A stretch of DNA of 64,000 nucleotides. Origin: Solobacterium sp. GTDB lineage: Bacteria > Bacillota_I > Bacilli_A > Erysipelotrichales > Erysipelotrichaceae. Shown piece after piece: positions 1-64,000 of the stretch. A program made the position numbers and the translations under genes. The stretch lies in contig JAFRJJ010000033.1 of the NCBI GenBank assembly GCA_017432325.1, forward strand, positions 1-64,000, in the 5' to 3' direction. Each line of letters opens with the position of its first letter. Position 1 is the stretch's first letter. The notes below the pieces were generated by a model. The model did not search any database and was not told the origin of the DNA. It worked only from the letters and a program-made list of their open reading frames with translations.

Positions 1-13
1 GCCACCCTCATAT

Positions 14-22
14 ATTATAGCA
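14..22 (-). promoter_or_regulatory. Extended -10 promoter pointing left out of the window
   Basis: Read on the minus strand this is TGCTATAAT, an extended -10 element. No gene lies between it and the left edge, so it probably serves a gene outside the window that diverges from the FemAB operon. No good -35 is seen; instead two 10-base near-identical direct repeats (22-41) lie just upstream of it. The rest of 1-309 holds no supported gene or structured RNA. Confidence 0.45.
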
Positions 23-309
23 TATCCTATGATATCCTACGATACTCAAAATCGACAAATTTGACAATTTAAACGATAAAAAAACGCGATGTTTATGCGC
101 GCTGTTCAAATTACTATATTTTTCTAACTGTCAAACTTCCGGGACCGGCATTGGCAGAAAATGCTTTGAACAGATCGTTGTAAGTTGAAAATGCTGTATT
201 GTTGTGGACGAAGAAATTACTGAGGACAGGAATCAGAAAGAATATTTTTGAAACAGCTTAGATAGAGTAATACCCTCTGACGAGAGGACAAATCCAACAG
301 CCTGTGCTG

Positions 310-318
310 TGCTATAAT
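310..318 (+). promoter_or_regulatory. Extended -10 promoter of the FemAB pair
   Basis: TGCTATAAT lies 45 bases before the start of the first FemAB-like gene. The base 17 upstream of the hexamer starts AAATCC, a poor -35, so recognition would rest on the TG extension. Confidence 0.5.
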
Positions 319-362
319 AATTTGGTTAAGAGACAACGAATGTTTCCTTAAAAGGAGGCTCT

Positions 363-1589
363 ATGACATATGTATTTCATACTGACTGTGATCCCGCATT
401 GATGGATGCGTTTGTAATGCAGTCTGATCAGAATACTTTGTTCCAGTGTTCAGACTGGGCAAAGGTAAAAAACAACTGGCGGTCTTTTTTTACGTCTGTA
501 ACGGAAAATGATGAGATCGTCGGAACAGCGCTCGTATTGATGAGACAGCTGATTCCGGGAAGATATCTGATGTATATTCCCAGAGGTCCTGTGATTGATT
601 ACAGCAGAAAAGATCTTGTGCATTTCTATCTGGATGAGCTGAAAAAGTTTGCCAAAAAGCAGAAGGCTGCTGCTGTGAGGTTTGATCCGTGTGTACTGTA
701 CCGAAAGTACCCGTACCGTGACAGGAATGAGATCCATGAGATCCTGAACAGGAATGTTATCTATCTGCTGGAAGAATGCGGCGCTAAGCATAAGGGATTT
801 ACGACTATGATCGAAGAAGCCACACAGCCCCGTTTCAACGCGGAAATGGATGTGACTCCCGATTACAGAGATCACCTGGAACACCGGACCTCCAAGTGCA
901 TCAGGGCGGCCGAGCACAAAGGGATCGAACTGAGGGAAGGGATCGACCAGGTACACAACCTTGCTGTGGCGATGCATTATACGGAAGTCAGAAAACAGGT
1001 CGCACTGCGCGGAGAGGATTATTTCCGCAACATGATGGAAGTTTACGGGGACCGTGCCATCTGTATGACAGCTTCTTTGAATTTTGAAAAACAGCTGGAA
1101 AAACTGGAAGCCTCGATCGCTGATACAACAGCACAGCTGGAAGGCAAACTCAGCAAAAAGCAGAGGAATGCCCTGAACCAGACGCTTGCAAATGATACGA
1201 AGGAACTGGAAAAGCTGAAAGAAGACGCACAGCGTGAATCGGAGAATGAGATCATTACTTCCGGTATCCTTGCTGTATACAACGACAATCTGATGGAACT
1301 GTTCTATATGGGCAATCATCCGGATTATATGCGCATGTATTCCAGTTATCTGCTGTATGCCAAATGTCTGGATATCTGTGTTGAAAAGGGCATCCGGCAC
1401 TGCAGTTTCGGCGGTATTGAAGGCACGCTGGATGATGGTCTGACACTGTTTAAATCCAACTGGATCATGAATGTCGAAGAATACATCGGAGAATTCAATA
1501 TCGTTATTGATCCTGTCGTGTACAAACTGTTTGATGAAGTATATCCGATGGCACTGAAAACGGCCGCAAAACTGAGAGGCAGGAAATGA
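363..1589 (+). CDS. FemAB/MurM-like aminoacyltransferase (peptidoglycan bridge), paralogue 1
   Basis: A 408-residue protein of the FemA/FemX/MurM family, which in Gram-positive bacteria adds amino acids from aminoacyl-tRNA to the lysine side chain of lipid II or to nascent muropeptides. It shows two GNAT-like halves and, at about residues 240-293, a lysine/glutamate-rich stretch that fits the antiparallel helical arm typical of the family. The GNAT-like C-terminal half contains the pattern HCSFGGIEG near residue 345. An AAGGAGG ribosome site sits four bases before the ATG. It overlaps the next paralogue by four bases. The family call is firm; which amino acid and which bridge position is used cannot be read from the sequence. 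Confidence 0.88.
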   Translation: MTYVFHTDCDPALMDAFVMQSDQNTLFQCSDWAKVKNNWRSFFTSVTENDEIVGTALVLMRQLIPGRYLMYIPRGPVIDYSRKDLVHFYLDELKKFAKKQKAAAVRFDPCVLYRKYPYRDRNEIHEILNRNVIYLLEECGAKHKGFTTMIEEATQPRFNAEMDVTPDYRDHLEHRTSKCIRAAEHKGIELREGIDQVHNLAVAMHYTEVRKQVALRGEDYFRNMMEVYGDRAICMTASLNFEKQLEKLEASIADTTAQLEGKLSKKQRNALNQTLANDTKELEKLKEDAQRESENEIITSGILAVYNDNLMELFYMGNHPDYMRMYSSYLLYAKCLDICVEKGIRHCSFGGIEGTLDDGLTLFKSNWIMNVEEYIGEFNIVIDPVVYKLFDEVYPMALKTAAKLRGRK

Positions 1590-2857
1590 TGATGAAATTT
1601 GTTGATCATATCGATCCTGAGCGTTTTGACGCATTTGCCATGGCGCATCCCCTGAACCACTATTCAAAGACGAGCAGATTCATTGCGTTCAAACAGGATG
1701 AATACCAGTCCGGTGACCTGCTGGGCGTGGAAGATGAGAACGGGGAACTGATCGCCACAGCAGTCATGCTGCATAAGAAGACAAAGTTTCCATTCGGACA
1801 GTATTCCTATGTCCAGTACGGATTCAACCTGGATATAGAGAACAGGGAACTGATCTCGTTCTTCGCCCGTCATCTCAGGGAATACGCCAGATTCAGGGGT
1901 TCATTCCTGCTCCGTATGGATTTCAACATCACGCGTCTGGAACATGAAAAAGACGGCACGTTGAAGGAGAGCGGTTTCAATCACGAATATGTGACGGAAC
2001 TGCTGCAGAACGAAGGATACACACATCTTGGCTATAACTACGGCTACAGTGGAAACTGGATGAGCCGCTACACATACCGTCTTGATCTGGACCAGCCCTG
2101 GAAACAGGTGCTGAAGGGGATCAAGCGCTGCAGTACCTATGATTCCAAAAATCACCAGAGATGTGTGGAAGTCCGTCCGGGTACGATCGACGAACTGGAT
2201 ATCCTGGTAGACAGCGAAGAAGAGCTGAGCGAGAAGCTTGGCTTCCAGCCCAAGGATACGGACTATTTCCGCAGACTGTGGAAATGCTATGAACCGTATA
2301 TTCATTACTATGTCGTTGAAACGAACTTCCATCAGGCCAAACTGTCCCTGGAACGGCAGATCGCGGAGAATGAAGCGAAACTGGCGATCCTGAAGGATGA
2401 AAAGAAAAAGACCCCGCTTGAGCAGAGCAATACCGCCATGCACAAAGAGATCGGGGAGATCGTTGAACAGGGACTGGATGAAGATAAGACGATCCCGCTG
2501 GGAGCGAAGCTGATCATCATGCAGGGTGTGAATGTCTGGAATGTCAATATGTATACGAAGAAGACACTGATGAACTTCCGTGCCGCATTCGCGCTTCACA
2601 GATACGCGATCGAAGATCTTTACGGGCAGGGTGCGAAGACCTATGACTTTGAAGGCATTTCAGGTTCACTGGATCCAAATGATGAATATTACGGCCAGCA
2701 GGATTTCAAGAAAAGCTTCGGCGGTGACTTCCTTGAATTCCTGGGAGAATTCGATGCTGTCCTGGATGAGAAGAAATATCATGCATGGCTCAGAAACGAC
2801 CGCCTGTACCGCAGGGTCAGAAGAAAGGTCAGATACATACTCAATCACAAAAAATAG
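1586..2857 (+). CDS. FemAB/MurM-like aminoacyltransferase, paralogue 2
   Basis: A 423-residue paralogue of the preceding gene, translationally coupled to it through an ATGA overlap. It has the same bilobed GNAT-like plan with a charged helical arm at about residues 246-298, and the C-terminal TYDFEGISGS stretch corresponds to the conserved region of the family. Two co-transcribed family members usually mean sequential addition of residues to an interpeptide bridge (as FemA and FemB do); here that is inference. The gene ends inside a perfect palindrome shared with the convergent third paralogue. Confidence 0.88.
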   Translation: MMMKFVDHIDPERFDAFAMAHPLNHYSKTSRFIAFKQDEYQSGDLLGVEDENGELIATAVMLHKKTKFPFGQYSYVQYGFNLDIENRELISFFARHLREYARFRGSFLLRMDFNITRLEHEKDGTLKESGFNHEYVTELLQNEGYTHLGYNYGYSGNWMSRYTYRLDLDQPWKQVLKGIKRCSTYDSKNHQRCVEVRPGTIDELDILVDSEEELSEKLGFQPKDTDYFRRLWKCYEPYIHYYVVETNFHQAKLSLERQIAENEAKLAILKDEKKKTPLEQSNTAMHKEIGEIVEQGLDEDKTIPLGAKLIIMQGVNVWNVNMYTKKTLMNFRAAFALHRYAIEDLYGQGAKTYDFEGISGSLDPNDEYYGQQDFKKSFGGDFLEFLGEFDAVLDEKKYHAWLRNDRLYRRVRRKVRYILNHKK

Positions 2858-2875
2858 CAGGATCCTGCTATTTTT
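2850..2875. terminator. Bidirectional intrinsic terminator between convergent femAB genes
   Basis: A perfect 26-base palindrome centred on GATC, with A-tracts on the left and T-tracts on the right so that it works in both directions. The TAG stop of the + gene (2855-2857) and the TAG stop of the - gene (2868-2870) lie in its two arms. Confidence 0.9.
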
Positions 2876-4100
2876 GTTTCTTCTGATATCTGTATGCCCA
2901 GTATCTGCGCTTTACATGATTGACTGCCAGCTTTTCAAAGCGGAAGCGTTTCATCGCTCTGGTGCGGAACACATAATCGAATTCACCGATCTGTTCGATG
3001 AATTCCGGACCGAATGAACGTTTATACGCATACAGTCCGTAATACGGATCATCCTTTGAGGCAGTACCTGAGAATCCGCACATGTCGTATGTCAGCACAC
3101 CGTGTTCCTTCATGTCGTTCATGGCAAACGCATGCAGGTTGTCGACCGGCTTGATGAAGTTGAATTCCTTGTGATTGTATGTGTAGAGATCCCACGACAT
3201 ATGTCCCAGACGAATAAACAATCCGCATGCGATCGGCAGTTTTGACCCGTACTTCTGTTTCAGTCCGAATGCTTTTTCCAGCTCCTTTTCCTTGGCAGCA
3301 CGCGCTTCCGGATCTTTTTTATACTTTTTTGAAGCCAGCTCTGCTTCAATGCCGCTGATCATCGTATCCAGATCGATCTCTGTGACATAGATGACCGCAT
3401 GTTCTCCGAAGCTTTCCAGCAGTGCTTCGAAGAATTTCCTGGAATGCGGCTTGAATCCGTCCTGCTCACTGAGCTGGACTTCAAAGTCCATCAGGGAAGG
3501 CAGGTCATCCTTACTCCCGATACGGGTCGATACACCGATCACCGCATGCCTGTTGAGCGCTGTTTTTCTCGGCTTGGCGTAACCTGCAATGACATCCTTC
3601 ATGTCTTTATCCAGGTCAACGAACAATGTATATCTGTTTGTCCATGATCCGTTGTACGCGTAACCGTAGCCTTTATGGATATAGCCGAGTTTTTTCAGAT
3701 CCTCCGTGACACATTCATTGCTGAAACCATCGTCTACCAGTTCTCCGGTGATCGTATGATGGCAGCGTATAACATTCGGGTCAACGCGCAGGAACTGTAC
3801 CTGGTTCTTTTTCGCGTATTCCTTCAGCAGCCGGAACACTTCGTTTCTTACATGCTCATCCGTATAATCCATGCACGGTCCCCACGGAACATAGAGATAC
3901 CGGTGCAGCAGCCATGTATTCTTCAATACCATTGCTGTGGCTTTTAATTCATCATTCTCATAAAAACCAAGAAAGGATGGGGTGTCCCCATCCGTTATCC
4001 GTTTGAAGCGCGCCCACATAGCTGTTTTCATATAGTGAACATTACTGCTCTTTTCAACAAATGTATTCAGTGTGTTCTCTGATATGATGCGCATTTCCAT
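2868..4100 (-). CDS. FemAB/MurM-like aminoacyltransferase, paralogue 3
   Basis: A 410-residue FemA/MurM-family protein on the minus strand, convergent with paralogues 1 and 2. A lysine/glutamate-rich helical arm lies near residues 240-285, and the C-terminal TYDMCGFSGT matches the equivalent stretch of paralogue 2, to which it looks closest. A GGAG sits eight bases before its ATG and only two bases separate it from the gltX stop, so it is co-transcribed behind glutamyl-tRNA synthetase. That pairing is suggestive because FemAB enzymes consume charged tRNA, but it does not prove glutamate as the donor. Confidence 0.87.
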   Translation of the reverse strand: MEMRIISENTLNTFVEKSSNVHYMKTAMWARFKRITDGDTPSFLGFYENDELKATAMVLKNTWLLHRYLYVPWGPCMDYTDEHVRNEVFRLLKEYAKKNQVQFLRVDPNVIRCHHTITGELVDDGFSNECVTEDLKKLGYIHKGYGYAYNGSWTNRYTLFVDLDKDMKDVIAGYAKPRKTALNRHAVIGVSTRIGSKDDLPSLMDFEVQLSEQDGFKPHSRKFFEALLESFGEHAVIYVTEIDLDTMISGIEAELASKKYKKDPEARAAKEKELEKAFGLKQKYGSKLPIACGLFIRLGHMSWDLYTYNHKEFNFIKPVDNLHAFAMNDMKEHGVLTYDMCGFSGTASKDDPYYGLYAYKRSFGPEFIEQIGEFDYVFRTRAMKRFRFEKLAVNHVKRRYWAYRYQKKQK

Positions 4101-4102
4101 GT

Positions 4103-5551
4103 TCAGTTCTCCAGCTGTGTGATCGAAAGATCAAGTCTTCTGAGTGTTTCTTCTTTGCCGAGGATCTCCGCGATCTCGAAGGCACCGCCCGGGGTGGACT
4201 GCTTGCCTGATATCGCAAGACGCAGGGGGAAGAGTACCTGTCCGTTCTTCATGCCGAGTTTTGCCGGCAGTTCCATGAGTCTGTCATGGATGTTCTGCAG
4301 TGTCCAGTCATCGATTCCCGTGATCACTTCTCTGCATGCCCTCAGTGCTGTCAGAGCTACTTCAGGGTTGGTCTTGCTCTTCTTGTTTGTATAAAGATCA
4401 TTGGAATATTCAGGGAATGTATCGAAGAAATCAAGCATTTCCGGGATCTCGTTCAGTGTATTGGCTCTGACCTGAACGACAGCGGCGATCTTCTTCTTGT
4501 CAAAGTCTCCTTTGACTGCCTGATCGATGTAGGGTTTGACCAGCTCATAATAGGAATCCAGATCCATGTTTCTCAGCCACAGGCCGTTGATGCTCGTCAG
4601 CTTGACGGGATCGAAGATGGCTCCGTTTGTACCGATACGCTTGACATTGAATGCCTGCACCAGCTCATCCAGCGTATAGATCTCCTGATTCGTTTCAGGA
4701 GCCCATCCGAGCAGCGCGATGTAGTTCAGGATCGCGCCGGGCAGATAGCCTTTGGCAACCAGATCCTGGAAGCTTGCGTCGCCGTTTCTCTTGGAAAGCT
4801 TGGAGTGCTCATCCTTCATGACAGGCGGGCAGTGGATGTAGCGGGGGATATCCCAACCGAATGCTTCATAGATCAGGTTGTATTTCGGAGCTGAAGAGAG
4901 GTATTCCATACCTCTGACAACGTCCGTGATGCCCATCAGATGATCATCAATGACATTTGCAAAGTTATATGTAGGGAAGCCGTCGCTCTTGATCAGGACG
5001 GATTCATCCAGTGTTGAATTGTCCACTGTGATCGTTCCGAATACTTCATCATCGAATGATGTCGTACCGCTCTCGGGGATCGTCTGACGGACAACGAATT
5101 TTTCGCCTGCTGCGATTCTGGCTTCTGCTTCTTCAATGCTCAGGTGCTTGCAGGGATCATCATATTTGAAAGATTCTCCATCACGCTCTTTCTGTGCTTT
5201 GATGACTTCTTCATCACAGAAGCAGTAATGAGCACCGCCGAGTCTGATCAGTTTCTTTGCGTATTCCATATAAATGCCGGCATGCACACGTTCGGACTGT
5301 ACATACGGTCCGACAGGTCCGCCGATATCAGGACCTTCATCATGTTTCAGGCCGCACTGTTTCATCGTTTCATAGATGATATCTGTAGCGCCTTCAACCA
5401 GACGTCCCTGATCGGTATCTTCGATACGGAGGATAAATACTCCCTCAGGATCCTTCTTCGCTACCAGATAAGCATAAAGGGCAGTGCGAAGGTTGCCGAT
5501 ATGCATATACCCCGTAGGACTAGGGGCAAATCTTGTTCTTAATCCAGTCAT
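4103..5551 (-). CDS. gltX: Glutamyl-tRNA synthetase
   Basis: Class I aminoacyl-tRNA synthetase of 482 residues that charges tRNA-Glu; in most Bacillota a non-discriminating GluRS also mischarges tRNA-Gln, which GatCAB then amidates. The HIGH signature is HIGN at residues 17-20 and the KMSKS loop is KLSKR at 251-255. Length fits the family. The start at 5551 is chosen because AAGGAG at 5560-5565 lies eight bases from it, whereas the ATG at 5557 would have only two bases of spacing. It has its own promoter and leads into the third femAB-like gene. Confidence 0.95.
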   Translation of the reverse strand: MTGLRTRFAPSPTGYMHIGNLRTALYAYLVAKKDPEGVFILRIEDTDQGRLVEGATDIIYETMKQCGLKHDEGPDIGGPVGPYVQSERVHAGIYMEYAKKLIRLGGAHYCFCDEEVIKAQKERDGESFKYDDPCKHLSIEEAEARIAAGEKFVVRQTIPESGTTSFDDEVFGTITVDNSTLDESVLIKSDGFPTYNFANVIDDHLMGITDVVRGMEYLSSAPKYNLIYEAFGWDIPRYIHCPPVMKDEHSKLSKRNGDASFQDLVAKGYLPGAILNYIALLGWAPETNQEIYTLDELVQAFNVKRIGTNGAIFDPVKLTSINGLWLRNMDLDSYYELVKPYIDQAVKGDFDKKKIAAVVQVRANTLNEIPEMLDFFDTFPEYSNDLYTNKKSKTNPEVALTALRACREVITGIDDWTLQNIHDRLMELPAKLGMKNGQVLFPLRLAISGKQSTPGGAFEIAEILGKEETLRRLDLSITQLEN

Positions 5552-5574
5552 TTTCATAACTCCTTAGCCAACTT

Positions 5575-5603
5575 ATTTTACCTCAAATCAGATACCCGCA
5601 CAA
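5575..5603 (-). promoter_or_regulatory. Promoter of gltX-femAB3
   Basis: On the minus strand TTGTGC and TAAAAT are separated by 17 bases, placing a start of transcription shortly before the gltX ribosome site and just downstream of the terminator of the metallophosphoesterase gene. Confidence 0.55.
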
Positions 5604-5605
5604 CG

Positions 5606-5635
5606 TAAAAAGACCGCGCAGCGTGAACCACGGTC
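5606..5635 (-). terminator. Intrinsic terminator of the metallophosphoesterase gene
   Basis: On the minus strand a seven-pair stem (GACCGTG against CGCGGTC with one G-T pair) is followed directly by a run of five T, 12 bases beyond the stop of the gene. Confidence 0.7.
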
Positions 5636-5646
5636 ATATCTGTTAT

Positions 5647-6357
5647 TTATCTGCGCGGAACATTAGAGCAGAAGACATCAAAATTGGTAAACATGATCTC
5701 CACACGGTCTATCTTTTTCTCTGTATGGAAATGTCCTGAATACCATTTTCTGTATGTCAGTCTGGCTTCCAGTGTACCAAGCCATTCTTCCGTAGACTTG
5801 TCTACCAGTGACTGGTCAATGCCTCTCAGGAACGCTTCCTGGGGAACGTATCTTGCAGGTACGGTATGGGAAAGAACGGTATCGATATGCCAGTCGTTTT
5901 TCTCAAGCTGTTCTTCAACACGGGCTTTGATCTGTTCATCCGGCTGCTCGTCTTTAAACCAGGGGAGATCATTGTTGATCCTGTAGTACTTATCCAGGCT
6001 GAATGCTCCGCCGATCACGATCGTTCTGTATCCGTCGAAATCATATATGTCTCCGTCTTCCGCAAACAGGATGGAAGGAAATTCCTCTTCATACCATACA
6101 GTACCTCCATGAAAGTCCATTGTCCGGTAGCTGGAAATATTGCATGGTCTGTTTTCGTGATTCCCCTGGATGCAGAACAGTGTGATCGGTATCCGGGAGA
6201 TCTTTTCCTTCAGAAGATGATCTGTATGATCGCCGTAATAATTGATACCTGCATCTCCGAGCACGATCAAAATATCCTGCTTACTCGAGTATACACGTTT
6301 GCAGAATCCGTCTATACGGTCAAACTTGGCGTGAACATCTCCTGTTATGTAGATCAT
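5647..6357 (-). CDS. Calcineurin-like metallophosphoesterase
   Basis: A 236-residue phosphoesterase with the metallophosphoesterase signature in order: GDVH at 6-9, GDAG at 34-37, GNHE at 65-68, SHT and the final GHFH near the C-terminus, all of which bind the dimetal site. The substrate cannot be inferred; small stand-alone members act on phosphoproteins, nucleotides or cyclic nucleotides. The start is the ATG at 6357 with GGAAAGG five to six bases upstream; an in-frame TTG at 6387 is less likely. It is transcribed alone between its own promoter and terminator. Confidence 0.85.
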   Translation of the reverse strand: MIYITGDVHAKFDRIDGFCKRVYSSKQDILIVLGDAGINYYGDHTDHLLKEKISRIPITLFCIQGNHENRPCNISSYRTMDFHGGTVWYEEEFPSILFAEDGDIYDFDGYRTIVIGGAFSLDKYYRINNDLPWFKDEQPDEQIKARVEEQLEKNDWHIDTVLSHTVPARYVPQEAFLRGIDQSLVDKSTEEWLGTLEARLTYRKWYSGHFHTEKKIDRVEIMFTNFDVFCSNVPRR

Positions 6358-6435
6358 GAAAACCTTTCCCAGCAGGATCTCAGGCAACCTTGCTGCGGCA
6401 AATCACAATTGTAGTATCAAAATAAATATATAGTA

Positions 6436-6444
6436 ATTATAGCA
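6436..6444 (-). promoter_or_regulatory. Extended -10 promoter of the metallophosphoesterase gene
   Basis: Minus-strand TGCTATAAT, the same nonamer found at 14-22 and 310-318, about 80 bases upstream of the chosen start codon. The -35 position reads ATGACT, a weak match. The surrounding 6388-6555 is AT-rich and shows no gene. Confidence 0.5.
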
Positions 6445-6555
6445 AATATATGACGGTTAGTCATTCCTGCATGTTTAACTGATAAAAAGCTGATTATGAG
6501 ATGATCATGATAACGATCTGATAAAGATCATTATTGAAATTTCGTAAATAAATGA

Positions 6556-6584
6556 TTGAATTTCAGATAAGTCTATGTAATAAT
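6556..6584 (+). promoter_or_regulatory. Promoter of tRNA-Gln
   Basis: TTGAAT and AATAAT with 17 bases between, and TG one base before the -10 hexamer. The spacing to the mature tRNA 5' end is 12 bases. Confidence 0.5.
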
Positions 6585-6596
6585 ACTAAGTGCTGT

Positions 6597-6669
6597 TGGG
6601 ATATAGCCAAGCGGTAAGGCAACTGGCTCTGAACCAGTCATTTCGGGAGTTCGAATCTCTCTATCCCAG
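6597..6669 (+). tRNA. tRNA-Gln (anticodon CTG)
   Basis: A complete cloverleaf. The acceptor stem pairs TGGGATA (6597-6603) with TATCCCA (6662-6668), giving the U1-A72 pair typical of bacterial tRNA-Gln. The anticodon arm is ACTGG, loop CTCTGAA, CCAGT, with anticodon CTG at 6629-6631 (reads CAG). The T arm contains GTTCGAATC. CCA is not encoded. A second tRNA-Gln with TTG must exist elsewhere for CAA codons. Confidence 0.96.
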
Positions 6670-6678
6670 CCGATCAAA

Positions 6679-6710
6679 GACAGCTGACCGCAGCTGCCTT
6701 TTTTGTTTTA
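6679..6710 (+). terminator. Terminator of tRNA-Gln
   Basis: CAGCTG arms enclosing ACCG, followed by CC and a T-rich tract, starting about ten bases after the tRNA. Confidence 0.75.
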
Positions 6711-6739
6711 TCCTGATGGTCTCATATCTTTAACTGCGT

Positions 6740-6745
6740 TATAAT
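6740..6745 (+). promoter_or_regulatory. -10 element immediately before rdgB
   Basis: A consensus TATAAT ends seven bases before the ATG at 6753, so a transcript would begin at or next to the start codon. It follows the tRNA terminator directly and overlaps the alternative upstream ATG at 6744, which argues against that codon. Confidence 0.45.
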
Positions 6746-6752
6746 GATAGCC

Positions 6753-7355
6753 ATGAAAAACACAGAAGAAAAAGTAATCGTGGTAGCCAGCACGAATCAG
6801 GGAAAGATCCGTGAATTCCGTTCCATGCTTGAACCGGAAGGATATACGGTCAAATCACTGGCTGATCTGAAAGATATGCCGGAAATCGAAGAAAACGGCA
6901 TAACATTCGCTGAAAATGCCGTGATCAAGGCACAGTCCGTAACGGATTATTACGGCATCGAAGCGATCTCGGATGACTCAGGTCTGGAGATCGATGCGTT
7001 TGACAGACAGCCGGGTGTACACAGTGCCAGATATCTCGGTCATGATACACCGTACAGCTATAAGAACCAGGTGATCCTGGAAAAGATGAAGGGTATTGAA
7101 AACAGGACCTGCAGATATGTCTGCGCGATCGCGTGGACTGCACCCGGCAGGGAACCTGCAGTGTTTGAAGACACAGTCGAATGTGAGATTGCATATGAAC
7201 CCAGAGGAAACAACGGGTTCGGGTACGATCCGATCATCTGGTATCCGCCGTTCAATAAAACAATGGCGGAAATGACAGATGAAGAAAAGAACAGCATATC
7301 CCATCGCGGCAAAGCGATCAGGAAGCTGGAGGCATGGATGGATGAGAGGAAATAA
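6753..7355 (+). CDS. rdgB: dITP/XTP pyrophosphatase (RdgB/HAM1 family)
   Basis: A 200-residue non-canonical purine NTP pyrophosphatase that removes dITP and XTP from the nucleotide pool. The N-terminal ASTNQGKIREF nucleotide-binding motif, the SDDSGLEID motif and the C-terminal SHRGKA motif are all present and length is normal. No Shine-Dalgarno sequence precedes 6753, and TATAAT lies seven bases upstream, so the mRNA may be leaderless. The next gene starts inside its 3' end, so the two are coupled. Confidence 0.94.
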   Translation: MKNTEEKVIVVASTNQGKIREFRSMLEPEGYTVKSLADLKDMPEIEENGITFAENAVIKAQSVTDYYGIEAISDDSGLEIDAFDRQPGVHSARYLGHDTPYSYKNQVILEKMKGIENRTCRYVCAIAWTAPGREPAVFEDTVECEIAYEPRGNNGFGYDPIIWYPPFNKTMAEMTDEEKNSISHRGKAIRKLEAWMDERK

Positions 7356-8019
7356 GTTTTTAGCGGCAGCAGCGTCTTTCCTGCTTACACTGGCAGGTCT
7401 TTTGTCGGTCGTTGATGTACTGTGCTTTGACCGTGGATTTTACACAAAGGAATATGAGAAGAACGGTACTGCTGAATATATGCAGATGAGTGATGAAGAT
7501 CTCGAACATACAACAGATGTGCTGCTTGCATATCTGAAGGATGAACGTGACGACCTGATCGTAACAGCTGTTGTGGACGGGAAGGAACGTGAAGTGTTCG
7601 ATATGCGTGAAACACTGCATATGGAAGATGTCAAGAAGCTGTATCAGAATGCCATGACTTTCCGTACGGCTGCAGCATTGATAGGCGCGGTGCTGCTGTG
7701 TGCTGTGCTGTATGGCGCCGAACAGAAAAGGGCGCTCATGAAATCCGGTTTTCAGGCAGGGGTCATTCTGATCCTGGCGCTGATCTCCGCGCTGACAATA
7801 TGGGCAGCCATTGATTTCAATGCGTTCTGGATACAGTTCCACGAAGTATTCTTTGACAATGACCTGTATCTGCTGGATCCGCGTACGGAACTCCTGATCC
7901 GGATGGTTCCGGAACAGTTCTTCTATGATCTTGTGATGCGCATCGTGATCGGATTCTTCGGACTCCTGGCGGTCACAGCAGGACTGCTCTGGTTTCTGCC
8001 CGAGAGGAAGACAGTATGA
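7342..8019 (+). CDS. TIGR01906-type integral membrane protein
   Basis: A 225-residue membrane protein with four predicted transmembrane segments: one at the N-terminus (from about residue 6), two in the middle and one near the C-terminus. The stretch FWIQFHEVFFDND followed by LLDPRTELLIRMVPEQFF is characteristic of the family once called lactobacillus integral membrane protein TIGR01906. Function is unknown. The start at 7342 has GGAGG nine bases upstream inside rdgB; a longer start at 7279 would overlap rdgB by 77 bases. The gene overlaps trmL by four bases. Confidence 0.8.
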   Translation: MRGNKFLAAAASFLLTLAGLLSVVDVLCFDRGFYTKEYEKNGTAEYMQMSDEDLEHTTDVLLAYLKDERDDLIVTAVVDGKEREVFDMRETLHMEDVKKLYQNAMTFRTAAALIGAVLLCAVLYGAEQKRALMKSGFQAGVILILALISALTIWAAIDFNAFWIQFHEVFFDNDLYLLDPRTELLIRMVPEQFFYDLVMRIVIGFFGLLAVTAGLLWFLPERKTV

Positions 8020-8534
8020 TCCATGTCGTCCTCTACGAGCCTGAGATCCCTGCCAACACCGGCAATATCATGCGCACCTGCATGGCGTTTGACTGTGTGC
8101 TTGATCTGATCGAACCGCTCGGCTTCTATATGGACGACGCACATCTCAGACGGGCAGGCATGGATTATGCCGGTCAGGTCACATACCGTATCTGGCATGA
8201 CTGGGATGCCTTTACGGCAGAGAATAAGGGTGATTTCTGGTATGTAACACGTTATGGCAGTCATACGCCTTCATCTTTTGACTATACCAAGGCTGAAGGC
8301 GATATCTATATCGTATTTGGAAAAGAGAGTACTGGTATTGATAAAACGATACTGAGAAACAATCTGGACCGCTGCATGAGAATACCGATGAAAGCCGATG
8401 CCAGAAGCCTGAACCTGTCGAACTGCGTTGCTCTGGTCCTGTACCAGGTTCTGGACCAGCTTGGATTCCCCGGACTGTCTTTAACGGAAGTGATCAAAGG
8501 CGAGGATTTTCTGACCGGAGGATCATTGGTATAA
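8016..8534 (+). CDS. trmL: tRNA (cytidine/uridine-34-2'-O)-methyltransferase
   Basis: A 172-residue SPOUT-fold methyltransferase that 2'-O-methylates the wobble base of certain tRNA-Leu species. The N-terminal YEPEIPANTGNIMRTC, the middle FGKESTGI and the C-terminal RSLNLSNCVALVLY (the knot that binds S-adenosylmethionine) are diagnostic, and length matches. It overlaps the membrane protein gene by four bases. Confidence 0.95.
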   Translation: MIHVVLYEPEIPANTGNIMRTCMAFDCVLDLIEPLGFYMDDAHLRRAGMDYAGQVTYRIWHDWDAFTAENKGDFWYVTRYGSHTPSSFDYTKAEGDIYIVFGKESTGIDKTILRNNLDRCMRIPMKADARSLNLSNCVALVLYQVLDQLGFPGLSLTEVIKGEDFLTGGSLV

Positions 8535-8535
8535 T
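8527..8535 (+). promoter_or_regulatory. Extended -10 promoter of the small-protein/ComK cluster
   Basis: TGGTATAAT overlaps the trmL stop codon and is 22 bases from the next ATG. The -35 is weak (TTTTCT at 17 bases). Confidence 0.45.
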
Positions 8536-8556
8536 AAACGTGAAAGAAGCGTATAT

Positions 8557-8769
8557 ATGATTGAGTCAGTCAGTGATTTTATGTCGGTATTATCAATGGC
8601 AGGATTTGCCGCAGCAGGCATCTACCTGTTTTATCTGATGAATGCCAAACACTATGAAGAGAACATGAGATACTTGGAAGAACGGTATTATCGTTTTTAT
8701 GATGAGTCTGACAACGTGTTTGACGACAGCATCTGGGATGAGCCGTTTTATGAGGAGAACAGTCAATGA
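8557..8769 (+). CDS. Small single-span membrane protein
   Basis: A 70-residue protein with one hydrophobic segment at about residues 8-27 and a highly acidic, tyrosine-rich C-terminal tail. I do not recognise a family. It is the first gene of a tight three-gene unit that ends in a ComK homologue; its stop overlaps the next start by four bases. It could be a membrane anchor or regulator for that unit, but nothing in the sequence proves it. Confidence 0.6.
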   Translation: MIESVSDFMSVLSMAGFAAAGIYLFYLMNAKHYEENMRYLEERYYRFYDESDNVFDDSIWDEPFYEENSQ

Positions 8770-9218
8770 TCTTACAGGAAGTGATCAGCAGTCCGCTGAT
8801 CTCAGTAGAAACAACAGGTTCTCCCGCCATCAGGCTGGGAGATTTCATTTTTATGACGGCATTGGATGCGTCTATGCTGTCGGGATATGATCCGTCAAGC
8901 AGTGCGAAGGAACAGACGGGACGTTGTCTGCACCTGATGGACCTGCTTCTGAAAGAAACAAACAACCGTCCTGACAGTGTGATCAGGCTTGATGTTTGTC
9001 TGACCCGGAAGACAGATATACCGGAAGTCAGGGAAGTGCTGCTGGGTCATTTCGGTGATGTAAAGCCGCTGATCAGCATTACTGGCGCAGCATTTCTGGA
9101 ACACGACGCAAAGGTATCCGTATCAGTCCAGGCCGTCGATACATACGGTGTCATGCAGCAGACTGTAATGCAGATGCAGGATATCGGAGGATGCGAAGGA
9201 TGCCCGAAGAAGAACTGA
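8766..9218 (+). CDS. Possible divergent RidA-fold protein
   Basis: A 150-residue protein. From about residue 70 onwards the alternation of a SVIRLDVCLT strand, a PEVREVL helix and the SITGAAFLEHDAKVSV strand resembles the YjgF/RidA trimer fold. The arginine that carries out imine hydrolysis in true RidA is not visible at the expected place (KPLISITG instead of PAR). The C-terminus ends with a CEGC motif that could bind metal or form a disulfide. GAGGAG eight bases upstream supports the start. Its location between a membrane protein and comK suggests a regulatory rather than metabolic role, which is inference. Confidence 0.5.
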   Translation: MILQEVISSPLISVETTGSPAIRLGDFIFMTALDASMLSGYDPSSSAKEQTGRCLHLMDLLLKETNNRPDSVIRLDVCLTRKTDIPEVREVLLGHFGDVKPLISITGAAFLEHDAKVSVSVQAVDTYGVMQQTVMQMQDIGGCEGCPKKN

Positions 9219-9643
9219 TCCATTCATCCCAGGTGCTGCTGATCAGAACCGGCGCGGACGGTCATGCGGAAAGCCTTTTGAAAGACGGCAGGGTAGTACC
9301 TGTATCGTGTACGGCTGCGGAACTTCTGGAACGTTTCTGCCTTCAGCATGGAAGCACTTTGAAAGGAAGACAGGATGCTTTCCGCCTTATCATGCATACC
9401 AGGCAGAAGACACCTGTCATGATCTCCGAAGCTTCCGGAAGGATCTTTTTTCCGCTGCTTTCACCGGAAGATCCCGCCTGTGTATGGCTCTGCAGCAATG
9501 AGATCCTGAAGTGCAGGAGCAGGGGAAGCGGCATGTGTACCGTCATATTCATGAACGGTGAAGAGTATGATCTGAATTTTGATGCACGGATCGTTTCAAA
9601 ACAGATGAAACGCTGTGAAAAATATCTGCAGATGTTTGCATAA
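9200..9643 (+). CDS. comK: ComK-family competence transcription factor (short form)
   Basis: A 147-residue homologue of ComK, the activator of late competence genes in Bacillus. The family pattern is present in order: a Cys followed by HGS and GR (residues near 48-56), a K-x-P-V-M segment, FFPLLSPED, C-x-W, then a VIFMNGEEYDL strand and a Q-x-x-R-like helix. It ends there, so it lacks the roughly 40-residue C-terminal tail of Bacillus ComK that holds the FMLYP MecA-binding motif. The start at 9200 has GGAGG nine bases upstream; 9191 has none of that spacing. comEA and comEC lie 32 kb downstream. Confidence 0.82.
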   Translation: MPEEELIHSSQVLLIRTGADGHAESLLKDGRVVPVSCTAAELLERFCLQHGSTLKGRQDAFRLIMHTRQKTPVMISEASGRIFFPLLSPEDPACVWLCSNEILKCRSRGSGMCTVIFMNGEEYDLNFDARIVSKQMKRCEKYLQMFA

Positions 9644-9699
9644 ATTTATCGGAGATATCTGTACGATGACTTTGTTTATCAAAAAGATATTGACTGGCA

Positions 9700-9708
9700 T
9701 GGTATACT
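9700..9708 (+). promoter_or_regulatory. Extended -10 promoter of spx
   Basis: TGGTATACT ends 17 bases before the spx ATG. A TTGACT at 9690-9695 is too close to act as its -35. Confidence 0.4.
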
Positions 9709-9725
9709 AAACAGTAGAGGTTCAT

Positions 9726-10169
9726 ATGATCGTTATTTATACTTCACCAGGTTGTGCAAGCTGCCGTAAAGTCAAACAGTGGCTGAAAGATAAAGATCTT
9801 CCGTATATTGAAAAAAACATTTTCAAAACACTCCTGAATGACAGTGAGATCAAGCATCTGCTGATCAGGAGTGAAAACGGTACAGATGATATTATTTCGA
9901 AGCGTTCCAAAGTTATCCAGGAAAACAACATTGATATCGATTCCATGACACTGGATCAGCTCATCACATTCGTCAAGCATAATCCGAGCGTTCTGAAACG
10001 CCCGATCATCCTGAATGAGAAGAACTTCCAGGTCGGATATGACGCAGAAGAGATCACGATGTTCGTTCCTGAAGAACTGCGCAATGTTGCGGACAGATCA
10101 TGTCCGCTGACATGTGTATCCTTTGACGGGTGCGGAAAAGTACGTGAAGAAAAAGCAGAAGCAGATTAA
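9726..10169 (+). CDS. spx: Spx-like transcriptional regulator (ArsC fold)
   Basis: A 147-residue member of the Spx/ArsC family. Residues 10-13 form the CASC redox switch, and the downstream LKRPI motif holds the conserved Arg-Pro-Ile. Spx binds the alpha C-terminal domain of RNA polymerase under thiol stress and is degraded by ClpXP otherwise. It is slightly longer than Bacillus Spx, with two or three extra cysteines in a tail (DRSCPLTC, DGCGK). It has its own promoter and is followed at once by a terminator. A related but non-Spx ArsC-like protein is the alternative. Confidence 0.85.
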   Translation: MIVIYTSPGCASCRKVKQWLKDKDLPYIEKNIFKTLLNDSEIKHLLIRSENGTDDIISKRSKVIQENNIDIDSMTLDQLITFVKHNPSVLKRPIILNEKNFQVGYDAEEITMFVPEELRNVADRSCPLTCVSFDGCGKVREEKAEAD

Positions 10170-10172
10170 AAT

Positions 10173-10197
10173 AAAAACGGAGTGATCCGTTTTTTAC
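10173..10197 (+). terminator. Terminator between spx and mnmA
   Basis: A nine-pair stem (10173-10181 with 10186-10194) around the GTGA tetraloop, running into a T-tract. It ends only about 16 bases before the mnmA start and leaves no space for an mnmA promoter. Confidence 0.85.
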
Positions 10198-10212
10198 AGT
10201 ATGGGGGAACAC

Positions 10213-11361
10213 ATGAGCAGAAAAGTAATGGTAGGTTTGTCGGGAGGCGTTGACAGCGCTGTTGCCGCATGGCTTCTCAAAGAGCAGGGATATGATGTCA
10301 CCTGCGCTTTTATGCGCAACTGGGATTCCCTGACAAACGATGATATTCTCGGAAACCCGACGCTTGATGATCCCGTCTGTTCCCAGGAACAGGATTATAT
10401 GGATGCCAAGCGGACAGCTGACGCACTCGGGCTGCCTTTGCTGAGGGTGGACTTTGTCCAGGAATACTGGAAGAACGTTTTTGAACGCTTCCTGGACGAT
10501 TACAGAAAGGGCAGGACACCGAATCCTGATATCCTGTGCAACAGATATATCAAATTTGACAGCTTCCTGGAATTCCGTGACAGCCAGGGGTTTGATACGG
10601 TTGCTACCGGGCATTACGCGAAGATGGGTACCTATCACGGACATTCCGTGATCCTCAAGGCTGACGACAGGAACAAGGACCAGTCCTATTTCCTCGCCCA
10701 GGTCAGAAAAGAAGTGCTGGATCATGTGCTTTTCCCGCTTGGCAGCATCACCAAGCCGGAAGTACGCGCGATCGCCGATAAGCTCGATCTTCCCGTTGCC
10801 GAGAAGAAGGACAGCACAGGCATCTGCTTCATCGGGGAACGTCAGTTCAGGCAGTTCCTCAGCAATTACCTGCCGATGAAGCCGGGCATTATTTACAACC
10901 TGCCGACGCAGGCACAGGTCGGTGAACATAAGGGTGTTCTGTATTATACGGTCGGTCAGAGAAAAGGCCTGGATATCGGGGGAAGCGGACCATACTATGT
11001 GATCGGTAAAGATGTTGAGACAAATGTCCTGTATGTGACCGACCAGGAACATCAGGAACTGTTATATACGGATGCCTGCCTGGTATCTGGGATCAATTTG
11101 CTGACAGATGAACCTCTCTCAGGAGATATGAACGCTAAATTCAGATACAGACAGGCAGACAATCCCGTCAGTGTTGAAATGATCGATGAACACACTGCCA
11201 TCGTCAGATACCCTCAGAAGGTACGCTCCGTTACACCCGGACAGCAGGCTGTTTTCTACAGGGATGACATGATGCTTGGCGGCGGAACGATCGATAACGT
11301 ATATCAGGGAAGTACGGACCTGATGGAAATGATCCGTACAGAAGGACTGAAGCATGTCTGA
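10213..11361 (+). CDS. mnmA: tRNA-specific 2-thiouridylase
   Basis: Adds sulfur to the wobble uridine of tRNA-Lys, tRNA-Glu and tRNA-Gln. The SGGVDS PP-loop that binds ATP lies at residues 10-15, the catalytic cysteines are in DILCNRY (residue 109) and STGICFIGER (residue 205), and length is normal at 382 residues. The start at 10213 is preferred because GGGGGA lies four bases upstream; an in-frame ATG at 10201 has only a terminator T-tract before it. The gene overlaps recD2 by eight bases. A supplier of sulfur such as a cysteine desulfurase is not adjacent. Confidence 0.95.
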   Translation: MSRKVMVGLSGGVDSAVAAWLLKEQGYDVTCAFMRNWDSLTNDDILGNPTLDDPVCSQEQDYMDAKRTADALGLPLLRVDFVQEYWKNVFERFLDDYRKGRTPNPDILCNRYIKFDSFLEFRDSQGFDTVATGHYAKMGTYHGHSVILKADDRNKDQSYFLAQVRKEVLDHVLFPLGSITKPEVRAIADKLDLPVAEKKDSTGICFIGERQFRQFLSNYLPMKPGIIYNLPTQAQVGEHKGVLYYTVGQRKGLDIGGSGPYYVIGKDVETNVLYVTDQEHQELLYTDACLVSGINLLTDEPLSGDMNAKFRYRQADNPVSVEMIDEHTAIVRYPQKVRSVTPGQQAVFYRDDMMLGGGTIDNVYQGSTDLMEMIRTEGLKHV

Positions 11362-13534
11362 ATATGAATCCGTAACGAAACTCGGAAAAGCGGTTCATAT
11401 CATATTCCGAAACGACACCACCATGTATACGGTGATGCGTTTTCGTCTGCATGATGAAACGGAAAAGATCATTACTGTAACAGGACTGTTCCCGGCTGTC
11501 GATCTGGATATTCTTTACAATATCACCGGACATTATGTTGAGCATCCCAGATACGGGATGCAGTTTGCCATGGAGTCCTATGAGAAGCCTTTGCCCAATG
11601 AACGTGAAGGCATAATCCGCTATCTGTCAGGAGTGCAGTTCCCGGGCATCGGCAAAAAGACAGCAGAGAAGGTCGTTGACGAACTCGGTGAAGACTGCCT
11701 TGATCTGATCAAGAATGATCCGGATATCCTCAGAAGGATCAAAGAACTGTCTGAAGATAAAAGACGTGTGATCTATGAAGGGATCATCCGTGATGATGAC
11801 GGCATGAATGAGCTGGTGCAGTTCCTGAACGTACACGGGATCGGCATCAGGAACCTGGTGAGACTGAACAGGGCATATGGCAAAGAAGCCCTCAGCAAGC
11901 TTAAGGAAAACCCGTACCGGGTCATTGATGAGTGTGACGGCTTCGGGTTTGCGACTGCCGACAAGATCGCCATGAGCCTCGGTTTCCGTGAGGATGATGA
12001 CCGGAGGCTGTATGCATATCTTGTTTCCCTGTGCATGGATCTGTGCATATCCAGCGGCGACAGCTGGGTGGATGAGGAAACACTGCATGATACGTTCATG
12101 AAGAAGACAGCCGGTCTTTCTTGTGAATATGAGGATATCTTTCATCAGGCACTCATCAACCGGAGGATCGTACAGGAAGAAGACCGTGTCTTCCCGGTTT
12201 CACAGTACGACGCGGAAGAGGGAATTGCTTCATTCCTGAGAAGTTTCCCGTTCAGCTACATTGATGAACCCGATATGGATATTCTTGAGGGTTATCTGGA
12301 AGCACTCCAGCAGGATATTCAGATCACATATGACCAGAGCCAGAGAGACGCGATCATGGCGTTCTTTAACAACCCGTTTACAATCATTACAGGCGGTCCC
12401 GGAACCGGCAAGACAACTGTCGTCAGAGCGCTTGTAACGCTGTTCAGGCTGATGTTCCAGGGAAGCACGGTCGTCTGCGCGGCACCTACGGGAAGAGCCG
12501 CAAAACGACTCTCACAGCTGACTGATACGGACAGTTCAACTATCCATGCGTTGTTGAAGTGGGACCTGGAAACAAATACCTTCGGCGTCAATGAGGATGA
12601 ACCTCTGCTGGCAGACCTGGTGATCATCGATGAGTTTTCCATGGTTGATAACTGGCTGTTCTGGAATCTGCTGAAAGCATCAAAGCGCGTCAAGAAGATC
12701 TGCGTCATCGGTGATGAAGACCAGCTACCCAGCGTATCCTGCGGATGCGTACTGAGAGACCTGATCGAATCTGAGCGGTTCCCTCTGATCAGGCTGAACC
12801 ACATATACCGGCAAAAAGAGGGCAGCGATGTGATCGGACTGGCGCATCAGATCTCCGAAGGCTATGCGGATCTTTCAGCCTTCAGCAATGATGTCGTATT
12901 CCTGGAATGCGAGAAGTATCAGATCAGAGACGGGGTCGTTTCGATTGTTCAGAATGCCATCAGCAAGGGCTATGACATCGATCAGATCCAGGTACTGGCT
13001 CCGATGTACGGCGGTTCCGCCGGCATCGACGTCCTGAACAACGCGCTGCAGGAAGCCTTCAATCCGGCAGGATACGGGAAGCGGCAGTTCAAATACGGAT
13101 ACATGACATTCCGCGTCGGTGACAAGATCCTCCAGCTCAAGAACCAGCCGGACGATGATGTGTTCAACGGGGATATTGGCATCCTGGAAGAGATCCTGAT
13201 GCCAAATGAGACGGAAAACCACCAGCATGTCCTGATCGTCCGGTTCGAGGATATCTATGTGGAATATACGCCTGAGAACGTGAGCAACATTACCCTGGCA
13301 TACTGCATCTCGGTCCATAAGTCACAGGGCTCGGAATACCCGATCGTCGTATTCCCGATCACATCCCAGCATATGATCATGCTGCAGAGAAAGCTGATCT
13401 ATACGGGAGTAACAAGGGCAAGACAGTCACTGGTACTGATCGGTGAGAAATACGCATTTGAAAAGGGGATCGAAACGACTGAACGCCATATCAGGAGAAC
13501 TTCCCTGAAGGAAAGGCTGACAGCAGTGGAATAA
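11354..13534 (+). CDS. recD2: RecD2-type DNA helicase (YrrC)
   Basis: A 726-residue superfamily 1B helicase of the RecD2 class that works without RecBC. After an N-terminal OB-like and helix-hairpin-helix region (residues about 1-330) comes Walker A GGPGTGKTT at 347-355, Walker B VIIDEFSMVD, and the C-terminal motif VHKSQGSEYP. RecD2 modulates replication-fork repair and mismatch repair. It is coupled to mnmA, an arrangement also common in Bacillota, and ends in a good terminator. Confidence 0.95.
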   Translation: MSEYESVTKLGKAVHIIFRNDTTMYTVMRFRLHDETEKIITVTGLFPAVDLDILYNITGHYVEHPRYGMQFAMESYEKPLPNEREGIIRYLSGVQFPGIGKKTAEKVVDELGEDCLDLIKNDPDILRRIKELSEDKRRVIYEGIIRDDDGMNELVQFLNVHGIGIRNLVRLNRAYGKEALSKLKENPYRVIDECDGFGFATADKIAMSLGFREDDDRRLYAYLVSLCMDLCISSGDSWVDEETLHDTFMKKTAGLSCEYEDIFHQALINRRIVQEEDRVFPVSQYDAEEGIASFLRSFPFSYIDEPDMDILEGYLEALQQDIQITYDQSQRDAIMAFFNNPFTIITGGPGTGKTTVVRALVTLFRLMFQGSTVVCAAPTGRAAKRLSQLTDTDSSTIHALLKWDLETNTFGVNEDEPLLADLVIIDEFSMVDNWLFWNLLKASKRVKKICVIGDEDQLPSVSCGCVLRDLIESERFPLIRLNHIYRQKEGSDVIGLAHQISEGYADLSAFSNDVVFLECEKYQIRDGVVSIVQNAISKGYDIDQIQVLAPMYGGSAGIDVLNNALQEAFNPAGYGKRQFKYGYMTFRVGDKILQLKNQPDDDVFNGDIGILEEILMPNETENHQHVLIVRFEDIYVEYTPENVSNITLAYCISVHKSQGSEYPIVVFPITSQHMIMLQRKLIYTGVTRARQSLVLIGEKYAFEKGIETTERHIRRTSLKERLTAVE

Positions 13535-13574
13535 CTGAAAAAGAAAATATAACAACGATAACTAAAAAAATATA

Positions 13575-13616
13575 GATGTTCGGTGCTTCGTTCATGTGCC
13601 GACATCTTTTCTTTTA
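13575..13616 (+). terminator. Terminator of mnmA-recD2
   Basis: GATGT and CGGTGC pair with GTGCCG and ACATC around one bulged base, followed by a T-rich tract. Confidence 0.75.
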
Positions 13617-13735
13617 TATGTATTTGATACGAAACAGCTGACAAATTGAACTGTATGAGATCAGTGCATGCAGACACCGTTGTTTCTGTAATGAAATATA
13701 ATACATGTAGTGAAATGGTCTGTTTGGAGGTTGGT

Positions 13736-14881
13736 ATGAGAACAGCGGTGATCGGTGTCGGTATGATGGGAAGCAGATATGCAAATATGCTGCTGGAAGG
13801 AAAGATCAATGGAATGGAGCTGTGTGCTCTGACAAGAGTGAAAGAAGAATTCAGGAAGAAGCTTCCTGATGACTTTCCTGTTTATCAGAGTGCGGACGCG
13901 CTTTTTGATGCGATAGAAGCAGGGAAGGTAAAGATCGATGCGGTGATCATAGCAACACCGCATTACTCCCACGAAGCAATTGCCCTGCGGGCATTCCGCA
14001 ATCATATTCATGTGCTGTGTGACAAACCCGCCGGAGTATACAGCAGACAGGCTGTCAACATGGAAGCCGCTGCAGAACAGTATCACTGTTCGTACGGCAT
14101 GATCTTCCACCAGCGCACATTTCCGGTATACCGGAAACTGCATGACCTGGTGCAGAGCGGTATCTACGGTCAGATGAAACGCGTCAGCTGGACGGTTACC
14201 GACTGGTACCGGACGCAGGCTTATTATAATGCCGGTTCATGGCGTGCTACGTGGGATGGCGAAGGAGGCGGACTGCTGATCAACCAGGCTCCGCATAACC
14301 TGGATCTTCTGCAGTGGATCTGCGGCATGCCCGAAAGGATCCATGCATTCTGCCATGAGGGAAAATACCATGATATTGAAGTGGAAGATGATGTGACTAT
14401 GTATATGGAATGGGCATCCGGAGCCACAGGAACATTCATTTCGTCAACCGGAGAAGTCCCGGGGATCAACCGTCTTGAGATCATGCTGGAAGACGCGAAG
14501 ATCATCTGTGAAAACGGCGTACTGAAGATCGGTGAACTGACTCAGGAACTCGGAATGAGAGAAAGTGAATACAGAATGACATCACCGATCGCCTTTGCCA
14601 GGGTCAGCGGAATATGGAAAACACTGGAATTCGAAAAGCCTGCCGATCCGTACCAGACCGTGCTGCAGGCATTTGCGGATGAAATAAACGGAAGCGGAAA
14701 AAACATCGTTCCGGGATTTGAAGGAAGAAACTCGCTTCTGATCGCCAATGCGGCATATCTTTCCGCATGGACCGATCAGACAGTCCGCCTGCCTGAAAAG
14801 AATACAGAGGAAGAACGGGAGTTTGAAAGACAGTTTGAAGCGCTTCTGGAACAGAAAAGAAAAGCAGGTAAGAAATCATGA
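13736..14881 (+). CDS. Gfo/Idh/MocA family NAD(P)-dependent dehydrogenase 1
   Basis: A 381-residue sugar or inositol dehydrogenase-like protein. The N-terminal Rossmann motif is AVIGVGMMG (residues 4-12), followed by CDKPAG, the family's conserved lysine motif, near residue 98, and NQAPHNLD, the active-site segment with its histidine, near residue 184. GGAGG six bases upstream fixes the start at 13736. The substrate is unknown; it is coupled by a four-base overlap to a second family member, so the two probably act in one pathway. Confidence 0.9.
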   Translation: MRTAVIGVGMMGSRYANMLLEGKINGMELCALTRVKEEFRKKLPDDFPVYQSADALFDAIEAGKVKIDAVIIATPHYSHEAIALRAFRNHIHVLCDKPAGVYSRQAVNMEAAAEQYHCSYGMIFHQRTFPVYRKLHDLVQSGIYGQMKRVSWTVTDWYRTQAYYNAGSWRATWDGEGGGLLINQAPHNLDLLQWICGMPERIHAFCHEGKYHDIEVEDDVTMYMEWASGATGTFISSTGEVPGINRLEIMLEDAKIICENGVLKIGELTQELGMRESEYRMTSPIAFARVSGIWKTLEFEKPADPYQTVLQAFADEINGSGKNIVPGFEGRNSLLIANAAYLSAWTDQTVRLPEKNTEEEREFERQFEALLEQKRKAGKKS

Positions 14882-15924
14882 AGCTGCCGGTACGTTTTGC
14901 AGTAATAGGGTCCGGGTGGAGAGCATTATATTATGTGCGGATCGCAAAAGCCTTGCCTCAGTATTTTGAATTATGCATGATGCTGTGCCGCACAGCGGAA
15001 AAAGCACAGTATATGTCAGACACATATCAGATCCCGACATGTGTATCGGAAGAGGAACTGATATATGCCAAACCGAATGTGATCGTCATTGCTGCAAAGA
15101 AGGATGTCAACTTATCTCTCAGTATGCACTGGCTTGAAAAGGGATATACCGTACTGCAGGAAACGCCTGCAGGCATTGATACAGATACACTGGAACAGCT
15201 GAAAAAGACAGAGGGGAAACTTGTCATTGCAGAACAGTACCGCAGATATCCGGAGTATTCAGCTGTTAAGAAACTTCTGGAAACAGGATTGATCGGCAAA
15301 CCGGATTATCTGTATCTGTCCGCTGTTCATGAATATCATGCGGCTTCACTGATCAGGTATTTCCTTGATATTCCTGCAGGAACTCAGTTCGATATTGTGT
15401 CAGAACAATGGTCATTTCCGACTGCAGTAACGCAGAACAGGTATGAACGGTTCAGAGACAGACGAATCTCACAGAAAAAAAGAACTGCAGCGCTGTTCAC
15501 ATTTGACGGAAATAAAGCTGCTGTATATGACTTTGATTCCGAGCAGTACCATTCACCGATCCGTTCTTCACATTTCCGTATCCAGGGACCATATGGTGAG
15601 ATTTCTGACCATACCGTCCGTTATCTGGACGAAAACGGTGAGGCCCTGACAGATCTCATACATATTCATTACCGAACTGTTGAAACAGATGATAGTAATC
15701 CGAATCTTCATACGATACGTGAGGTCACTGAGATCAGCTTCAGGGATCAGATATTGTATACACCGGTGTTCGGGATCTGTTCACTCCCGCAGGATGAAAC
15801 AGCGATCGCGGCCATGCTGTATGAAACAGCGATGTATGCCTCAGGAGAAGGGGAATCACCATATCCGCTGGACGAAGCCATTGAAGACGCGTTTACAGCG
15901 ATCCGAATGAAAGAATATCTATAA
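14878..15924 (+). CDS. Gfo/Idh/MocA family dehydrogenase 2
   Basis: A 348-residue, more divergent member of the same family. It keeps the Rossmann glycine motif as AVIGSGWRA (residues 8-16), but the lysine motif EKP is replaced by QETPAG, so the usual catalytic lysine is not seen. It may bind cofactor without normal catalysis, or act as a partner of the first enzyme. The coupled start overlaps the preceding stop. Confidence 0.82.
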   Translation: MKLPVRFAVIGSGWRALYYVRIAKALPQYFELCMMLCRTAEKAQYMSDTYQIPTCVSEEELIYAKPNVIVIAAKKDVNLSLSMHWLEKGYTVLQETPAGIDTDTLEQLKKTEGKLVIAEQYRRYPEYSAVKKLLETGLIGKPDYLYLSAVHEYHAASLIRYFLDIPAGTQFDIVSEQWSFPTAVTQNRYERFRDRRISQKKRTAALFTFDGNKAAVYDFDSEQYHSPIRSSHFRIQGPYGEISDHTVRYLDENGEALTDLIHIHYRTVETDDSNPNLHTIREVTEISFRDQILYTPVFGICSLPQDETAIAAMLYETAMYASGEGESPYPLDEAIEDAFTAIRMKEYL

Positions 15925-15997
15925 AAGCAGAATTGTTTTATATCATTGCATATCAAAAGAAGTAATATATGTTTAGTTAGGGAAGGATGATTTATAA

Positions 15998-16615
15998 ATG
16001 GGATTTCTGTCAGATTTGAAAAAGCTTGGAGAAGCTGTCAGCGGTGAGATCAACAAAACAGCTGATGATTTCAGTAAAACTACGATCGAAGATTACGGTA
16101 CACCTGAATATACTCTGTATACAGCGTTGAAACTGGGTGATATCCACAGCAGAATCAACATTACGGATGAAGCGGAAAATGTTAAGTACTATACAAAATC
16201 CAGCATCATTGCGATTAAGGGAAAGACTGATATCATGGATGCCGGAGGAAATGTGATCGCCCATCTTGAGAAAAAGCCGATCAGTCTTCATGAGATCCAT
16301 TACGTAACAATGGCAGACGGTACACATTTTACGTTATCAAATGAACTGTTTCATATCGTTGACGATATCACGAGGATCGATGAACTCGGCTGGCAGCTGC
16401 GCGGTAATTTCATCGGGTTAACGTTTAATCTGCTGGATGAGAATGATGAACCGATCGCTACAGTCAGAAAACAGGTGGTCTCCATTCATAACAAATACTG
16501 TATCGATATGTATCAGCCGCAACTTGAACCGTTCGTTGTAGCGATTGTGATCCAGCTGGAAAAGATGCTGGAAGCGCGTCAGGAGAATCAGAGCAATAAT
16601 CATAATCATGAATGA
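15998..16615 (+). CDS. LURP-one-related (tubby/scramblase-like) protein
   Basis: A 205-residue protein whose central part (IHSRINITDE, then a KTDIMDAGGNVIAHLEKK segment and repeated beta strands) resembles the LURP-one-related/YxjI beta-barrel family, with a hydrophobic C-terminal helix FVVAIVIQLEKML. No enzymatic residues are known for the family; a lipid-binding or membrane-associated role is usually proposed. GGAAGG precedes the start. It is transcribed separately and ends in a bidirectional terminator. Confidence 0.72.
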   Translation: MGFLSDLKKLGEAVSGEINKTADDFSKTTIEDYGTPEYTLYTALKLGDIHSRINITDEAENVKYYTKSSIIAIKGKTDIMDAGGNVIAHLEKKPISLHEIHYVTMADGTHFTLSNELFHIVDDITRIDELGWQLRGNFIGLTFNLLDENDEPIATVRKQVVSIHNKYCIDMYQPQLEPFVVAIVIQLEKMLEARQENQSNNHNHE

Positions 16616-16645
16616 TCCGACATATGGATCATAATGATCAGCACA

Positions 16646-16686
16646 TAAAAAGCCGGAACAGTACAATGAACTGCTCCGGCATTTTT
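16646..16686. terminator. Terminator after the LURP-one-like gene
   Basis: GCCGGA and ACAGT arms pair with ACTG and TCCGGC with one mismatch, flanked by A5 on the left and T5 on the right, so it can act in both directions. The rest of 16687-16995 contains one weak 64-codon reading frame on the minus strand (16693-16887, GTG start) and an AT-rich region before the next gene; no supported gene or RNA. Confidence 0.8.
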
Positions 16687-16995
16687 GAAGGATCAGTGTC
16701 CGGCCTGGAGATTCGTATAACTCAATCCGTTGACTTCCCTGACTTGACCGTCAGCGCAGCAGGGGAGCGTCAGTTTGTGATCATTGTTTTCATCACGCCG
16801 GATGATCTGGCCGCTGGTTATTGCTTCGCTGACAGAAAATATGCAGTGATTCAGGAATGCATATGATGAACAGAGACCGGCAGACACACTCCAAATATCA
16901 AAGTATTCCGGCCATGTTTTTTTTATTGTGTATAAATTTGTTAAATGAATAACAAGTTCTTGTATTAAAATGGTATTGGAGTATATGGAGGAGTT

Positions 16996-19794
16996 ATGAT
17001 TCCCAAATATTTAGAGAATTACATGTTCAATGAAAGGGATTTTTTCAATGAGGACTATGTCTGCACTGACCCTGAAAAAGAACAGTTGGTGAAGCAGCTT
17101 GCCAATCTGATCACCGACGACATCCAGATCCACAGCCCGAAAGATGTTGATGTTCATCTGCCGGATTTCTGGATCCTGGACCGCCTGCTGACAAAGGAGC
17201 AGGTACGCTTTATGCTGTCTTTCAAGAAGAAGAGAGTCGTAAAGCTTCTGCCTGAACAGATGGCAGAGAGAAACAATATGACGCCGGAAGTAGCAGAGAA
17301 AATGGCAATGGAAATCTGCGAGATCGGTCTCATGGAATTTGACCGTGAGAATCCCGAACACCGCCGTCAGTATTTCATTCCGAAGTGGGTCGTTGGATCA
17401 GGTGAATACATGATGATGACGTCCAGACTTCTGAAAGACCATCCTGAAGTTGCTACATTCTTCAACTACGCTTCCAGCGTACCGGTAGGAAAGGTTGCCA
17501 GATTCGTACCGCAGGGAGGCGGCGGACTGGGGATGCACGTCATTCCGGTAGAGAAGGCGATCGAACACGTATCGGAATCCGTCAGCGTCGAACATCTGTC
17601 ACACTGGCTGAAAAAGTATGACAAGTTCTGTGTTGACGTATGTTCCTGCCGCAGACAGCAGGCAATGCGCGGCGAAGGTGTCGGCGATATCGAAGGATAC
17701 ATGTGCCTGGCCGTCGGAGACATGGCTGAGTACATTGTCGAGACACGCAAAGATGCTTATTACATTACTTATGACGAAGTAATGGAGATCCTGGAGCGTG
17801 CTGAAAAGAAGGGTTACGTACACCAGATCACAAACCTTGACGGTGAAGACAAGATCGTCGGTATCTGCAACTGCTCTCCCGGCACCTGCAACGCGATCCG
17901 TACATCCCAGCTCTTCAATACACCGAACATGTCAGCTTCCGCTTACCGCGCTCATGTTGATACAGACAAGTGTGTCGCATGCGGCAAGTGCGTGGAAGTC
18001 TGCCCTGTCGGTGCTGCGAAGCTCGGTCAGAAGCTCTGCCTGAAAGACGGTTCAAAGATCGAATATCCCAAGACAGAACTTCCTGATGCCCAGAAATGGG
18101 GACCTGACAAGTGGAACAAGAACTTCCGTGAAGACGCTAAGATCAATGTCTACGAAACAGGTACAGCACCCTGCAAGACTGCATGTCCTGCCCACCTTGC
18201 AGTACAGGGTTACATCCGTATGGCTGCCGAAGGCAGATACCTGGATGCCCTCAAGCTCATCAAGCAGGATAACCCGTTCCCTGCAGTTTGCGGCATGGTC
18301 TGCAACAAGCGCTGTGAAGAACGCTGCACAAGAGGAACGATCGACCGTCCTGTTGCGATCGACGAGATCAAGAAATTCATCGCTCTGCAGGAACTCAATG
18401 CTGAGAGCCGTTTTGTACCGGAATGCTACAACGATGTAGGCGAACAGTGGGATGACTACAAGATCGCTGTCATCGGTGCAGGTCCTGCCGGACTCTCCGC
18501 TGCTTACTATCTCCGCAAGCAGGGATATCCTGTAACAGTCTTTGAAAAAGAAGAAAAACCGGGCGGCATGCTGAGATACGGTATCCCGAACTTCCGTCTT
18601 GAGAAAGACGTCATCGACGCGGAGATCGAAGTCATCCGTATGATGGGTGCTGACATCCGCTGCGGTGTTGAAGTCGGTAAAGACATCACGGTCGAAGATC
18701 TGCGTAAAGAAGGTTACAAGGCATTCTATGTAGCCATCGGTATGCAGACAGGCAGAAAAGCCAATATCCCGAATGAGGAATATGCTGTCAGCGGCGTTGA
18801 CTTCCTGAGAGAAGCCAACAAGACATGCAGTGATTCCATCCTGCATGGCAAGACAGTCGTCATCGGCGGCGGAAACGTTGCGATCGATGTTGCAAGAACA
18901 GCTCTCAGAGCCGGTGCATCCGCTGTTGAGATGTACTGTCTGGAAGGACCGGATGAAATGCCGGCAGCCAAGGATGAGATCGCTGAAGCAAAAGAAGAAG
19001 GCATCGCGGTCAAGAACTGCTGGGGTCCGAAAGAAGTCCTGGTCGAGGACGGAAAGATCAAGGGCATCATCATGAAGCACTGTATCCAGGTCTTCGATAA
19101 AGACGGCAAATTCAATCCTGTATATGATGAAACAGAACTGAAGACTATTGAATGCGAACATGTTCTGATGTCCATTGGACAGGCTGCTGTCTGGGGCGAT
19201 CTGCTCAAGGGAACAAAGGTCGAAGTCCGTCCGAATACAACTGCTGTTGCGGATCTTGTTACATGCCAGACTGCTGAAGAAGACATCTTCGTCGGCGGTG
19301 ATGTATTCAAGGGCGCGAGATTCGCAATCGATGCGATCTCCGAAGGCAGAGAAGGATTTGTTTCCATCAACCGCTTTGTCCACTATGGACAGAGCCTCAC
19401 GATCGGCCGTGACCTGCGTGAATTCAAGGAACTCGACAGGGATGATATCCTGGTTGAATCCTATGACAACGCACAGCGCCAGGTACCCGGATACAAGCCC
19501 GGTGATGCTGCACATACATATGAAGACCTCCGTCTCGCTCTGACAGAGGAACAGGTACGTGCAGAAGCGAACCGCTGCCTCAAGTGCGGTGCATCCATCG
19601 TTGATGACAACCGCTGCATCGGCTGCGGTCTGTGCACGACACGCTGTGAATTCGACGCGATCCACCTGACAAGAGATGTACCGAATGCTTCCCGTATGTA
19701 TACTGCTGAAAACGGCAGACTCAAGGCGATCCTTCCCAATATCGCTGCCCGCGGGATCCGTATTCTCAAGAACAACATCAAGCAGAAGCTGTAA
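16996..19794 (+). CDS. Multidomain Fe-S/FAD oxidoreductase with GltD-like core
   Basis: A 932-residue soluble redox enzyme. Order of parts: an unrecognised N-terminal region with a cysteine cluster (C212, C216, C218, then C291, C293, C298); a 4Fe-4S ferredoxin motif (C326, C329, C332, C336); a GltD-type cluster region (C393, C397, C432, C436, C440, C444); an FAD-binding GAGPAG at 494-499; an NAD(P)-binding GGGNVA at 624-629; and a C-terminal ferredoxin motif (C874, C877, C880, C884). The core resembles the glutamate synthase small subunit, which transfers electrons from NADPH through flavin to Fe-S clusters. No glutamate synthase large subunit is near, so a stand-alone electron-transfer role is more likely. 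It is monocistronic with its own terminator. Confidence 0.85.
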
Positions 19795-19818
19795 TCAGAG
19801 ATACAACCGAAAGAATAT

Positions 19819-19851
19819 GCTGTCCGTTCATTTGAAGCGGGCAGCTTTTTT
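19819..19851 (+). terminator. Terminator of the GltD-like gene
   Basis: An eight-pair stem (19819-19826 with 19838-19845, one G-T pair) followed by six T. Confidence 0.85.
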
Positions 19852-19927
19852 CGCATGATTATTCATTTCGGTGAACGGATATGATGTTATGATGAAAAAG
19901 GCTTATGCATAACAGGAGGAGCAGGGT

Positions 19928-20248
19928 ATGTATCAATTATCAAAGAAGGATTGGAAGCTGTTCAGGGAAAAACTTCCCAATTGGCAGGAGCACTATATGG
20001 AACAGCTGATCAAAGGATATCTTGAACTGCTGAGTTCTGACGGAAGAGCTTCCGACCGTTTCTGGGAACTTCACGAGCGGATCAGCACTGACCGGAGACA
20101 TCCGGGAGTGATCGTGAAAATGTCCAAATCCGATGCGGTTTTTATATTAGCCCAGCTGTACAGTGATCAGGTCATCACGGATCAGGATCTGGAAGGATTC
20201 AGCCAGGAACTGATCGATAAAGTCAGAACACTGACAGAAAAGGACTGA
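19928..20248 (+). CDS. Conserved small hypothetical protein
   Basis: A 106-residue soluble, mostly helical protein rich in charged and tryptophan residues (KDWKLFREKLPNWQEHYMEQL). Similar short proteins occur in other anaerobic Bacillota, but I know no function. An AGGAGG site lies eleven bases before the ATG and the gene ends in an intrinsic terminator, which supports that it is real. It lies just ahead of a two-component system but is not co-transcribed with it as far as the terminator shows. Confidence 0.7.
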   Translation: MYQLSKKDWKLFREKLPNWQEHYMEQLIKGYLELLSSDGRASDRFWELHERISTDRRHPGVIVKMSKSDAVFILAQLYSDQVITDQDLEGFSQELIDKVRTLTEKD

Positions 20249-20251
20249 CAG

Positions 20252-20273
20252 ATGCCCGTTATGGGCATTTTCA
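20252..20273 (+). terminator. Terminator of the small hypothetical gene
   Basis: ATGCCC and GGGCAT arms around a five-base loop, followed by TTTTC. Confidence 0.7.
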
Positions 20274-20393
20274 TTTGCGCAGAATAAATGGATGAAGATC
20301 TACCATGAGAACTTCATCAAATCTTAAACAGTTATCATGTTTCTTCTTAAACGTGACCCGTTATACCATATAACCATCGGAGGGGATAACAAT

Positions 20394-21092
20394 ATGCCGA
20401 ATATACTGATCTGTGATGATGAGAAAGACATCGTCAACGCATTGAAGATCTATCTGGCTGATCCGGACTATACGATCTTTGAGGCATATAACGGTAAAGA
20501 AGCACTGGATGTGCTCAGACATCATGACATCCATCTGATCCTGCTGGACATCATGATGCCGGTCATGGACGGGATCTCTGCCATGGCTCATATACGGGAA
20601 ACAAGCAATATACCGATCATCATGCTGACGGCAAAGAGTGAGGATACCGATAAGATCCTGGGACTGAATGTCGGAGCAGATGACTATATAACAAAACCGT
20701 TCAATCCGCTGGAAGTATCCGCCCGTGTCCGTTCGCAGCTGAGAAGATATCTGAAGTTCGGAAGCGGAATGACCAGGCCGGAAATACTTGTCAACGGAGG
20801 GATCGAAGTCAATGACCGGACAAAGGAAGTGTTTGTGGACGGTGAAGAAATCTCGCTGACACCGAAGGAATATGAGATCCTGAAGCTGCTGATCTCCAAT
20901 CCCGGAAAAGTTTTCTCACCCCGTGAGATATACGGGATCGTATGGAAGGAAAAACCATACGGCGCGGAGAATACGGTAGCTGTTCATATACGTCATCTGC
21001 GTGAAAAGATCGAGATCAATCCGGCAGAGCCAAGGTATATCAAAGTTGTATTCGGTCAGGGATACCGGATGGAAGGGGACAGAAGATCATGA
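20394..21092 (+). CDS. OmpR/PhoB-family response regulator
   Basis: A 232-residue response regulator. The receiver domain has the acidic pocket D8-D9, the phosphorylation site D52 in LLDIMMP and the lysine of ITKPF; the C-terminal half is a winged helix with the LTPKEYEIL and VHIRHLREKIE segments of the OmpR family, closest in style to VanR. GGAGGGG nine bases upstream fixes the start at 20394. It overlaps the kinase gene by four bases. VanR-like systems often sense cell-envelope stress, but the target genes are not evident here. Confidence 0.93.
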   Translation: MPNILICDDEKDIVNALKIYLADPDYTIFEAYNGKEALDVLRHHDIHLILLDIMMPVMDGISAMAHIRETSNIPIIMLTAKSEDTDKILGLNVGADDYITKPFNPLEVSARVRSQLRRYLKFGSGMTRPEILVNGGIEVNDRTKEVFVDGEEISLTPKEYEILKLLISNPGKVFSPREIYGIVWKEKPYGAENTVAVHIRHLREKIEINPAEPRYIKVVFGQGYRMEGDRRS

Positions 21093-23020
21093 AAAGGTTT
21101 TTCAGAACGATCATCGGAAAAGCACTGCTGTTTATCGTATGCATTGCAGCAGCAGTCACTTTGATCGCAGGAACATGTGCTGCCGTGTATATCTTGGGAA
21201 ACGGTATGAGTTTCTATCAGAATACTGAACAGGAAATCAAGGACAGTACCGAACAAAGGATCGCCAGCGGTCCTGCAAATGACTGTATGTATTCATATCT
21301 GTATGAAGGAAGAGGCTCTGCCTATGACGCAGGATGCAGGATCTATCAGAACGGTGCTGAAATATACAGATCACAGGGAGAAGAGCCCGACAGTAAAAAT
21401 CACTACTACTTTGACCTGGCTGTTGAGAAGCATAAGGAGGAGTTTGACCCGGGATCAATCTGGTATAATATCTATACAGCCTCTGAGGCAGCGGCAGATC
21501 AGGATACAGAATATTACACGGTCAGGATCGTTCTGAATGAGTCCTCCAGTGAAGTCATGTATATCCGTGCCTCAGAATATCTCATCGATCTGTTATGGCA
21601 GATCAGATATGCGGTCTACGGGATCATCCCGGCAGCGCTGATCATCATGATCTTCAGCTTCATTCAATTGATGAAAGCAGCCGGTCATCGTCCGGATACG
21701 GAAGAGATCTATCCGGGCCCTTTGTATAAAGTGCCTTTTGATCTCTTGGTAGTCGTTTCACTCATATTCGGTATCTCAGCATTGGCTGTTATTATGAATA
21801 TCAGCAGTGGCATTGATCTGTATGAATTCACGGGAGCAGGTGCAGTCGGTATTCTCGGGCTGATCGTCGGGACCGGTCTATGCATGAGCGCGGCTGTCCG
21901 GATCAAACTCCATACATTCATTCAGAACAATATATGCTGGATGATCCTGATGATCCTGTGGAAATGGTGTCTGAAGATCTGGGAGCTGCTGAAAAAACTG
22001 TTCCGGTTCAATATGGAGCTGTTAGGCAATCTCCCGCTGATGTGGAAGACATGCCTCTTTCTCGCAGCGGTCTGCTTCCTGGAGGCTGTTGTGATCGTTG
22101 TGACAAGGCGTTCCGTCGAGTTCGAGATCCTTCTGTTCCTGATGGAAAAGATGCTGCTGGTACCGGGCGTCCTGTACTTTGTACTCTGCCTGCAGAGACT
22201 GAAAAGAGGCGGGACAGCACTGGCTGAAGGCGATCTTTCCTATCAGACTGATACAAAAGGACTGTTCTGGGAACTGAAGGAACACGCGGATGATCTCAAC
22301 AGGATCGCAGGCGGTATGGCCATTGCTGTGGAAGACCGGATCAAAAGCGAACGGATGAAGACGGAACTGATCACGAATGTCTCTCATGACATCAAGACAC
22401 CGCTGACATCGATCATTAACTACGCGTCACTGATCAGCGAGGAAGAGTGTGAAAACGAGAAGATCACTGAATATTCTGAAGTGCTTGTCAGACAGTCGGA
22501 AAAACTGAAGCGGCTGATCGAAGATCTTGTGGAAGCGTCCAAAGCATCGACCGGCAATCTTGATGTAATCCTTACCCCGTGTGACGCATCAGTATTTCTT
22601 GCCCAGGCGTCAGGGGAATACGAAGAAAAACTGAATCAGGCAGAACTGACACTCGTCACAAAACAGCCTGATAAGAAGATCATGATCATGGCAGACGGCA
22701 GACGGATGTGGCGTATCTTCGATAACCTGATGAACAATATCTGCAAATACGCGCAGCCGGGTACACGAGTCTATCTGTCCCTGGAAGAAACAGACGGACA
22801 GGCGGCGATCTCATTTAAAAACACATCCAGGGAAGAACTGGATATGTCTGAAGAAGAACTGATGGAACGCTTTACGAGAGGGGATTCTTCAAGAAATACA
22901 GACGGAAACGGTCTGGGACTGTCGATCGCCCGCAGTATGGCAGAGCTTCAGAACGGTACGCTGAATATATCGACCGATGGAGATCTGTTTAAAGCAGTGC
23001 TTAGATTCCCGGTGATCTGA
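21089..23020 (+). CDS. Sensor histidine kinase with multi-span membrane domain
   Basis: A 643-residue kinase. Residues 10-35 form the first membrane segment, then an extracytoplasmic loop of roughly 120 residues, then about five further membrane segments up to residue 370. The H-box is SHDIKTPLTS with H433, the N-box is NLMNNICKYA and the G-box GNGLGLSIA near the end, so it is catalytically complete. It partners the preceding regulator by overlap. The architecture is typical of VanS-type kinases in Bacillota that lack other known sensory domains; the signal is unknown. Confidence 0.92.
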   Translation: MKRFFRTIIGKALLFIVCIAAAVTLIAGTCAAVYILGNGMSFYQNTEQEIKDSTEQRIASGPANDCMYSYLYEGRGSAYDAGCRIYQNGAEIYRSQGEEPDSKNHYYFDLAVEKHKEEFDPGSIWYNIYTASEAAADQDTEYYTVRIVLNESSSEVMYIRASEYLIDLLWQIRYAVYGIIPAALIIMIFSFIQLMKAAGHRPDTEEIYPGPLYKVPFDLLVVVSLIFGISALAVIMNISSGIDLYEFTGAGAVGILGLIVGTGLCMSAAVRIKLHTFIQNNICWMILMILWKWCLKIWELLKKLFRFNMELLGNLPLMWKTCLFLAAVCFLEAVVIVVTRRSVEFEILLFLMEKMLLVPGVLYFVLCLQRLKRGGTALAEGDLSYQTDTKGLFWELKEHADDLNRIAGGMAIAVEDRIKSERMKTELITNVSHDIKTPLTSIINYASLISEEECENEKITEYSEVLVRQSEKLKRLIEDLVEASKASTGNLDVILTPCDASVFLAQASGEYEEKLNQAELTLVTKQPDKKIMIMADGRRMWRIFDNLMNNICKYAQPGTRVYLSLEETDGQAAISFKNTSREELDMSEEELMERFTRGDSSRNTDGNGLGLSIARSMAELQNGTLNISTDGDLFKAVLRFPVI

Positions 23021-23047
23021 TACCGTAATACTACTGACCGTAAATAG

Positions 23048-23080
23048 GGAAAGTCTGGATACACAGGCTTTCCTTTTCTT
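23048..23080 (+). terminator. Terminator of the two-component operon
   Basis: GGAAAG-T-CTG pairs with CAG-G-CTTTCC, one G-T pair, then a T-rich tract. Confidence 0.8.
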
Positions 23081-23159
23081 GTCTGTTTTCTGATATTCAG
23101 CATTAAAAACCGAAGAAAACATCGTTGATTGGTATAACGATCAGCACACAATAATGTTG

Positions 23160-23172
23160 ATAACGCCGTTAT
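23160..23172. promoter_or_regulatory. Perfect 13-base inverted repeat upstream of glgA
   Basis: ATAACG, one central C, CGTTAT. It lies about 100 bases before the glgA -10 in an otherwise empty intergenic stretch (23081-23320) and could be a regulator site. No regulator is known for it. Confidence 0.3.
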
Positions 23173-23267
23173 TTATACTTAATTAGGGTTTTTAGCTGTT
23201 GTTGCTTCGTGTTTGCAGACTGTATCCCAAAAAGAATCATTTTGTTTCATTGTTTTGAAGTGTCAGA

Positions 23268-23276
23268 TGATACAAT
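23268..23276 (+). promoter_or_regulatory. Extended -10 promoter of glgA
   Basis: TGATACAAT, with TTGTTT 15 bases or CATTGT 17 bases upstream as weak -35 candidates; the glgA ribosome site (CAGGAGG) follows 31 bases on. Confidence 0.45.
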
Positions 23277-23320
23277 GAATACAGTATTCCAATGAAAAAG
23301 ATAATTCAGGAGGATAATCT

Positions 23321-25138
23321 ATGAAAATACTGTTTGTGACGAGTGAATGCGCTCCGTTCTCAAAATCAGGCGGTCTGGCAGATGTTGCTTTTTCACTGCC
23401 GCCTGCTTTATTGAGAGAAGGTAATGAGATCATGATCATTACTCCTTACTACAAGTGTGTGAAGGACAGATTCTCTGACAAAGTTGAATATGTCATGAAC
23501 CGCAATGTGCGGCTTGGCAATGCGGACCTTTACTGCGGACTGCTCAAGGGTGAACTCTCAGGCGTACCTGTATGGTTCATTGACAATGAAGCATTGTTCT
23601 ACAGAGACAAGCTTTACGGATACGACGATGATAAATTCCGCTTTGCATGGTTCTCAAAGGCAGTCATCGATGTACTGGAAAACCTGGATTTCATCCCGGA
23701 GATCCTGCACTGCAATGACTGGGAAACAGCATTGAGCGTCATCTATCTGAAAGACGACCAGGCACGCAGACCTGATTACAGAAATATCCGCACGGTATAT
23801 ACGATCCATAATATCGCTTACCAGGGACAGTTCGGCGCGAATGAACTGTCAGATACATTTGCCCTGGATCCGGGCTGGTATGACGGCGGCCTTGGTTATG
23901 TATATCATGGCAGGCATGATGTCAACCTCATGAAAGGCGCAATGCTGATGGCGGATGCGGTATCCACCGTATCACCGACTTACGCAAGGGAACTTCATAC
24001 ACCGCAGTTCGGCAAGGGACTGGAAGGTGTGTGCGATATGATCGAATCCAAGATGTACGGTATCCTGAACGGCATTGATCCCGCGCACTATGATCCGGGC
24101 AAGGATCCCCGTATTCCCTGCAATTTCACTCCCGACGACAAGTCAGGCAAGATGGTTTGCAAAGAATATATCCAGGAAACATTCGGTCTGAAGAAAGAAA
24201 AGAACTGGCCGCTGTTTGCTGTTGTCGCGAGACTTGTTGAACAGAAGGGCGTTGAACTGATCAGGGAGATCCTGCCCAGAATGATGAAGAAGGGCATCCA
24301 GCTCGTCATCTTCGGACAGGGCGAGAAGAAATACGTTGATTACTTCAATCACTGCAAAGAACTCTATCCGGGACAGTTCGGATTCTCCGATCAGTATACG
24401 GAAGAGATGGCAGCCAAAGTATTTGCCGGAGCCGACTTTTACCTGATGCCTTCCGCATTTGAACCGTGCGGACTCTCCCAGATGATGGCAATGCGCTACG
24501 GCACAGTCCCGATCGTACATGAAACCGGCGGACTAAAGGATACAGTCAGACCTTATTCCGACTTTGACGGGATCGGTGACGGCTTCTCATTCGACAGCTA
24601 TCAGGGCAAAGCGCTGATGCTGGCTATCGATGCAGCCATCAAGATCTATTTCGGTGAGCATGATGTATTTGAAGTCATTAAAGACAGATGCATGAGGAAA
24701 GACTTCTCGTGGACAAAGTCAGCTATGACATATATGAAGATGTATTCCGATATCTGCGGACATGGTTCCGACCCGAACGTTACATTCAAGGATGCGTATG
24801 ATGCGCTGGAAGTTGTCTATACCGATCTGGAGGAGCTGCGCAATCAGTATCTTGCTATGATGCCGGATGATTATCTGAATGTATGCCAGATCAGGATCGA
24901 AGGACCGGGCGAAGGCACATTCTATCTGAAGTTTACAAAAGCCGGCATGGAAATGGCGCCTTACAATTATGAAGGAGCTGATATCAATATTGCCGCAAGC
25001 TTTGACAATCTCTACAATATGGCGATCGGTACCGTTTCTGCCGATAAACTGTTTGTCAACGGACAGATGAAGGTGGAAGGCAACATTTCCAAAGGCGCTG
25101 AAATGCGTTATCTGATCGGCAGGGGCATGGAACGCTGA
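23321..25138 (+). CDS. glgA: Glycogen synthase with C-terminal SCP2-like domain
   Basis: ADP-glucose-dependent glycosyltransferase (GT5) that extends alpha-1,4-glucan. KSGGLADV near residue 15 binds ADP-glucose, and EPCGLSQM with the following GGLKDTV is the second active-site region; the catalytic part occupies about residues 1-480, the normal full length. A further 125 residues follow. Their last 90 fit the SCP2 sterol-carrier fold: an FYLKF strand, a GADINIAASFDNL segment and a KLFVNGQMKVEGN segment. No other glycogen gene (glgB, glgC, glgP) is nearby. The gene has its own promoter and terminator. Confidence 0.93.
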   Translation: MKILFVTSECAPFSKSGGLADVAFSLPPALLREGNEIMIITPYYKCVKDRFSDKVEYVMNRNVRLGNADLYCGLLKGELSGVPVWFIDNEALFYRDKLYGYDDDKFRFAWFSKAVIDVLENLDFIPEILHCNDWETALSVIYLKDDQARRPDYRNIRTVYTIHNIAYQGQFGANELSDTFALDPGWYDGGLGYVYHGRHDVNLMKGAMLMADAVSTVSPTYARELHTPQFGKGLEGVCDMIESKMYGILNGIDPAHYDPGKDPRIPCNFTPDDKSGKMVCKEYIQETFGLKKEKNWPLFAVVARLVEQKGVELIREILPRMMKKGIQLVIFGQGEKKYVDYFNHCKELYPGQFGFSDQYTEEMAAKVFAGADFYLMPSAFEPCGLSQMMAMRYGTVPIVHETGGLKDTVRPYSDFDGIGDGFSFDSYQGKALMLAIDAAIKIYFGEHDVFEVIKDRCMRKDFSWTKSAMTYMKMYSDICGHGSDPNVTFKDAYDALEVVYTDLEELRNQYLAMMPDDYLNVCQIRIEGPGEGTFYLKFTKAGMEMAPYNYEGADINIAASFDNLYNMAIGTVSADKLFVNGQMKVEGNISKGAEMRYLIGRGMER

Positions 25139-25159
25139 TCCGGCAGTTAAACACCATAA

Positions 25160-25198
25160 AAAAGGACATATGGCCGTATTGAACCATATGTCTTTTGT
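25160..25198. terminator. Bidirectional terminator between glgA and the TetR gene
   Basis: GACATATGG and CCATATGTC are perfectly complementary around a ten-base loop, with A-rich sequence on the left and T-rich on the right. Confidence 0.85.
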
Positions 25199-25208
25199 TT
25201 TTGCATGC

Positions 25209-25835
25209 TCAGTTGGTATCGATGAACTTTTTGCGTTTGACGAATCTGCTTTCGTCAAGTTTACGGTAGAATACTTCGATCGGTCCTTTGGCGATCTCAT
25301 AGAGGAAATCAGTCAGCTGGTCTTTCGAGATACGGTCGGGATTTTTCAGCCAAAGCAGGATCATGGCTGTCAGTGCATCGGTGATGAAAGATTCTGACAT
25401 CTGGAGTACAAGATCATTCTGGATCTGATCTGTATTGTCGTAGAGTGAAGACAGGGTGGATTTGATGAAAATACTGTGGATCATGCGCCGCAGGGACGCT
25501 TCGGAGCACCTTGCCAGGATCCGGAACAGATCCTGGTTATCATAGATCATACTGATGCACCATTCTGATGTGGAATACATCGTATTGTTGGAAAGCTTTT
25601 TGATGATCTCGGGTGTAAGCTCATCCAGCATCCGTTTCTCGGTGTCCCGGCAGATCTGTTCGAGAACCTGATACTTGTTCTCGTAATGCGAATAAAACGC
25701 GTTTCTTGAAATGCGGGCTTTCGCGCAGATATCTTTGATATGCACATCCTGGATATCATACTCCGATGCGCATGAGAGGAATGCCTGTTTGATCAGATCT
25801 TCAGTCTTGATGTAGCGCAGATCGCTCTGATTCAT
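25209..25835 (-). CDS. TetR-family transcriptional regulator, divergent from the OYE operon
   Basis: A 208-residue regulator. The N-terminal helix-turn-helix (HIKDICAKARISRNAFYSHYENKYQVLEQI, about residues 34-63) is typical of TetR; the C-terminal two thirds is helical and presumably binds a ligand. It is transcribed away from the flavoprotein operon from a strong promoter with a 37-base leader, and an AGGAGG ribosome site. The divergent layout suggests that it controls itself and the 26020-28300 unit, with the substrate or product as ligand; this is inference. Confidence 0.88.
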   Translation of the reverse strand: MNQSDLRYIKTEDLIKQAFLSCASEYDIQDVHIKDICAKARISRNAFYSHYENKYQVLEQICRDTEKRMLDELTPEIIKKLSNNTMYSTSEWCISMIYDNQDLFRILARCSEASLRRMIHSIFIKSTLSSLYDNTDQIQNDLVLQMSESFITDALTAMILLWLKNPDRISKDQLTDFLYEIAKGPIEVFYRKLDESRFVKRKKFIDTN

Positions 25836-25878
25836 ATCAGCCTCCTGATTATAAATGACACAATTTCAATACATGTAA

Positions 25879-25907
25879 CTTATCTCACAATCTTTATTTG
25901 TTGTCAA
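25879..25907 (-). promoter_or_regulatory. Promoter of the TetR gene
   Basis: On the minus strand a perfect TTGACA, 17 bases, then GATAAG preceded by TGA. A palindromic ACATGT (25871-25876) lies at the predicted start of transcription. The shared region 25836-26019 must also hold the promoter of the OYE gene; I see only weak candidates there. Confidence 0.65.
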
Positions 25908-26019
25908 TTCAACCTGAAAGACTGATATGCTACATTGATTTCGGAAAGAATATTAAGAACTCTCAGACAATTCCATTTTTCAACATATTAGAACATACCA
26001 ATGAAGGAGGTAAGTTATT

Positions 26020-27960
26020 ATGCGCTTTTCCAACACTTTTTCACCGTATCGTATCGGCAGCCTTGAGGTAAAGAACAGACTTATCGTACCGGCAATGGAC
26101 TCCGGCGTATTCGACCAGAAGGGTTTTGTTTATCAGCCGACACTTGACTATTACGGAGCACGTGCAGCAGGCGGATTCGGCCTTGTAATCATTGAGATCA
26201 CTGCTGTAGAACCGACAGGCGTAGGTATGCCGTGCGAACCTGCAGGCTGGACAGATGAATGCATCCCCGGCATGACAAAGCTGGCATCCGTCATCCATGA
26301 AAACGGTGCAAAAACGATCGTACAGCTCCATCACGCAGGACGTGAAACAGTATCCGCTATGGCCGGCAAAGTCGTTGCGCCGTCTTCAGTACCGTGCCCG
26401 ACAAACCGTGAAACTCCGAAGGAATTCACAACACAGGAAGTCTATGATCTCATACAGCACTATGTAGACGCAGCTGTCCGTATGCAGAAAGCAGGATTCG
26501 ACGGTGTCGAGATCCACGCTTCCCATGGCTATATGGGCGGTCAGTTCCTCTCACCGCGTTCCAACAAGCGTGTCGATGAATTCGGCGGCGGCGTGGAAGG
26601 CAGAGCATACTTCATGAAACTCGTCTGTGAAGGCATCAAGAAAGCCTGCGGCGAAGACTTCGTCGTTACAGCACGTCTGTCCTCAAAAGAAAACCGTATC
26701 GGCGGCATCGAGATGGAAGAAACGATCGTATTCGCATCTATGCTCGAAGAATTCGGATATGACGCACTTCATATCTCGGCAGGTACATATGAAACATGGG
26801 AGACGATCGTTCCTCCTACAGCATGGCCTTCCGGATGGAACCTTGCTAGCGCAAAGAGGATCAAGGAAGCTGTCAGCATCCCTGTATTCTCAGTAGGTCT
26901 GTTCCATGATCCGTGGACGATCGAAACAGCGATCAGACGCGGCGATTGCGACGCTGTATCCCTGGGCCGTCAGTCCATCGCTGATCCTGCATTCCCGAAC
27001 AAGGCAGTCGGCGGTGCGCTGGAAGACATCATCCCGTGTATCGGATGCACGCAGAGATGCATGGAATTCAACTATCCTGAAAACCTGATGCCCGGTGACT
27101 GGGGCGTCGGATGTATGTACAATCCGCAGTCCAGCCACAGAGCTGACAGAATGCTGACAAAGACAGACGCACCGAAGAAGGTCGTTGTTGTCGGTGCAGG
27201 TCCCGGCGGTATGACAGCCGCATGGATGAGCGCATTCCGCGGACATGACGTAACACTGCTTGAAAAGAACGATAAGCTCCAGGCAGGCGGACAGCTCCGC
27301 ATCGGCGCATATCCTCCGTTCAAACAGCCTCTGACAAGAGAGATCAGATACATGCTGCATATGTGCGAAAAGAACGGCGTTGACATCAGATGGAATACAG
27401 AAGCTACTCCTGAACTGATCAAAGAACTGAAGCCGGATGCAGTGATCGTTGCAACAGGTGCTACCCCGACTGTACCGAACATCAAGGGCCTGAAGGAAAC
27501 AGGCGTCGTTCTTGCAAATGATGTGCTCCTGGGAGATCCTGTCCTGAAGCAGAGCGTACTGATCATTGGCGGCGGTGAAGTAGGTACAGAAACTGCTGAA
27601 TACGCTACTGACTACTGCTCCAGAGTTGCGATCGTGGAAATGCTGCCGGAGATCGTTCCGACACTCTATCTGACAGTCCGCAACGCAATGCTGAAGAGGA
27701 TCAAGGAAGAAGAAGTCGAAGTCTATACAAATACAAAGGTCCTGGAATTCATCGAGGGCGGTGTCATTGCTGAACGCAACGGCGAACAGATCAAGCTCGA
27801 CGGATTCGATCATGTCGTTCTGGCACTCGGTTCCAAACCGTATGTACCGTTCGAAACAGAAGGACTTGCTGATCAGGTATTCGTGATCGGTGATGCTGAA
27901 GCTGTCAAGGATGCGAAGTGGGCGATCTACAAGGCATACAGAACAGCTATGGAACTGTAA
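26020..27960 (+). CDS. NADH:flavin oxidoreductase (Old Yellow Enzyme/2,4-dienoyl-CoA reductase type)
   Basis: A 646-residue flavoprotein of the class that includes 2,4-dienoyl-CoA reductase, trimethylamine dehydrogenase and the bile-acid enzymes BaiCD and BaiH. Residues 1-330 form the FMN barrel, with HHAGR and the EIHASHGYMGGQFLSP active-site segment. Cysteines C340, C343, C347 and C365 bind a 4Fe-4S cluster, and the C-terminal half has two dinucleotide-binding sites (GAGPGG near 388 and GGGEVG near 510). Such enzymes reduce conjugated C=C bonds of steroids, fatty acyl-CoA or enoates. AAGGAGGT eight bases upstream supports the start. It is coupled to a small NTF2-like protein. Confidence 0.92.
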   Translation: MRFSNTFSPYRIGSLEVKNRLIVPAMDSGVFDQKGFVYQPTLDYYGARAAGGFGLVIIEITAVEPTGVGMPCEPAGWTDECIPGMTKLASVIHENGAKTIVQLHHAGRETVSAMAGKVVAPSSVPCPTNRETPKEFTTQEVYDLIQHYVDAAVRMQKAGFDGVEIHASHGYMGGQFLSPRSNKRVDEFGGGVEGRAYFMKLVCEGIKKACGEDFVVTARLSSKENRIGGIEMEETIVFASMLEEFGYDALHISAGTYETWETIVPPTAWPSGWNLASAKRIKEAVSIPVFSVGLFHDPWTIETAIRRGDCDAVSLGRQSIADPAFPNKAVGGALEDIIPCIGCTQRCMEFNYPENLMPGDWGVGCMYNPQSSHRADRMLTKTDAPKKVVVVGAGPGGMTAAWMSAFRGHDVTLLEKNDKLQAGGQLRIGAYPPFKQPLTREIRYMLHMCEKNGVDIRWNTEATPELIKELKPDAVIVATGATPTVPNIKGLKETGVVLANDVLLGDPVLKQSVLIIGGGEVGTETAEYATDYCSRVAIVEMLPEIVPTLYLTVRNAMLKRIKEEEVEVYTNTKVLEFIEGGVIAERNGEQIKLDGFDHVVLALGSKPYVPFETEGLADQVFVIGDAEAVKDAKWAIYKAYRTAMEL

Positions 27961-27964
27961 TATC

Positions 27965-28300
27965 ATGAACGTCAGTGAAGTACTTGAAAAATATGTAGCA
28001 GCTCTGAATGCCGCTGACGCGGATCAGGTTGCCGCGCTCTTTGGTGAAGAATGCGACTTCGTGGACGGCGGCGCAAGACCGTTCGGATTCCCTGATGTCG
28101 TTGCCCATGGAAAAGCAGGCGTACGTGATGCATTTGCAGGTGTATTCCAGACATATAAGGTCGAGGCTAAGATCGTAAAGCTCAACCCGAATTCCATGGA
28201 ATACGATGTAGAGCTTGCGGGACTGCATATTCCCTGCATCGGCGCAGCTACACTCTGGGAAGACGGTACGATCAAAGAATATATCGTACGTCCCCGCTGA
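27965..28300 (+). CDS. NTF2/SnoaL-fold small protein
   Basis: A 111-residue protein of the NTF2-like (SnoaL) superfamily: an N-terminal helix pair (EVLEKYVAALNAADADQVAALF), the FVDGGARPF loop, and C-terminal strands ending in IKEYIVRPR. Family members are isomerases, dehydratases or cyclases, including the bile acid 7-alpha-dehydratase BaiE. Only four bases separate it from the flavoprotein gene and no strong ribosome site is present, so it is probably translated by coupling. It may act on the same substrate, which is inference; specific catalytic residues cannot be assigned. Confidence 0.82.
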   Translation: MNVSEVLEKYVAALNAADADQVAALFGEECDFVDGGARPFGFPDVVAHGKAGVRDAFAGVFQTYKVEAKIVKLNPNSMEYDVELAGLHIPCIGAATLWEDGTIKEYIVRPR

Positions 28301-28356
28301 TCACATAACAAAGTCACTTACGGGATACCTGCAAACGAGGAATCCACGTTCTGGGG

Positions 28357-28390
28357 AGATGGATGGGCTTATGTCCATCCATCATTTTTG
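28357..28390 (+). terminator. Terminator of the OYE-NTF2 operon
   Basis: GATGGATGG and CCATCCATC are perfectly complementary around an eight-base loop, followed by T5. Confidence 0.9.
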
Positions 28391-28450
28391 TTTTCTGCAG
28401 GATGTCAAAGCATTTTGACAGGAAATTATGCTTCTGCCAAAGAGATTCGA

Positions 28451-28478
28451 TTGAAGAAAACACTGCACGCACTATACT
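28451..28478 (+). promoter_or_regulatory. Promoter of the HTH membrane-protein gene
   Basis: TTGAAG, 16 bases, TATACT. Transcription should begin at about 28485, at the left edge of a perfect palindrome. Confidence 0.6.
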
Positions 28479-28484
28479 AGGAAT

Positions 28485-28496
28485 TGTTCCGGAACA
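28485..28496. promoter_or_regulatory. Likely operator of the HTH gene
   Basis: The perfect 12-base palindrome TGTTCCGGAACA lies exactly at the predicted transcription start and 24 bases before the ATG of a helix-turn-helix gene, the usual position for an autoregulatory operator. Confidence 0.5.
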
Positions 28497-28520
28497 GTCA
28501 TGAAAGAAGGAGGACAGGCT

Positions 28521-29174
28521 ATGGATATTGGAAGTATGCTGAAAACAGCCCGCAGTGAAGCGGGCATGACACAGGAAAAAGCTGCGGAAGCACTGGGTGT
28601 TTCCAGGCAGACCATATCAAACTGGGAAACCGGGAAAACATATCCGGATATCTTCAGTGTCATACGCATGAGCGATCTCTATTCCGTCAGCCTTGATCAT
28701 CTCCTCAAGGAGGAAACAAGTATGAAGGAATCATACGCGGAGTATCTGAAGCAGAGTACGGATACAGTTGCCAGCAAAGACCGTCTTTCAAAGATCATAC
28801 TGGTATGCGCGGTATTCGGTATCTGGGCAGTATCAGTCATGCTGTTCTGGCTGGTGAAAAACGGAACCGATCCGGTCGGCTACACCATGATGATAACATG
28901 GACAGTCCTGCCGGTCATGTTCTTCGGAGCATCCTATATCATCGGTGTACGTGATTATTTCGGACGATGGAAATGGCTGAGCGCGCTGGTATTCAGTCTG
29001 ATGTATACCGTCTCAGGATCGATCACATCCATCATGGTCGACAACATCCTGTACCGGTCGGTGATCTGGCCTGATTTTACAAAGCTTCCGATCGGACTGT
29101 TCATTTCTCTGGCAGGCCTGGCAGCAGGATGCTTTGTCAGATACCGCAGAACACAGCAGGAACGATCAGAATGA
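28521..29174 (+). CDS. XRE-family HTH regulator with membrane domain
   Basis: A 217-residue protein. Residues 3-60 form a Cro/CI-type helix-turn-helix (KTARSEAGMTQEKAAEALGVSRQTISNWE and on). After a short linker come four to five hydrophobic segments: near 93-113, 122-140, 150-170 and 187-205. Such HTH plus membrane proteins are common in Bacillota and are thought to be membrane-tethered regulators; the regulated genes are unknown. AAGGAGG seven bases upstream chooses 28521 over the ATG at 28500. Confidence 0.85.
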   Translation: MDIGSMLKTARSEAGMTQEKAAEALGVSRQTISNWETGKTYPDIFSVIRMSDLYSVSLDHLLKEETSMKESYAEYLKQSTDTVASKDRLSKIILVCAVFGIWAVSVMLFWLVKNGTDPVGYTMMITWTVLPVMFFGASYIIGVRDYFGRWKWLSALVFSLMYTVSGSITSIMVDNILYRSVIWPDFTKLPIGLFISLAGLAAGCFVRYRRTQQERSE

Positions 29175-29184
29175 TTTCAGAAGG

Positions 29185-29219
29185 AATGATCTTCATATGG
29201 ATGATGAGGATCATTTTTT
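29185..29219 (+). terminator. Terminator of the HTH gene
   Basis: A twelve-pair arm with one G-T pair (AATGATC at the outer end) and a T6 run. Confidence 0.75.
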
Positions 29220-29230
29220 ATGTACGGTTA

Positions 29231-29260
29231 TTGCTGTTAAATCAGATCATAAAATATAAT
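29231..29260 (+). promoter_or_regulatory. Promoter of the ROK gene
   Basis: TTGCTG, 18 bases, TATAAT. The start of transcription would fall near 29267, beyond an upstream in-frame ATG at 29259, which therefore cannot be the start codon if this promoter is used. Confidence 0.5.
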
Positions 29261-29285
29261 GGAAACAGCAGAGGTATTGAAAAAT

Positions 29286-30194
29286 ATGAGAAAATTTATC
29301 ACGATCGATGTCGGCGGAACTGATATCAAATATGCTCTGATGGATGAAAACGCGGAGATCATCGAGCAAGGGGATATTCCCACACCCAAAGCGACGAGAG
29401 AAGACTTTGTTGAGGCAATCGGATCCATCTATGACAAATACGCTGATCAGGCTGAAGCCATAGCGATGGCGGCACCCGGCAAGATCGATGCGGGAAGGGG
29501 CTACTTCTATACGAGCGGAGCACTGAGATATATCGGTGAATGCGACATGAAGGAACTGCTGAAAGACAGATGCCCGATCGAATTCTGCTGTGAGAACGAT
29601 GCGAAGGCTGCCGCTCTGGCAGAACTCTGGAAAGGTTCCATGAAGGGTGTTCAGAACGGCATCGTCATGACGATCGGTACAGGAATCGGCGGCGCGCTGA
29701 TCATTGACGGTCATCTGTACAGAGGCACGACATTTGCGGCAGGTGAATTCTCAGGTGTCAGTACACAATGGACAGAGTTATATACGAGCAAAGTCGTCTG
29801 GGCACGGGCAGGCAGTACAGCCGCTCTGATCGGACGTTATGCGCAGGTGAAAGGCATGGATCCGGAAGAACTGAACGGACGCATCTTCTTCACGAATGCC
29901 AATGAAGGGGAGGCAGAGGCATTGAGCGTACTGGATGAGTTCTGTACTTCAATGGCAACTTCCCTGCATTCACTGCAGCTGATCCTCGATGTCCAGAAAA
30001 TAGCGATCGGAGGCGGTATCTCCAAACAGGATCTCCTGATCGATACGATCAACAGAAAGCTGGATGAGCTGTATGAACAGGCGATCAAACACAGGACGCC
30101 TGCATCACGTCCTCTGGTCGTCAGATGCACGTTCGGCAATGACGCAAACATGATCGGAGCCCTGTATCACTATCTCTACGAGATCAAAGGCTGA
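29286..30194 (+). CDS. ROK-family protein (sugar kinase-like)
   Basis: A 302-residue ROK protein. The phosphate-binding DVGGTDIKYAL at residues 7-17, the middle FCCENDAKAAAL with the catalytic Asp, and TIGTGIGGAL fit sugar kinases such as glucokinase or N-acetylmannosamine kinase. The usual zinc-binding CxCGxxGC motif after the glycine-rich segment is missing (EFSGVSTQW instead), which is a known variant but narrows the family. It is probably an active kinase of unknown sugar. The start is 29286; AGAGG lies eleven bases upstream. Confidence 0.85.
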   Translation: MRKFITIDVGGTDIKYALMDENAEIIEQGDIPTPKATREDFVEAIGSIYDKYADQAEAIAMAAPGKIDAGRGYFYTSGALRYIGECDMKELLKDRCPIEFCCENDAKAAALAELWKGSMKGVQNGIVMTIGTGIGGALIIDGHLYRGTTFAAGEFSGVSTQWTELYTSKVVWARAGSTAALIGRYAQVKGMDPEELNGRIFFTNANEGEAEALSVLDEFCTSMATSLHSLQLILDVQKIAIGGGISKQDLLIDTINRKLDELYEQAIKHRTPASRPLVVRCTFGNDANMIGALYHYLYEIKG

Positions 30195-30204
30195 AAAAAG
30201 AAAG

Positions 30205-30238
30205 CAGACTGTATCAGTGCGATACAGTCTGTATTTTA
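30205..30238. terminator. Bidirectional terminator between the ROK gene and the ABC operon
   Basis: CAGACTGTATC and GATACAGTCTG around AGTGC, an eleven-pair perfect stem with A-rich and T-rich flanks. Confidence 0.88.
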
Positions 30239-31042
30239 TTTGGAAAGCAGGGATTTATCATCCGAGAATTCTTCACCGCTTGCCTCTTCGAATTTATGCA
30301 TCAGGTCTTCAACAGTCAGGTTCTTCTTTTCCTCACCGCTGATATCATAGAGGATCCTTCCTTCATACATCATGATCAGACGGTTGCCTGTCTGGATCGC
30401 GTCACGCATATTATGCGTAACCATCAATGCGGTCAGGTGATCCTTTTCGACGATCTCACGTGTGATCTCAAGGACCTTTTTTGCTGTCTTGGGATCGAGC
30501 GCAGCGGTATGTTCATCAAGCAGCAGAAGCTTCGGTTTTCTCAGGGATGCCATCAGCAAGGTCAGTGCCTGACGCTGTCCTCCGGAAAGCAGTCCGACTT
30601 TCTGTGTCAGTCTGTCCTCCAGGCCAAGACCGAGGATCTTCAGACGTTCACGGTATTCCGCACGTTCCGCGTCTGTTACCTGCCATCTGAGCGTTCTTGT
30701 TTTACCGCGTCTTGCGGCAAGCGCAAGGTTTTCTTCGATCTGCATGGTCGTTGCCGTACCCATCATCGGGTCCTGGAAAACCCTGCCGATCAGATGCGCG
30801 CGTTTGTAGTCGGGAAGGGCAGTTACGTTTTCACCGCCGATAATGATCGAACCGGTATCGATCGGCCATACGCCCGCGACAGCGTTCAGCATCGTTGATT
30901 TTCCGGCACCGTTGCCGCCGATGACAGTGACGAAGTCACCGTCTTCCATTTTCAGGTTGATATCAAGCAGGGCCTGCTTTTCATTGATCGTTCCGGGATT
31001 GAATGTTTTGTTGACTCCCGTAAGTTCCAGCATCGTACTCAT
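30236..31042 (-). CDS. ABC transporter ATP-binding protein (TrpX/BMP-type importer)
   Basis: A 268-residue ABC ATPase, last gene of a three-gene importer operon. Walker A is GGNGAGKST near residue 42, the signature is LSGGQRQ and Walker B is LLLLDEHTAALD, followed by the H-loop MVTHN. Partners are the permease and lipoprotein upstream. The start at 31042 comes one base after the permease stop (TGA-T-ATG), a coupling layout; an upstream ATG at 31060 has no ribosome site. Confidence 0.93.
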   Translation of the reverse strand: MSTMLELTGVNKTFNPGTINEKQALLDINLKMEDGDFVTVIGGNGAGKSTMLNAVAGVWPIDTGSIIIGGENVTALPDYKRAHLIGRVFQDPMMGTATTMQIEENLALAARRGKTRTLRWQVTDAERAEYRERLKILGLGLEDRLTQKVGLLSGGQRQALTLLMASLRKPKLLLLDEHTAALDPKTAKKVLEITREIVEKDHLTALMVTHNMRDAIQTGNRLIMMYEGRILYDISGEEKKNLTVEDLMHKFEEASGEEFSDDKSLLSK

Positions 31043-31043
31043 A

Positions 31044-32015
31044 TCAGTTCTCTTTTCCATTCACATATTTCAGTGAATTCTTACCGGCTCTGCTGAAGGA
31101 GTTCTTGGAATAGTTCGTAAGATTAGGTATTGCAAGGAATACCGCAACGATGATCGCTGTGAAGAACTTCAGCATGTTGGAATTCAGACGCAGCCACAGG
31201 ACGATGACGACTGTCAGATAGTAGAGGATACCGCCGACAACGACAAATGAGAGACGTCCCGCAAAGTTCAGCTTCTTGCCGGCAATGGCATCTCCGGCGA
31301 CCTCACCGATGATGACAGCTGCCAGGCCGATGACGATCGCGCCTTTGCCCATGTTGATATCCGCAAATCCCTGGAACTGGGCCATCAGTCCGCCGGAGAA
31401 GGCAACGATACCATTTGACAGGGCCAGGCCGATCACCTTCATGACACTGATGTTGATGCCCTGGGCTTTTGCCATCTCAGGGTTGCAGCCGGTCGCGCGC
31501 ATTGCGGAACCATGTTCTGTACCGAAATACCAGTACATGATGCCGATCAGCACGGCAGCAATAATTAAGCCTGTAATGATAGCCATCTGAATATTCCGGG
31601 AGCTGATCATCAATGTATATTTCGAAACGTTTAATGCTTTATTTGCGGCGAATCCCATGATCGCCAGGTTGACCGACCATAACGCGAACTGTGTCAGGAT
31701 ACCTGATAGGATCGCGGGGATACCCAGCAGTGTATGAAGCAGACCGGTACATGTTCCGGCTGCCATTCCCGCAACGAATGCCACAAATACAGCAGCGAAC
31801 GGGTTCCACCCGGCCAGGATCAGCATGACTGTCACAGCGCCGCCTGTCGTAAACGTACCGTCGACAGAAAGGTCGGAAACCTCAAGCAGACGGTAGGTGA
31901 TATACAGTCCTAAGGCCATGATTCCCCATATAATACCTTGTGCAACACCGGCCGGAATATTGCCCAGCAGATCACCGAATCTGAGCGCGCCCCTGGCCGC
32001 AATCATTACGTTCAT
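31044..32015 (-). CDS. ABC transporter permease (TrpY-like)
   Basis: A 323-residue membrane protein with about nine to ten membrane segments, of the branched-chain-amino-acid/BMP-like permease class. YRLLEVSDLSVDGTFTTGGA near the N-terminus and the RATGCNPEMAKAQGI loop in the middle (coupling region to the ATPase) match the permeases of PF04392-type importers. An AGGAGG lies close before its ATG. It is the second gene of the operon. Confidence 0.9.
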   Translation of the reverse strand: MNVMIAARGALRFGDLLGNIPAGVAQGIIWGIMALGLYITYRLLEVSDLSVDGTFTTGGAVTVMLILAGWNPFAAVFVAFVAGMAAGTCTGLLHTLLGIPAILSGILTQFALWSVNLAIMGFAANKALNVSKYTLMISSRNIQMAIITGLIIAAVLIGIMYWYFGTEHGSAMRATGCNPEMAKAQGINISVMKVIGLALSNGIVAFSGGLMAQFQGFADINMGKGAIVIGLAAVIIGEVAGDAIAGKKLNFAGRLSFVVVGGILYYLTVVIVLWLRLNSNMLKFFTAIIVAVFLAIPNLTNYSKNSFSRAGKNSLKYVNGKEN

Positions 32016-32099
32016 ATTTCCTCCATGAAGTTGTTTATTCTATATAGACAGAACAGGGGAGCAAGCAGCTCCCCTGGGTTGACCGGCTTTATTGTTATG

Positions 32100-33080
32100 T
32101 TACTCGATCGCAGTGTAGTCTGACGGAACTGTGATGCCGAGTTCTTTGCAGAGTTCGGCGTTGTATTTTTTGACCGGGTTCTGATAATACTCGATCGGCA
32201 TAGCAGAGATGTCTTCACCTTTGAGAACACGTACTGCCATTGCTCCGGTAGCTCTTCCGAGTTCATAGTAGTCGATGGAAAGGGACGCGATGCCGCAGCC
32301 TTTGCACAGACCTTCCTCACCGGCAATGATCGGTACGCCTGCCGGCAGGGCAACATTGTTGATCGCTTCAGCTGAGGAAGCAGCGGTGTTGTCCGTCGGA
32401 ATATACAGCGCGTCGTTTTCATTGCAGGCTGTTGCCGTAACGCTTGCAACATCGTTGGAATCAGAGAATGTATAGACTGTTACGGTCTTTCCGAGTGTTT
32501 CCAGTGCTTTTTTGACTTCTTCAGCCTGATATACTGAATTAGCTTCCGCAGAGCAGTAAAGGATACCGATGTTCTTGGCATCAGGCAGCAGTTCATCGAA
32601 CATTTCAGCCTGCTGGCCAAGCGGCGCAAGATCGGATGTGCCGGAAACATTCGTACCGACTGTTCCATTGAAATCATTGATGCCGAGCGCGACACCGTAT
32701 TCCGTAATGGATGTGCCCAGGACGGGAATGCTGTCGGTGGCGGAAGCAGCTGCCTGAAGGGCAGGTGTAGCGTTTGCAAGCATCAGATCGACCTTCTCGC
32801 TGACAAACTGATTGGCGATCATTGTGCATGTGGCAGGATCGCCGGAAGCGTTCTGCTTGTCGAATTCGACTTTGTCGCCGAATTCAGAAGTCAGTTCATC
32901 CATGAATCCCTGGGTTGCCGCATCCAGCGCGACGTGCTGTACAAGCTGGCAGATACCGACCAGATATGTATCGCTTTCTCCTCCTGAACTACTGTTGCTG
33001 CCTGAGGGACTGCCTGATGAGCACGCAGTCATACTGACTGCAGCTGCTGCAGCAAGTATCATTGAGGTAAATTTCTTCAT
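32100..33080 (-). CDS. ABC transporter substrate-binding lipoprotein (PF04392-type)
   Basis: A 326-residue secreted lipoprotein. The N-terminus MKKFTSMILAAAAAVSMTAC is a lipoprotein signal peptide with the cleavage-site cysteine at residue 20, followed by a serine/glycine-rich linker. The body fits the ABC_sub_bind family, which includes the tryptophan-binding TrpX and other ligands; the actual substrate is unknown. AGGAG eight bases before 33080 selects this start. It is first in the operon and has a strong promoter. Confidence 0.9.
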   Translation of the reverse strand: MKKFTSMILAAAAAVSMTACSSGSPSGSNSSSGGESDTYLVGICQLVQHVALDAATQGFMDELTSEFGDKVEFDKQNASGDPATCTMIANQFVSEKVDLMLANATPALQAAASATDSIPVLGTSITEYGVALGINDFNGTVGTNVSGTSDLAPLGQQAEMFDELLPDAKNIGILYCSAEANSVYQAEEVKKALETLGKTVTVYTFSDSNDVASVTATACNENDALYIPTDNTAASSAEAINNVALPAGVPIIAGEEGLCKGCGIASLSIDYYELGRATGAMAVRVLKGEDISAMPIEYYQNPVKKYNAELCKELGITVPSDYTAIE

Positions 33081-33117
33081 ATTTTCAGCTCCTATTTGTA
33101 AATTTTTCACGGCTTTA

Positions 33118-33146
33118 ATTATATTTCAAGTCCATGAAAGGGTCAA
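33118..33146 (-). promoter_or_regulatory. Promoter of the ABC importer operon
   Basis: On the minus strand TTGACC, 17 bases, TATAAT. No T-box, riboswitch or terminator hairpin was seen between it and the start codon, so control by attenuation is not indicated. The 33147-33297 stretch between the two divergent promoters is AT-rich and holds nothing recognisable. Confidence 0.75.
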
Positions 33147-33297
33147 TCATTAACAGACCGATAATCATTGAATTCATGATTGCAGCCATATTTCCGGGAA
33201 ATTATTTTAACATAATTTCAGCATATTTTTATCGTATAGATGTTATTTACAGATTTTTTGACCGGTTATCCGGCAAAAATGAGTTATTCTTCATGCA

Positions 33298-33326
33298 TTC
33301 ACAATTTTAAATTCATCGTATATGAT
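33298..33326 (+). promoter_or_regulatory. Promoter of cls
   Basis: TTCACA, 17 bases, TATGAT, about 60 bases upstream of the cardiolipin synthase ATG. Confidence 0.6.
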
Positions 33327-33393
33327 AATAAAAAGAGATGATAAACGTTAATGTAAAATATTTCATTCAATGTAAAAATTTCAGAGGTGTTTT

Positions 33394-34965
33394 ATGGCTC
33401 AGAATGAAGATTTGAAAGTGATCAAACTGGTGAAAAAGACGCCTAAATTCGGCAGGATCCTGTTCAGCTGGACATCGATCATCATCGTTCTGCTTGTGAT
33501 CAGTGTACTGATCGTTTTTTCGCTGATGCAGCTGTTCTACAACTGGCTTTCTACACTCACAGCGGGCATCTTTGTTTTTGATGTGCTTGTGATTATATAT
33601 CTGGTCAATTCCAGTATGGATTCATCAGGAAAGATCACCTGGCTGCTGATCATTTCCGCGATCCCCGTGATCGGGGCGCTTCTGTATTTATATACAAGAC
33701 TGGATTTTGGCTTCAACGGCATAAAGGCTTACTTCCGGAATGAACGGAATGTCAGCAGGGATTATCTGAATGAAGAAACTTCCGCACAGAAAGAACTGTA
33801 TGAGCTGGATTCCGATGCCGGAGGAACGGCTGCTTATGTCAGCAGCACCGGCAATTATCCTGTATTCCAGAATACATCGGTAAAATACTATTCCCTCGGT
33901 GAATATAAATGGAAGGATATGCTGGCGGATCTGGAAAAGGCAGAGAGATTCATCTTTATGGAGTATTTCATCATTGATGAAGGATTGATGTGGGGCAGTA
34001 TCCTGAATATCCTTGCTGAGAAGGCAAAGTCGGGCGTGGAAGTCAGGGTCATGTATGACGGTACATGTGAATTCTCAACGCTTCCTCATAATTATCCTGA
34101 GAGACTGAAAAAGCTCGGGATCCAGTGCAAGATGTTCTCCCCGCTGACGCCTGTGCTGTCTACAAGCTATAATTACCGCGATCACCGCAAGATCCTCGTG
34201 ATCGATAACCAGATCGCATACAACGGAGGCGTCAATCTTGCGGACGAATATATCAATCATATTGAGCGGTTCGGTCACTGGAAGGATACAGCGATCAGAC
34301 TGAAAGGTGATGCTGTTCAAAGCTTTACCCTGATGTTCCTTGAAATGTGGAACCTGACAGAACGTGAAAAGAAAACAGCCGAATATCTCAAGATCAAGCC
34401 TGTGCCTGTTACATCCGATGGATATGTCATGCCGTACGGAGACAACCCGTTCGATGATTTCCGGGCAGGCCAGTCTGTCTATATGGATTTCCTGTATCAG
34501 GCGGGAAAATATGTACACATCATGTCACCGTACCTGATCCTGGATGATGAAATGATCATGGCACTGCGTACCGCCGGCCTGAAAGGACTCGATGTCAGGC
34601 TCATTCTGCCGGGTATCCCTGACAAGAAGGTCGTTTATCAGCTTGCTAAGACATATTTCAGGGTCCTGAAGGAAGCGGGTGTCAGGATCTATACCTACAC
34701 ACCGGGATTCGTTCACGCAAAAGTATTTGTTTCGGATGATATTAAAGCAGCCGTAGGCACGATCAATCTTGACTTCAGAAGCCTCTATCATCATTTTGAA
34801 TGCGCTACATATCTCTATGGATCTTCTTGTATTGAAGAGATCGAACGGGATTTCATGGATACACTGGAAAAATGCCATGAAGTTACAATGGAAGAGATCT
34901 ACGGACAGAGTCTGATCGAACGTATTGTCGGAAGATTTGCGCGAATGGTTGCGCCGATGCTGTGA
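33394..34965 (+). CDS. cls: Cardiolipin synthase (phospholipase D family)
   Basis: A 523-residue membrane enzyme that joins two phosphatidylglycerol molecules. Two to three hydrophobic segments occupy residues 25-110, then two phospholipase D HKD motifs follow: YRDHRKILVID near residue 263 and VHAKVFVSDD near residue 442. Length is typical of bacterial Cls. It diverges from the ABC operon and has its own promoter. Confidence 0.94.
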   Translation: MAQNEDLKVIKLVKKTPKFGRILFSWTSIIIVLLVISVLIVFSLMQLFYNWLSTLTAGIFVFDVLVIIYLVNSSMDSSGKITWLLIISAIPVIGALLYLYTRLDFGFNGIKAYFRNERNVSRDYLNEETSAQKELYELDSDAGGTAAYVSSTGNYPVFQNTSVKYYSLGEYKWKDMLADLEKAERFIFMEYFIIDEGLMWGSILNILAEKAKSGVEVRVMYDGTCEFSTLPHNYPERLKKLGIQCKMFSPLTPVLSTSYNYRDHRKILVIDNQIAYNGGVNLADEYINHIERFGHWKDTAIRLKGDAVQSFTLMFLEMWNLTEREKKTAEYLKIKPVPVTSDGYVMPYGDNPFDDFRAGQSVYMDFLYQAGKYVHIMSPYLILDDEMIMALRTAGLKGLDVRLILPGIPDKKVVYQLAKTYFRVLKEAGVRIYTYTPGFVHAKVFVSDDIKAAVGTINLDFRSLYHHFECATYLYGSSCIEEIERDFMDTLEKCHEVTMEEIYGQSLIERIVGRFARMVAPML

Positions 34966-34991
34966 TTTTTCTTTCTGTTCTGTTTAATTTG

Positions 34992-35000
34992 TGTTATCAT
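34992..35000 (+). promoter_or_regulatory. Extended -10 promoter of the alaS T-box leader
   Basis: TGTTATCAT precedes the T-box stem I region by a few bases. Confidence 0.4.
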
Positions 35001-35004
35001 AGCG

Positions 35005-35223
35005 GAGAAATCGCAGACGAAGGTTAGTAATGATCCACGGGACACCTCAGAGAAAGGGCGGCCGGTGAAAGCCCTGTGGACGGGATCATGAAGCTGCTTC
35101 CGAGAGTGCCCAATCAGCACCGTTCCCCACGTTACGGGTCAATTAAGAGCGTATCCCATGCGGATACGAATCAGGATGGTACCGCGCACAAGCGTTCCTG
35201 TGATATTTTCACAGGAATTTTTT
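35005..35223 (+). promoter_or_regulatory. T-box leader (alanine) of alaS
   Basis: A tRNA-sensing riboswitch. The T-box sequence AGGATGGTACCGCG (35173-35186, preceded by AATC) pairs with the tRNA acceptor end. A likely specifier codon is GCT at 35093-35095 within GAAGCTGC, matching alanine. Stem I features (AGAGAAAGGG and the GGTGAAAGCC segment) precede it. A terminator (35195-35223, nine-pair stem and T6) completes it: uncharged tRNA-Ala should stabilise antitermination and raise alaS expression. Confidence 0.93.
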
Positions 35224-35240
35224 ATTGGAGGATAACAAAA

Positions 35241-37877
35241 ATGACTGACAAACAACTGACAGGAAACCAGGTTAGACAGATGTTTCTGGACTATTTCAAG
35301 TCCAAAGGCCACATGATTGAACCTGGCGCATCCCTTATTCCGGTAAACGATCCTACTTTGCTATGGATAAATGCCGGTGTAGCTGCCCTGAAGAAGTATC
35401 TGGACGGCAGAGAAAAACCGAGATGCAACAGGATAGCCAATGCCCAGAAGTGCATCAGAACTAACGATATCGAAAATGTAGGCAGGACTAGCAGACATCA
35501 CACTTTCTTTGAAATGCTTGGAAACTGGTCGATAGGCGACTATTTCAAGGAAGAATCACTTAAGATGTCCTGGGAGTTTCTGACTTCTCCGGAATGGATA
35601 GGATTTGACCCGAAAAGGATCTATGTAACGATATATCCGGATGATGAAGAAACATATAAGATCTGGACGGAAGAGATTGGTCTTGATCCTTCTCATATCT
35701 TAAGGTCATATGACAATTATTGGGAGATTGGTGAAGGACCATGCGGTCCCGACTCTGAGATCTATTACGACAGAGGTCCTAAATACGATCCGGAAGGTAT
35801 CGGTGAAAAACTGTTCTTCGATGAAATGGAAAATGATCGTTACATCGAAGTCTGGAACAACGTCTTTTCCCAGTATGATGCCAAGGAGGGTGTAGACCGT
35901 AAAGACTATAAGGAACTTCCTCAGAAGAATATCGATACCGGTATGGGACTCGAACGCCTTGTCTGCCTGATCCAGGATGGTGAGACGAATTTCGATACTG
36001 ATCTCTTCCTTCCTATCATCCATGAAACGGAGACATTCTCAAAGCATCCGTACAGTGATCCGGAGTACAAGATGGCTTACCGTGTGATCGCTGACCATAT
36101 CCGTACTGTTACGTTTGCCCTGGCGGACGGCGCGACGTTTTCAAATGAAGGACGCGGTTATGTCCTGAGGCGTGTCCTGAGAAGAGCTGTCAGATACGGC
36201 ATCAAACTTGAAATCCAGGGAAGCTTCATGTACAAGCTTGTCAGAGTCGTTGCCGAGAACATGAAGGATTATTATCCGTATGTTCTTGACAAAGTATCCC
36301 TGATCGAACGGCTGGTAAAGACAGAGGAAGAAAGCTTCCATAAGACACTGGTCAACGGTGAAGCATTGCTGAATGACGAACTGAAAAAACACGCTGAAAA
36401 CAAGCTTCTGCCAGGCGATGTCGTCTTCAGGCTGTATGACACATACGGATTCCCGAAAGAACTGACAGCCGAGATCGCCGAAGACAACGGATATACGGTT
36501 GACCTGGAAGGCTTCGAAAAGGAAATGGCTGAACAGAAGAGAAGGGCACGTGAATCACGCGGAGACCAGCAGTCCATGGGCAAGCAGTCCAAGGACCTGA
36601 TGGAATTTGAAGAAGAGAGCGTATTCACAGGCTACACAGACCGGGAGTGCTTCAGCGAGGTTATTGGTCTCTTCAAGGACGGCGTCAAAGTCGAATTCCT
36701 GGAAGGTGAAGGTGATGTCATTCTGAAGGAAACATGTTTCTATGCGGAATCAGGCGGACAGTGTGCAGATACAGGTGTACTGTGGAACGATACATTCTAC
36801 TGCAGGGTCACTGATGTACAGAAAGCTCCGCACAAGCAGCCGATGCATCATATCGAGCATGTAGAAGGCACACTGAGCGTAGGCGACAAGGTACACGGTA
36901 AATATGACTTTGAAGCACGTGAGCGTACGAGGGCAAACCATTCTTCACTGCATCTGCTGCAGTCTGCTCTGAGACAGGTCCTTGGCAGCCACGTTGCTCA
37001 GGCAGGTTCATACAACTGTCCTGATTATGCAAGATTTGACTTCACGCACTATGAAAAGGTCAGTGAAGAACAGCTCAAAGAAGTTGAGCGTATTGTCAAT
37101 GAGAAGATCCAGGAAAATGCAAAGGTAACAACTGAAGTCATGAGCCTGGAAGACGCAAAGAATACAGGCGCGATCGCACTGTTCGATGAGAAGTATGGCG
37201 ACAGTGTCAGAGTCGTTTCCATGGGTGACTTCTCCAAGGAATTCTGCGGCGGCACGCATGTCAGCGAACTGAGTCAGCTTGGCGTGTACAAGATCGTTTC
37301 CGAGGAATCGATCGGTTCAGGTATCCGCCGTATCACCAGCAAGACACAGATGGCTGCCTACAATGACTTCAAGCATGAGGAAGAATACCTGATCGAAACA
37401 GCCCGCATGCTGAAGGTCCAGAACTGGCAGCTCCTGAAGGACCGCATCCAGTCACTTGTTGAAGAGAACGCAGCCCTGAAGCGTGAAAACAATGAAGCGA
37501 AGCAGAAGGCAATGACAGCTTCCGCTGACAGCGCGCTGAGTGCGGCAGAAACACTGAACGGTACGAAGGTACTCTTCATGAATACGGAAGGCATGGACCC
37601 CACAGCGCTCAAGAACTATGCGGATATGCTGAGAAACAAGCTGGAAGGCATCGTCTTCCTGACGAACAAAGACGGTGAGAAGATCACGTTCGTCTGCGCA
37701 GCCGACAAGGCATCCATCGCCAAGGGACTCAAGGCAGGCGACCTCGTACGCAAGGCAGCCGAGATCACCGGCGGCAAGGGCGGCGGACGTCCTGACATGG
37801 CACAGGCCGGCGGCAGAGATGCTGCGGCACTGTCTGATGCATTGAATGCAGTCAAGGAACTGATCGCGAAAGCCTGA
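35241..37877 (+). CDS. alaS: Alanyl-tRNA synthetase
   Basis: A class II synthetase of 878 residues. The N-terminal aminoacylation domain begins at once, RTSRHHTFFEMLGNWSIGDYF marks motif 2, the editing domain has the HSSLH zinc site (HxxxH) and FCGGTH, and the C-terminal DHHA1 domain with GGGRPDMAQ ends the protein. The ATG at 35241 lies after GGAGG; the upstream 55 codons in the same frame are the T-box leader, not protein. Its expression is controlled by the T-box. Confidence 0.97.
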   Translation: MTDKQLTGNQVRQMFLDYFKSKGHMIEPGASLIPVNDPTLLWINAGVAALKKYLDGREKPRCNRIANAQKCIRTNDIENVGRTSRHHTFFEMLGNWSIGDYFKEESLKMSWEFLTSPEWIGFDPKRIYVTIYPDDEETYKIWTEEIGLDPSHILRSYDNYWEIGEGPCGPDSEIYYDRGPKYDPEGIGEKLFFDEMENDRYIEVWNNVFSQYDAKEGVDRKDYKELPQKNIDTGMGLERLVCLIQDGETNFDTDLFLPIIHETETFSKHPYSDPEYKMAYRVIADHIRTVTFALADGATFSNEGRGYVLRRVLRRAVRYGIKLEIQGSFMYKLVRVVAENMKDYYPYVLDKVSLIERLVKTEEESFHKTLVNGEALLNDELKKHAENKLLPGDVVFRLYDTYGFPKELTAEIAEDNGYTVDLEGFEKEMAEQKRRARESRGDQQSMGKQSKDLMEFEEESVFTGYTDRECFSEVIGLFKDGVKVEFLEGEGDVILKETCFYAESGGQCADTGVLWNDTFYCRVTDVQKAPHKQPMHHIEHVEGTLSVGDKVHGKYDFEARERTRANHSSLHLLQSALRQVLGSHVAQAGSYNCPDYARFDFTHYEKVSEEQLKEVERIVNEKIQENAKVTTEVMSLEDAKNTGAIALFDEKYGDSVRVVSMGDFSKEFCGGTHVSELSQLGVYKIVSEESIGSGIRRITSKTQMAAYNDFKHEEEYLIETARMLKVQNWQLLKDRIQSLVEENAALKRENNEAKQKAMTASADSALSAAETLNGTKVLFMNTEGMDPTALKNYADMLRNKLEGIVFLTNKDGEKITFVCAADKASIAKGLKAGDLVRKAAEITGGKGGGRPDMAQAGGRDAAALSDALNAVKELIAKA

Positions 37878-37897
37878 ATATCCTGTTTGATCTGAAT

Positions 37898-37928
37898 GGA
37901 CGGCAATATTAATAATTGCCGTCCTTTT
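37898..37928 (+). terminator. Terminator of alaS
   Basis: GGACGGCAAT and ATTGCCGTCC, ten perfect pairs, then TTTT. Confidence 0.88.
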
Positions 37929-37995
37929 GTGTAAGTTTTTTCATATACTTTTCAGACTGTTTGTTCTAAAATGATTTCAAAGGAGCGTATCGATT

Positions 37996-38259
37996 ATGGC
38001 AGTGAATGATATTTCGCCTACAGTAAGTTTTAATGCAGATGAAGTAAGGCGTCAGAACATCTGCAAGGTTCTTCAGCTGGTAGAAGAGGCACTTGATGAA
38101 CGCGGTTACAACGCGATCAACCAGTTGGCCGGTTATCTGATTTCAAATGATCCGGCTTATATTTCAAGTCATAAAAATGCCCGCGGCATCATACAGTCTG
38201 TTGAACGTCATGAGATCATCGAAGAACTGGTACGTTTCTATCTGGAGGAACACCAGTAA
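37996..38259 (+). CDS. ireB: IreB-family protein (UPF0297)
   Basis: An 87-residue protein; the whole chain matches UPF0297/IreB, including SYSTEM-level motifs INQLAGYLISNDPAYI and the helical N-terminus. In Enterococcus IreB is phosphorylated by the IreK kinase and controls cephalosporin resistance. It starts the conserved ireB-ruvX-DUF1292-mltG-udk-greA order; its stop abuts the ruvX start. Confidence 0.93.
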   Translation: MAVNDISPTVSFNADEVRRQNICKVLQLVEEALDERGYNAINQLAGYLISNDPAYISSHKNARGIIQSVERHEIIEELVRFYLEEHQ

Positions 38260-38682
38260 ATGCTGATGCGCGTCATGGGTCTGGATCTCGGTACGGTTAC
38301 GTGCGGGATCGCTTTAAGTGACCCGATGGGCATTGTAGCCAGGGCAGTGGAAACTGTTCGTTTTGACAGCGAAAATTATGAAATGGCCCTGGATAAGGTA
38401 ACTGAGGTTATCAGGCGCGAACAGCCCGGGAAGATCGTTCTCGGATATCCGAAGCACATGAACGGTGACATCGGTATCCGCGCGCAGGCATCCGAACAGT
38501 TCAAGGCGATGCTTGAAGAGCGAACGGGACTTGAAGTGGAACTATGGGATGAAAGGCTCACGACAGCAGCTGCTGAACGGATCCTCATCCAGGCAGATGT
38601 TTCACGGAAGAAAAGAAAAAAGATCATAGACCAGATGGCGGCAGTTCAGATACTGCAGAGCTGGCTGGATGCACACAGTTAA
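38260..38682 (+). CDS. ruvX: Holliday-junction resolvase-like RuvX (YqgF)
   Basis: A 140-residue RNase H-fold nuclease family member, essential in many bacteria and implicated in pre-16S rRNA end processing. The catalytic-site motifs LDLGTVTCGIA (residue 8 on), YPKHMNG and the C-terminal DQMAAVQIL with its Asp are intact. It starts immediately after the ireB stop with GGAGG eleven bases upstream. Confidence 0.94.
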   Translation: MLMRVMGLDLGTVTCGIALSDPMGIVARAVETVRFDSENYEMALDKVTEVIRREQPGKIVLGYPKHMNGDIGIRAQASEQFKAMLEERTGLEVELWDERLTTAAAERILIQADVSRKKRKKIIDQMAAVQILQSWLDAHS

Positions 38683-38708
38683 AGGCGTGATTATTTCCGC
38701 CTTTTGTT
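38681..38708 (+). terminator. Hairpin with T-tract between ruvX and the DUF1292 gene
   Basis: AAAGGCG and CGCCTTT, seven pairs, then TTTTG. It overlaps the ruvX stop and lies only 14 bases before the next start; it may be a partial terminator within the operon. Confidence 0.5.
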
Positions 38709-38721
38709 ATGAGGTAAGAGT

Positions 38722-38979
38722 ATGGATGATACACAGCTGACGATTATTGATGAAAACGGAAATGAATACGTTCTGCAGATCCTTCTGACATTCGATGACG
38801 ATAAGAACAATCACTTTGTTCTTGTTTATGATCCCGAGGATGAAGAGGGTAATGTTTACGCATATCTGTATGACGAAGAGGGAAATCTGAACGAAGTTGA
38901 AGATCCCGATATGGTAGAGATGTGCGCGGAAGTGCTGAGCGCATTTGAAGAGGAAGAAGAACCCGATGGCAAAGCATAA
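38722..38979 (+). CDS. DUF1292 protein (YrzB-like)
   Basis: An 85-residue, highly acidic small protein. The ITIIDENGNEYVLQILLTF start and the YAYLYDEEGNLNEVEDPDM segment are the family signature. Function is unknown, but it sits between ruvX and mltG in many Bacillota, as here. Its end overlaps the mltG start by 14 bases, which indicates co-translation. Confidence 0.9.
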   Translation: MDDTQLTIIDENGNEYVLQILLTFDDDKNNHFVLVYDPEDEEGNVYAYLYDEEGNLNEVEDPDMVEMCAEVLSAFEEEEEPDGKA

Positions 38980-40039
38980 GAAACGCACGCTGAAGGTGGG
39001 CAGGATACTGTTGCTTCTGCTGATCGTACTGCTGGCAGTATGCGGTGTCCTCTTCCATAACTATAAGAAGGCACTCAAGCCTGCGCAGGAGCTTGGTGAG
39101 AATGTTTTGTTCACCGTTAACCAGGGAGAATCGGCTAAAATAGTCGCATCAAATCTGGAAAAAGCAGGACTGATCAACGACGCAGGATACAGCTACCTGT
39201 ATGTCAGGATGAATGAGCTGACGGATGTCAAAGCAGGTGATTATCTGCTGGATCCTACATGGGATACCGATCAGATCTTCCGGACGCTGAATGACCCGCT
39301 TGCGGCGATCGTTGATGAAGCGATCGTAACGATCATCGAGGGTGACTGGGCGAAGCATATCGCATCCAAGATCGGCGACCAGACCAAGGTGACTGCGGAG
39401 GAACTGCTGAAGCTTTGGAATGATGAGTCCTATGTCAGGTCCCTGATGGACCGCTATCCGTTCCTGACGGAGGATATGTTCGATGATGATGTCAGGATCC
39501 TTCTGGAAGGATATCTGGCACCGAATACGTACCGTTTCTTCAGGGATACGACCGCTGAGGAAGTGACCGAGAAGATCCTGGATGAATCCCTGAACGTATA
39601 CAACAAGTATGCTTCACAGATGAAAAAGTCCGATCTGAATATCCATGAGCTGTATACACTGGCATCGATCATCCAGTATGAATCCGGACTGCCGGAGGAT
39701 ATGAAGAAGATCGCCGGAGTATTCTATAACCGCATGAAGACGGATATGCCGCTGCAGTCCAGTGTTACGGTCTGCTATGCGCTGGATATCACACAGGATG
39801 ATAACTGGCAGGCATGTGAAATGAATCCGACATTTGACTCCCCATACAACACATACAAGTATATGGGACTGCCTCCGGGACCGATCGAGAACCCCGGTGC
39901 CGAGGCGATCAATGCCGTACTGAATCCCGCAAAGCATGATTATTATTTCTTCATGGCTGACGTATACGGGGACGGTACAGTCTATTACGCGAAGACATTG
40001 GAAGAACATGAGGCCAATGTCGATAAGTACCTGAGATGA
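38966..40039 (+). CDS. mltG: Endolytic murein transglycosylase
   Basis: A 357-residue membrane-anchored lytic transglycosylase that cuts nascent glycan strands. One transmembrane helix occupies residues 11-33; the catalytic domain has the conserved [10 protein letters not shown] with its Glu and PLQSSVTV, then the YNTY stretch followed by GLPPGPI near the C-terminus. The ATG at 38966 follows an AGGAAG stretch; an in-frame TTG at 38945 is less plausible. It overlaps the Nudix start by four bases. Confidence 0.94.
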
Positions 40040-41139
40040 TCTGCAGTACACAGGCATATCTGATCCGTGACGGCAAATGGCTGATGCTGCTGAGGAACAA
40101 AAAGCAGAATGATGTCAATGAAGGAAAATGGATCGGAGTCGGAGGAAAATTCGAACCGGGTGAAACACCCGAACAGTGCGTGAAGCGTGAGATCCGTGAA
40201 GAGACCGGTTACGAAGCGGGAGCGCTTGAATATGCGGGGATGCTTGATTTCATCTATGAAGGTGTTGAGAGCGAACGGATCTGGGTCTATACATGCAGTG
40301 ATTTCAGCGGTCAGGAGACAGAGTGTACAGAAGGTACGCTCGCCTGGATTGACGAAGCAAAGATCATGGACCTGAATCTGTGGGAAGGCGACAGGATCTA
40401 TCTCAGACAGATGCTTGAGCACAGTCATGAGCAGTTTCTTCTGCGGCTGACGTATGATTCTGACGGACAGCTTACAGAAGCAGTGAATATCAAAACGGAG
40501 GTTGGCATGGAAAAGCCTATTATTATCGGTATTGCCGGAGGAAGTGCTTCCGGAAAAACTACGATCGCCAGAAGGATTCAGGAAACATTCTCCGACCGGA
40601 AATCTGTACTGATCATCCGTCAGGATGACTATTATAAGGATCAGTCAGACAAGCCGATGGAAGAGCGCATCAAGACGAATTACGATCATCCGTTCGCGTT
40701 TGACAATGATCTGCTGATGGAGCATCTGAAAGAACTTCTGAGCGGCAAAACGATCCGCAAACCGACCTATGATTTTGTAAATCACACAAGAAGCGACATT
40801 ACGGAACTGTGCCATCCGGCGGATGTCATCGTTCTGGAAGGACTGTTCGTACTGGAAGATGAACGTCTGCGTGAATTTGAGTCGATCAAGATCTTTGTAG
40901 ATACTGCCGCTGATATCCGTTTCATCAGACGTCTTCTCAGAGACGTCAACGAGCGCGGCAGGACAGTTGATTCCGTTGTCAACCAGTATGTCAGTACCGT
41001 GCGTGTGATGCATGAACAGTTTATCGAACCGAGCAAGCGCTATGCGGATATCATTATTCCAGAAGGCGGCTCAAATCAGGTTGCGATCGATCTGCTGGTT
41101 ACAAAAATCAGTAGCGTCATACATCACACAATGTTATAA
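40036..41139 (+). CDS. udk: Nudix hydrolase fused in frame to uridine kinase
   Basis: One 367-residue frame with two enzymes. Residues 1-152 form a MutT/8-oxo-dGTPase-like Nudix domain with a perfect Nudix box (G37 through E43 to R51-E52, E55-E56 and G58). After five residues comes Met158 and a complete uridine kinase: [10 protein letters not shown]-loop, RQDDYYKD and the RDVNERGRT segment; it phosphorylates uridine and cytidine. No stop codon divides them, yet GGAGG at 40497-40501 lies five bases before the Met158 codon (40507), so separate kinase could also be made. In Bacillus udk is a separate gene before greA. A sequencing or annotation artefact at the junction is possible but no indel was found. 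Confidence 0.88.
40497..40509 (+). promoter_or_regulatory. Internal ribosome site and start codon for stand-alone uridine kinase
   Basis: GGAGG, five bases, ATG, inside the Nudix-kinase frame and exactly at the normal N-terminus of uridine kinase. It suggests that the kinase is made both as a fusion and alone. Confidence 0.6.
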
Positions 41140-41140
41140 T
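41132..41140 (+). promoter_or_regulatory. Extended -10 promoter of greA
   Basis: TGTTATAAT overlaps the uridine kinase stop codon and lies 25 bases before the greA ATG. No good -35. Confidence 0.45.
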
Positions 41141-41165
41141 GGTCGGGCAAAAAAGGAGTTAAAAC

Positions 41166-41636
41166 ATGGCAGAAGAGAAAATTTATGTAACCGAAGAAGG
41201 TTTGAAAAAACTGCAGGACGAATATGAGCATCTTGTCCACGTTGTCAGAGAAGAAGTCAAGGCAGAACTGAAGGAAGCACGCGCACTCGGTGACCTTTCC
41301 GAAAATGCTGACTATGATGCTGCCAGAGATATGCAGGCTCAAGTCGAATCCAGGATCCTTCAGCTTGAGAATATGCTTCAGCATTATGAACTGATCGACA
41401 CGACAAAGTCCGGTTCAAAGACTGTACATATCGGTTCAGAAGTAACACTGCTGTTCCTCGATACAAAAGAAGAGCAGACATTCCGTATCGTCGGTTCCAC
41501 AGAAGCAGATCCGCTGAACGGAAAGCTTTCCAACGAAACACCGCTTGCCCAGGCAATCCTGGATAAGTCAGTCGGAAGTGTCGTTGAAGTCCCGGCTAAG
41601 ATGCCTTATGAAGTTGAGATCCTCAATCTGAAATAA
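41166..41636 (+). CDS. greA: Transcript cleavage factor GreA
   Basis: A 156-residue protein that restarts paused RNA polymerase by stimulating transcript cleavage. The N-terminal coiled coil (EEGLKKLQDEYEHL to SENADYDAARDMQ, with the tip acidic residues) and the C-terminal FKBP-like domain with GSEV are present at full length. GGAG precedes the ATG. It may have its own promoter besides read-through from udk. Confidence 0.96.
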   Translation: MAEEKIYVTEEGLKKLQDEYEHLVHVVREEVKAELKEARALGDLSENADYDAARDMQAQVESRILQLENMLQHYELIDTTKSGSKTVHIGSEVTLLFLDTKEEQTFRIVGSTEADPLNGKLSNETPLAQAILDKSVGSVVEVPAKMPYEVEILNLK

Positions 41637-41685
41637 GCGGAAACGGTGAAAATTTAACGTAAATGATAAGCAGGAGGTCATTCCC

Positions 41686-42159
41686 ATGAAACTACTGCTT
41701 ATTTTTATTGTCCTGCTTTTTACAGCAGGCTGGGCGGGGATCACACCATATCATATGTATGATCTGAAAAAGGATACGATCAGGATCACTGTAAACGGGG
41801 AAGTGGAATCACCCGGGGAAATGGAACTGCCGCTGTATTCAAGTGTCGGGGACGCTCTGGAGCAGGCAGGTCTGCTTGAAGACGCGGATACGGAAGCTTT
41901 GAACCCTCAGATCATCCTGAAAGATCATGACGTACTGAATATCCCTGGCAGGTCAGATTCAGAAATACTGAAGGTATCGATCAATACAGGGACGATCGAT
42001 CAGTTGTGTCTTTTACCCGGTATAGGTGAGAGTACAGCGCAGAAGATCATCGATTACAGGGAGACAAACGGTCTGTTCCGTACGATCGATGAGCTGACAA
42101 ATGTGAAGGGAATCGGTCCGGCAAAACTGGAGAAGATCAGGGATCTGATCATCCTGTGA
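41686..42159 (+). CDS. comEA: ComEA-type DNA-binding competence protein
   Basis: A 157-residue membrane-anchored receptor for transforming DNA. One N-terminal membrane helix (residues 2-20), a SLBB domain (ITVNGEVESPGEMELP, about 32-90) and two helix-hairpin-helix DNA-binding motifs (LLPGIGESTAQKIIDYR and NVKGIGPAKLEKIR) appear in that order. AGGAGG precedes the start. The gene overlaps comEC by four bases through a GTGA. Confidence 0.94.
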   Translation: MKLLLIFIVLLFTAGWAGITPYHMYDLKKDTIRITVNGEVESPGEMELPLYSSVGDALEQAGLLEDADTEALNPQIILKDHDVLNIPGRSDSEILKVSINTGTIDQLCLLPGIGESTAQKIIDYRETNGLFRTIDELTNVKGIGPAKLEKIRDLIIL

Positions 42160-44084
42160 AAACGATCAGAGAACATGCCTTGTTCGCGGCATTCACTGTA
42201 TTTGTTTTCCTCGCGTTCTGCCGGCATATTTCTGTTCCTGCTGCATTTTTACTGGGCTGCGTATGGTATGAGCGCACAAATGACAGCTCTTTTGTGTTGA
42301 TAACGCTGTTATTGTTGGTATTCTGTGTTCCGGTATATCAAATAGAGGTACCGAAGATCGATTCAGGCAGAGTAACCGAGGTACACAGTTCGTATATCGT
42401 TGTCAGTAACAGACGTACCAAAGTGCTGGTCTATACTGAAGAGCAGCCGGTCCTGGATTCTGTTGTTTCATTTAAAGGTGAATTCAGGCAGATCTCTTCA
42501 CATATCAGTTTCTACGGATTTGATTTTTCAGAATACTGTGCTGACCGGGGAATTTACTGGTATACGGACAGTGATCCCTCAGAACTGAAAGCATCTCACA
42601 GCATACGCGGCTGTCTGCAGAAACGAATAAGCAAAATGGATGCAGAACAGGCGGCGATCCTCAACAGGATCATATTCGGTATCCGTTCGGATGATGATGG
42701 ACTGACCGGCTGGCTGAGCGATACAGGTTTTTCATTATCGGGCATGATCGCTTTTATCAATGCTGTTCTGAAAAGAATATGTGATCCGGAACAGAGGAAG
42801 CAGATCATCCGTGTCATCACGTTCATAACTGCTTTGATCTTTCATTTTCCGGTCATCTTGACAGTCCGGATCATATTCGATCTGATCTGTTCAGGACACG
42901 GCAGGGATGATCAGAGACTGGGAATGGCTCTGCTGCTGATCATGATTCTGATGCCGTTCAGTGTGAAATCAGCTTCTTTCCTGTTTCCCGTCATGTTCCG
43001 GCTTGTTTCATTTGAAGGAAAAGAACAAAAAGCTGATACGCTCTGGTATATATCATTGATGCAGACGATTCTGTATAAAAGGATCAACCCGGCTGAGATA
43101 CTGCTGTTCAGGTCTCTGCGCTTCGTTTGCGGTTTCCTCTGGACTGCCGCATTGATCACAGTATTCCTGCCGTTTCTGCCGCTTACAGCCGTTATTCGTC
43201 TGATCGACCAAGCAATGCCATGTCTCAGGATATTTGATATCCACGGAAGCCTGATCGGGATGGGCCTGCCGTTTTTCCTGATCCTTTTGGCATCTCTCAG
43301 AAGATCAGGGCACTATATCCGTCTGCGTCCGATACTGTTATGGATCTGTATGGCATGCGGGCTGATACATCCGTTTGCTGAAGTTACATTTATCAATGTC
43401 GGACAGGGTGACAGTATTCTGATCAGGATGCCTTTGAACACACACAACATCATGATCGATACCGGCAAGCCTTCCTACAGTGATGAAGTTGATACGATCC
43501 TGAAGGCAAAGTCGATCCGTAAGATCCATACATTGTTCATTACCCATTCCGATACGGACCACTCGGGCAATCAGGATCATATTGCCCGGAATTATCATAC
43601 GGATAAAGTCATCACGGAACACTTTGATGAAATGATGTGCGGAAGGATCCTGCTGTATGATCTGAACAGGATCGAAAATGAAGATGAAAACCAGAGTTCA
43701 TTAGTGATCTATTTTGAACTGAACGGCCTGTCCTATCTGATGACGGGGGACTCCGACAAGATCACTGAAAAAACGATAGTCAATGATTACGGGAATCTGA
43801 CAGCAGATATCCTGAAGGTATCGCACCATGGCAGTTCAACAGGTTCTTCAGAAGAACTGCTGGATCAGCTGAAGCCTGATCTTGCTGTGATCAGCGCCGG
43901 TTCCTATAACCTGTATCATCATCCAAGTGAACAGACACTTCAGAGGCTTCTGCAGAGACATATTCCGTATCTGAACACGAGAGAAGAAGGGGATATCACC
44001 ATCATCTGTCTGCCGATGTGCAATCTGCTGGTTACGGCTTCAGGTAAATTTGCGCTGTTGTCATCATGGAGGGATAAAAATTGA
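42156..44084 (+). CDS. comEC: ComEC/Rec2 DNA-uptake channel protein
   Basis: A 642-residue polytopic protein that forms the DNA-import channel. The N-terminal region includes membrane segments and a soluble OB-like domain, the middle has several membrane helices of the competence domain, and the C-terminal third is a metallo-beta-lactamase-like nuclease with THSDTDHSGN and the SHHGS motif. It is about 100 residues shorter than Bacillus ComEC, mainly in the competence membrane domain. GTG start, coupled to comEA. Confidence 0.9.
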   Translation: MKTIREHALFAAFTVFVFLAFCRHISVPAAFLLGCVWYERTNDSSFVLITLLLLVFCVPVYQIEVPKIDSGRVTEVHSSYIVVSNRRTKVLVYTEEQPVLDSVVSFKGEFRQISSHISFYGFDFSEYCADRGIYWYTDSDPSELKASHSIRGCLQKRISKMDAEQAAILNRIIFGIRSDDDGLTGWLSDTGFSLSGMIAFINAVLKRICDPEQRKQIIRVITFITALIFHFPVILTVRIIFDLICSGHGRDDQRLGMALLLIMILMPFSVKSASFLFPVMFRLVSFEGKEQKADTLWYISLMQTILYKRINPAEILLFRSLRFVCGFLWTAALITVFLPFLPLTAVIRLIDQAMPCLRIFDIHGSLIGMGLPFFLILLASLRRSGHYIRLRPILLWICMACGLIHPFAEVTFINVGQGDSILIRMPLNTHNIMIDTGKPSYSDEVDTILKAKSIRKIHTLFITHSDTDHSGNQDHIARNYHTDKVITEHFDEMMCGRILLYDLNRIENEDENQSSLVIYFELNGLSYLMTGDSDKITEKTIVNDYGNLTADILKVSHHGSSTGSSEELLDQLKPDLAVISAGSYNLYHHPSEQTLQRLLQRHIPYLNTREEGDITIICLPMCNLLVTASGKFALLSSWRDKN

Positions 44085-44090
44085 TATAAT
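44082..44090 (+). promoter_or_regulatory. Extended -10 element before holA
   Basis: TGATATAAT overlaps the end of comEC and ends six bases before the holA ATG, so a transcript from it would start at or near the start codon. Confidence 0.45.
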
Positions 44091-44096
44091 GATTTC

Positions 44097-45134
44097 ATGA
44101 TTTATTTACTGGATGGTACGGAAACATATCATCTCTCCGGGAAAAAGCATGAGCTTCTGAACCGGGATGATGTTCTTCCTGAAAATATTATGACGATCGA
44201 CGGATCGGTAAAGGATTTTTCGCTGTCTAATGCACTGATGCACTGCAGCACTGTTTCATTGTTCAGCGAACACAGGATCGTGCTGATACAGGACCCGTAT
44301 TTCCTGAATCCGTCCGTGAAGCGAGGTACTGAGAAACCTGCCGGAAAGCGGAAGAAGAAAAGCACTGTACCGGATCATGCCGAAATGCTGGAACGGTACA
44401 TCAGCCAGTATAATCCTGACTGTGACCTGATCTTCTACTGCTTTGGGTTTGACGCAGACAAGCGTACGAAGGAATTCAAAGTGCTTGATCCTTGGATCAA
44501 GCAGGGACGTGTGAAGCATCTGCATTACGGCAATCCATCACCTCAGGAACTTGAGAAATGGATCAGTCAGGACCTTGCCAGGAAAGGGATCCGGATGGAC
44601 GCGGAAGCCAGAAAGGAGCTGAACCTGCGCATCAACGGAAGCGCGACGCAGTTTTACAAGGCAATGGACAAGATCCTGCTATACGGTGAAAAGAATCTCA
44701 CCCTGACGGATATCGAACATCTTGTTCCGGTAAACCAGGATGTCAATGTCTGGAAGATGGCAGACGGCTTCCTCTCGGGCAATACCGCACAGACTTTCCG
44801 CAGCGTATATGAAATGACTGAGATCGCGCGGAACACATATCAGAATCTTGTTATGATGCTCGCATACAGGCTGAGAACAGTCTACAACGCAGTGCGTCTG
44901 CGTGAATGCGGATATACCGACCCGCAGATCTCCGCAAGGACCGGAAGAAAATACCCGGATCTGGATATCCGGTCGGCACATGGACGTTCTTCATTCGAAA
45001 TTCTCACGATGATCAGTGAACTTGCTGATCTGGAACAAGGTATAAAAAGCGGCAGAATCAATGACCGGGAAGGGTTGGAGGCGTTCCTACTGAGGAATCT
45101 GAATCAATATGCAGGCAATCAGAGAACTATATAA
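44097..45134 (+). CDS. holA: DNA polymerase III delta subunit
   Basis: A 345-residue clamp-loader subunit that opens the sliding clamp. The N-terminal LLDGTETYHLSG start, the FYCFGFDADKRTKEFK segment and the C-terminal helical part ending in IKSGRINDREGLEAFLLR match HolA. It follows comEC as in Bacillus. No Shine-Dalgarno sequence precedes the ATG; TATAAT ends six bases upstream, so it may be read from a leaderless transcript. Its 3' end overlaps the serine dehydratase gene by 26 bases. Confidence 0.9.
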   Translation: MIYLLDGTETYHLSGKKHELLNRDDVLPENIMTIDGSVKDFSLSNALMHCSTVSLFSEHRIVLIQDPYFLNPSVKRGTEKPAGKRKKKSTVPDHAEMLERYISQYNPDCDLIFYCFGFDADKRTKEFKVLDPWIKQGRVKHLHYGNPSPQELEKWISQDLARKGIRMDAEARKELNLRINGSATQFYKAMDKILLYGEKNLTLTDIEHLVPVNQDVNVWKMADGFLSGNTAQTFRSVYEMTEIARNTYQNLVMMLAYRLRTVYNAVRLRECGYTDPQISARTGRKYPDLDIRSAHGRSSFEILTMISELADLEQGIKSGRINDREGLEAFLLRNLNQYAGNQRTI

Positions 45135-46323
45135 GATCGGCAAGGGACCGAGTTCATCACATACACTGGCACCGGAGCGTGCCTGTCTGCTGTTTGTCAA
45201 GGAATTCGGTGTGTATCCGTATTACAGAGTCCGTCTGTACGGATCGCTTTCACTGACAGGAAAAGGACACGGAACAGATACTGTTATCAAGGAAACGCTG
45301 CCCGGTGAAACGGAAGTGATCTTCTGTCTGGACTGGGATGAGGAATTTCCGAACGGATTCTACCTGGAAGCTTTGAACGAACAGAAAGAAACGGTACACT
45401 TATGGACTGTATTCTCGATCGGCGGCGGCAGTATCCAGATCAAGGAATTTCCTGTTTCCTATAACGATGAGGTATACAGTGAGAAAAGCTTTGCCGAAGT
45501 GCTGGATGTTCTGAAAAACGAACATCTGAGTATCCAGGGATACGAGTATACCCATGAACCCGGTTTGAAGGAATATCTCAAGCAGATCGTTCGTGCGGAA
45601 ATACAGTGTGTTCAGAGCGGCCTTTCCAAGCGAGGATATCTGCCGGGACCGCTCAGGATGAAGCGCAGTGCGCATGAACTGTATGCTGCGGCGATCGCAG
45701 CAGACGGTGATGAGAGAAAACGCCTTCTTCTGATGGCTTATGCATATGCGGCCAATGAAGAAAACGCGGACGGGTGCACTGTCGTAACGGCTCCGACACT
45801 CGGGGCCTGCGGTGTTATCGCGTCGCTGATCTATTATTCCTATAAAAATCTGAAGATCTCCGAGGACAGACTGGCTGACGCGCTTGCTGTAGGCGGACTG
45901 TTCGGGAATCTTGTCAAAAGCAACGCTACCATATCCGGAGCGGTTGGAGGATGTCAGGCAGAAGTCGGCACAGCCGTTTCCATGGCTTCAGCAGCCTTTG
46001 CGTTCCTGGACGGTCAGACGATTGACCAGATCGAATACGCGGCTGAGATCGGTATGGAACACAACCTGGGACTGACATGTGATCCGGTCATGGGCTATGT
46101 CATGATACCGTGCATTGAACGCAACGCTGTCGGTGTATTGAGAGCGCAGGATGCTGCATTGCTGTCACGGGCAATGTCCATGATCAAGCGTCATATGATC
46201 TCGTTCGACATGGTGACGGGTACGATGAACGCCACCGGCAAGATGATACCGATCGCCCTGAAGGAAACCTCGGAAGGCGGTCTTGCGCAGGAATATATGG
46301 ATTCCACCAAGGATGCTACTTAA
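45109..46323 (+). CDS. sdaA: L-serine dehydratase, single chain, Fe-S type
   Basis: A 404-residue enzyme that splits L-serine into pyruvate and ammonia. GPSSSHTLAPERA opens the beta part; the alpha part has APTLGACG, SGAVGGCQAEVG and TCDPVMGYVMIPCIERN, with the cysteines that bind the catalytic 4Fe-4S cluster. Many Bacillota split this enzyme into SdaAA and SdaAB; here both parts are fused in one chain, shorter than the roughly 450-residue E. coli form. It begins inside holA. Confidence 0.93.
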   Translation: MQAIRELYKIGKGPSSSHTLAPERACLLFVKEFGVYPYYRVRLYGSLSLTGKGHGTDTVIKETLPGETEVIFCLDWDEEFPNGFYLEALNEQKETVHLWTVFSIGGGSIQIKEFPVSYNDEVYSEKSFAEVLDVLKNEHLSIQGYEYTHEPGLKEYLKQIVRAEIQCVQSGLSKRGYLPGPLRMKRSAHELYAAAIAADGDERKRLLLMAYAYAANEENADGCTVVTAPTLGACGVIASLIYYSYKNLKISEDRLADALAVGGLFGNLVKSNATISGAVGGCQAEVGTAVSMASAAFAFLDGQTIDQIEYAAEIGMEHNLGLTCDPVMGYVMIPCIERNAVGVLRAQDAALLSRAMSMIKRHMISFDMVTGTMNATGKMIPIALKETSEGGLAQEYMDSTKDAT

Positions 46324-46334
46324 AGAAAGCATAT

Positions 46335-48551
46335 ATGATGAAACGAAAAGAAATCGAACTGCTGGCTCCTGCCGGCAATATGGAAGCGCTGAAGGCAGCA
46401 GTCGCTGCCGGATGCAACGCAGTGTATCTGGGCGGTACACTGTTTTCTGCGCGCGCATTCGCGGGAAATTTCGATCATGAAGAGATGATCGAAGCTGTGC
46501 GTTACTGTCATGTCAGAGGTGTTTCAGTCTATGTAACGCTGAATACACTGCTCTTTGAAACGGAATTCGAAAATGCGATCAAGGAAGTACAATTCCTGTA
46601 TGACCATGATGTGGACGCGCTTCTGGTGCAGGATCTGGGACTGTTCCATTACCTGAGACAGTGCTTTCCTGATCTTGGCGTTCACTGTTCCACCCAGATG
46701 CATATCCACAATCCCGCAGGTGTGCGCTATGTCGCAGATATGGGGGCGGAACGTGCTGTACTGGCCAGGGAAACACCGCTTGAGATCATTGAGGAATGCT
46801 GTAAGGAAGATATAGACATTGAAGTATTCGTGTACGGAGCGCTGTGCATCAGCTACAGCGGTCAGTGTCTGATGTCCGCTTCACTGAAGAACAGATCAGG
46901 CAACCGCGGTATGTGTGCTCAGCTGTGCCGTCTGAAATACTTTGCGGACGATATGCCGGAAGGCAAGAATAAAAACGGTGATTACCTGCTCAGCCCGAAA
47001 GATCTCAACACGCTTGAAAGGCTGCCGGAACTGCTGAATGCCGGTGTAAAGAGTCTGAAGATCGAGGGACGTATGAAACGTCCGGAATATGTCTATATCG
47101 TTACGAAAACATTCCGTGAGGCGATCGATGCCTGGTATGAGGGGAAAGAATATCATGTCAGTCCTGAACGTCTGAAACAGATGGAACTGATGTTCCACCG
47201 CGGTTTTACTGAGGGACATATATTCCATTCCGGTGTGAAAGACCGTATGAATCCCTACAGACCGAACCACCAGGGACTGGAGATCGGCAGAGTTGTCGAT
47301 TATAAAAACGGGAAGGTCTGTGTCAAACTCTCCGATACACTTCACCAGCATGACGGTCTGCGTATCCTGAACACACCTGCCGATACCGGACTGACCGCAG
47401 TCAGGATCGAGAAAAACGGAAAACTGGTAAACAGTGCTGACAAGGGTGATACTGTCTGGCTTGACTGCCGCAGCAAACCCATCCCCCGTAAAGGTCAGCC
47501 GCTGCATAAGACAAGTGATACATTGCTGATAGATGAGATCGACAGGATGATCGCCGGAACTGTCAGACGTATCCCGATCGTGATCGGCTATGACGCACAG
47601 CCCGGACAGCCGTTACGGCTGTATGCGGAAGATCAGGACGGGCACACTGTCTATGCGGAAAGCGAAATGCTTTGTGAAGAAGCCAGAAAAGCAGCACTGA
47701 GTGAAGAACGTATTGAAGCGGCATTATCGAAGATCTCGGATGAACCGTATACTGCTTCGTTCGGTGAACGTTCCGTCGGTAATGTATTCCTGCCGGTTTC
47801 TGTGATCAATGAAACCAGAAGACAGCTGCTGGCGGCTATGAATGACGCAAGAGCACACAGATATGACAGAACCGGAAGAAGACCGTATCAGTGGACTGTT
47901 GAAGAGAAGGAATGCGAACATCCGCTTCTGCTCAGCTGTTCGGATGAAGCGGAAGAGCCTGACTATGACATGGAAGTAAGTGTCAGCCGGAACATCACCG
48001 ATCCGGATGCTCGTCATTATCATCTCAGAAGTCCTGTCAACGAGCATGATGAGGGAACAGAACCGCTGTCATGGACGATACTGTCGTCCGTATCCGACCT
48101 GGCGCATCCCAAGGAAAATGACATCGTGGGTTATACGATGAACTGCTGCAACAGCTACGCGCTTGATTATTTACTTTCACAATCGGGTATAACAGGTGTA
48201 ATATTAAGCACAGAAGTACAGAATCTGCAGATTGGAAAGATGCTGGAAGCGTTCCGTGAACGCAATGGCTTTGTTCCTTGTACGTACCGTCTTGTCTACG
48301 GACGGAGAGTACTGATGTATATCAAAGAGGGGATCCGGATTCCGGATGGAACAAAGCAGCTGCGCGATATTCACGGGAATGTATTCCCGCTCCGTCATGA
48401 GGGATCTCTGCTTGAGATCCTGGAACATGATGCATACACATCCGACAATCCGTTCTGTACCGGAAGCTGTCTGATCTTTACAAACGAAACTTCAGGGGAC
48501 AGACAGGCAATTAAGGAGGAAGCATATGAAGAACTTTATCAACGAATTTAA
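46335..48551 (+). CDS. U32 family peptidase / RlhA-like protein with C-terminal DUF3656 region
   Basis: A 738-residue protein. Residues 1-320 are a U32 barrel (ELLAPAGNMEALKAAV start; YGALCISYSGQCLMSAS and CAQLCR with Fe-S cysteines; LKIEGRMKRPEY), then a 400-residue extension that fits DUF3656-type C-terminal domains. The E. coli homologue RlhA hydroxylates C2501 of 23S rRNA with prephenate; others are collagenase-like. Which role applies here is open. Its last codons overlap the mscL start. Confidence 0.88.
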   Translation: MMKRKEIELLAPAGNMEALKAAVAAGCNAVYLGGTLFSARAFAGNFDHEEMIEAVRYCHVRGVSVYVTLNTLLFETEFENAIKEVQFLYDHDVDALLVQDLGLFHYLRQCFPDLGVHCSTQMHIHNPAGVRYVADMGAERAVLARETPLEIIEECCKEDIDIEVFVYGALCISYSGQCLMSASLKNRSGNRGMCAQLCRLKYFADDMPEGKNKNGDYLLSPKDLNTLERLPELLNAGVKSLKIEGRMKRPEYVYIVTKTFREAIDAWYEGKEYHVSPERLKQMELMFHRGFTEGHIFHSGVKDRMNPYRPNHQGLEIGRVVDYKNGKVCVKLSDTLHQHDGLRILNTPADTGLTAVRIEKNGKLVNSADKGDTVWLDCRSKPIPRKGQPLHKTSDTLLIDEIDRMIAGTVRRIPIVIGYDAQPGQPLRLYAEDQDGHTVYAESEMLCEEARKAALSEERIEAALSKISDEPYTASFGERSVGNVFLPVSVINETRRQLLAAMNDARAHRYDRTGRRPYQWTVEEKECEHPLLLSCSDEAEEPDYDMEVSVSRNITDPDARHYHLRSPVNEHDEGTEPLSWTILSSVSDLAHPKENDIVGYTMNCCNSYALDYLLSQSGITGVILSTEVQNLQIGKMLEAFRERNGFVPCTYRLVYGRRVLMYIKEGIRIPDGTKQLRDIHGNVFPLRHEGSLLEILEHDAYTSDNPFCTGSCLIFTNETSGDRQAIKEEAYEELYQRI

Positions 48552-48933
48552 AGCATTTGCGCTCAAGGGAAACGTCATGGATCTTGCCGTAGGCATGATG
48601 ATCGGCGCTGCCTTCGGAAAGATCGTCAGCTCACTGGTCAATGACATCCTGATGCCGCTGATCGCTGCTATTTTCCGTATCGGTGATTTCACAGGTCTGA
48701 AGCTTCTGCTGATCGACAAAGGCGATGTTGAAACGAATGTATATCTGAACTACGGACAGTTCATTCAGAATATCGTCGACTTCGTGATCGTAGCATTCTG
48801 CATCTTCATGATCGTCAAGGCAGTCAACAAGCTCAGAAAGCCTGAACCGGCACCTGCTCCGGAGCCTCCGAAGAAGAGCGATGAGCTGCTTGCTCTGGAA
48901 GAGATCGTTGAGATCCTGAAAGAAAAGAAATAA
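48526..48933 (+). CDS. mscL: Large-conductance mechanosensitive channel
   Basis: A 135-residue channel that opens under osmotic down-shock. The FINEFKAFALKGNVMDLAVGMMIGAAFGKIVSSLVNDI start is the family signature for the first helix (its glycine-rich pore), and the second helix is YGQFIQNIVDFVIVAFCIFM, followed by a proline-rich linker and C-terminal helix. AGGAGG precedes the ATG, which lies within the 3' end of the U32 gene. Confidence 0.96.
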   Translation: MKNFINEFKAFALKGNVMDLAVGMMIGAAFGKIVSSLVNDILMPLIAAIFRIGDFTGLKLLLIDKGDVETNVYLNYGQFIQNIVDFVIVAFCIFMIVKAVNKLRKPEPAPAPEPPKKSDELLALEEIVEILKEKK

Positions 48934-48939
48934 GCTCCT

Positions 48940-48967
48940 GAAAGCATCTGAATGATGCTTTCTTTTC
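48940..48967 (+). terminator. Terminator of the mscL transcription unit
   Basis: GAAAGCATC and GATGCTTTC, nine perfect pairs, then TTTTC. Confidence 0.85.
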
Positions 48968-49002
48968 ATTTCTCTGATATTGTTTGATTATGGAGGACTG
49001 AA

Positions 49003-49752
49003 ATGTTCGATAACTACATTTTCGATCTGTACGCTACGCTTGTCAGTGTCAGGACCGATCAGACAAAACCGGGTCTTTGGAAGATGACGGCTGCCCGCTA
49101 TGGGGAAGCTGGGGCTTTCTGGAAACCGGATGATATGCAGACAGCGTACCGCAGGATGATCAAAGAGGAAGAACAAAAACTGATCGATACGCTTGACGTC
49201 AGTTATCCGGAACCTGATCTGAAGATCGTATTCAGAAGACTGTATGAAGAAGCGCCCGGACGTGTCATCGGAGGAAGTGTCACCGACGAATGGATCGTCA
49301 AAACGATGCGGCAGTTCCGCCTGAAGAGCAGGATCAGACTCAGAAACTACCATGATACGCATGCCGTACTGCAGCGTCTGCGTGATGAAGGAAAAGGGGT
49401 ATATCTGCTGACGAATGCCGAGCATGAATTCACCGCACCGGAGATCGCAGAGATGGACCTGAGTCAATACTTCGAAGAGATCCGTATATCATCCGACTAT
49501 CATATGAGGAAACCCGAACCGCAGTTCCTGCTGGATATGATGAGTGACCATGGCATGGATCCGGACAGGACTGTCATGGTGGGAAATGATATCTGCAGCG
49601 ATATCAAGATCGCTGATAGCTGCGGGATCAGTTCGGTATATCTCAATACATGGCATTTTGATGATGACCAAATACTTCAGCTGCTGAAGAAAGAAATCCG
49701 ACATCCGGAGCGGGTCCGGATCATCCGCTCGGGAAGACTGAATAAACTATAA
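49003..49752 (+). CDS. HAD-family hydrolase
   Basis: A 249-residue haloacid-dehalogenase-like phosphatase. Motif I is FDLYATL (residues 6-12), where the second Asp is a Tyr, a variant common in this family; motif II is LLTNAE, motif III KPEPQF and motif IV VGNDICSDI. Similar proteins act on small phosphate esters; the substrate is unknown. GGAGG is six bases before the ATG. It ends in a terminator shared with the smc promoter region. Confidence 0.88.
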   Translation: MFDNYIFDLYATLVSVRTDQTKPGLWKMTAARYGEAGAFWKPDDMQTAYRRMIKEEEQKLIDTLDVSYPEPDLKIVFRRLYEEAPGRVIGGSVTDEWIVKTMRQFRLKSRIRLRNYHDTHAVLQRLRDEGKGVYLLTNAEHEFTAPEIAEMDLSQYFEEIRISSDYHMRKPEPQFLLDMMSDHGMDPDRTVMVGNDICSDIKIADSCGISSVYLNTWHFDDDQILQLLKKEIRHPERVRIIRSGRLNKL

Positions 49753-49764
49753 TCAGACGATTGA

Positions 49765-49798
49765 GGGACCTGTTTTGTTCACAGCAGGGCCCCTTTTT
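49765..49798 (+). terminator. Terminator of the HAD gene
   Basis: GGG and CCTG arms with CAGG and CCC, one asymmetric internal loop, then T5. Confidence 0.65.
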
Positions 49799-49806
49799 GT
49801 TATAAT
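49798..49806 (+). promoter_or_regulatory. Extended -10 promoter of smc-ftsY-ylxM-ackA
   Basis: TGTTATAAT at the end of the preceding terminator, 25 bases before the smc ATG; no good -35. Confidence 0.5.
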
Positions 49807-49831
49807 GTTCGAGGTATCAAAAGGAGATAAG

Positions 49832-52783
49832 ATGTTTTTAAAGCGGATTGAAATGCAGGGATTCAAGTCCTTTGCAGATAAAACTGTCATATCCTTTGAA
49901 TATCCGATCACCGGAATCGTAGGACCGAACGGATGCGGAAAATCCAACATTTCCGACTCGGTCAGGTGGGTGCTTGGTGAACAGAGTGCGAGGCAGATGC
50001 GCGGTGAAAAGATGAATGACGTCATTTTTTCAGGCAGTGCGGACCGCCGTCAGCTCAACATGGCTGAAGTCACTCTTGTTTTTGATAATTCCAACCATAT
50101 CCTCAACTCACAGAATGATGAACTGGAAGTTACCAGAAGACTTTACCGTGATTCAGGAGACGCGCAGTATCTGATCAACCGGAATCCCGTGCGTCTGAAA
50201 GATGTCGTGGAACTCTTCCTGGATACAGGTCTTGGCAAGGACTCCCTGAGCATCATTTCACAGGGCAATGTCATTACGTTTGCCGAAAGCAAACCGAAGG
50301 ACAGAAGAGGAATCTTCGAAGAAGCTGCCGGTGTAGCAAAATACAAGAAGAGAAAGCTTGAATCTCTGAACAGACTGGAACGGACAAGGCTGAACCTTGA
50401 GCGCAGCACGGATATCCTGAACGAACTCGAAAAGCAGGTTTCCCCGCTGAAGCGTCAGGCACATAAGGCTGAGATCTACCGTGAAAAGAAAAAGCGTCTG
50501 GAAGAGATCGAGATCACTGTTCTGGTACAGGATATTCAGGAACTGAATGATAAACTCGAAGAATGCAGAAAAGCACTCTTTGATATTGAAACAAAAGCAC
50601 AGATGTGTGCGACTACCATCCAGATCGGTGAAATGAAGATCCAGGATGAGCGGAAACAGAATGCCCAGCTGGAGCGTGAGATCTCCGCTCTGCAGGAAGA
50701 ACTGATGCACAACATCGATTCCATTTCAGCTCTGGAAGCACGTAAAACCGAAATGGACGAGCGCCGTAAGTACATTATCGAGACCGGAAGCAGAGAACAG
50801 AAGGCCAAAGAAACAAGAGGACTGCTGGCTTCTGCCAAGGAAGAATATGAAGACCGCAAGAGCAGACTCGATGCGATCAACCGTGAGATCAATCTCGATA
50901 AGGAACGTCTGACGCAGATCGCCCAGAAACAGTTTGACCTGAACAATGAATATGAGCAGAGTGCAGGGCTCCTTCGCAATCTTCAGAACCAGAAAGTCTA
51001 TCTGGACAATATGCTGAAAGATCCCCTCAGTTCTACCAGACAGGGCGGCGCTAAGTCCATCATGGATAACCGCAACGCTTTGAAGGGTATTCTGGGTGTG
51101 ATCGGACAGGTGATCAAGGCAAAGCCCGGTTATGAAGAAGCGTTGTCGGAAGCTCTTGGCGGCGCGATGTACAACATCGTTACCACCGATGAATCCTGCG
51201 CAAGAGACGCGATCAGATTCCTGACACGCAACCAGAGCGGACGCGCGACGTTCCTGCCTCTGACTGTATGCCAGCCCAGATGGATCTCCAAAGATGCTGC
51301 AGTTATTGCGGAAAACACGCCTGGTTACAGAGGTCCTGCAAGTGATTTTGCGGAATATGATCCCAAGTTTGAGCCTGTAGCGGCATCTCTCCTGAGAAAT
51401 GTCATGGTCGTTGAAGATATGGAAAGCGGCAATGAACTGTCATCCCTGACAGGCCGCCAGTACAAGATCGTTACGCTGAACGGTGAAGTCATTCACCGCG
51501 GCGGTTCCATGACCGGCGGCAAGACACGCCGCAGCACGACGATCGTTACTGCCCAGAAGGAAGCTGATGAAGTCAATCAGAAGATCGATGCGCAGACTGC
51601 CAGGACGGAACTGCTCAGAAAGCAGGTCCAGGCGGCTGATATGCAGAAGAGCGAGATCACGAGCCGTCTCCAGCAGCACCGTATTTCCGCTGCTTCACTT
51701 GAGCCTGTCGTTGACGCGAAGCAGGCAAAGTATGAAAAGCTCAGGAACGATCTGGCACTGCTGACACCGGACGGAACTGAAAATACGGAAGAAGATCTGC
51801 CTGAAGCAGATGAAATGGTTTCCAGACTGAATGCCGCTTATTCCAGACGTGACGAGATCACTTCGTCGATCAGGACCAAGCGTGAGCAGAGGATCCAGCT
51901 GTCACAGGAAACAGACAGAAAAGAAATGCAGCTGCGTCAGACACGCAAGGATATGCAGCGCTACCAGGATTCTTCTGCCCAGATCAGGATCGATCAGGGA
52001 AAGATCGAAACAAAGATCGAAAACGCGCTGAACAGACTGGTATCGGAATACCAGCTGACATATGAATTCGCTGCTACCAAGGTCAGTGACCTCCAGGTAG
52101 AGAACGCACGCGAAGAAGTACTGCAGCTGAGATCGGATATTGAACGTCTCGGCAACATCAACATGAACGCGCCGGAAGAATACAATGAAGTGAATGAGCG
52201 TTATGAAATGCTCAAGAAATCCATTGAAGAACTGACCCAGAGCAGGGATAAGATCCTGGCTGCCATCGATGAGATGGACAGGGTCATGATCCGCCAGTTC
52301 AAGACGATGTTCGATAAGATCAATACGGAATTCAATGACATATTCAGAAATCTTTACGGCGGCGGAAAAGCAAGACTGATCCTTGAAGATCCTACCGACA
52401 TTCTGAATACAGGCATTGACATCGACGCTCAGCCTCCGGGAAAAGCAGTCCAGAACAACATGCTGTTCTCGGGCGGTGAGAAGTCACTGATCGCTCTGTG
52501 CGTCCTGTTTGCCATTCTGAAAGTCAAGCCGGTACCGCTGGTCATCCTGGATGAAGTCGAGGCTGCGCTTGACCAGAGCAATGTTGAACGTTTTGCGCAG
52601 TATCTGCATAACTATACAGACCGTACTCAGTTCATCGTTGTAACGCACAGACCAGGCACCATGCAGAACACGGATGTGCTGTACGGTGTTACCATGCAGC
52701 ATCAGGGTGTCAGCCAGATGCTGAAGGTCGAATTGAAGGATGCCATGAGCATGGCACAGGAAAATGAGGAGGCTGTTTCATGA
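49832..52783 (+). CDS. smc: SMC chromosome-condensation ATPase (short form)
   Basis: A 983-residue SMC protein, about 200 shorter than the roughly 1190 of Bacillus. Walker A is GPNGCGKSN (31-39), the hinge about 416-565, the ABC signature LFSGGEKS (878-885) and Walker B VILDEVEAALD (904-914), so head and hinge are complete. The coiled-coil arms (about 170-400 and 570-770) are each shortened by about 100 residues. AAAGGAG precedes the ATG at 49832. No rnc precedes it; ftsY follows with a four-base overlap. Confidence 0.95.
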   Translation: MFLKRIEMQGFKSFADKTVISFEYPITGIVGPNGCGKSNISDSVRWVLGEQSARQMRGEKMNDVIFSGSADRRQLNMAEVTLVFDNSNHILNSQNDELEVTRRLYRDSGDAQYLINRNPVRLKDVVELFLDTGLGKDSLSIISQGNVITFAESKPKDRRGIFEEAAGVAKYKKRKLESLNRLERTRLNLERSTDILNELEKQVSPLKRQAHKAEIYREKKKRLEEIEITVLVQDIQELNDKLEECRKALFDIETKAQMCATTIQIGEMKIQDERKQNAQLEREISALQEELMHNIDSISALEARKTEMDERRKYIIETGSREQKAKETRGLLASAKEEYEDRKSRLDAINREINLDKERLTQIAQKQFDLNNEYEQSAGLLRNLQNQKVYLDNMLKDPLSSTRQGGAKSIMDNRNALKGILGVIGQVIKAKPGYEEALSEALGGAMYNIVTTDESCARDAIRFLTRNQSGRATFLPLTVCQPRWISKDAAVIAENTPGYRGPASDFAEYDPKFEPVAASLLRNVMVVEDMESGNELSSLTGRQYKIVTLNGEVIHRGGSMTGGKTRRSTTIVTAQKEADEVNQKIDAQTARTELLRKQVQAADMQKSEITSRLQQHRISAASLEPVVDAKQAKYEKLRNDLALLTPDGTENTEEDLPEADEMVSRLNAAYSRRDEITSSIRTKREQRIQLSQETDRKEMQLRQTRKDMQRYQDSSAQIRIDQGKIETKIENALNRLVSEYQLTYEFAATKVSDLQVENAREEVLQLRSDIERLGNINMNAPEEYNEVNERYEMLKKSIEELTQSRDKILAAIDEMDRVMIRQFKTMFDKINTEFNDIFRNLYGGGKARLILEDPTDILNTGIDIDAQPPGKAVQNNMLFSGGEKSLIALCVLFAILKVKPVPLVILDEVEAALDQSNVERFAQYLHNYTDRTQFIVVTHRPGTMQNTDVLYGVTMQHQGVSQMLKVELKDAMSMAQENEEAVS

Positions 52784-53754
52784 GTTTTCTGGATACCCTG
52801 AAAGCGAAATTTCAGAAAAAAGACGACAGAGCTGTATATCTGAGCGGATTCGCCAAGTCCAAAAACAAATTCGGCGATCAGCTTCAGCAGATGCAGTACA
52901 AATACAAAGGCTATATCGATGAAGACTTTCTGGAAGAACTGACGATCGTTCTCCTTGAGAGCGATGTCGGCATCGATACGGCAGACCTGATCTGTGAAGA
53001 ACTCAGGAAAAAGGGACAGGAATACGGAAAGATCCCGTTCCCCTGGTGCATGAACTTCCTGATCGAAACAATGAAGAAGATCTATGAAGAATATCCTGAT
53101 ACGGAACCCGTATTTGCCGAAGAAGGACCGACCGTCATTCTTCTTGAAGGAGTCAACGGATCAGGTAAGACCACGACGGCAGCCAAGCTTGCTCATATGT
53201 ACAAAAAGAAGGGCAAGACTGTCGCGTTTGTAGCGGCTGATACATTCCGTGCCGGAGCGATCGGCCAGCTGGCAGAGTGGGGTGAGCGTCTTGATGTTCC
53301 GTGCATCAAAGGTATCGAAAACGGCGATCCCAGTGCTGCGATCGTAGACGGATGCCGTTACGCGAAGGAAAACAATATCGATATCCTGCTGTGCGATACA
53401 GCCGGAAGACTGCAGAACAAAGCAGGCCTGATGGCAGAGCTTTCCAAGATGAACCGTGTCTGCGGGAAGGAGATCCCCGGAGCGCCGCATAACACATGGC
53501 TGGTGCTGGATGCCACAACAGGACAGAACGGTCTGTCACAGGCAAAGATATTCAATGAGGCAACAAACCTGACAGGCATCATCCTGACGAAGATGGACGG
53601 CACCGCAAAGGGCGGCATCGTCATCGCGATCAAGCATGAACTGCATCTACCGGTCAGATATATCGGTCTGGGCGAAAAGCCTACCGATCTGAGACCGTTT
53701 GACCTGGATGCCTATCTGTACAGTATTTCCGAAGGCATTGAAAATGTCAGATGA
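52780..53754 (+). CDS. ftsY: Signal-recognition-particle receptor FtsY
   Basis: A 324-residue SRP GTPase that docks the SRP and ribosome at the membrane. The N domain is short; GVNGSGKTTTAAKL (near residue 126), the DTAGRLQNKAGL and LTKMDGTAKGG motifs form the GTPase site. The acidic membrane-binding A domain of E. coli FtsY is absent, as is usual in Bacillota. It is coupled to smc and overlaps ylxM by 11 bases. Confidence 0.96.
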   Translation: MSFLDTLKAKFQKKDDRAVYLSGFAKSKNKFGDQLQQMQYKYKGYIDEDFLEELTIVLLESDVGIDTADLICEELRKKGQEYGKIPFPWCMNFLIETMKKIYEEYPDTEPVFAEEGPTVILLEGVNGSGKTTTAAKLAHMYKKKGKTVAFVAADTFRAGAIGQLAEWGERLDVPCIKGIENGDPSAAIVDGCRYAKENNIDILLCDTAGRLQNKAGLMAELSKMNRVCGKEIPGAPHNTWLVLDATTGQNGLSQAKIFNEATNLTGIILTKMDGTAKGGIVIAIKHELHLPVRYIGLGEKPTDLRPFDLDAYLYSISEGIENVR

Positions 53755-54082
53755 TAAATTCCTGATGAACAGCCTGCTCGATTTCTACGGCACGCTGCTC
53801 ACAGAAAAACAGCTTGAGATCTGCACATATTATTATTGTGAAGACCTGTCCCTGCAGGAGATCTCGGAGATCATGAACGTATCCCGTGCTGCGGTATATG
53901 ATACTGTACGCAGAAGCAGGGATGAGCTGATGAAATATGAGGAAAAGCTCGGACTTGTGAAAAATTATGAGTGCCGTATTAAGCTGTATGATAAAATTAA
54001 GTTGATAACAAACGATCAGCGGATCCACGATCTGCTGGATCAGTGTTTGAATACGGAGTCAGAAGGAGGTCTATATGAGTAA
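53744..54082 (+). CDS. ylxM: YlxM-type SRP-associated HTH protein
   Basis: A 112-residue helical protein. TYYYCEDLSLQEISEIMNVSRAAVYDTVRRSRDEL is a helix-turn-helix, as in the YlxM/p13 family, which stimulates SRP GTPase activity in streptococci. It normally precedes ffh; here it is followed by acetate kinase, whose start overlaps its end by eight bases. The 53744 ATG is preferred because an earlier in-frame ATG at 53699 would run deep into ftsY. Confidence 0.9.
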   Translation: MSDDKFLMNSLLDFYGTLLTEKQLEICTYYYCEDLSLQEISEIMNVSRAAVYDTVRRSRDELMKYEEKLGLVKNYECRIKLYDKIKLITNDQRIHDLLDQCLNTESEGGLYE

Positions 54083-55271
54083 GGTAATATCTGTTAATTC
54101 CGGTTCATCATCATTAAAGTTTCAGCTCTTTGACATGCCGAGCGAGACTGTACTGACATCAGGTCAGGCAGAGCGTATCGGCCAGGACATGGGCGCATTT
54201 ACGATCAAGGTAAACGGCGAAAAGCATACAGAAACACTGCCGCTTCCTGATCATCAGAGAGCAGTTGACGTACTGCTGAAAGCATTGATCGACTGGAAAG
54301 TCGTTGAAAGCCTGGATGAGATCCAGGGTGCTGGTCACCGTATCGTCCAGGGCGGACCGTATTTCGATCAGTCCGTTGTTGTAACACCTGACGTTGTAGA
54401 AAAAGTTGACGAACTCTGTGAATTGGCTCCGCTTCACAATCACGCGCATCTCGTCTGCTACAAGGCATTTGTCAAAGCACTTCCGAAGATCGGACATGTA
54501 TTTGTCTTCGACACAGCATTCCATCAGACAATGGGACCTGAATCCTATCTCTTCCCGGTACCTTATGACTGGTATACACAGTATAAGATCCGCAGATACG
54601 GTGCTCACGGTACATCCCACTGGTATGTCAACAGAAGAGCTGCCGAACTGATGGGCAAGGATGTCAATACACTGAACATGATCACATGCCATCTGGGCAA
54701 CGGTGCTTCCGTAACTGCAATCAGAAACGGCAAGTGCATCAACACATCCATGGGTCTGACACCGCTGGGCGGCGTCATGATGGGGACAAGAAGCGGCGAT
54801 ATCGATCCGACCGTTGTATTCTACATGATGAAGAGACTGGAATGCACACCTGATGAAATGGATACATTCCTGAACAAGAGATCCGGTATGCTCGGCGTTT
54901 CCGGGATCTCCTCAGACGCACGTGACATCCAGGCTGCTCTGGAAGAAGGCAATGAACGCGCTAAGCTGACAGTCGAGCTTTACAGGAACCGTGCTGTCAA
55001 TGTCATCGGCGGATATTACATGCAGCTGGGTCATACGGATGCAATCGTATTTACAGCCGGTCTCGGTGAAAACGATGCACATACACGTGAACGTATCCTG
55101 AAGCACATCGAAGAAGGTATGGGCCTCAGCATTGACTATGATCTGAACATGCAGATCCATGGTAAGGAATGCCTGATCTCCAAGCCGGATTCCAAGGTTG
55201 CTGTATACGTCATCCCGACAAACGAAGAACTCGTAATTGCCCGCGATACCTGCAGACTCCTGGGCCTGTAA
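54075..55271 (+). CDS. ackA: Acetate kinase
   Basis: A 398-residue enzyme that makes ATP and acetate from acetyl phosphate, central to fermentation. VNSGSSSLKFQL at the N-terminus, VFDTAFHQTM in the middle, TSMGLTPLGGVMMGTRSGDIDP and the final TNEELVIARDT are the family signatures at full length. GGAGG precedes the start inside ylxM. Phosphotransacetylase is not in the window. Confidence 0.96.
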   Translation: MSKVISVNSGSSSLKFQLFDMPSETVLTSGQAERIGQDMGAFTIKVNGEKHTETLPLPDHQRAVDVLLKALIDWKVVESLDEIQGAGHRIVQGGPYFDQSVVVTPDVVEKVDELCELAPLHNHAHLVCYKAFVKALPKIGHVFVFDTAFHQTMGPESYLFPVPYDWYTQYKIRRYGAHGTSHWYVNRRAAELMGKDVNTLNMITCHLGNGASVTAIRNGKCINTSMGLTPLGGVMMGTRSGDIDPTVVFYMMKRLECTPDEMDTFLNKRSGMLGVSGISSDARDIQAALEEGNERAKLTVELYRNRAVNVIGGYYMQLGHTDAIVFTAGLGENDAHTRERILKHIEEGMGLSIDYDLNMQIHGKECLISKPDSKVAVYVIPTNEELVIARDTCRLLGL

Positions 55272-56221
55272 TGAATTTCTCTGATCTGCTGCTTCATGAA
55301 ATTGAAGCAGCAGATATTATTACAATCTATCGTCATGTACATCCGGACTGTGACGCTGTCGGCTCGCAGTTCGGATTATTCAACTGGCTGAAAGAAAACT
55401 GGCCTGAAAAGCAGGTTTATGCACTTGGTCATGAAACATGCACACAGGGGCACTGGCCGGATCCGGACACAGTCAGTGATGAGACGATCAGAAACAGTCT
55501 TGCGATCGTACTCGATACAGCCAATACAGCAAGGATCGATGATGAAAGGGCAATGACAGCCTTAAAAGTGATCAAGATCGATCATCATCCAAACAGGGAA
55601 CCGTTCGGTGATATCCAGATGGTTTCGGACAGTTCTGCCGCCACGTGTGAGATACTTACAGAACTGCTGAAAGGAACAGCGTATCCGCTCAGCAGCACTT
55701 CTGCCAGATATTTCTATGCAGGTATACTGACAGACACACTGTGTTTCAGAACAAGCAATACAACAGCGCACACATTGAAGATGGCTGCTGTACTGGCGGA
55801 ACATGAATTTTCGATCCCGGAACTCAACAGGGAACTGTTTGACAGGACGATCAGTGAATTTGAATTCGCCAGCTATCTGCGTTCTGCGGTGCAGTTTACC
55901 GAACAAAGGAATATGGGATATGTCATTCTTTCACAGGATGAACTGAACAGATTCCGTCTGAAAGGTTCAGAGGCAAGGAATTATATCGATGAGATCGGTC
56001 ATATTACCGAACTGGAAGTATGGTGTGTCTTTACAGAGCGCATCAGCGAGAAGGGGATCTACGACGGATCCCTCCGTTCAAAGCATGTATCTGTGAATGA
56101 TATTGCTGAGAGATTTCACGGCGGAGGACATAAAAACGCTTCCGGTGTAAAAGATTTGACTCAAATTGATTTAAAAGATATAATTCAGCAGTTGAAATCA
56201 AAAGCTGAAGGTACTGTTTGA
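55271..56221 (+). CDS. DHH/DHHA1 phosphoesterase (NrnA-like)
   Basis: A 316-residue protein of the NrnA/PAP-phosphatase family that degrades short RNA or 3'-phosphoadenosine phosphate, or cyclic dinucleotides. HPDCDAVGSQFG (residue 20 on) and IKIDHHPN (the DHH motif) bind manganese, and the C-terminal GGGHKNASG marks DHHA1. The ATG at 55271 shares one base with the ackA stop (TAATG), so it is translated by coupling; an earlier in-frame start at 55169 is inside ackA. Which substrate it prefers cannot be told. Confidence 0.9.
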   Translation: MNFSDLLLHEIEAADIITIYRHVHPDCDAVGSQFGLFNWLKENWPEKQVYALGHETCTQGHWPDPDTVSDETIRNSLAIVLDTANTARIDDERAMTALKVIKIDHHPNREPFGDIQMVSDSSAATCEILTELLKGTAYPLSSTSARYFYAGILTDTLCFRTSNTTAHTLKMAAVLAEHEFSIPELNRELFDRTISEFEFASYLRSAVQFTEQRNMGYVILSQDELNRFRLKGSEARNYIDEIGHITELEVWCVFTERISEKGIYDGSLRSKHVSVNDIAERFHGGGHKNASGVKDLTQIDLKDIIQQLKSKAEGTV

Positions 56222-56238
56222 TATTCAATTTTCAAGTA

Positions 56239-56267
56239 TTGAATGCATTAGATGTTTACTGTATGAT
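56239..56267 (+). promoter_or_regulatory. Promoter of the HU gene
   Basis: TTGAAT, 17 bases, TATGAT. The -35 is the right half of an inverted repeat ATTCAAT-ATTGAAT beginning at 56223. Confidence 0.65.
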
Positions 56268-56288
56268 AGTGGTCACGGAGGTTAAATT

Positions 56289-56570
56289 ATGGAAACATTG
56301 AACAAAAAAGGTATTGCTGAGATTATTGCTGAAAAGCATGACCTTACAAAGAAAGAAGCAGCAGAAATCGTTGAACTGGTTTTTGATACGATTACAGATA
56401 CTCTGAAAGAAGGCGGCAAAGTCGAGATCACAGGTTTCGGCAAATTTGAAGTCAAGACACGTGCTTCCAGAATCGGCATCAACCCTCAGACTAAGGAATC
56501 CATCGAAATCCCTTCATCCAAACTGCCGGGATTCAAAGCTTCCAAGAGCCTGAAAGAAGAAATCAAATAA
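56289..56570 (+). CDS. hup: DNA-binding protein HU
   Basis: A 93-residue histone-like protein. The N-terminal NKKGIAEIIAEKHDLTKKEA helices, the GFGKFEVKTRASRIGINPQTKESIEIP beta-arm and the final helix are the HU/IHF fold. It bends DNA as a homodimer. GGAGG precedes the start; it is monocistronic with its own promoter and terminator. Confidence 0.96.
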   Translation: METLNKKGIAEIIAEKHDLTKKEAAEIVELVFDTITDTLKEGGKVEITGFGKFEVKTRASRIGINPQTKESIEIPSSKLPGFKASKSLKEEIK

Positions 56571-56594
56571 GTTCTTCGCTGAAATTTATAAGCA

Positions 56595-56640
56595 AAGACC
56601 ACACGGATCATTCACGGTCCCTGTGGTCTTTTTTGTTTGT
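56595..56640 (+). terminator. Terminator of the HU gene
   Basis: AAGACCACA and TGTGGTCTT arms with an 18-base loop, then a T-tract. The following 56641-57014 has no gene; a TTGACT near 56777 lacks a matching -10, and no riboswitch family was recognised. Confidence 0.82.
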
Positions 56641-57014
56641 TTACCTGATATGATTCTGCAGCTGTAGATCCGAAATATTATGTTTTTCGGTGATATTCAT
56701 GTTTCAGCGGACTCCATTATTTATGATTCATAAATGACAATGCTTACATTTTGCGGATCCGTGGATCCGGTCAGTTTTGACTATTGGTTATAAATTCGTA
56801 AAAAACACACAAATAATGCATAATTATCGCCTTTTTTAATCATGTGTTTCAATGGTGAGATGGCTGATGAACGATAAATAATCGAGATTTGTGATTCCGA
56901 AAGCCGATGCTATTTTTTGGGTACAAGGAGATCCGGAGAAGAGTCTGAAGGGGATGTCACGAGGAGACATAACAGAAGTTCTTCTGACGGATAAAAGGAG
57001 AAAGGGAATCCAAT

Positions 57015-58220
57015 ATGACAAACTTGATTATCATTAACATCGTCATATGGCTGATCATGCTGGGAATGCTTGGCTTTACCAAGTACAGTTTCGGCGGAAT
57101 CGCCATGTTCATCGTCCTGCTGCTCGTACTGACAGGATGCGTTGACCCCAAAACAGCACTCGCAAAATTCGCTGACCAGAATATCATCATGATGCCTGGC
57201 CTGATGATGGTAGCTGCCGGCTTCAGTAAAACAAAGCTGATCAAGAACATCGGAAATGTTCTTTACAAGGTTTCCGGCGGAAGCTTTGAAAAGTGCATAG
57301 CGATCTTCATGGTCATCCTGTTCTTCATGGGTCTCATCCTCGGAGCAGCCCTGACACGTCTGGCTATCGTTTATCCTCTGATTCTGGAAGTCTGTGAAAA
57401 ATTCGGAAAGAGTCCTTCAAAGGCAATGTTCCCGCTGGCTGCTCTCATGCTGAGTGACCAGACATCGATCCCGCTGGGTTCCGGCGCAGTTGCATATGTC
57501 AGACTGAACGGCTTCCTCGAGAGTGCAGGCTACACATTCGGCGATACATTCGGAGTCTGGGATCCATTTATCGCACGTGCTCCGATCTGTGTCATCATGC
57601 TGCTGTACTTTGTATTCTTCAGCATGAAGCTCTCACCGGAAACTCCGCCTGTTGAGATCAAAGGCCTCAACATGAAGCAGAGAAAAGCAGCGCGTGAATT
57701 AACTCCGTTCCAGGATAAGATGGCGATCGTGATCTTCATCGTAATGACAGCTCTCCTGATCTCGGCAGACAAGATCGGTCTTGCCCAGTGGGAGATCACA
57801 ACAGCATGCGCTGTCCTGATGTACTTCACCGGCGTCAACACAGTTAAGGAATCACATGACGCGATCCCGATCTCACTGATGATGCTGCTGGTTGGCGCAT
57901 ATGTTATGAGTGAAGCATTTGTTCAGACAGGAACAGGTATGTTCATCGGTCAGAAGATCGCTGCTATGCTTGGTGATCATCCGAATACATTCGTTCTGTA
58001 CTTCATGTTCTGCCTGATCGTTATCATCCTGACACAGTTCATGAACAACGGCGCAACCGCAAACCTCTTCTTCCCGACAGCAACTCCGATCATGCCTCTG
58101 GTCATGGAATCCGGCGGCTACGATCTGAAATCCATGTTCAAGCAGGGTATTATCCCGGCAGTTCTTAAACTTGTAACAATGATCCTGTGGACATCCTACA
58201 TGTTCCCGGCATTCAAATAA
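57015..58220 (+). CDS. SLC13-like (DASS/ArsB superfamily) permease
   Basis: A 401-residue membrane protein with about eleven hydrophobic segments. The repeated pattern with SDQTSIPLGSGAV in the middle and NNGATANLFFPTATPI near the end resembles the SNT motifs of the divalent anion:sodium symporter (SLC13) family, which import dicarboxylates, citrate or sulfate. AAAGGAG precedes the ATG. It forms a two-gene unit with the following unusual protein, 22 bases downstream, so it probably brings in that protein's substrate. Confidence 0.85.
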   Translation: MTNLIIINIVIWLIMLGMLGFTKYSFGGIAMFIVLLLVLTGCVDPKTALAKFADQNIIMMPGLMMVAAGFSKTKLIKNIGNVLYKVSGGSFEKCIAIFMVILFFMGLILGAALTRLAIVYPLILEVCEKFGKSPSKAMFPLAALMLSDQTSIPLGSGAVAYVRLNGFLESAGYTFGDTFGVWDPFIARAPICVIMLLYFVFFSMKLSPETPPVEIKGLNMKQRKAARELTPFQDKMAIVIFIVMTALLISADKIGLAQWEITTACAVLMYFTGVNTVKESHDAIPISLMMLLVGAYVMSEAFVQTGTGMFIGQKIAAMLGDHPNTFVLYFMFCLIVIILTQFMNNGATANLFFPTATPIMPLVMESGGYDLKSMFKQGIIPAVLKLVTMILWTSYMFPAFK

Positions 58221-58242
58221 TTAAACAGAAAGGATTGCATTT

Positions 58243-60252
58243 ATGGAAAACAAAATTATTACCTGGAATGGTGAAGACGGTCTGAAGTGGACAGCAGTTG
58301 TCGGTATTGACAATGAGCAGCCCTGTATCGTTGAACTCAGCTACGAAACAAACGGTGAAAAGAGAGTCCTGGCTGAAAAGCTTCATCCTCAGTTCAAGAT
58401 CGTTACAGGTGTTCGTACAAAGATCAACCCGCAGAGAGAAAAAGGCCTGGCTCCCGGTGAAGAACTGGATTATCAGTGGGATACATATTCTGATGATCCT
58501 ATGAGCCGCAAAAATGAAGTTTCAGAAGGCAACAGCAGTTTCAAGACAACTGAATTCACATATGAGAAGTCCGGAAACAGACAGACTGTTACATTCAACG
58601 GATTCACATGCCATAAATTCGCAGGCGGATTCGCTCTGAACTTCTTTGAAGGAACAAACCTGATCCGCGCTGAGGCAGTCGCTTCTACAGAAGAAGACGG
58701 CGTATGCTATCTGTATCACGGAGGCTTCGACGGCTTTAAGAAAGACAAGCTCTACTATGTCACTCCGAAGAAGAGAGAAGTCATCGAGAATCCTGCTCCG
58801 CGTACAAACAGCGGACCGGACCGTGACAGACAGAGAGTACAGGCTAGAGGCCGTGTTCTGACACTGCAGCAGGCGAACGGTGCAGTTGCTGTTATGCCTA
58901 ACCCGCACAGATTCATCTGGGGCGGTCAGACAGAAAACAACGTCGGATATAACTACTATATTCTTTCAAAAGACTGGAAGACTGTTGCGATCGGTGTACG
59001 CCAGAATAAGGAACAGGAACACTTCAATGTACGCTGGCCGCTCTACAACGCAAAACCCGGTACAGTTCAGAAGATGAACTTCTTCCTGGTCGTTAACAGC
59101 GAAGGCATCTATTCATGCCGCAATATGGCAATGAAGTATACAAACCACGACCATCTCAGAAAGCTCAATGGCTATCAGAGACTCGGATCTCATATGCATA
59201 TTGCATCCCAGGCAGCATTCGCACGTGACTACCGCAAGCAGAGGCCTTGGGAACTGGCTCTCAAGGAAGTCGGATTCGATATCTTCTCACCGTGTGATTT
59301 CTGGGCTGAAGGCAGAAACGACGACAACAAAGAAGGCAGAAAGGCTGACCTCGAACGTTACAATCTCGAATCAACATATGTGTCCACACCTGACTTCCTG
59401 CTCGTTACAGGCGAAGAGATCGCTGTCATGGGCAAGGACAAGGCTAAGCAGCTGATCCCGTTCCACTTCATGGTATGGCCTTCCCATCATATGCTTTATT
59501 CCAGATGGAGAGACGATGACCAGGAATTTGCTGAGAAGCTGCCTGATGGAAGAACATATTACCATCTGAAGTCCGCTGCCGATGTTATTAAGATGTGCGA
59601 ACTGGAAGACTGTTTCATCCAGATGCCGCATCCGGATACAAAGGCAAACGACGGCCTGCCGTATGACTCCAAAGAGACTAACTGGCAGACATCCGAAAGA
59701 TGGATCGGCTGCGGCGCAAGAATGCTGCCGGCAGACAACTCTGTCAAAACTATGTTCTCCGGCCGTACAGACAGAGTCTGGAACGATCTGAACAACTGGT
59801 ATGACAGACCGATCTACATGATGAGTGAGCTCGATACCTATACGAAGGTTGAAGAATGCGAAGAAGACTGGGAACAGTATCCGATGATCAACTGCACATA
59901 TGTTGAACTGGATCATATTCCTTCATCCGAGAACTGGCAGGAGCTTGTAGATGCTCTGCGTCAGGGCAGGCATTTCTACTCAACAGGTGAGATCCTGATC
60001 GAAAAGAGCAAGATCGATGACGGTCATGCTGAAGCAGAATTCAGCTGGACATTCCCGCTGACAGAAGCTGAACTGGTATACTCTGACGGAAAGAACGTTA
60101 ACAGTGTCATCATTCCGCTGGAAGATACAACGTCTTACGGAAGAAAAACAGTTTCATTCGACTTCCCGAAGGGAATGAAGTGGGCTCGTCTCCTCGCAAC
60201 AGATATCGCAGGCAACTCCGCATTCGGCATGCCGGTACACCTCAGGAAATAA
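58243..60252 (+). CDS. Divergent CehA/PHP-like metallohydrolase, function unknown
   Basis: A 669-residue soluble protein without a signal peptide. Residues about 1-310 are beta-rich and unrecognised. From about 314 on there is an LGSHMHIAS segment, a GFDIFSPCDFWAEGR segment, HFMVWPSHH, an IQMPHPDTK segment and, near 580, LRQGRHFYSTGE. The order resembles CehA/McbA-type PHP hydrolases, but the typical TDH metal ligands are replaced by PCDFW, so metal binding is uncertain. AGAAAGG precedes the start. It is paired with the SLC13-like transporter and ends in a terminator. Confidence 0.65.
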   Translation: MENKIITWNGEDGLKWTAVVGIDNEQPCIVELSYETNGEKRVLAEKLHPQFKIVTGVRTKINPQREKGLAPGEELDYQWDTYSDDPMSRKNEVSEGNSSFKTTEFTYEKSGNRQTVTFNGFTCHKFAGGFALNFFEGTNLIRAEAVASTEEDGVCYLYHGGFDGFKKDKLYYVTPKKREVIENPAPRTNSGPDRDRQRVQARGRVLTLQQANGAVAVMPNPHRFIWGGQTENNVGYNYYILSKDWKTVAIGVRQNKEQEHFNVRWPLYNAKPGTVQKMNFFLVVNSEGIYSCRNMAMKYTNHDHLRKLNGYQRLGSHMHIASQAAFARDYRKQRPWELALKEVGFDIFSPCDFWAEGRNDDNKEGRKADLERYNLESTYVSTPDFLLVTGEEIAVMGKDKAKQLIPFHFMVWPSHHMLYSRWRDDDQEFAEKLPDGRTYYHLKSAADVIKMCELEDCFIQMPHPDTKANDGLPYDSKETNWQTSERWIGCGARMLPADNSVKTMFSGRTDRVWNDLNNWYDRPIYMMSELDTYTKVEECEEDWEQYPMINCTYVELDHIPSSENWQELVDALRQGRHFYSTGEILIEKSKIDDGHAEAEFSWTFPLTEAELVYSDGKNVNSVIIPLEDTTSYGRKTVSFDFPKGMKWARLLATDIAGNSAFGMPVHLRK

Positions 60253-60285
60253 TCCGTTATTAATTGAAGTACCTCCTTTGAAACG

Positions 60286-60315
60286 AAAGACTGTCCGACC
60301 GGGCAGTCTTTTAAT
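60286..60315 (+). terminator. Terminator of the SLC13-PHP operon
   Basis: AAAGACTGTCC and GGGCAGTCTTT around GACC, eleven pairs with one G-T, then T-rich. Confidence 0.82.
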
Positions 60316-60391
60316 TTACACATTGAAATAATGGTTACGGGATCGAAGATTTCCGTAGTTTCTTTAAATACATAAAACCAGGGACGGATCA

Positions 60392-60420
60392 TATAAAAAT
60401 CCATTTCTTTCGAAATGGAT
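60392..60420 (-). terminator. Terminator of the EFR1-like gene
   Basis: On the minus strand ATCCATTTC, loop GAAA, GAAATGGAT, then a T-rich tail. The stop codon of the gene touches the first base of the hairpin. Confidence 0.82.
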
Positions 60421-61175
60421 CAGAGTGTTTTTGCTTTGATAATATCCGGAAGTTTGACATCAGGATGATGGTATTTAGGCCGCCGGGAAGAAGCTTTCGG
60501 TGTTTCCATGAAGATTGCTTCGACAGGACACCAATGGAAACAAGCCAGGCATGTCAGACACTGATTGCCGATCTCGGCATGACCGTCTTTCAGTTCGATG
60601 TTGTTCATAGGACAGACTCGTACGCATGTTCCGCATCCAATGCATGTTTCATCAGCCTTTATGCCGCGCAGATTTGCAGGGCCGGCTTCAAGAATGGAGG
60701 GCTCAGGTGTTTCTCCTTCGATCTCCTGAACAACACGGTTTTCTATATCCGGAATGATCTTCCGGATGTTGTCTTTCTGATCCCTCAAAAGCTCAGCATC
60801 GACTTCAGGCGGGTTCATGACGCTGTTGCCTGGCATGCGTATTTTGCAGGCATAGGACAGCTTTTGACCAAGTGATTCCAGCAGAGCTTTCATGCGAAGC
60901 GTGCAGGCACCCGGACTTCCACGGAAAGTGGCAATTGAGAAAATATAGCTGTCTTCCGGAAATCTGATTCTTTTGATCGTATCCCGGAAGAGCCATGGCA
61001 TATCAGCATGATATATGGGAAACAGGAACCCAATGACATTATCTTCAGGATCGATCACCGGTACATCCTTCAATGCACTGACAGATACAATGCTGCAGTT
61101 CTCTTCAAGCATTTCCTTCATGTATTTTGCGGTAGTCAGTGTGTTTCCGGTCGCAGAGAAATAATAAAGTATCAT
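60420..61175 (-). CDS. EFR1-type flavodoxin-ferredoxin protein
   Basis: A 251-residue protein. Residues 1-130 are flavodoxin-like, with the FMN phosphate loop SATGNT at 7-12; residues 175-225 hold two 4Fe-4S motifs, CIGCGTCVRVCP and CLTCLACFHWCP. EFR1-family proteins are thought to shuttle electrons in anaerobic Clostridia and relatives; partner and reaction are unknown. AGGAA precedes the ATG; a weak promoter lies at 61295-61323. Confidence 0.88.
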   Translation of the reverse strand: MILYYFSATGNTLTTAKYMKEMLEENCSIVSVSALKDVPVIDPEDNVIGFLFPIYHADMPWLFRDTIKRIRFPEDSYIFSIATFRGSPGACTLRMKALLESLGQKLSYACKIRMPGNSVMNPPEVDAELLRDQKDNIRKIIPDIENRVVQEIEGETPEPSILEAGPANLRGIKADETCIGCGTCVRVCPMNNIELKDGHAEIGNQCLTCLACFHWCPVEAIFMETPKASSRRPKYHHPDVKLPDIIKAKTL

Positions 61176-61294
61176 AACTGTTTCCTATCTTCAGCATCGA
61201 ACAGATCGGATGAACTGCCGGCATCAGCAGAACAAATTTTCTTTGACAACAGGCAACGTGAAATCTTTTTTTGCATCTTTAACTATGTAGGTAA

Positions 61295-61323
61295 AGTATC
61301 TTTGCTTTTTTGACCTGTGTCAT
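61295..61323 (-). promoter_or_regulatory. Possible promoter of the EFR1-like gene
   Basis: On the minus strand ATGACA, 17 bases, GATACT, roughly 120 bases upstream of the ATG. The AT-rich 61324-61527 beyond it holds no gene. Confidence 0.35.
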
Positions 61324-61527
61324 GAATAACGATCCGAAATTGTGAATACTATATTCAACTCTAAAGTAAATGTAACACATTTTTTTAACAAATATGGATT
61401 AAATATCATAAGGATCAGCCAAAACCTTTATATTCAAAATATACTTTATCTGAGTGAAATACATGCAAACGTATCTGATCAGTACAAGTCAGCTGTTAAT
61501 TCAAAACATCTTCCAAAAGTAATCAGA

Positions 61528-61556
61528 TTGACATGCATTTCTGTATTCATTATAAT
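61528..61556 (+). promoter_or_regulatory. Consensus promoter of the second TetR gene
   Basis: TTGACA, exactly 17 bases, TATAAT: a perfect sigma-A promoter, the best in the window. Its start site lies inside the inverted repeat that follows. Confidence 0.9.
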
Positions 61557-61577
61557 TAGTGAACGAAAGGTCACTAA
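61556..61577. promoter_or_regulatory. Likely TetR operator
   Basis: TTAGTGA, eight bases, TCACTAA: a 22-base perfect inverted repeat in its arms that overlaps the last base of the -10 and the predicted transcription start, directly before a TetR gene, so autorepression is likely. Confidence 0.7.
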
Positions 61578-61588
61578 AGTATAAGATC

Positions 61589-62179
61589 ATGGCAAACGAT
61601 ACAAAAGAAAGAATACTTTCTGCAGCATTAGAACTGTTTTCACAGAAAGGATACGCAGGAACCAATATCCGTGAACTGAGTGCATCCCTGGGACTCGTCA
61701 AGTCTGGGGTATATAAGCATTATGACAGCAAGGAAGCGATATGGAATGCTTTGCTGGATGAGATGATCGCATATTACGGGGAACGCTTCGGATCAGCGAA
61801 ACATCTCCCGCCCATACCGGATTCACTGGAAGGATTGACTGAAATGACATTGCAGATGGTCAATGTTACCATCCATGATGAAAAGATCATTATGACGCGC
61901 AAGGTGCTTACGCTTGAACAGTACCGTGATAAACGGGCATGTGAACTTGCAACAAAGCACTTCCTGACAGGCTTGACGGAAATGTTTACATATGTATTCG
62001 AAGGGATGATGGAGAAGGGGCTGATCATCAAGGATGATCCGCATATGATCGCATTTTCATATACCGCACCGATCTCTGCATTGATCCATCTGTGTGACCG
62101 TGAACCAGAAAAAACCGGTGAAGCGATCGCTCAGATCGAAGCATTCAGCAGGCATTTCTGCAGGATATACGGTGCCTGA
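61589..62179 (+). CDS. TetR-family regulator 2
   Basis: A 196-residue TetR protein. The helix-turn-helix TNIRELSASLGLVKSGVYKHYDSKEAIWNALL (about residues 29-60) is typical; the C-terminal part is helical and may bind a ligand. The ATG at 61589 is preferred over a GTG at 61559 that would lie inside the operator. No clear ribosome site is seen; the leader is about 25 bases. It probably represses itself and perhaps the downstream ABC exporter or the divergent EFR1 gene. Confidence 0.88.
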   Translation: MANDTKERILSAALELFSQKGYAGTNIRELSASLGLVKSGVYKHYDSKEAIWNALLDEMIAYYGERFGSAKHLPPIPDSLEGLTEMTLQMVNVTIHDEKIIMTRKVLTLEQYRDKRACELATKHFLTGLTEMFTYVFEGMMEKGLIIKDDPHMIAFSYTAPISALIHLCDREPEKTGEAIAQIEAFSRHFCRIYGA

Positions 62180-62326
62180 TGTATATGGAAAATGATGAAT
62201 CAAACCGTATTATTACGGCATTGAAGCTGTAATCAGAAATCAGAAAATATACTGATGTTATTTCAGTTGCAGTATAGACAATTGAACGAGTGAAATAAAA
62301 ATACTCTGAAGAGGAAATATATCAAT

Positions 62327-62692
62327 ATGAGATGTTATCGATGCGGTGCAGTGATGAATGATGATGCCGGAGTCTGCCCGGAGTGCGGTTTTATTCTGAA
62401 TTCTCCGGCAGAGATCCATATGTTTGAAGAAATGAATGAAATACGTATCTATGACGAAGAACAGAACATCCTCTGGTCCGGTGACGGAAACGGTACTGCA
62501 TATATTGACGCACCGGAAAAAAGGAAGATCAGGATATGCTGGGGTACTTTGACCGATCATGAGATCGTGATCAGTGTCCGGAATGGGGAAGCATACCGTT
62601 TTGAGCAGAGGTATTCAAAGATAGCGAAAAGACTGGAAGATGCCCAGCTCGTGAAAACAAGAACGATACCTAAGAGAAGCAAAACGGGTTAG
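62327..62692 (+). CDS. Zinc-ribbon small protein
   Basis: A 121-residue protein with an N-terminal zinc ribbon, CYRCG-x10-CPECG at residues 3-20. The rest is a short beta-rich domain (IRIYDEEQNILWSG and ICWGTLTDHEIVISVRNGEAY). Similar zinc-ribbon proteins are often found beside ABC exporters; function is unknown. It lies 66 bases ahead of such an exporter and may be co-transcribed. Confidence 0.75.
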   Translation: MRCYRCGAVMNDDAGVCPECGFILNSPAEIHMFEEMNEIRIYDEEQNILWSGDGNGTAYIDAPEKRKIRICWGTLTDHEIVISVRNGEAYRFEQRYSKIAKRLEDAQLVKTRTIPKRSKTG

Positions 62693-62758
62693 GGTCTGCA
62701 GATATGATCCTGAACCGAAAAATGAAGAATCAACAAAGAAAAATAATGGAGAACATTT

Positions 62759-63463
62759 ATGCTGAAAATCGAACATCTGACAAAACGTTATGGAGATAAA
62801 ACTGCTGTTGACGATCTGTCCCTGCATATACAGCCCGGTGAGATCTATGGTTTTATCGGACACAATGGTGCCGGTAAGACAACAACGCTCAAAAGTTGTG
62901 CAGGCATCCTTCAGTTTGATGAAGGAGAGATCATGATCAATGGCAGTTCGATCAAAAAGGATCCGATAAAATGCAAGAAGGATCTGGCATATATTCCCGA
63001 TAATCCTGATCTGTATGAATATATGAGCGGGATAAGATATCTGAACTTTATTGCGGATATCTTTGAAATCCCTGCCGATATACGTCAGGAGAAGATACGT
63101 CGGTATGCAGACCTGTTTGAACTGACCAAAGACCTTGCCCAGCCTGTTGCAGCGTATTCCCATGGAATGAAGCAGAAGCTGGCTGTGATCTCAGCATGGA
63201 TCCATTCTCCAAAACTGATCATGATGGACGAACCTTTTGTCGGTCTTGACCCTAAAGCTTCACATCTGCTGAAGGAAATGATGCGTGAACACTGTGATGC
63301 AGGCGGAGCAATCTTCTTTTCGACACATGTACTGGAAGTGGCCGAAAAGCTCTGTGATAAGGTTGCGATCATCAAGCAGGGGCGTCTCATCAGAACGGGC
63401 TCGATGGAAGAAGTCAAAGGCGATGACAGTCTGGAAGAAGTATTCCTCGAACTGGAGGACTGA
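62759..63463 (+). CDS. ABC exporter ATP-binding protein
   Basis: A 234-residue ATPase. Walker A GHNGAGKTTT (near residue 38), the signature YSHGMKQKL, Walker B LIMMDEPFVGLDP and the H-loop FSTHV are present. This form (DrrA/CcmA-like) serves two-component exporters for drugs, lipids or bacteriocins. GGAGAA precedes the ATG. It is followed three bases after its stop by the permease gene. Confidence 0.93.
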   Translation: MLKIEHLTKRYGDKTAVDDLSLHIQPGEIYGFIGHNGAGKTTTLKSCAGILQFDEGEIMINGSSIKKDPIKCKKDLAYIPDNPDLYEYMSGIRYLNFIADIFEIPADIRQEKIRRYADLFELTKDLAQPVAAYSHGMKQKLAVISAWIHSPKLIMMDEPFVGLDPKASHLLKEMMREHCDAGGAIFFSTHVLEVAEKLCDKVAIIKQGRLIRTGSMEEVKGDDSLEEVFLELED

Positions 63464-63466
63464 CCG

Positions 63467-64000
63467 ATGCTGAAAGTGTTAGTCAAAAAGCAGATCACTG
63501 AGGTGTTCCGGAATTATTTATACAATCCGAAGAAAAACACCATTCGTTCAAAAGGGGAGATCGCGACATATCTGACGTTATTCATTCTACTCATAGTCGG
63601 CGTTCTTGGCGGAATGTTTACAATGATGGCATACGCGTTCTGCGGTATTCTATATGAGATGGGCATGGGATGGCTGTATTTTCTGATCATGAGCGGTACT
63701 GCAGTTGCCCTGGGTGCTTTCGGAAGTGTGTTTAATACCTATTCCAGCCTGTACATGGCCAAGGATAATGATCTGCTGTTATCCCTTCCGATCCCAACAG
63801 GAACGATCATGACTGCTCGTCTGATCAATGTCTATCTGCTGGGAACGATGTATGCTTCAACAGCACTGATACCGATGCTTGCCGTTTACTGGATCGTGAC
63901 AGGACTCACACCGGCAAAACTGATCTGCGGGATCCTGCTTTATCTGATCGTAACAGTCATCATACTGATGCTGTCGTGTATGCTGGGCTGGATCGTTGCA
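63467..64000 (+). CDS. ABC exporter permease (N-terminal part, cut by the window edge)
   Basis: The frame is open from the ATG at 63467 to the last base (178 codons, no stop). It has a basic N-terminus (VLVKKQITEVFRNYLYNPKKNT) and at least four hydrophobic segments. GGAGG lies eight bases before the ATG, and only three bases part it from the ATPase gene, so this is the transmembrane partner of that exporter. The substrate cannot be judged and the C-terminus is outside the window. Confidence 0.88.
   Translation, partial: MLKVLVKKQITEVFRNYLYNPKKNTIRSKGEIATYLTLFILLIVGVLGGMFTMMAYAFCGILYEMGMGWLYFLIMSGTAVALGAFGSVFNTYSSLYMAKDNDLLLSLPIPTGTIMTARLINVYLLGTMYASTALIPMLAVYWIVTGLTPAKLICGILLYLIVTVIILMLSCMLGWIVA

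Follow-up and report, generated by a model that had tools for sequence, protein, structure and literature searches.

Glycogen synthases are usually regarded as soluble enzymes that use carbohydrate primers. The locus described here raises the question of why a rumen bacterium, Solobacterium sp., encodes a glycogen synthase whose reading frame runs on into a domain of the lipid-binding SCP2 type, and what such a tail would do. The window, a stretch of 64,000 nucleotides (contig JAFRJJ010000033.1, positions 1 to 64,000), contains this gene, glgA-SCP2, with the following features.

23046..23075, + strand: hairpin resembling a terminator, 3' of the histidine kinase gene that lies upstream and parting that gene from glgA-SCP2 (consensus match only)
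23308..23313, + strand: ribosome-binding site AGGAGG, 7 bases 5' of the ATG of glgA-SCP2 (read from the sequence)
23321..25138, + strand: fused glycogen synthase gene GlgA-SCP2, 605 aa, ATG start (ORF reading, Pfam, TIGR02095, fused homologues)
23321..24754, + strand: GT5 catalytic region, residues 1-478 (PF08323 and PF00534, TIGR02095, alignment to 2qzs/3d1j, Foldseek)
24755..24784, + strand: short variable linker, residues 479-488 (pLDDT <50 at 481-485)
24785..24853, + strand: two N-terminal helices of the SCP2 domain, residues 489-511, motif FxxAxxxLxxxY (AlphaFold2 secondary structure, conserved columns)
24875..25117, + strand: SCP2 core, residues 519-599, with strands, crossing helices, the G-Q-[ML]-K-V-x-G-N motif and a C-terminal helix (Pfam, structure profile, AlphaFold2, Foldseek)
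24881-25105, + strand: Pfam SCP2 match, residues 521-595 (PF02036)
25165..25192: hairpin bearing T-runs on each strand, located between glgA-SCP2 and a convergent TetR-type gene, a probable two-way terminator

An earlier sequence-only reading had proposed a complete GT5 glycogen synthase over about residues 1-480, and this is borne out by residues 1-478, which cover the full GlgA model TIGR02095 (513.8 bits against a cut-off of 328.45, residues 1-477 of 605). When aligned to 2qzs/3d1j, residues K15, H163, R304, K309 and E381 of the window protein correspond to K15, H161, R300, K305 and E377 of E. coli GlgA, and all five are invariant across 30 fused homologues. The full-length AlphaFold2 model has a pLDDT of 84.5, and Foldseek superimposes its GT5 part on E. 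coli GlgA 3cop with a TM of 0.86 by target length. The protein thus has the catalytic fold, the active-site residues and the catalytic-part length of bacterial GlgA (GT5; E. coli 2qzs/3cop, TIGR02095) at 33% identity. Because all catalytic residues are present and invariant, GlgA-SCP2 is likely to be a working ADP-glucose-type alpha-1,4-glucan synthase. It differs from known GlgA in what follows: known enzymes end at about residue 477, once the C-terminal helix is complete, whereas GlgA-SCP2 adds about 120 residues of SCP2.

The identity of this tail rests on agreement between profile searches and structure prediction. The PF02036 SCP2 model matches the whole protein with 36.3 bits and the tail alone with 40.2 bits (E=4.6e-10), in both cases above the gathering cut-off of 21.3, and the tail is the only SCP2 match in its genome. 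A profile built from 34 tail rows matches the solved SCP2 structures 4jgx (E=2.9e-10) and 1c44 (E=7.7e-9). The AlphaFold2 model of the tail (mean pLDDT 84, pTM 0.76) consists of two helices, strands at positions 45-53, 58-65, 68-72, 81-86 and 109-113, and a C-terminal helix. In Foldseek, its 45 best matches all have the SCP2 fold or contain an SCP2-like domain, with E values of about 1e-5 to 1e-6 and TM scores of 0.5-0.65 for the SCP2 structures; those from the PDB include UbiJ and the SCP2-like end domains of alkylsulfatases. The sequence-only reading had already assigned the tail to SCP2, and we found that it scores to no other known fold. It had also placed the tail's first base at 24771; the tail is real but that coordinate is one base off, as the codon of residue 484 begins at 24770. 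With its two N-terminal helices the SCP2 domain spans residues 489-599, and confidence in the full-length model dips at the junction only at residues 481-485, in keeping with a short linker. A carbohydrate-binding module was also considered as the identity of the tail, and no match to one appeared in Pfam, NCBIfam, PDB sequence or fold searches.

The tail has the fold, the preceding helices and the signature G-[KQ]-[ML]-K-V-x-G-N of PF02036 proteins such as Yarrowia SCP2 (4jgx), rabbit SCP2 (1c44) and UbiJ (6h6p). It differs from them in being fused to a glycosyltransferase and in two residues, Q523 and R596, that are nearly invariant among the fused proteins and not common to stand-alone clostridial SCP2 proteins; these fusion-specific positions could mark an interface between the GT5 and SCP2 domains. 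At 34 of the 128 tail columns, 90% or more of the family has a hydrophobic residue, which would suit either a pocket or a core. UbiT and UbiJ, the accessory factors of ubiquinone synthesis (NF047962), are also bacterial SCP2 proteins, and they serve enzymes by holding a hydrophobic intermediate. GlgA-SCP2 belongs to a different pathway, and against the UbiT model it reaches 26.7 bits, below the equivalog cut-off of 46.9.

The fused frame is not an isolated event. Among the best 80 of 174 relatives retrieved from about 85,000 species genomes, all 80 encode the two-domain protein at 58-97% identity, with matches reaching residue 595 or beyond. Their sources, at least 80 gut bacteria from two phyla, are Erysipelotrichaceae, Anaerolineae and several clostridial groups, and the records derive from many assemblies and from cattle, goat, sheep, deer, buffalo, horse, rabbit and other hosts. 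When 78 homologous ORFs were aligned to the window protein, the tail followed GlgA in every one, at a uniform length of 600-627 aa. Chance or artefact is an unlikely source of such a frame. Within the Erysipelotrichaceae set (87 usable pairs) dN/dS for the tail has a median of 0.12 and a maximum of 0.20, compared with 0.08 for the catalytic part, values that are rough because dS is near saturation. By these estimates (dN/dS about 0.12) the tail is under purifying selection. It varies more than the catalytic half, with a mean top-residue frequency of 0.59 vs 0.77.

The fusion was scarce in evenly drawn samples of genomes, from which the centre genome was left out each time. None of 197 Bacilli, 390 Clostridia or 198 Anaerolineae carried the fused tail; it turned up in 1 of 120 genomes of one clostridial order, and in 7 of 99 genomes of one family as against 0 of 100 of another; all seven carriers from the family sample proved to encode full GlgA-SCP2, 55-61% identical. 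Within the window's genus 10 of 24 genomes carry it. These counts indicate a rare and patchy fusion. The sequence-only reading had named a tail common in ordinary GlgA as a refutation of its proposal; we find the tail to be rare in the survey, and the genome's own canonical GlgA lacks it. Across all genomes surveyed, matches to the tail profile above 100 bits lie only within frames of at least 600 aa and never in stand-alone proteins, and stand-alone clostridial SCP2 proteins reach at most 72 bits.

Carriers of the fusion nearly always have a second GlgA, of which GlgA-SCP2 is the paralogue. The window's genome encodes a canonical GlgA, 38% identical to the fusion, as part of a glgC-glgD-glgA operon (contig C31), together with two glgB (branching enzyme) genes on contigs C31 and C82. 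As these genes are also present, we consider the fusion to be an extra enzyme and not the housekeeping one. A further GlgA was found in 12 of 13 other carrier genomes, although two of these are only contig-end fragments, and the one carrier genome in which it was not found is 0.9 Mb and probably incomplete. The fusion gene itself stands alone as a single gene in the window, with a two-component system upstream and a TetR-type regulator downstream that points towards it. That no other glycogen genes lie nearby, as had been noted from the sequence, holds for the 34 other window ORFs scanned with Pfam. A position outside a glg operon is compatible with membership of the GlgA family, for which an operon setting is not required, but it separates the fusion from the housekeeping copy. 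No neighbour is conserved across the whole fused family, and from clade to clade the flanks are mostly different.

Trees built from either half are consistent with a single fusion that later spread horizontally. In the maximum-likelihood tree of the catalytic part the fused rows all lie on one side of a 100/100 branch, which makes GlgA-SCP2 a clade distinct from canonical GlgA. Nested in the Clostridia in this tree are the Anaerolineae rows L078 and L093, beside L092, and also the Erysipelotrichaceae group with two other Bacilli-type genomes. In the SCP2 tree a 100/98 branch parts fused from stand-alone tails, except for two stand-alone rows (L127 and L129) that were wrongly trimmed and are disregarded. 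The exact order of transfers is unsure because many inner forks are weak. With regard to vehicles, the tail had no match in phages, and among the plasmid matches listed there was no fused copy above 60% identity, the best of them ending at residue 479-480.

The nearest relatives of the tail that we found outside the fusion are stand-alone clostridial SCP2 proteins (L125, L130, L132, L135), which have in common with it a GEGxFY...EPYxYxDxDA motif and 30% identity over 77 residues. Unlike the fused tail, these proteins carry no GlgA, and several have a Lys/Ala-rich C-terminal tail. Long tails of this kind were seen in L125:1501-2001, L127, L129, L131, L132 and L133, and their make-up resembles that of the tails of granule-binding or DNA-binding proteins. 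In L126:1492-2355 (- strand, 288 aa) a GNAT acetyltransferase is followed by a stand-alone-type SCP2 in one frame, possibly another SCP2 fusion or else a read-through of two genes.

Hydrophobic small molecules are substrates for glucosylation by GT1 enzymes of the MGT type. A gene of this type lies directly 5' of the GlgA-SCP2 gene in 12 clostridial loci (L101:4750-5925, L076:198-1376, L083, L055, L054, L066, L068, L069, L072, L075, L094, L099), and these GT1 genes score 279-313 bits with TIGR01426 (MGT; cut-off 260). The gap to the fusion gene is 31-120 bases at ten loci and 1059 at L054, and the GT1 copy of L099 is truncated. The 12 loci sit at four places of the GlgA tree. Pairwise identities of GT1 and of GlgA-SCP2 correlate closely (r=0.88, Mantel p=0.0001, 10 loci), which suggests that the two genes co-diverge as genes inherited together would. 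No GT1 gene lies beside the window gene, at 27 Erysipelotrichaceae-type loci or in 7 further relatives. In most genomes that lack a linked GT1 no orthologue was found elsewhere, only distant MGTs at 27-43% identity, one of which, at 31%, is in the window's genome. The upstream GT1 gene therefore provides circumstantial support for a hydrophobic acceptor, and this support is not decisive because GT1 is missing next to the window gene and from most family members.

What, then, would the tail do? The sequence-only reading is fully borne out in its identification of GT5 GlgA plus SCP2, but the functions it suggested, membrane or lipid-linked glucan synthesis or a fold reused as an anchor, keep the status of conjecture. 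We tentatively favour, at a little under an even chance, an extra GlgA whose SCP2 domain holds a hydrophobic ligand, for acceptor delivery or for control by lipid, and which serves a separate glucan pool. The SCP2 module, placed after the last GT5 helix, would hold a fatty acyl, isoprenoid or glycolipid ligand; that ligand would recruit the synthase to an acceptor that is hydrophobic or bound to a membrane, or the lipid would set its activity, and the product would be a glucan pool apart from bulk glycogen. In the clades with GT1, a hydrophobic aglycone would receive glucose from that enzyme and be held by GlgA-SCP2 as the latter extends the sugar. A hydrophobic ligand or acceptor is favoured because SCP2 domains hold lipids or hydrophobic intermediates and, in ubiquinone synthesis, also scaffold enzyme complexes (PMC6747719), taken together with the chemistry of MGT-type GT1 enzymes; the step from an SCP2 pocket to this function is one that we infer. 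Against it stand the lack of a neighbour conserved family-wide, the absence of GT1 at the loci named above, the fact that SCP2 also serves as a protein-protein scaffold, and the range of MGT-type GT1 enzymes, whose glucosylation targets also include drugs and other small molecules. A glycogen synthase with a built-in lipid-binding fold beside the normal enzyme suggests a lipid-linked alpha-glucan or lipid-controlled glucan storage, and either would concern common rumen and gut bacteria. A lipid-dependent alpha-glucan synthase proper, in which GT1 where present would prime a hydrophobic carrier and the SCP2 pocket would hold that carrier during alpha-1,4 extension, seems to us quite unlikely; if true, rumen and gut Firmicutes and Anaerolineae would make a lipid-linked or membrane-tethered glucan distinct from glycogen.

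The scaffold role of SCP2 leads to a different reading, in which a fold without lipid has been reused as an oligomerization, partner-docking or glucan-granule anchor that would separate this GlgA from the housekeeping copy. UbiJ, whose SCP2 domain organises a multi-enzyme complex (PMC6747719), offers a precedent, and both the greater variability of the tail and the near-invariance of Q523 and R596 in fused proteins only, as an interface to GT5 predicts, are consistent with it. We nevertheless regard it as somewhat unlikely, as pure docking would not fully need the generic SCP2 core and hydrophobic columns that have been kept, and the family has no conserved partner gene. A lipid-sensing switch would leave the chemistry ordinary: the enzyme would make ordinary glycogen from ordinary primers, and a fatty acid, acyl-CoA or other lipid in the SCP2 domain would tune its rate up or down, so that glucan storage would be tied to lipid state. 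The full glycogen pathway in the genome, which makes the ADP-glucose substrate available, and the binding of acyl chains by SCP2 domains (a C16 fatty acid in 1pz4) speak for such a switch. Its probability is nonetheless rather low, given that linkage of the fusion to a regulatory or lipid gene is not seen across the loci. GlgC is the canonical control point of ADP-glucose synthesis, which also argues against it. A neutral or misassembled fusion that has no function is refuted by conservation and its probability is negligible: the same junction recurs in the best 80 of 174 relatives, in independent records from many assemblies, with low dN/dS and a spread across two phyla.

No description of SCP2 fused to GlgA or starch synthase was found in open-access full text, although InterPro-type databases may list the combination uncommented, and the part of a 2024 review of prokaryotic alpha-glucan enzymes available to us makes no mention of a sterol carrier. 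GlgA-SCP2 is thus a real, conserved architecture made from two known parts that apparently lacks a description in the literature.

Several smaller observations were made alongside. Six fused proteins (L038, L040, L045, L062, L078, L090) have a Lys/Arg-rich C-terminal extension of 15-24 residues, 7-11 of them basic, which the window protein lacks. The unfused GlgA of one carrier genome (L120, G242:C47:9520-10950) lies in a 639-aa frame with a basic end, KPKRAPRKKKTETAE, an unrelated extension. Elsewhere in the window, positions 363-4100 hold three adjacent FemAB-family genes (two on the + and one on the - strand) beside glutamyl-tRNA synthetase, which are peptidoglycan cross-bridge or tRNA-dependent amino-acid transfer genes. 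A homologue of Lit (lipoprotein intramolecular transacylase; PF07314, 143.9 bits) lies at 7279-8019, and positions 40036-41139 encode a 367-aa protein in which a NUDIX domain is fused with a uridine kinase-type (PRK) domain.
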